Under the pieces are notes generated by a model that had not been told where the DNA came from, did not search any database, and worked only from the letters and a program-made list of their open reading frames with translations. From contig JAUXBV010000062.1 of NCBI GenBank assembly GCA_030619215.1, positions 1 to 10,317 of the forward strand: DNA of 10,317 nt, written 5' to 3'. The translations under genes were made by a program, and so were the position numbers. Of the stretch, positions 1 to 10,317 are shown piece by piece. The DNA is from Fibrobacterota bacterium (lineage in GTDB: Bacteria > Fibrobacterota > Chitinivibrionia > Chitinivibrionales > JANQEN01). Each line of letters opens with the position of its first letter. The first letter of the stretch is position 1.

Positions 1-1287
1 GAAACGGAATCGGAAGATATATCTGAAGGTATGAAAAAACAATTGCAGGAGGAAATCAGAAAAGAGCTGGAAGAGAAGGAGTTGGAATCAATCCGGGAGG
101 ATATGCGGAAAAAACTTACCGAAGAAATAACCGAGGAAATAAGAAATTATGAATATGACACCTTGTATGATCAGGTCGGTAAAAGGATAGAGGAAGAAAT
201 TCAAGAGGATATTGTAAAAAATGATTCTGAAATTATTCGCAGGCAGCAACTTGAGAAAATAGCTGAAGAGATGAGAAAAGAGATAACCGATACGGAAAAA
301 GAGAATATACGAAAAAATGAGCGCGAAAGTATACGGAAGGATGCGGCTGCTATCATAAAAAATACCGAATATGTTGATTTAATGGGCCGGGAGCGTGAAA
401 AAATAAGAGATGATATACATAAGAGAATCCTTGACGACGAAGCGACATTAATAGAAATGGAAGAACACGATATAATTGTCGGGGAGATCAGGAATAAGGT
501 ACGCACGGAAGATCTGGAAGACATTACTGATACAATACGTGAAGAACTGGTAGAATTAATTAAAAAGGAGCTTGACGATAAGGAGAGAGATGAAATATAT
601 AACTCACTGAAAAGCAACATAGTAGAGGAAACGGGCGCCCGTATCAAAAATGAAGAGGCAGGCGATATCAGGAAGAAAGTACGCGAGGAGATTATTGAGA
701 AAGAAATAAAGAACATCCTGGAAAATGAGCTGCCTGCAATCAGGGAAGCGGAGAAAAAACGTATAGCCCAGGAGGAATATGACAGGCTGGTTACCGAGGT
801 TAAAAAACAGATTCATGAAGTTGAAATACAGGATGTAAAAAAGCAGACAAAAGAGGAAATATATAATGAAACGGTTGAGGAGCTGAAAGCTGCGATAAAA
901 AAAGAATTTCAGGTTTCTTTTGACGAAAAGAGAACACAGGAAAAGAAGGTACTTGAGAGAGACATCCAGTCAAAATTCCGAAAAGATATCCAGGAAGAAT
1001 ATCACTACCTCCTCGGCATTATAAATAATATGGATAACTCCCTTAAGAAGGTCGAAGCTCTTGATTCACTCCGGCATACCATTGCCCGAATGATAGAGGA
1101 AAAAAACAAATATAAATTTTTTAATTTAAACGCGACCCAGACAGAAAGTTTTATTGAGTATATGCAGCGGCTTCAGGGCAATTTCGACACCTATTTTGAC
1201 AACCTCGAAAACATTCTCTATTCTGTAAAAATGAAGGTCAACAGTATACTTAACACTCTCGGTGATGATAAGACAAAGATAGGATAA
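1..1287 (+). CDS. Charged helical protein with a strict octapeptide repeat (5' end outside window)
   Basis: The frame is open from base 1, so the gene is cut by the left edge; the first ATG is at 31 but is probably internal. I do not recognise the family. Numbering from that ATG, residues -3 to 300 form 38 consecutive 8-residue units. The first position is always Ile, Leu or Val (Phe in the last unit), position 2 is often Arg, and Glu, Lys, Asp and Arg fill most other positions. The fifth position is either hydrophobic or usually acidic. There is no membrane segment and almost no Pro or Gly in the repeat. Residues 300-418 lose the 8-residue register and resemble an ordinary helical or coiled-coil domain with more aromatic residues. 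A structural, scaffold or tether role is possible, but no function can be assigned. The ispF gene follows 48 bases later on the same strand. Confidence 0.8.
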   Translation, partial: ETESEDISEGMKKQLQEEIRKELEEKELESIREDMRKKLTEEITEEIRNYEYDTLYDQVGKRIEEEIQEDIVKNDSEIIRRQQLEKIAEEMRKEITDTEKENIRKNERESIRKDAAAIIKNTEYVDLMGREREKIRDDIHKRILDDEATLIEMEEHDIIVGEIRNKVRTEDLEDITDTIREELVELIKKELDDKERDEIYNSLKSNIVEETGARIKNEEAGDIRKKVREEIIEKEIKNILENELPAIREAEKKRIAQEEYDRLVTEVKKQIHEVEIQDVKKQTKEEIYNETVEELKAAIKKEFQVSFDEKRTQEKKVLERDIQSKFRKDIQEEYHYLLGIINNMDNSLKKVEALDSLRHTIARMIEEKNKYKFFNLNATQTESFIEYMQRLQGNFDTYFDNLENILYSVKMKVNSILNTLGDDKTKIG

Positions 1288-1335
1288 AACGTATTAATTA
1301 AACGTTGTACAACTAATCTGATATATTTTTTTAAC

Positions 1336-1827
1336 ATGTTTAAAACAGCAATAGGCCAGGATTCCCACCGTTTTGAGCCGGAAGGCTCTAACAAACCACT
1401 GTTACTGGGCGGCGTTGAAATTCCAGGATGCCGGGGGCTTATGGGTAACAGTGACGCTGATGTTATTCTTCATGCAATTACCAATGCGGTCTCCGGCATA
1501 AGCGGCGTTAACATTCTGGGTAAAACAGCCGACGAACTGTGCCTTAAAAAAGGTATCACCGACAGCCGCGTTTACCTTAAAAAAGCCCTGGATACACTTA
1601 CTAATTACAAAGTGACCCATGTATCGCTGTCTATTGAGGGTAAGCGGCCGAATATCGAGGCCCATATCCGGGATATAAAGAATTCGCTGTCTGAATTACT
1701 GTCATTAACACCTTCGGATATTGGACTTACTGCAACAACAGGAGAGGGATTAAGCGAATTTGGCAGGGGAAACGGAATTCAGGTCTTTGCGTTGATAACT
1801 GCTCAAAAGATAGAGAATAAGCAGTAA
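1336..1827 (+). CDS. ispF: 2-C-methyl-D-erythritol 2,4-cyclodiphosphate synthase, divergent subtype
   Basis: IspF converts CDP-methylerythritol 2-phosphate to methylerythritol cyclodiphosphate in the cytosolic MEP isoprenoid pathway. The 163 residues match the family's usual length. Visible motifs are GQDSHRF at 7-13, giving metal ligands Asp9 and His11, then SDADVILHA at 39-47, giving His46, and ATTGEGL at 133-139 followed by GRGNGI near 143-148. The FPDTDP-type loop of Escherichia coli IspF is absent; in its place is an ILGKTADEL segment followed by KGITDS. As I recall, this arrangement occurs in chlamydial IspF. There is no Shine-Dalgarno sequence before the ATG. A TATATT box at 1322-1327 would place a transcription start at the ATG, so a leaderless mRNA is possible. 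No other MEP gene is adjacent. The gene converges on the next one with a 21-base gap. Confidence 0.93.
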   Translation: MFKTAIGQDSHRFEPEGSNKPLLLGGVEIPGCRGLMGNSDADVILHAITNAVSGISGVNILGKTADELCLKKGITDSRVYLKKALDTLTNYKVTHVSLSIEGKRPNIEAHIRDIKNSLSELLSLTPSDIGLTATTGEGLSEFGRGNGIQVFALITAQKIENKQ

Positions 1828-1848
1828 ACAGTCGGCATCTCATCAATT

Positions 1849-3039
1849 CTACTTTTTAACCTTCATAGCCTTTGATTGCTCTTCAATCTCTCTTTCCCAG
1901 ATAACTTCAATCTGTTTATACCAGAAGGCAGGGCTGGTAAACCCTTCAGACGGGACTGATGACGGCATTTTTTTAACCATAACACCAAAATCAGAATACA
2001 GGTTAGACGCCTCTTTCTTCTTGTCAAGATTCAAATTTGCAACGATGAGCGCAAAGTGGCTTACTGCAAGTTCGAATGTAGACAGCTCTTCCGGCTTATT
2101 CATAGCTTGTGTAAACCATGTCCGGCAATTATTTATATGTATCTCTCTCAAATTAGGATCTGCATATTGAATTGTCAGGTAATCAAGAAAACCGACGTCA
2201 AAGGGGGTCGCATCTTTTTTCATAACGGATATCGTCCGGGCACAAAACTCTGCAAGCTCGTATGCCTTATATATTGCAAGGTTACTACGTTTATGTTGAA
2301 AAAAGTTATCACCATACGTAACATCAAGCTCCATCATTTTCTTACGTTTTTTTATAGATTTTGTCAATAAATTCTTGCTTTCATCTGATAGAGAACTTCT
2401 AATTGCTACGGAATTTTCACCCATAACATTAAAATCACTTATCCTGATTGACGCCATGAAACATTCAGTGTATACAATAGGGCATAAACTGAAAAAATCA
2501 AACGGTTCATCACTACTCTTATCAAAAATCATGGGGAACGGGTCGTCCTCACTCCAGCGCCAATCCAATGAATTATGGTCGAAGAGGTATCCGATAACAT
2601 CTTTTGAACCACATACGGTACATGAACAATGTATTCTCCGTAAATCCTCCTCCTCTCCGGTGTACGGTAGATATTTTTCGTACAGGTTTGATAATATTTG
2701 TTTTTCGAGGTCTTCACTTGAATCAATAATGTTGAGGATCTTGTGAATGTTAGTCTCTTCAAGGATACTGAATACTTCCGGTGACGGTGTTAAAAGATAG
2801 AGCTGCCTGTTACGAGACTCCATTTTCTTTTTTAAGTTAATAATTAACCTGATACCGCTTGAATCAATATGTGTGGCACGGGACAGGTCAAGGACAATAT
2901 CCTTTAGTATGCTTTTATTCGTGTATGCGTTGAGTTCAGCCGTCACCGGAATGAGGGAAGCAACGGACATCTCCCCTTCGAAACCGAAGGTATCGTAATG
3001 AAGTGCGGATGTGTGTAAAAGTTTCAATTCTGTACCCAT
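1849..3039 (-). CDS. STAS-domain protein with Cys-rich DUF2225-like C-terminal region
   Basis: The 396 residues fall into two parts. Residues 1 to about 115 look like a STAS (anti-sigma-factor antagonist) domain: the FGFEGEM strand near 18-24, a hydrophobic strand DIVLDLS near 47-53, and DSSGIRLI at 59-66. In SpoIIAA-type proteins the Ser before the Gly (here Ser61) is the phosphorylated residue. Residues about 135-350 contain Cys138, Cys140, Cys143, Cys186 and Cys193 followed by SDFN, then a long helical region. The VCG ... CP...C..AS...DF pattern resembles DUF2225 proteins, but this is an eye match only. There is no signal peptide or membrane segment, so it should be cytoplasmic. The usual switch kinase or phosphatase is not adjacent. 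The start was kept at 3039 because later ATGs would remove the first STAS strands. The ribosome site is weak, but a good promoter lies about 75 bases upstream. Confidence 0.75.
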   Translation of the reverse strand: MGTELKLLHTSALHYDTFGFEGEMSVASLIPVTAELNAYTNKSILKDIVLDLSRATHIDSSGIRLIINLKKKMESRNRQLYLLTPSPEVFSILEETNIHKILNIIDSSEDLEKQILSNLYEKYLPYTGEEEDLRRIHCSCTVCGSKDVIGYLFDHNSLDWRWSEDDPFPMIFDKSSDEPFDFFSLCPIVYTECFMASIRISDFNVMGENSVAIRSSLSDESKNLLTKSIKKRKKMMELDVTYGDNFFQHKRSNLAIYKAYELAEFCARTISVMKKDATPFDVGFLDYLTIQYADPNLREIHINNCRTWFTQAMNKPEELSTFELAVSHFALIVANLNLDKKKEASNLYSDFGVMVKKMPSSVPSEGFTSPAFWYKQIEVIWEREIEEQSKAMKVKK

Positions 3040-3121
3040 GATATCAATATATCAGCCTGAGTAAAAAAATTTTCAATTTAAATAGATAAATTTTGATATA
3101 TAAATAGTGACAACAATATAA

Positions 3122-3150
3122 ATTCTACAATTATTCTATTTGCGCGTCAA
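3122..3150 (-). promoter_or_regulatory. Sigma70-type promoter of the STAS gene
   Basis: Read on the minus strand there is TTGACG (3150-3145), a 17-base spacer and TAGAAT (3127-3122). Each box has five of six consensus bases at the ideal spacing. The predicted start near 3115 gives a leader of about 75 nucleotides. The rest of the 3040-3251 gap is AT-rich, and I see nothing else in it except a weak all-A/T inverted repeat around the lipoprotein stop codon (3232-3239 with 3250-3257). Confidence 0.55.
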
Positions 3151-3251
3151 ATAATAAATTACTTTCTTCCACTAATTTACGTCAATTATATATGTTTACA
3201 TAGGAATATTGACCTATTCAAAAGGGGGATGAAATAATTAATAATAATAAA

Positions 3252-3812
3252 TTATTTTTCTGTATTGCCTGAATAATATGTGGAGACAACCTTTTCATAG
3301 GGAAATCTTCTTCTGTAATCCGCAAATGCTGATACAAGAGCATGCACCGTTACAGCTTCTTTCGTATCCTGTTTAAAAAGCCCGTATGCGTCTACTGTCA
3401 TTGTATTACTTCTCTTATTGACTTGATAAAAAGTTTTTATTCCCAGTGATATGAAAAGCGTATCTTTCTTAATTCTCGAATAAATAACTTCCGGGATTAT
3501 ATCCACCGTAGACGACGCCGTGCTATCAACCATTGTATAAAGGCCGTATTTTTCACACCTTCGAAATTCCCCGAGCAGGTTCTTCCACACCTGTTGCATG
3601 TTTTCGATAAGAAATTTTCCCTGCCAGATGCTGTCAGGCCAGTACTCACTGGATTCAAGCTTTTCCAGCCCCTTAATCGGCTGTAAATGAATTTTCTGAT
3701 GTTTTACCTCTATTACCGCGGGTTTTCTCGTTGCAAGATTTGAAGCACATCCATGAAAAAAAATGGCAAGAAAAACCGGAATAAATATTTTATTCAAATC
3801 AGACTTCACCAT
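3252..3812 (-). CDS. Putative lipoprotein of unknown function
   Basis: The protein has 186 residues. It begins with a short basic segment (MVKSDLNK), then a hydrophobic stretch (IFIPVFLAIFF) and HGCAS, which fits a signal peptidase II lipobox with Cys22 as the lipidated residue. His and Phe at -2 and -3 make the lipobox imperfect. The mature part mixes polar and beta-prone segments, for example VDIIPEVIYSRI near 103-114 and FISLGIKTFYQV near 119-130, and it ends in a charged tail. It loosely recalls small outer-membrane lipoproteins of the DUF4136/DUF4410 style, but I cannot place it in a family. An in-frame TAA stop lies just upstream of the ATG, which fixes the start region. The Shine-Dalgarno sequence is weak. 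The gene stands alone between the STAS gene and an intergenic terminator. Confidence 0.65.
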   Translation of the reverse strand: MVKSDLNKIFIPVFLAIFFHGCASNLATRKPAVIEVKHQKIHLQPIKGLEKLESSEYWPDSIWQGKFLIENMQQVWKNLLGEFRRCEKYGLYTMVDSTASSTVDIIPEVIYSRIKKDTLFISLGIKTFYQVNKRSNTMTVDAYGLFKQDTKEAVTVHALVSAFADYRRRFPYEKVVSTYYSGNTEK

Positions 3813-3872
3813 AGTATCAAAAATGTCTTTCTTTTTTTAATAATAAATACTATTACTCCTTTTATTGCCATA

Positions 3873-3878
3873 ATTATA
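3873..3878 (-). promoter_or_regulatory. Possible -10 box of the lipoprotein gene
   Basis: A perfect TATAAT reads on the minus strand about 60 bases before the lipoprotein ATG. The best hexamer 17 bases upstream is TTTAAA, a poor -35. The site is therefore plausible from position and the -10 only. Confidence 0.3.
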
Positions 3879-3910
3879 CAGTAAAAATCCAACTCTTTAA
3901 ACAATTATAA

Positions 3911-3951
3911 TAAAAATAAAAAAGCGGACGCATTTAATAAATCGTCCGCTT
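3911..3951 (-). terminator. Intrinsic terminator for minus-strand transcripts
   Basis: AAGCGGACG at 3922-3930 pairs perfectly with CGTCCGCTT at 3943-3951, giving a 9-bp GC-rich stem with a 12-base loop. On the minus strand the stem is followed by a run of U interrupted by single A residues (complement of 3911-3922). It would end transcription from the TPR gene and from the putative small RNA just upstream, and would insulate the lipoprotein gene. Confidence 0.85.
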
Positions 3952-4055
3952 CGATTTATATCCTGAAATTCTCTTCTGATTTACTCTGAAGACTTGGGGA
4001 AGCTAAGAGTAAACAGAAAACACACAAGGGAGGTGTTATGAAGATTTCAGGTTAT
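3911..4055 (-). ncRNA. Candidate small RNA or 3'-UTR RNA with a three-way junction
   Basis: Three helices nest exactly. P1 is 3962-3969 with 4044-4051 (8 bp). P2 is 3974-3987 with 4006-4018 (13 bp, A3979 bulged). P3 is 4019-4023 with 4033-4037 (5 bp). On the minus strand the fold is followed about 10 bases later by a strong terminator, so a discrete RNA of roughly 140 nucleotides would result. Its P3 loop would read CUCCCUUGU, which is complementary to Shine-Dalgarno sequences. A promoter-like pair lies just upstream on the minus strand: TTGGCA at 4081-4076, then 17 bases, then TAAATA at 4058-4053; its -10 is weak. The RNA could instead be the 3' untranslated end of the TPR mRNA. The inverted repeats also fold on the plus strand, so the strand is inferred from the terminator. 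Confidence 0.4.
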
Positions 4056-4128
4056 TTATTTAATTTATCGGTAGTTGCCAATAATAACTTGAGGTTTTTC
4101 ATCGCTTTATTATAAAAAATTACCTCTT

Positions 4129-4905
4129 TTATGATTCGGCAATATTCTCAAATTCAGGTGCGATCTTTTTTAACTCCGGAAATTCCGTGGAGTTGAGCTC
4201 AAAGAGCTTTTGGGCTGCCTCCAGGTTGCCACACTCCTTAGCGGCGTCAAGAAAATTCAGGTAGGTATCCGCATCCAGCGGGTTCAACTTGATAGATTCA
4301 AAGAACAGGGTAAACGCATCCTTATACCGTTTCTGATAAAACGAAATAATACCAAGCCCGTTAAAAACCTCTGCGTTCGGCCCCTCTTCATCATTTACCT
4401 GAATATATCGCTCCATTGCCCGGTTCAATTGTCCATCCTCAAGCATCTTGTTAGCTTCCTCAATGCGCGAATTAAATATACCGACAATCAAAGCCCTCTT
4501 TGACACATATATTTCATCACCCTGTTCCCCGATTCCCTCAATAATAGCCGCGACTTCCTCATTTTTCGGGTCAGTTTCCAACGCTTTTTTGAAAACCGGA
4601 AGAGCCTCGTTTATAAGACGCAGCTTTATTGCTGCATCAAAAAGATTTACTAAAGCATCAGTATAATCGGGTTTCAGCTCACAGGCATGCTTAAACGAAG
4701 TATATGCATCCGCCCACGCTTTCTGATCCCATGAAATAATCCCCATATTGTTGAATGCTCTCCAATTTTCCAGGTCTTTTTCAACAATTTCAACAAGGAT
4801 CCTGGCTGCTGACGGAAGATCACCCGCTTCAATAAAATCCTCCGCCTGATTGTTTTCATTAATAAACAGCTCTTTTTTTTCAGTCTTTGCCTTACCTGAT
4901 CCCAT
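4129..4905 (-). CDS. Tetratricopeptide-repeat protein
   Basis: The 258-residue protein has no signal peptide and a Lys-rich start, so it is probably a cytoplasmic helical scaffold. TPR-like helix pairs cover about residues 17-120 and 147-250. Landmarks are FNNMGIISWDQKAWADAY near 51-68 with LKPDYTDALVNL near 77-88, and FNGLGIISFYQKRYKDAF near 181-198 with LNPLDADTYLNF near 207-218. The two halves align with an offset of 130 residues, so the gene arose by an internal duplication with a linker between the halves. TPR domains usually bind peptides or partner proteins; no partner is indicated here. The ATG is preceded by GAAAGGGA at a usable distance and by a promoter with a perfect TTGACA. The mRNA probably ends at the terminator at 3911-3951. 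Confidence 0.85.
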   Translation of the reverse strand: MGSGKAKTEKKELFINENNQAEDFIEAGDLPSAARILVEIVEKDLENWRAFNNMGIISWDQKAWADAYTSFKHACELKPDYTDALVNLFDAAIKLRLINEALPVFKKALETDPKNEEVAAIIEGIGEQGDEIYVSKRALIVGIFNSRIEEANKMLEDGQLNRAMERYIQVNDEEGPNAEVFNGLGIISFYQKRYKDAFTLFFESIKLNPLDADTYLNFLDAAKECGNLEAAQKLFELNSTEFPELKKIAPEFENIAES

Positions 4906-4942
4906 GCAAATCCCTTTCGGGTTATTTCTTTAATTATCAATA

Positions 4943-4978
4943 CAATATTAATATTGTTTATAGCAACTGCAATGTCAA
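4943..4978 (-). promoter_or_regulatory. Promoter of the TPR gene with a palindrome over the -10
   Basis: On the minus strand a perfect TTGACA (4978-4973) stands 17 bases before AATATT (4955-4950), or 19 bases before TATTAA (4953-4948). A perfect 14-base palindrome, CAATATTAATATTG (4943-4956), covers either -10 choice and could be an operator, although an all-A/T core is easily formed by chance in this AT-rich gap. Confidence 0.45.
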
Positions 4979-5050
4979 TAAAATCAAGCCTTAACAGATA
5001 ATTATACATTTAGTAAAGAAATATTACAAAGGTATTTTTAATAAAAGGCA

Positions 5051-5139
5051 TTACAGTATGTTAAGCAGAAGTCTATGGAAATTGACTTTCTGCTTCTACA
5101 TAATGTTATACCGATAAATCGGCACCTTGTGCTTTAGTA
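5051..5139. repeat. 89-bp intergenic repeat, unit A (REP-like)
   Basis: This is the first of two head-to-tail 89-bp units. Its main hairpin is 5063-5073 with 5084-5095 (11 pairs, T5089 bulged), extended outward by TATGT/ACATA (5057-5061 with 5098-5102). Two tiny hairpins follow: CCGA/TCGG at 5111-5122 and GCAC/GTGC at 5122-5132. On the minus strand GTAG (5099-5096) lies directly 5' of the main hairpin, as in REP elements. Confidence 0.85.
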
Positions 5140-5228
5140 TTACAGTATGTTGAGCGGTAGGACATGGCAATGGCCTATTCGCTCCTACATAATGTTATAC
5201 CGATAAATCGGCACCTTGTGCTTTAGTA
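5140..5228. repeat. 89-bp intergenic repeat, unit B (REP-like)
   Basis: This second unit abuts unit A. The last 44 bases or so, from CTACATAATG to TTTAGTA, are identical to unit A, while the hairpin arms differ. The stem is still kept: 5152-5161 pairs with 5174-5184, with the same bulged T (5178). An inner CAT/ATG helix closes a GGCA loop. GTAG reads on the minus strand at 5188-5185. The arms match the partial copy at 10282-10317 much better than they match unit A. Confidence 0.85.
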
Positions 5229-5393
5229 TACCTTTTATTATTATCCTTTCCTGAACTCTTAATAAAATTGTAAAAAGAGATCGGGATGCCATATTAAAAA
5301 TTCATTAACAGTGTAATTTTTGGTTTATTTTCAAGTGCACATAAATCATATTTTGTATATTTATTAAATAACAGAGTAAATAGTAGAAGGATA
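5229..5393. other. AT-rich gene-free stretch
   Basis: This is the remainder of the 488-base gap between the TPR and LRR genes. I see no gene, no terminator with a U tract, and no further copy of the 89-bp repeat. A 5-bp hairpin (5382-5386 with 5394-5398) overlaps the LRR stop codon but lacks a U run. Confidence 0.5.
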
Positions 5394-6851
5394 CTACTTC
5401 ATTATTACAGTTTTTCTAATAAAAAAACTCTTACCTGAATAAAGCTTTAAATAGAATACTCCTGAGCTATATTTACTCCTGTCCCAATTTATAGTATACT
5501 TTCCAGCCTGTTTATAAGAATTAATCAATGTTTCCATTAATCTGCCTCTAACATTATAAACTCGAAGTATAACATTGCCTGAATTTGGTAACTTTATAAA
5601 GATAGATGGATTATATGTGCCTATTGAAAGGCTCAAGGGGTTGTTGTATGATATCATTTTTATTTCAGTTGGTATATTCTGCGTCAACCTCCAGTCAGGA
5701 TCATTCTTGTCCAGCCATGCCATAACCGTATCGGAAAGAAGATTGGTGTCAAGGTCGTTATAACCCACATCCAGGTCAAATATACTTGTCAACTTTATAA
5801 TCGAGTCAGGCAGGTTTGTCAGATTATTGGAATCCAGTTCAAGGTTTGTCAGAAACTTCGGATTACCGATCTCAGGCGGAATGCTTGTCAGCTCATTATT
5901 GGACAGGGTAAGCCACATCAAATAGGAAAGATTTCCTATTTCAGAAGGAATGGTGGTCAACTGATTCTTTGAAAGGTCAAGGCTGTTTAACTTTGACAAG
6001 CTTCCTATTTCTGTTGGTACACTGGTTATTTTGTTCCCGATAAAATTGAATCCTATCAGGCTGGTCAGATTTCCTATTTCAGCAGGTAAAGTTGTCAAAT
6101 CATTCCATGAAAGGTGGAGGTTTTCCAGTTTAGGCAGGCTCGTGACAACTATGGGAAAAGCGCTCAGCTTGTTTGATGTCAAATCAAGAATTAATAAATT
6201 TGACAGGTTAGCTATTTCCGCAGGAAGAGAGGTAATCTGGTTGGTGTCAAGCTCAAGCCATTCCAGGGTTGTGATGCTGCCTATGGTGCTAGGAAGTGCA
6301 GTTAACTGGTTTTCAATAAGCTCGAGTATCTTCAGGGATGAAAGGCTTCCTATTTCAGTGGGAAGGCTCGTAAGGCTGTTTTCCCTGAGGTAAAGATCAA
6401 CCAGTAATGATAAGCTGCCAATTTGCGCAGGAAGGCCGGCAAGATTATTAATTTGCAGATTTAACCATTTTAATGAAGCCAAATCCCCTATCTCCGGTGG
6501 AAGTGCTGTTAATTTATTATTCTTCAGGTTTAGTGAATCCAGGCTTGTCAGGTTTTGAATTTCTGCAGGCAGGGATGTCAGGTTGTTTTGTTCAACGAAA
6601 AGTCTTTTTAATGCGGTCAGGTTTCCTATTTCCGAAGGAAGTTTTTCTATACCTTTCCTGTAAAGATTAAGCAGTACCACCCTGCCCCCGCTTGAGTCGG
6701 TAACAGCAGTAGCGGAAACATCGGCATGTCCGTTGGTATCAAGAATTGCCCTTACCGCAAGTGTGTCGGATTCCCATGTTTGAGAGAAGGTGTTAAGTGA
6801 GAATAGGGAGATTATAAGAATAATACTCATGAATATAAAATTCTTTTTCAT
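5394..6851 (-). CDS. Secreted leucine-rich-repeat protein with T9SS-type C-terminal sorting domain
   Basis: The 485-residue protein begins with a clear Sec signal peptide (Lys-Lys, then a hydrophobic core to about residue 20, with likely cleavage after TFSQ at 24). Residues about 58-356 hold 13 consecutive 23-residue leucine-rich repeats of the bacterial/plant-like type, with a LPxEIGNLxxLxxLxLxxNxLTx consensus. A degenerate fourteenth unit and a cap follow to about 390. Residues about 404-485 match the Por/type IX sorting domain pattern: NPS, a strand to LPNSG, VILRVYNVRGRL, AGKYTINWD, SSGVFYLKL and a final basic strand ending KTVIMK. The family is exported and anchored or released at the cell surface, usually for binding or adhesion; the ligand is unknown. 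GAGG lies before the ATG at a normal distance. No partner gene is adjacent. Confidence 0.9.
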   Translation of the reverse strand: MKKNFIFMSIILIISLFSLNTFSQTWESDTLAVRAILDTNGHADVSATAVTDSSGGRVVLLNLYRKGIEKLPSEIGNLTALKRLFVEQNNLTSLPAEIQNLTSLDSLNLKNNKLTALPPEIGDLASLKWLNLQINNLAGLPAQIGSLSLLVDLYLRENSLTSLPTEIGSLSSLKILELIENQLTALPSTIGSITTLEWLELDTNQITSLPAEIANLSNLLILDLTSNKLSAFPIVVTSLPKLENLHLSWNDLTTLPAEIGNLTSLIGFNFIGNKITSVPTEIGSLSKLNSLDLSKNQLTTIPSEIGNLSYLMWLTLSNNELTSIPPEIGNPKFLTNLELDSNNLTNLPDSIIKLTSIFDLDVGYNDLDTNLLSDTVMAWLDKNDPDWRLTQNIPTEIKMISYNNPLSLSIGTYNPSIFIKLPNSGNVILRVYNVRGRLMETLINSYKQAGKYTINWDRSKYSSGVFYLKLYSGKSFFIRKTVIMK

Positions 6852-6961
6852 ACAAATACCCTCGTTCGGTAATTGTTGTGATATAGGAGATACATAAAAA
6901 TATAATACAGTTTGATAAGTTCAATTATTTTTATTGGGAAAGTGGCAAGAATCCCGAAAAC

Positions 6962-7038
6962 ATGCGCCGCTGGCGCATTCGGTAACCGGCAGATGCTCTC
7001 CCTCGCTTCAAAATCATGCCTCCCTTTCCTACCGGTTA
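6962..7038. other. GC-richer structured intergenic patch
   Basis: Two hairpins sit in an otherwise AT-rich gap. ATGCGCC/GGCGCAT (6962-6968 with 6972-6978, GCT loop) is a perfect 7-bp stem. TAACCGGCAG at 6983-6992 pairs with CTACCGGTTA at 7029-7038 around a 36-base loop. The single non-pair in the second stem is A·C on the plus strand but G·U on the minus strand, which favours minus-strand RNA. It lies between the operon terminator and the LRR gene and could belong to the LRR leader or be a dispersed repeat. I recognise no known riboswitch class. Confidence 0.45.
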
Positions 7039-7048
7039 TAATGGCATT

Positions 7049-7073
7049 AAAAAAACCGTTCCCTGTAGGAACG
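7049..7073 (-). terminator. Intrinsic terminator of the diaphorase operon
   Basis: CGTTCC (7057-7062) pairs with GGAACG (7068-7073) around a 5-base loop. On the minus strand one G then seven U residues follow (complement of 7055-7049). It lies about 45 bases beyond the stop codon of the last operon gene. Confidence 0.85.
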
Positions 7074-7116
7074 TTATCGTGGGGGTATATTATAAAAATA
7101 TTTATCTATTATTAAT

Positions 7117-7671
7117 TTAATGCCCTAACTTAACCATCTCATTCATGATATAGCCGCCGGAGCAGAGGCTGAAGCACTCCTCGCAGGAGATACATTCATC
7201 AATTTTCCCCGGTACAAAAGCTATCTTCCGGTTTACTCCCCTGCCCTTAAAATAGACAACGTTCTTCTTCTTTACCTCTGCGCAATACCTCACGCACATG
7301 CCGCATAGGTTGCAATCATCCTGTGCCAGCGCGAAACGGGAGCTTGTGATACCATACTCTTCGGCCAGATGCTGGGTGGAAGGCCAGAGCAGCTCGATAA
7401 GCATCTTACGAATTTTTATTACTTTTTCAGTCTTTGTTTCAACAACCAGGCCCTCTTCAACCGGGTAAACACAGGATGCCACCAGCTTTTTTCTTTTACC
7501 TTTTGTTATCTCTACCATACATAAACGGCAGGAGCCACGCGGTTGTAATTTGTCAGAGTAGCATAAAGTTGGTATGTTAATTTCAGGATCGGTTTTTGCT
7601 GCTTCAAGGATGGTCATTCCATTCTTGCATTTTATATCTTTTCCATCGATTTTCACTGTTATTTCTTTCAT
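7117..7671 (-). CDS. HoxU/NuoG-N-like iron-sulfur subunit lacking the His-ligated cluster
   Basis: The 184-residue cytosolic electron-transfer subunit is probably partnered with the NuoF-like protein encoded just upstream. A plant-type [2Fe-2S] ferredoxin domain covers residues 1-80 with Cys37, Cys48, Cys51 and Cys67. Residues 90-115 are where NuoG and HoxU carry the His-Cys3 [4Fe-4S] motif; here only a remnant, QHLAEEYGI, is left. Two CxxCxxCxxxC motifs follow, at Cys120/123/126/130 and Cys160/163/166/170, for two [4Fe-4S] clusters. The chain stops there, so it has no H-cluster domain of HydA and no molybdopterin domain of NuoG. Similar short subunits accompany NuoEF pairs in anaerobes. The gene begins 25 bases after nuoF ends, with AAGGAG upstream of the ATG, and is the last gene before the terminator. 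Confidence 0.85.
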   Translation of the reverse strand: MKEITVKIDGKDIKCKNGMTILEAAKTDPEINIPTLCYSDKLQPRGSCRLCMVEITKGKRKKLVASCVYPVEEGLVVETKTEKVIKIRKMLIELLWPSTQHLAEEYGITSSRFALAQDDCNLCGMCVRYCAEVKKKNVVYFKGRGVNRKIAFVPGKIDECISCEECFSLCSGGYIMNEMVKLGH

Positions 7672-7696
7672 GATAATTATCTCCTTTTATCTCCCA

Positions 7697-9583
7697 TCAG
7701 GAAACACCAACTGACGCACCTTCAGAAATCTTCTTCACAGCATCGAATTTCTTTGGACAGGCAATGATACATGCGCCGCATTTAATGCATTTTTCCACAT
7801 CTATCTCAAAAAGCTTTTCCTCAACTTGAATGACCGCATCAACAGGGCAGTTCTTTTTACATAAACCGCACCCTTTGCACTTTTCAGGATCAATATGATA
7901 TTTAATCAGTGCATTACATACATTAGCCGGACAGCGCTTCTCATTAATATGCGCTTTGTATTCATCTCTGAAATATTTAATGGTGCTTAAAATCGGGTTG
8001 GCAGCAGTCCCGCCAAGAGCGCACAAGGAAGCCTCATGCACAACCTCGGCGATCTCTTCCAGAAGCTCAATATCTCCGTCCCTGCCCTCTCCTGCTGTGA
8101 TTCTATTCAGTATCTTCAGCATCTGGCGAAGCCCTTCCCTGCATGGGGAGCATTTACCGCACGATTCATGTGCGAGAAAATCCGTGTAATACCTGGCAGT
8201 ATCCACCATACAGGTATCTTCATCCATGACAATCATTCCGCCTGATCCCATCATTGATCCAGCCTCATACAGCTTATCAAAATCAACGGGTAGATCGAGA
8301 AGGCTCTCGGGGATAACCCCGCCTGAAGGGCCGCCGGTCTGTACAGCCTTGAATTTCTTACCGTCCGGAATCCCGCTGCCGATTTTAAAGATGATATCTC
8401 TCAGCGTTATACCCATGGGTACTTCCACCAGGCCAGTATTATTAACTTTGCCGACAAGAGAGAATATCTTGGTCCCCTTGCTCTCTTCAGTGCCCATGCT
8501 TCTGAACCACTCTACCCCATTATTAATAATGAACGGGACATTTGCCCATGTTTCAACGTTATTGAGGCAGCTCGGTTTATCCCACAGCCCCTGTACTGAT
8601 GTATGGATATATTTGGGCCTCGGCTCTCCTGCTTCACCCTCAATAGCGCTCATAAGCGCACTGGATTCACCCGAGACAAAAGCGCCCGCTCCCCTGTGAA
8701 TCGTTATGTTAAAATTGAATCCGGAGCCAAAAATATTTTTACCCAGCAGGCCATATTCCCCGGCCCGTTCTATTGCAAGCCGGGTATTTTCCAATGCAAG
8801 CGGATACTCCTCACGTACGTAAATAAATCCTTCTTTCGCGCCGATAGCATAAGCGCCGATAATCAGGCCCTCAATCACGCTGTGAGGGTTGCCTTCCAAA
8901 ATGCTCCTGTCCATGTATGCCCCGGGATCCCCTTCGTCAGCATTTACAAGCACATACTTCGTCTTTCCCGGTGCGTTGCGTGTTGTCTCCCACTTTACAC
9001 CTGCAGGGAATCCTCCACCGCCGCGGCCTCTGAGATTGGCGTCTTTGACAGTTTTTATAACCTCATCCCGGCTAATCCCGGTCAGAACCTTTGCAAGTGC
9101 GCTGTAACCGTCAATGGCAATATAATCACCGATACTGGTTGGATCAATGAGCGCATTATTGGCAAGGAGCACCCGTTTCTGGTATTTATAAAACGGAACA
9201 TCCTCTACAATTTTCATTAATTCTTCGGTCTCAATATCTTTATATAACAACCTGTCAATAACCTCGTTATTTACTATTGTCTTCTCGACGATCTCAGGGA
9301 CATCTTCCACTTTTGTCCCAAGGTAGCATATCTTCTCCGGAAGGATCACCACTATGGGCCCTCTTTCACAGAAGCCATGACAGCCTGTCCGCCTCACCTG
9401 AACTGAATTTGACAGCTCCCGTTTCTTAATCTCCTCATCGAAAGCCTTTGAAACATCCGGTGATTTGTAAGCTATACAGCCTGTTCCGGAACATACGGTT
9501 ATATATTTTTTGATGTCTACCCGTTTGGAAAGAACCTCATTTTTCAAATCTTGAAGCTGCTTTGGTGTTTCTATCTTTATCAT
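7697..9583 (-). CDS. nuoF: NuoF/HydB-type NADH-binding diaphorase subunit
   Basis: This is the flavin subunit that oxidises NADH (or reduces NAD+) and passes electrons through iron-sulfur clusters. I start it at 9583 (628 residues): AAGGAG precedes that ATG and the start forms an ATGA overlap with the NuoE-like stop. An upstream in-frame ATG at 9616 would overlap more. Domains in order are: a thioredoxin-like [2Fe-2S] domain (Cys31, Cys36, Cys68, Cys72); the FMN/NADH core, with [13 protein letters not shown] at 186-198 and [12 protein letters not shown] at 215-226; an SLBB region about 370-440; the CGKCSPC motif with Cys475, 478, 481 and Cys521 for a [4Fe-4S] cluster; a CPANVC segment at 551-556; and two C-terminal [4Fe-4S] ferredoxin motifs (Cys569/572/575/579 and 599/602/605/609). 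Length and domain order match HydB of electron-bifurcating hydrogenases rather than plain complex I NuoF. Confidence 0.95.
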
Positions 9584-10260
9584 GCTGCCATCTCCTTTTC
9601 CCTGCAGGAATCGCAAATTTCTTTCAGGTCATCCATTGACGGATTGCCATAGTACTGCTCGTCAACCTTTATCACAGGCGCCAATGCGCAGCATCCAAGG
9701 CAGTGCACTGCTTTCAACGTAAACACCATGTCCGGGTCGGTTTCTCCCGGTTCAATGCCGAATATCGCGGATACTCTCCGCATCAGTTCAGAAGAACCCC
9801 TGACATGGCATGCGGTTCCCTGGCAGACCTGAATTATATGCTCGCCAACCGGTTCAAGGCTTAATACCTCATAAAAATCGGCTATGGTATATATCTTTGA
9901 AATGGGTACGTCAACCCGGGCTGAAATCCAGTGCAGGATGTGCTCCGGAAGCCAGCTAAACTCATTCTGTACATCCAGCAATATCTGAATCATTGCACTC
10001 TTTTTATTTTTATATCTTTTTATAATGGTATCAACTGTTCGGAATTGCCTTACCGTATCAAGAATTGCCTTCTTCTTATTGTCAACCTGTCCTATGCTTT
10101 TTGCATACCCCTCTGCCTGGGTTTCAAGGAATTGCAACTCATCGTAAAAGGCAGTAGAATCATATTCAGGCGAATAACTTTCACCCAACGCTTCAAACGC
10201 TTTCAGTAAGACACTCTGTTTATCCGATGTTGATTTTTTTGATTTCACTTTGGCTTGCAC
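9580..10260 (-). CDS. nuoE: NuoE/HydC-like [2Fe-2S] subunit with an N-terminal extension
   Basis: First gene of the diaphorase operon. The C-terminal two thirds is the NuoE thioredoxin-like fold: helical [13 protein letters not shown] near 101-113, [10 protein letters not shown] near 126-135, then [2Fe-2S] ligands Cys146 and Cys151 (CQGTAC) and Cys187 and Cys191 (CLGCC). At 226 residues it is longer than the roughly 160-170 residues usual for NuoE or HydC, because about 75 extra residues, charged and helical, precede the conserved part. The start is GTG at 10260, with AAGGGGG just upstream; no ATG fits better. The stop overlaps the nuoF start by four bases (ATGA), which suggests translational coupling. 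The protein would pass electrons between the flavin subunit and a partner. The promoter must lie at or beyond the right edge, upstream of or inside the repeat at 10282. Confidence 0.92.
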
Positions 10261-10281
10261 CCAAACCCCCTTTTATCGAGA

Positions 10282-10317
10282 TAACAGTATGTTGAGCGGT
10301 AGGACATGACAATGGCC
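10282..10317. repeat. Partial third copy of the 89-bp repeat (cut by window edge)
   Basis: The first 36 bases of the repeat unit match unit B at 34 positions, in the same orientation. One difference is at the second base and the other lies in the hairpin loop (GGCA to GACA). It starts 22 bases upstream of the diaphorase operon's GTG codon. The right half of the unit is outside the window. Confidence 0.85.

Follow-up and report, generated by a model that had tools for sequence, protein, structure and literature searches.

A strict octad register with a hydrophobic period of 4.0 in long rod proteins of Fibrobacterota

Coiled coils have been called the best-understood protein fold, and the limits of their periodicity have been estimated (PMC4786415). 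In the passages that deal with these limits, Hartmann et al. (2016; PMC4786415) take 3.33 residues per turn as the lower limit, expect an upper limit of about 3.9, and give as the most extreme example a local value of 3.8 in YadA. A value of 4.0, that is (7+1)/2, is stated there to lie outside the accessible range, and a one-residue insertion is described as being either spread across two heptads or absorbed by a π-turn. For stable single α-helices (SAHs), the relevant passages of PMC5812594 describe E4(K/R)4 octads as extremely rare in natural eukaryotic proteins, and the SAH score set out there counts hydrophobic i,i+4,i+8 networks as destabilising. The natural family described here, with a period of 4.0, up to 59 octads and clear selection, puts the coiled-coil limits to a direct test.

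The rod gene and its contig

The window analysed was the entire 10,317-base contig, whose features are collected in Table 1; the MAG to which it belongs totals 3.64 Mb across 579 contigs, with a completeness of 68.6%. The rod gene lies in frame 1 of the forward strand, which is open from base 1 to a stop codon at 1285–1287. Profile A1, built from eight homologues (864 positions), matched the window protein from position 441 only, and the homologues have about 440 extra model positions upstream of its first residue. As the gene is already under way at the contig edge, the ATG at base 31, which had served as the origin of numbering in the initial annotation, is very probably not the true start, and residues are counted here along the open frame. 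Within the C-terminal cap, the motif FNLNxxQTES is conserved, contributing invariant residues to alignments A1, A2 and A3. Elsewhere in the window, the leucine-rich repeat protein is probably an exported surface protein, since it carries a terminal sorting domain.

Table 1. Features of the 10,317-base window
Feature	Position	Strand	Remarks
Rod gene, 3′ portion (Cache-TM-octad rod-cap protein)	1..1287	+	428-codon open frame; 5′ end lost at contig edge
Octad rod, 38 units/304 residues, position 1 always I/L/V/F	19..930	+	Residues 7–310 of frame
C-terminal cap, helical, without octad register	931..1284	+	FNLNxxQTES motif at bases 1120–1149
ispF (YgbB, PF02542)	1336..1827	+	Immediately 3′ of rod gene
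STAS-domain protein gene	1849..3039	-	Convergent; 33% identical counterpart, same position, in G002 (L091)
Leucine-rich repeat protein gene	5394..6851	-	C-terminal T9SS type A sorting domain (TIGR04183, 23.8 bits, cut-off 23)
Three genes near contig end	7117..10260	-	NuoE/NuoF-like plus HoxU/NuoG-N-terminal-like electron-transfer module

The octad register and its hydrophobic period

The claim of 38 unbroken octads with a hydrophobic first position over 304 residues, made in the initial annotation, was borne out. The first octad starts at residue 7 (base 19), and the final unit, which opens with Phe at residue 303, ends at residue 310 (base 930); position 1 is hydrophobic in 38/38 octads (26 Ile, 9 Leu, 2 Val and 1 Phe). 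ILVMF residues make up 79 of the 304 positions (26%); with this composition, the hypergeometric probability for one given register being entirely hydrophobic is p = 1.3 × 10−26. When the residues of the rod were shuffled (n = 20,000), the longest step-8 run was 11, and shuffles with 4-residue words left intact (n = 20,000) gave 25. The longest step-8 run in 476 non-overlapping control frames of at least 250 aa, drawn from 80 loci of other prokaryotes (L009–L088), was 8, and that in each of 35 distinct Cache-TM paralogue frames that lack the rod (289–558 residues, from 37 fetched loci) was 3–6. Scanning steps 5–13 in the window protein produced runs of at least 8 at step 8 (38) and step 12 (9) only; at step 7 the longest ILVMF run was 5. 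A low-complexity or chance origin of the register was ruled out by the shuffles, the control frames and the rod-less paralogues.

Recent DNA duplication was also ruled out as the source of the octads. Octad-versus-octad DNA identity within the rod has a mean of 0.40 and a maximum of 0.75, nine different codons are in use at position 1, and Tandem Repeats Finder returned a single 12-base element of 2.1 copies from bases 1–1300. Three weak Pfam matches of the window protein were taken as composition matches, namely DUF668 (residues 188–242, E = 0.00046, scoring 21 bits where the cut-off is 24) and, under their curated cut-offs, DUF1497 and Alpha-mann_mid; a TssD match on the homologue L006, also under its curated cut-off, was treated in the same way.

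Kyte–Doolittle spectra over periods of 2.2–14 peaked at 3.97–4.02 in 7/7 rods. Spectral power at 4.0 was 10.5–47.0, against no more than 1.2 at 3.5, 3.6, 3.667 and 3.75 in all seven, and hydrophobic phase coherence was 0.63–0.74 at 90° per residue, compared with at most 0.17 at 96–103°. In the best 100-residue segment, power at 4.0 was 12.9–24.2 for the seven family proteins and reached a maximum of 10.3 in the 476 controls. Power at a period of 2.0 ranged from 8.5 to 46.7 across the seven rods (in L005, 40.8 versus 35.1 at 4.0), and at least some of it is a harmonic of the period-4 pattern. The eight-residue register originally described is thus exact, but the basic period is 4.0, with position 5 as a secondary hydrophobic position and the octad superimposed.

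Like coiled coils, the rod is rich in Glu, Lys, Arg and Ile, with 152/304 residues being D, E, K or R. It is nevertheless highly improbable that an ordinary coiled coil of heptads, hendecads or pentadecads was misread by eye or that low complexity produced the pattern by chance: power at 4.0 far exceeds that at 3.5, 3.6, 3.667 and 3.75 in the spectra of all seven rods, the longest runs in 15 family sequences are 6 at step 7, 6 at step 11 and 7 at step 15, and chance is excluded by the shuffles, control frames and paralogues. At the level of sequence, spectra and run lengths together rule out the heptad, hendecad and pentadecad readings. The initial annotation, which had suggested that the protein may be an unusual rod, was right on this point, with neither heptads nor hendecads in the sequence.

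It had also made homologues the test of the eight-residue spacing. Rods that are 21–46% identical to the first row of alignment A4 keep that spacing, with few slips. With misses allowed, the rods comprise at least 38 units in the window protein, 59 in L002, 25 in L003 (and 19 in another phase), 39 in L004, 48 in L005, 13 in L006 and 19 in L007, and at least 17 in P0001, 43 in P0003, 29 in P0007 and 47 plus 12 in P0008. Strict octad runs extend up to 43 (L005). In six homologue pairs, aligned with gap opening at −15, the aligned rod positions in phase were 313/313, 128/128, 345/345, 313/313, 233/233 and 366/369. Position-1 identity in these pairs was merely 43–73%, yet both residues were hydrophobic in 93–100%, which indicates selection for an aliphatic residue at this position. 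The slips consist of the phase change in L003, one 7-residue step in P0008 and, in P0005, one 4-residue deletion together with a large internal deletion, whose size is 168 or 175 residues according to the sequence aligned with it. P0007 has one 48-residue (6-octad) gap relative to each of L004, L005, P0003, P0004 and P0006, with further gaps of 4 residues in three pairs and of 56 residues with P0003. Over all pairs, 161/235 gap lengths were multiples of 4, a tally that is not strong evidence because the aligner favours gaps in phase with the repeat.

Residue preferences were counted in 377 octads from 11 rods, after P0005 had been set aside for its interruption, P0004 as a near-duplicate, and P0002 and P0006 as duplicates. 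Position 1 was ILVMF in 369 octads, partly by construction since segments were chosen to maximise hits; the other eight had Ala (5), Tyr (2) or Thr (1), and none was charged. When seven rods were cut slightly longer, one K/R and one E fell at position 1, at residues just beyond the rod ends. Positions 2–8 played no part in the choice of segments and show sharp preferences of their own. Position 5 was ILVMF in 160 octads, acidic in 144 and basic in 1, position 6 was basic in 177 and acidic in 19, and positions 3, 4 and 7 tended to be acidic or polar. Position 2 was hydrophobic in 56/144 octads when position 5 was acidic versus 16/160 when it was ILVMF, and position 6 in 40/144 versus 20/160. 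The seam is therefore not uniform.

Acidic residues at position 5 recurred every three octads in some rods, giving a 24-residue superperiod in the window protein (permutation p = 0.003) and L004 (p = 0.010) and, weakly, in L003 (p = 0.040) and L005 (p = 0.053). Such a signal would suit a folded-back stack of short helices or hairpins built from 24-residue units. So would the prolines, 15/18 of which occupy position 7, as at a helix start, 13 of these 15 being accompanied by an acidic position 5. However, the superperiod was absent from L002 (p = 0.15), L006 (p = 0.41) and L007 (p = 0.61), Pro or Gly was present in merely 33/144 octads with acidic position 5, and AlphaFold predicts long helices, so that we regard a folded-back stack as quite unlikely.

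Family architecture, distribution and gene neighbourhood

Searching 60 relatives with the window protein located rods in seven genomes from four families of one order, and the same seven were recovered with a rod-only profile from 167 genomes of the phylum. The full profile had matches in 31 of these 167 genomes; beyond the seven rod genomes, they covered only model positions 3–324, corresponding to the Cache-TM part. Protein searches against 5.8 billion sequences, each confined to about 8,000 candidates, had P0001–P0008 among the matches listed. P0001 is a 249-residue relative labelled Chitinispirillia bacterium (Fibrobacterota), P0002, labelled Chitinivibrionales bacterium (Fibrobacterota), coincides in sequence with a stretch of the G008 protein and is contained in L005, and P0006 and the L004 protein are one and the same. 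From these two labels, Fibrobacterota is the likely phylum of the window's own MAG.

As the window protein is without its Cache part at the contig edge, the architecture was read from homologues. The register, its conservation, this architecture and the synteny were all observed directly in the sequences. The parts follow in the order N-terminal hydrophobic segment, domain of about 200 residues, second hydrophobic segment, Arg/Lys residues, rod and cap. Hydrophobic segments were identified by eye; the N-terminal one was present, as far as seen, in proteins with a complete-looking start (L002–L006, P0003 and P0005–P0008), and for L007, as for P0002 and P0004 in their deposited form, it falls outside the start used. 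Judged by profile matches, the domain between the two hydrophobic segments is of the Cache type: Pfam dCache_1 matched 8/19 members of alignment A5 at E ≤ 0.05, the best at 4.9 × 10−14. Among single full-length proteins, L007 gave a sub-threshold dCache_1 match (E = 0.005), and L002, L004 and L005 had no Pfam matches. Kinase, HAMP and MCP signalling domains were not found by Pfam in L002, L004–L007 or the window protein, nor MCP signalling or kinase output domains by NCBIfam in P0003, P0005, P0008 or the window protein; whole L003 was left out of these scans. The initial annotation knew of no described family with so strict a register, and we found none in the open-access literature searched (PMC9369452 contains no octad terms); nor was a curated family found for the rod.

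One paralogue, L127, has a Pro-rich linker between the TM and a segment that matches model positions 718–792, the rod end plus cap start. A linker in place of the rod would be expected if the rod were a spacer. By eye, L129 has the same layout, with a Pro-rich linker where the rod would be and a cap-like segment.

ispF lies directly 3′ of the rod gene in 5/7 loci (the window, L090, L091, L092 and L094) and was not seen near it in L089 or L093; in the window and L091 it is followed by the STAS-domain gene. In G002 and G008, which belong to one genus, tssK, tssL and tssM lie upstream, and the upstream genes scanned in G010 and G005 are not type VI secretion genes; for the window, G004 and G015, at most about 1.1 kb of contig precedes the rod gene. 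Since TssK is present in 31/40 genomes of the order and in 6/7 rod genomes, a link between the rod and type VI secretion was rejected as showing no specific association. TssK was absent from 5/5 genomes of one family of the order (f7).

Other phyla were sampled with the rod profile at E ≤ 1 × 10−4, some genomes being scored on the best 5 candidates of a first look. There were two weak matches (L152 and L154) in 345 genomes of the phylum of G178, one (L155) in 343 genomes of the phylum of G181, one (L152 again) in 30 mixed genomes, and none in 80 genomes of the phylum of G186, where there was no positive control. L154, whose protein presumably resembles trigger factor, has no long octad run. 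Residues 314–477 of L152, a 164-residue C-terminal region, have a peak period of 3.99 with a power of 31, and this region was found only in L152 itself among 148 genomes of its phylum. The L152 gene (1465–2895, minus strand) encodes an acidic protein in a deltaproteobacterial MAG, with a period-4 stretch separate from the family; we take the frame beside it to be valyl-tRNA-synthetase-like. In L155, a 448-aa frame on the minus strand contains 11 consecutive tetrads of ELKxELKx type. Its protein looks leucine-rich near the end, and its genome, from the phylum of G181, was reached through a Planctomycetota record. Shorter period-4 stretches exist in two other phyla, and the genomes sampled contained no rod of comparable length outside the family.

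Candidate geometries and known systems

AlphaFold2 monomer models were obtained from six-row alignments for the window protein and P0003. The window-protein model (mean pLDDT 64, pTM 0.34) has helices at residues 2–26, 28–144, 196–349, 352–370 and 378–424. Helical parts of its rod have pLDDT values of about 47–83 per 10-residue block, and values fall below 50 at residues 126–132 and 138–194, which are partly non-helical. In the P0003 model (mean pLDDT 51), the predicted cytoplasmic part has helices at 400–560, 564–579, 641–736, 738–810, 814–832 and 840–884, and the Cache part is mostly below 50. A low-confidence gap occurs within the rod in both models, which support helicity and nothing finer. 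Foldseek comparison of both with the PDB gave 0 matches at E ≤ 0.001, the best rows for the full-length model being KinD sensor chains at E = 0.18 and above. By sequence, no solved relative was found (best match E = 0.02), and Cache profile A5 had one linker/TM match only among PDB sequences (E = 0.04).

Coil geometry was calculated for two strands at a radius of 4.9 Å, with ideal helices of 3.6–3.63 residues per turn. An 8/2 coil would have a pitch of 44–50 Å, a crossing angle of 63–70° and a curvature radius of 15–18 Å, as against 94–185 Å for 7/2 and 15/4 and 54–77 Å for 19/5. Ordinary helices should not supercoil at 15–18 Å, and self-association would therefore require a non-canonical helix. 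Likewise, because a period of 4.0 cannot be a regular supercoil of ordinary α-helices, each octad would have to be accommodated non-canonically.

Our preferred reading, in which our confidence is evenly balanced, is that the rod is a cytoplasmic, parallel self-associating, non-canonical helical spacer of a Cache-type single-pass membrane protein. A Cache-type sensor domain would lie outside the membrane, and a long α-helical octad rod would lie inside and lead to the conserved helical cap. The weak models and the composition suggest that the rod is helical, and basic residues after the TM point to the cytoplasmic side. We propose parallel self-association along a seam of positions 1 and 5, with positions 2 and 6 forming a basic face on one side and positions 4 and 8 a more acidic face on the other. 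The rod may then serve as a stiff spacer that holds the cap, or signals to it, at a set distance from the membrane; if helical throughout, it would be about 46 nm or more long in the window protein, within a family range of about 16 to 71 nm. The octad could most simply be made up of one α turn (3.6) and one wide π-like turn (4.4), which arithmetically would fit 8.0 residues into two turns without a supercoil, and straight helices stacked side by side would be an alternative packing. Against self-association, an acidic position 5 in 144/377 octads would be an odd core residue.

That alternation of aliphatic and acidic residues at position 5 would instead sit well on a single straight α-helix bearing a barber-pole stripe, covered by wrapping or stacking partners or by laterally stacked copies. 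As the initial annotation had correctly calculated, an 8-residue step in a straight helix goes about 80° beyond two full turns, so that the stripe would circle the helix once in 36 residues. No unusual backbone would be required, and the long helix of Sac3, wrapped by Sus1 and Cdc31 as described in PMC2726291, is a precedent. However, 79/304 ILVMF residues exceed the need of a lone charged helix, the charged faces lie beside the seam as in a self-associating coil, and no gene seen next to the rod gene is a plausible partner (ispF is metabolic, and the upstream region is missing or short in 3/7 loci). We therefore consider the straight helix a tentative and somewhat unlikely alternative.

The self-associating spacer could, in one specific form, be an α/π coiled coil, a fibre in which each octad is an α turn plus a π-like turn and a straight hydrophobic seam runs without supercoil through up to 59 repeats. 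We hold this to be unlikely. If it were true, the wide turn, which leaves a backbone hydrogen bond free, would be marked by proline at position 7, the period-4 stretches of L152 and L155 would be relatives built on that principle, and the coil would be a second exception to the coiled-coil periodicity limits beside α/β coiled coils. The rod shows either a repeated helix geometry undescribed in the open-access literature searched or another design for a straight-helix rod or scaffold.

Among known systems, Cache-domain chemoreceptors and histidine kinases (dCache_1; KinD sensor) have a similar N-terminal hydrophobic segment, Cache domain, TM and cytoplasmic helical rod, whereas the octad protein had no kinase, HAMP or MCP domain in the scans and its rod is without heptads. 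The family thereby adds a sensor-like protein whose cytoplasmic part would be a long rod, without a recognised kinase or chemotaxis domain. Stable single α-helices (ER/K, SAH) resemble the rod in being rich in Glu, Lys and Arg, helix-forming and spacer-like. Half of the window rod is charged, as SAH criteria would favour, but position 1 is hydrophobic throughout and position 5 in 160/377 octads, and the rod differs from SAHs in its 26% ILVMF and in one register that is always filled. Canonical and right-handed coiled coils (7/2, 11/3, 15/4 and local 19/5) are also long, charged and helical, and in them too an aliphatic seam recurs periodically between charged faces; the octad rod departs from them in its period of 4.0, against the limit of about 3.9 and the local extreme of 3.8 given in the periodicity passages of PMC4786415. 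α/β coiled coils, described in the same passages with nonads or hexads (PMC4786415), are alike in that their repeat length is outside the accessible range. The octad rod differs from them in its octads, and the β-layer consensus [ILVM]ATKx[DE] occurred in 0/15 family sequences. Since the repeat falls outside the accessible range in both, the helix must break a rule in α/β coiled coils and the octad rod alike.
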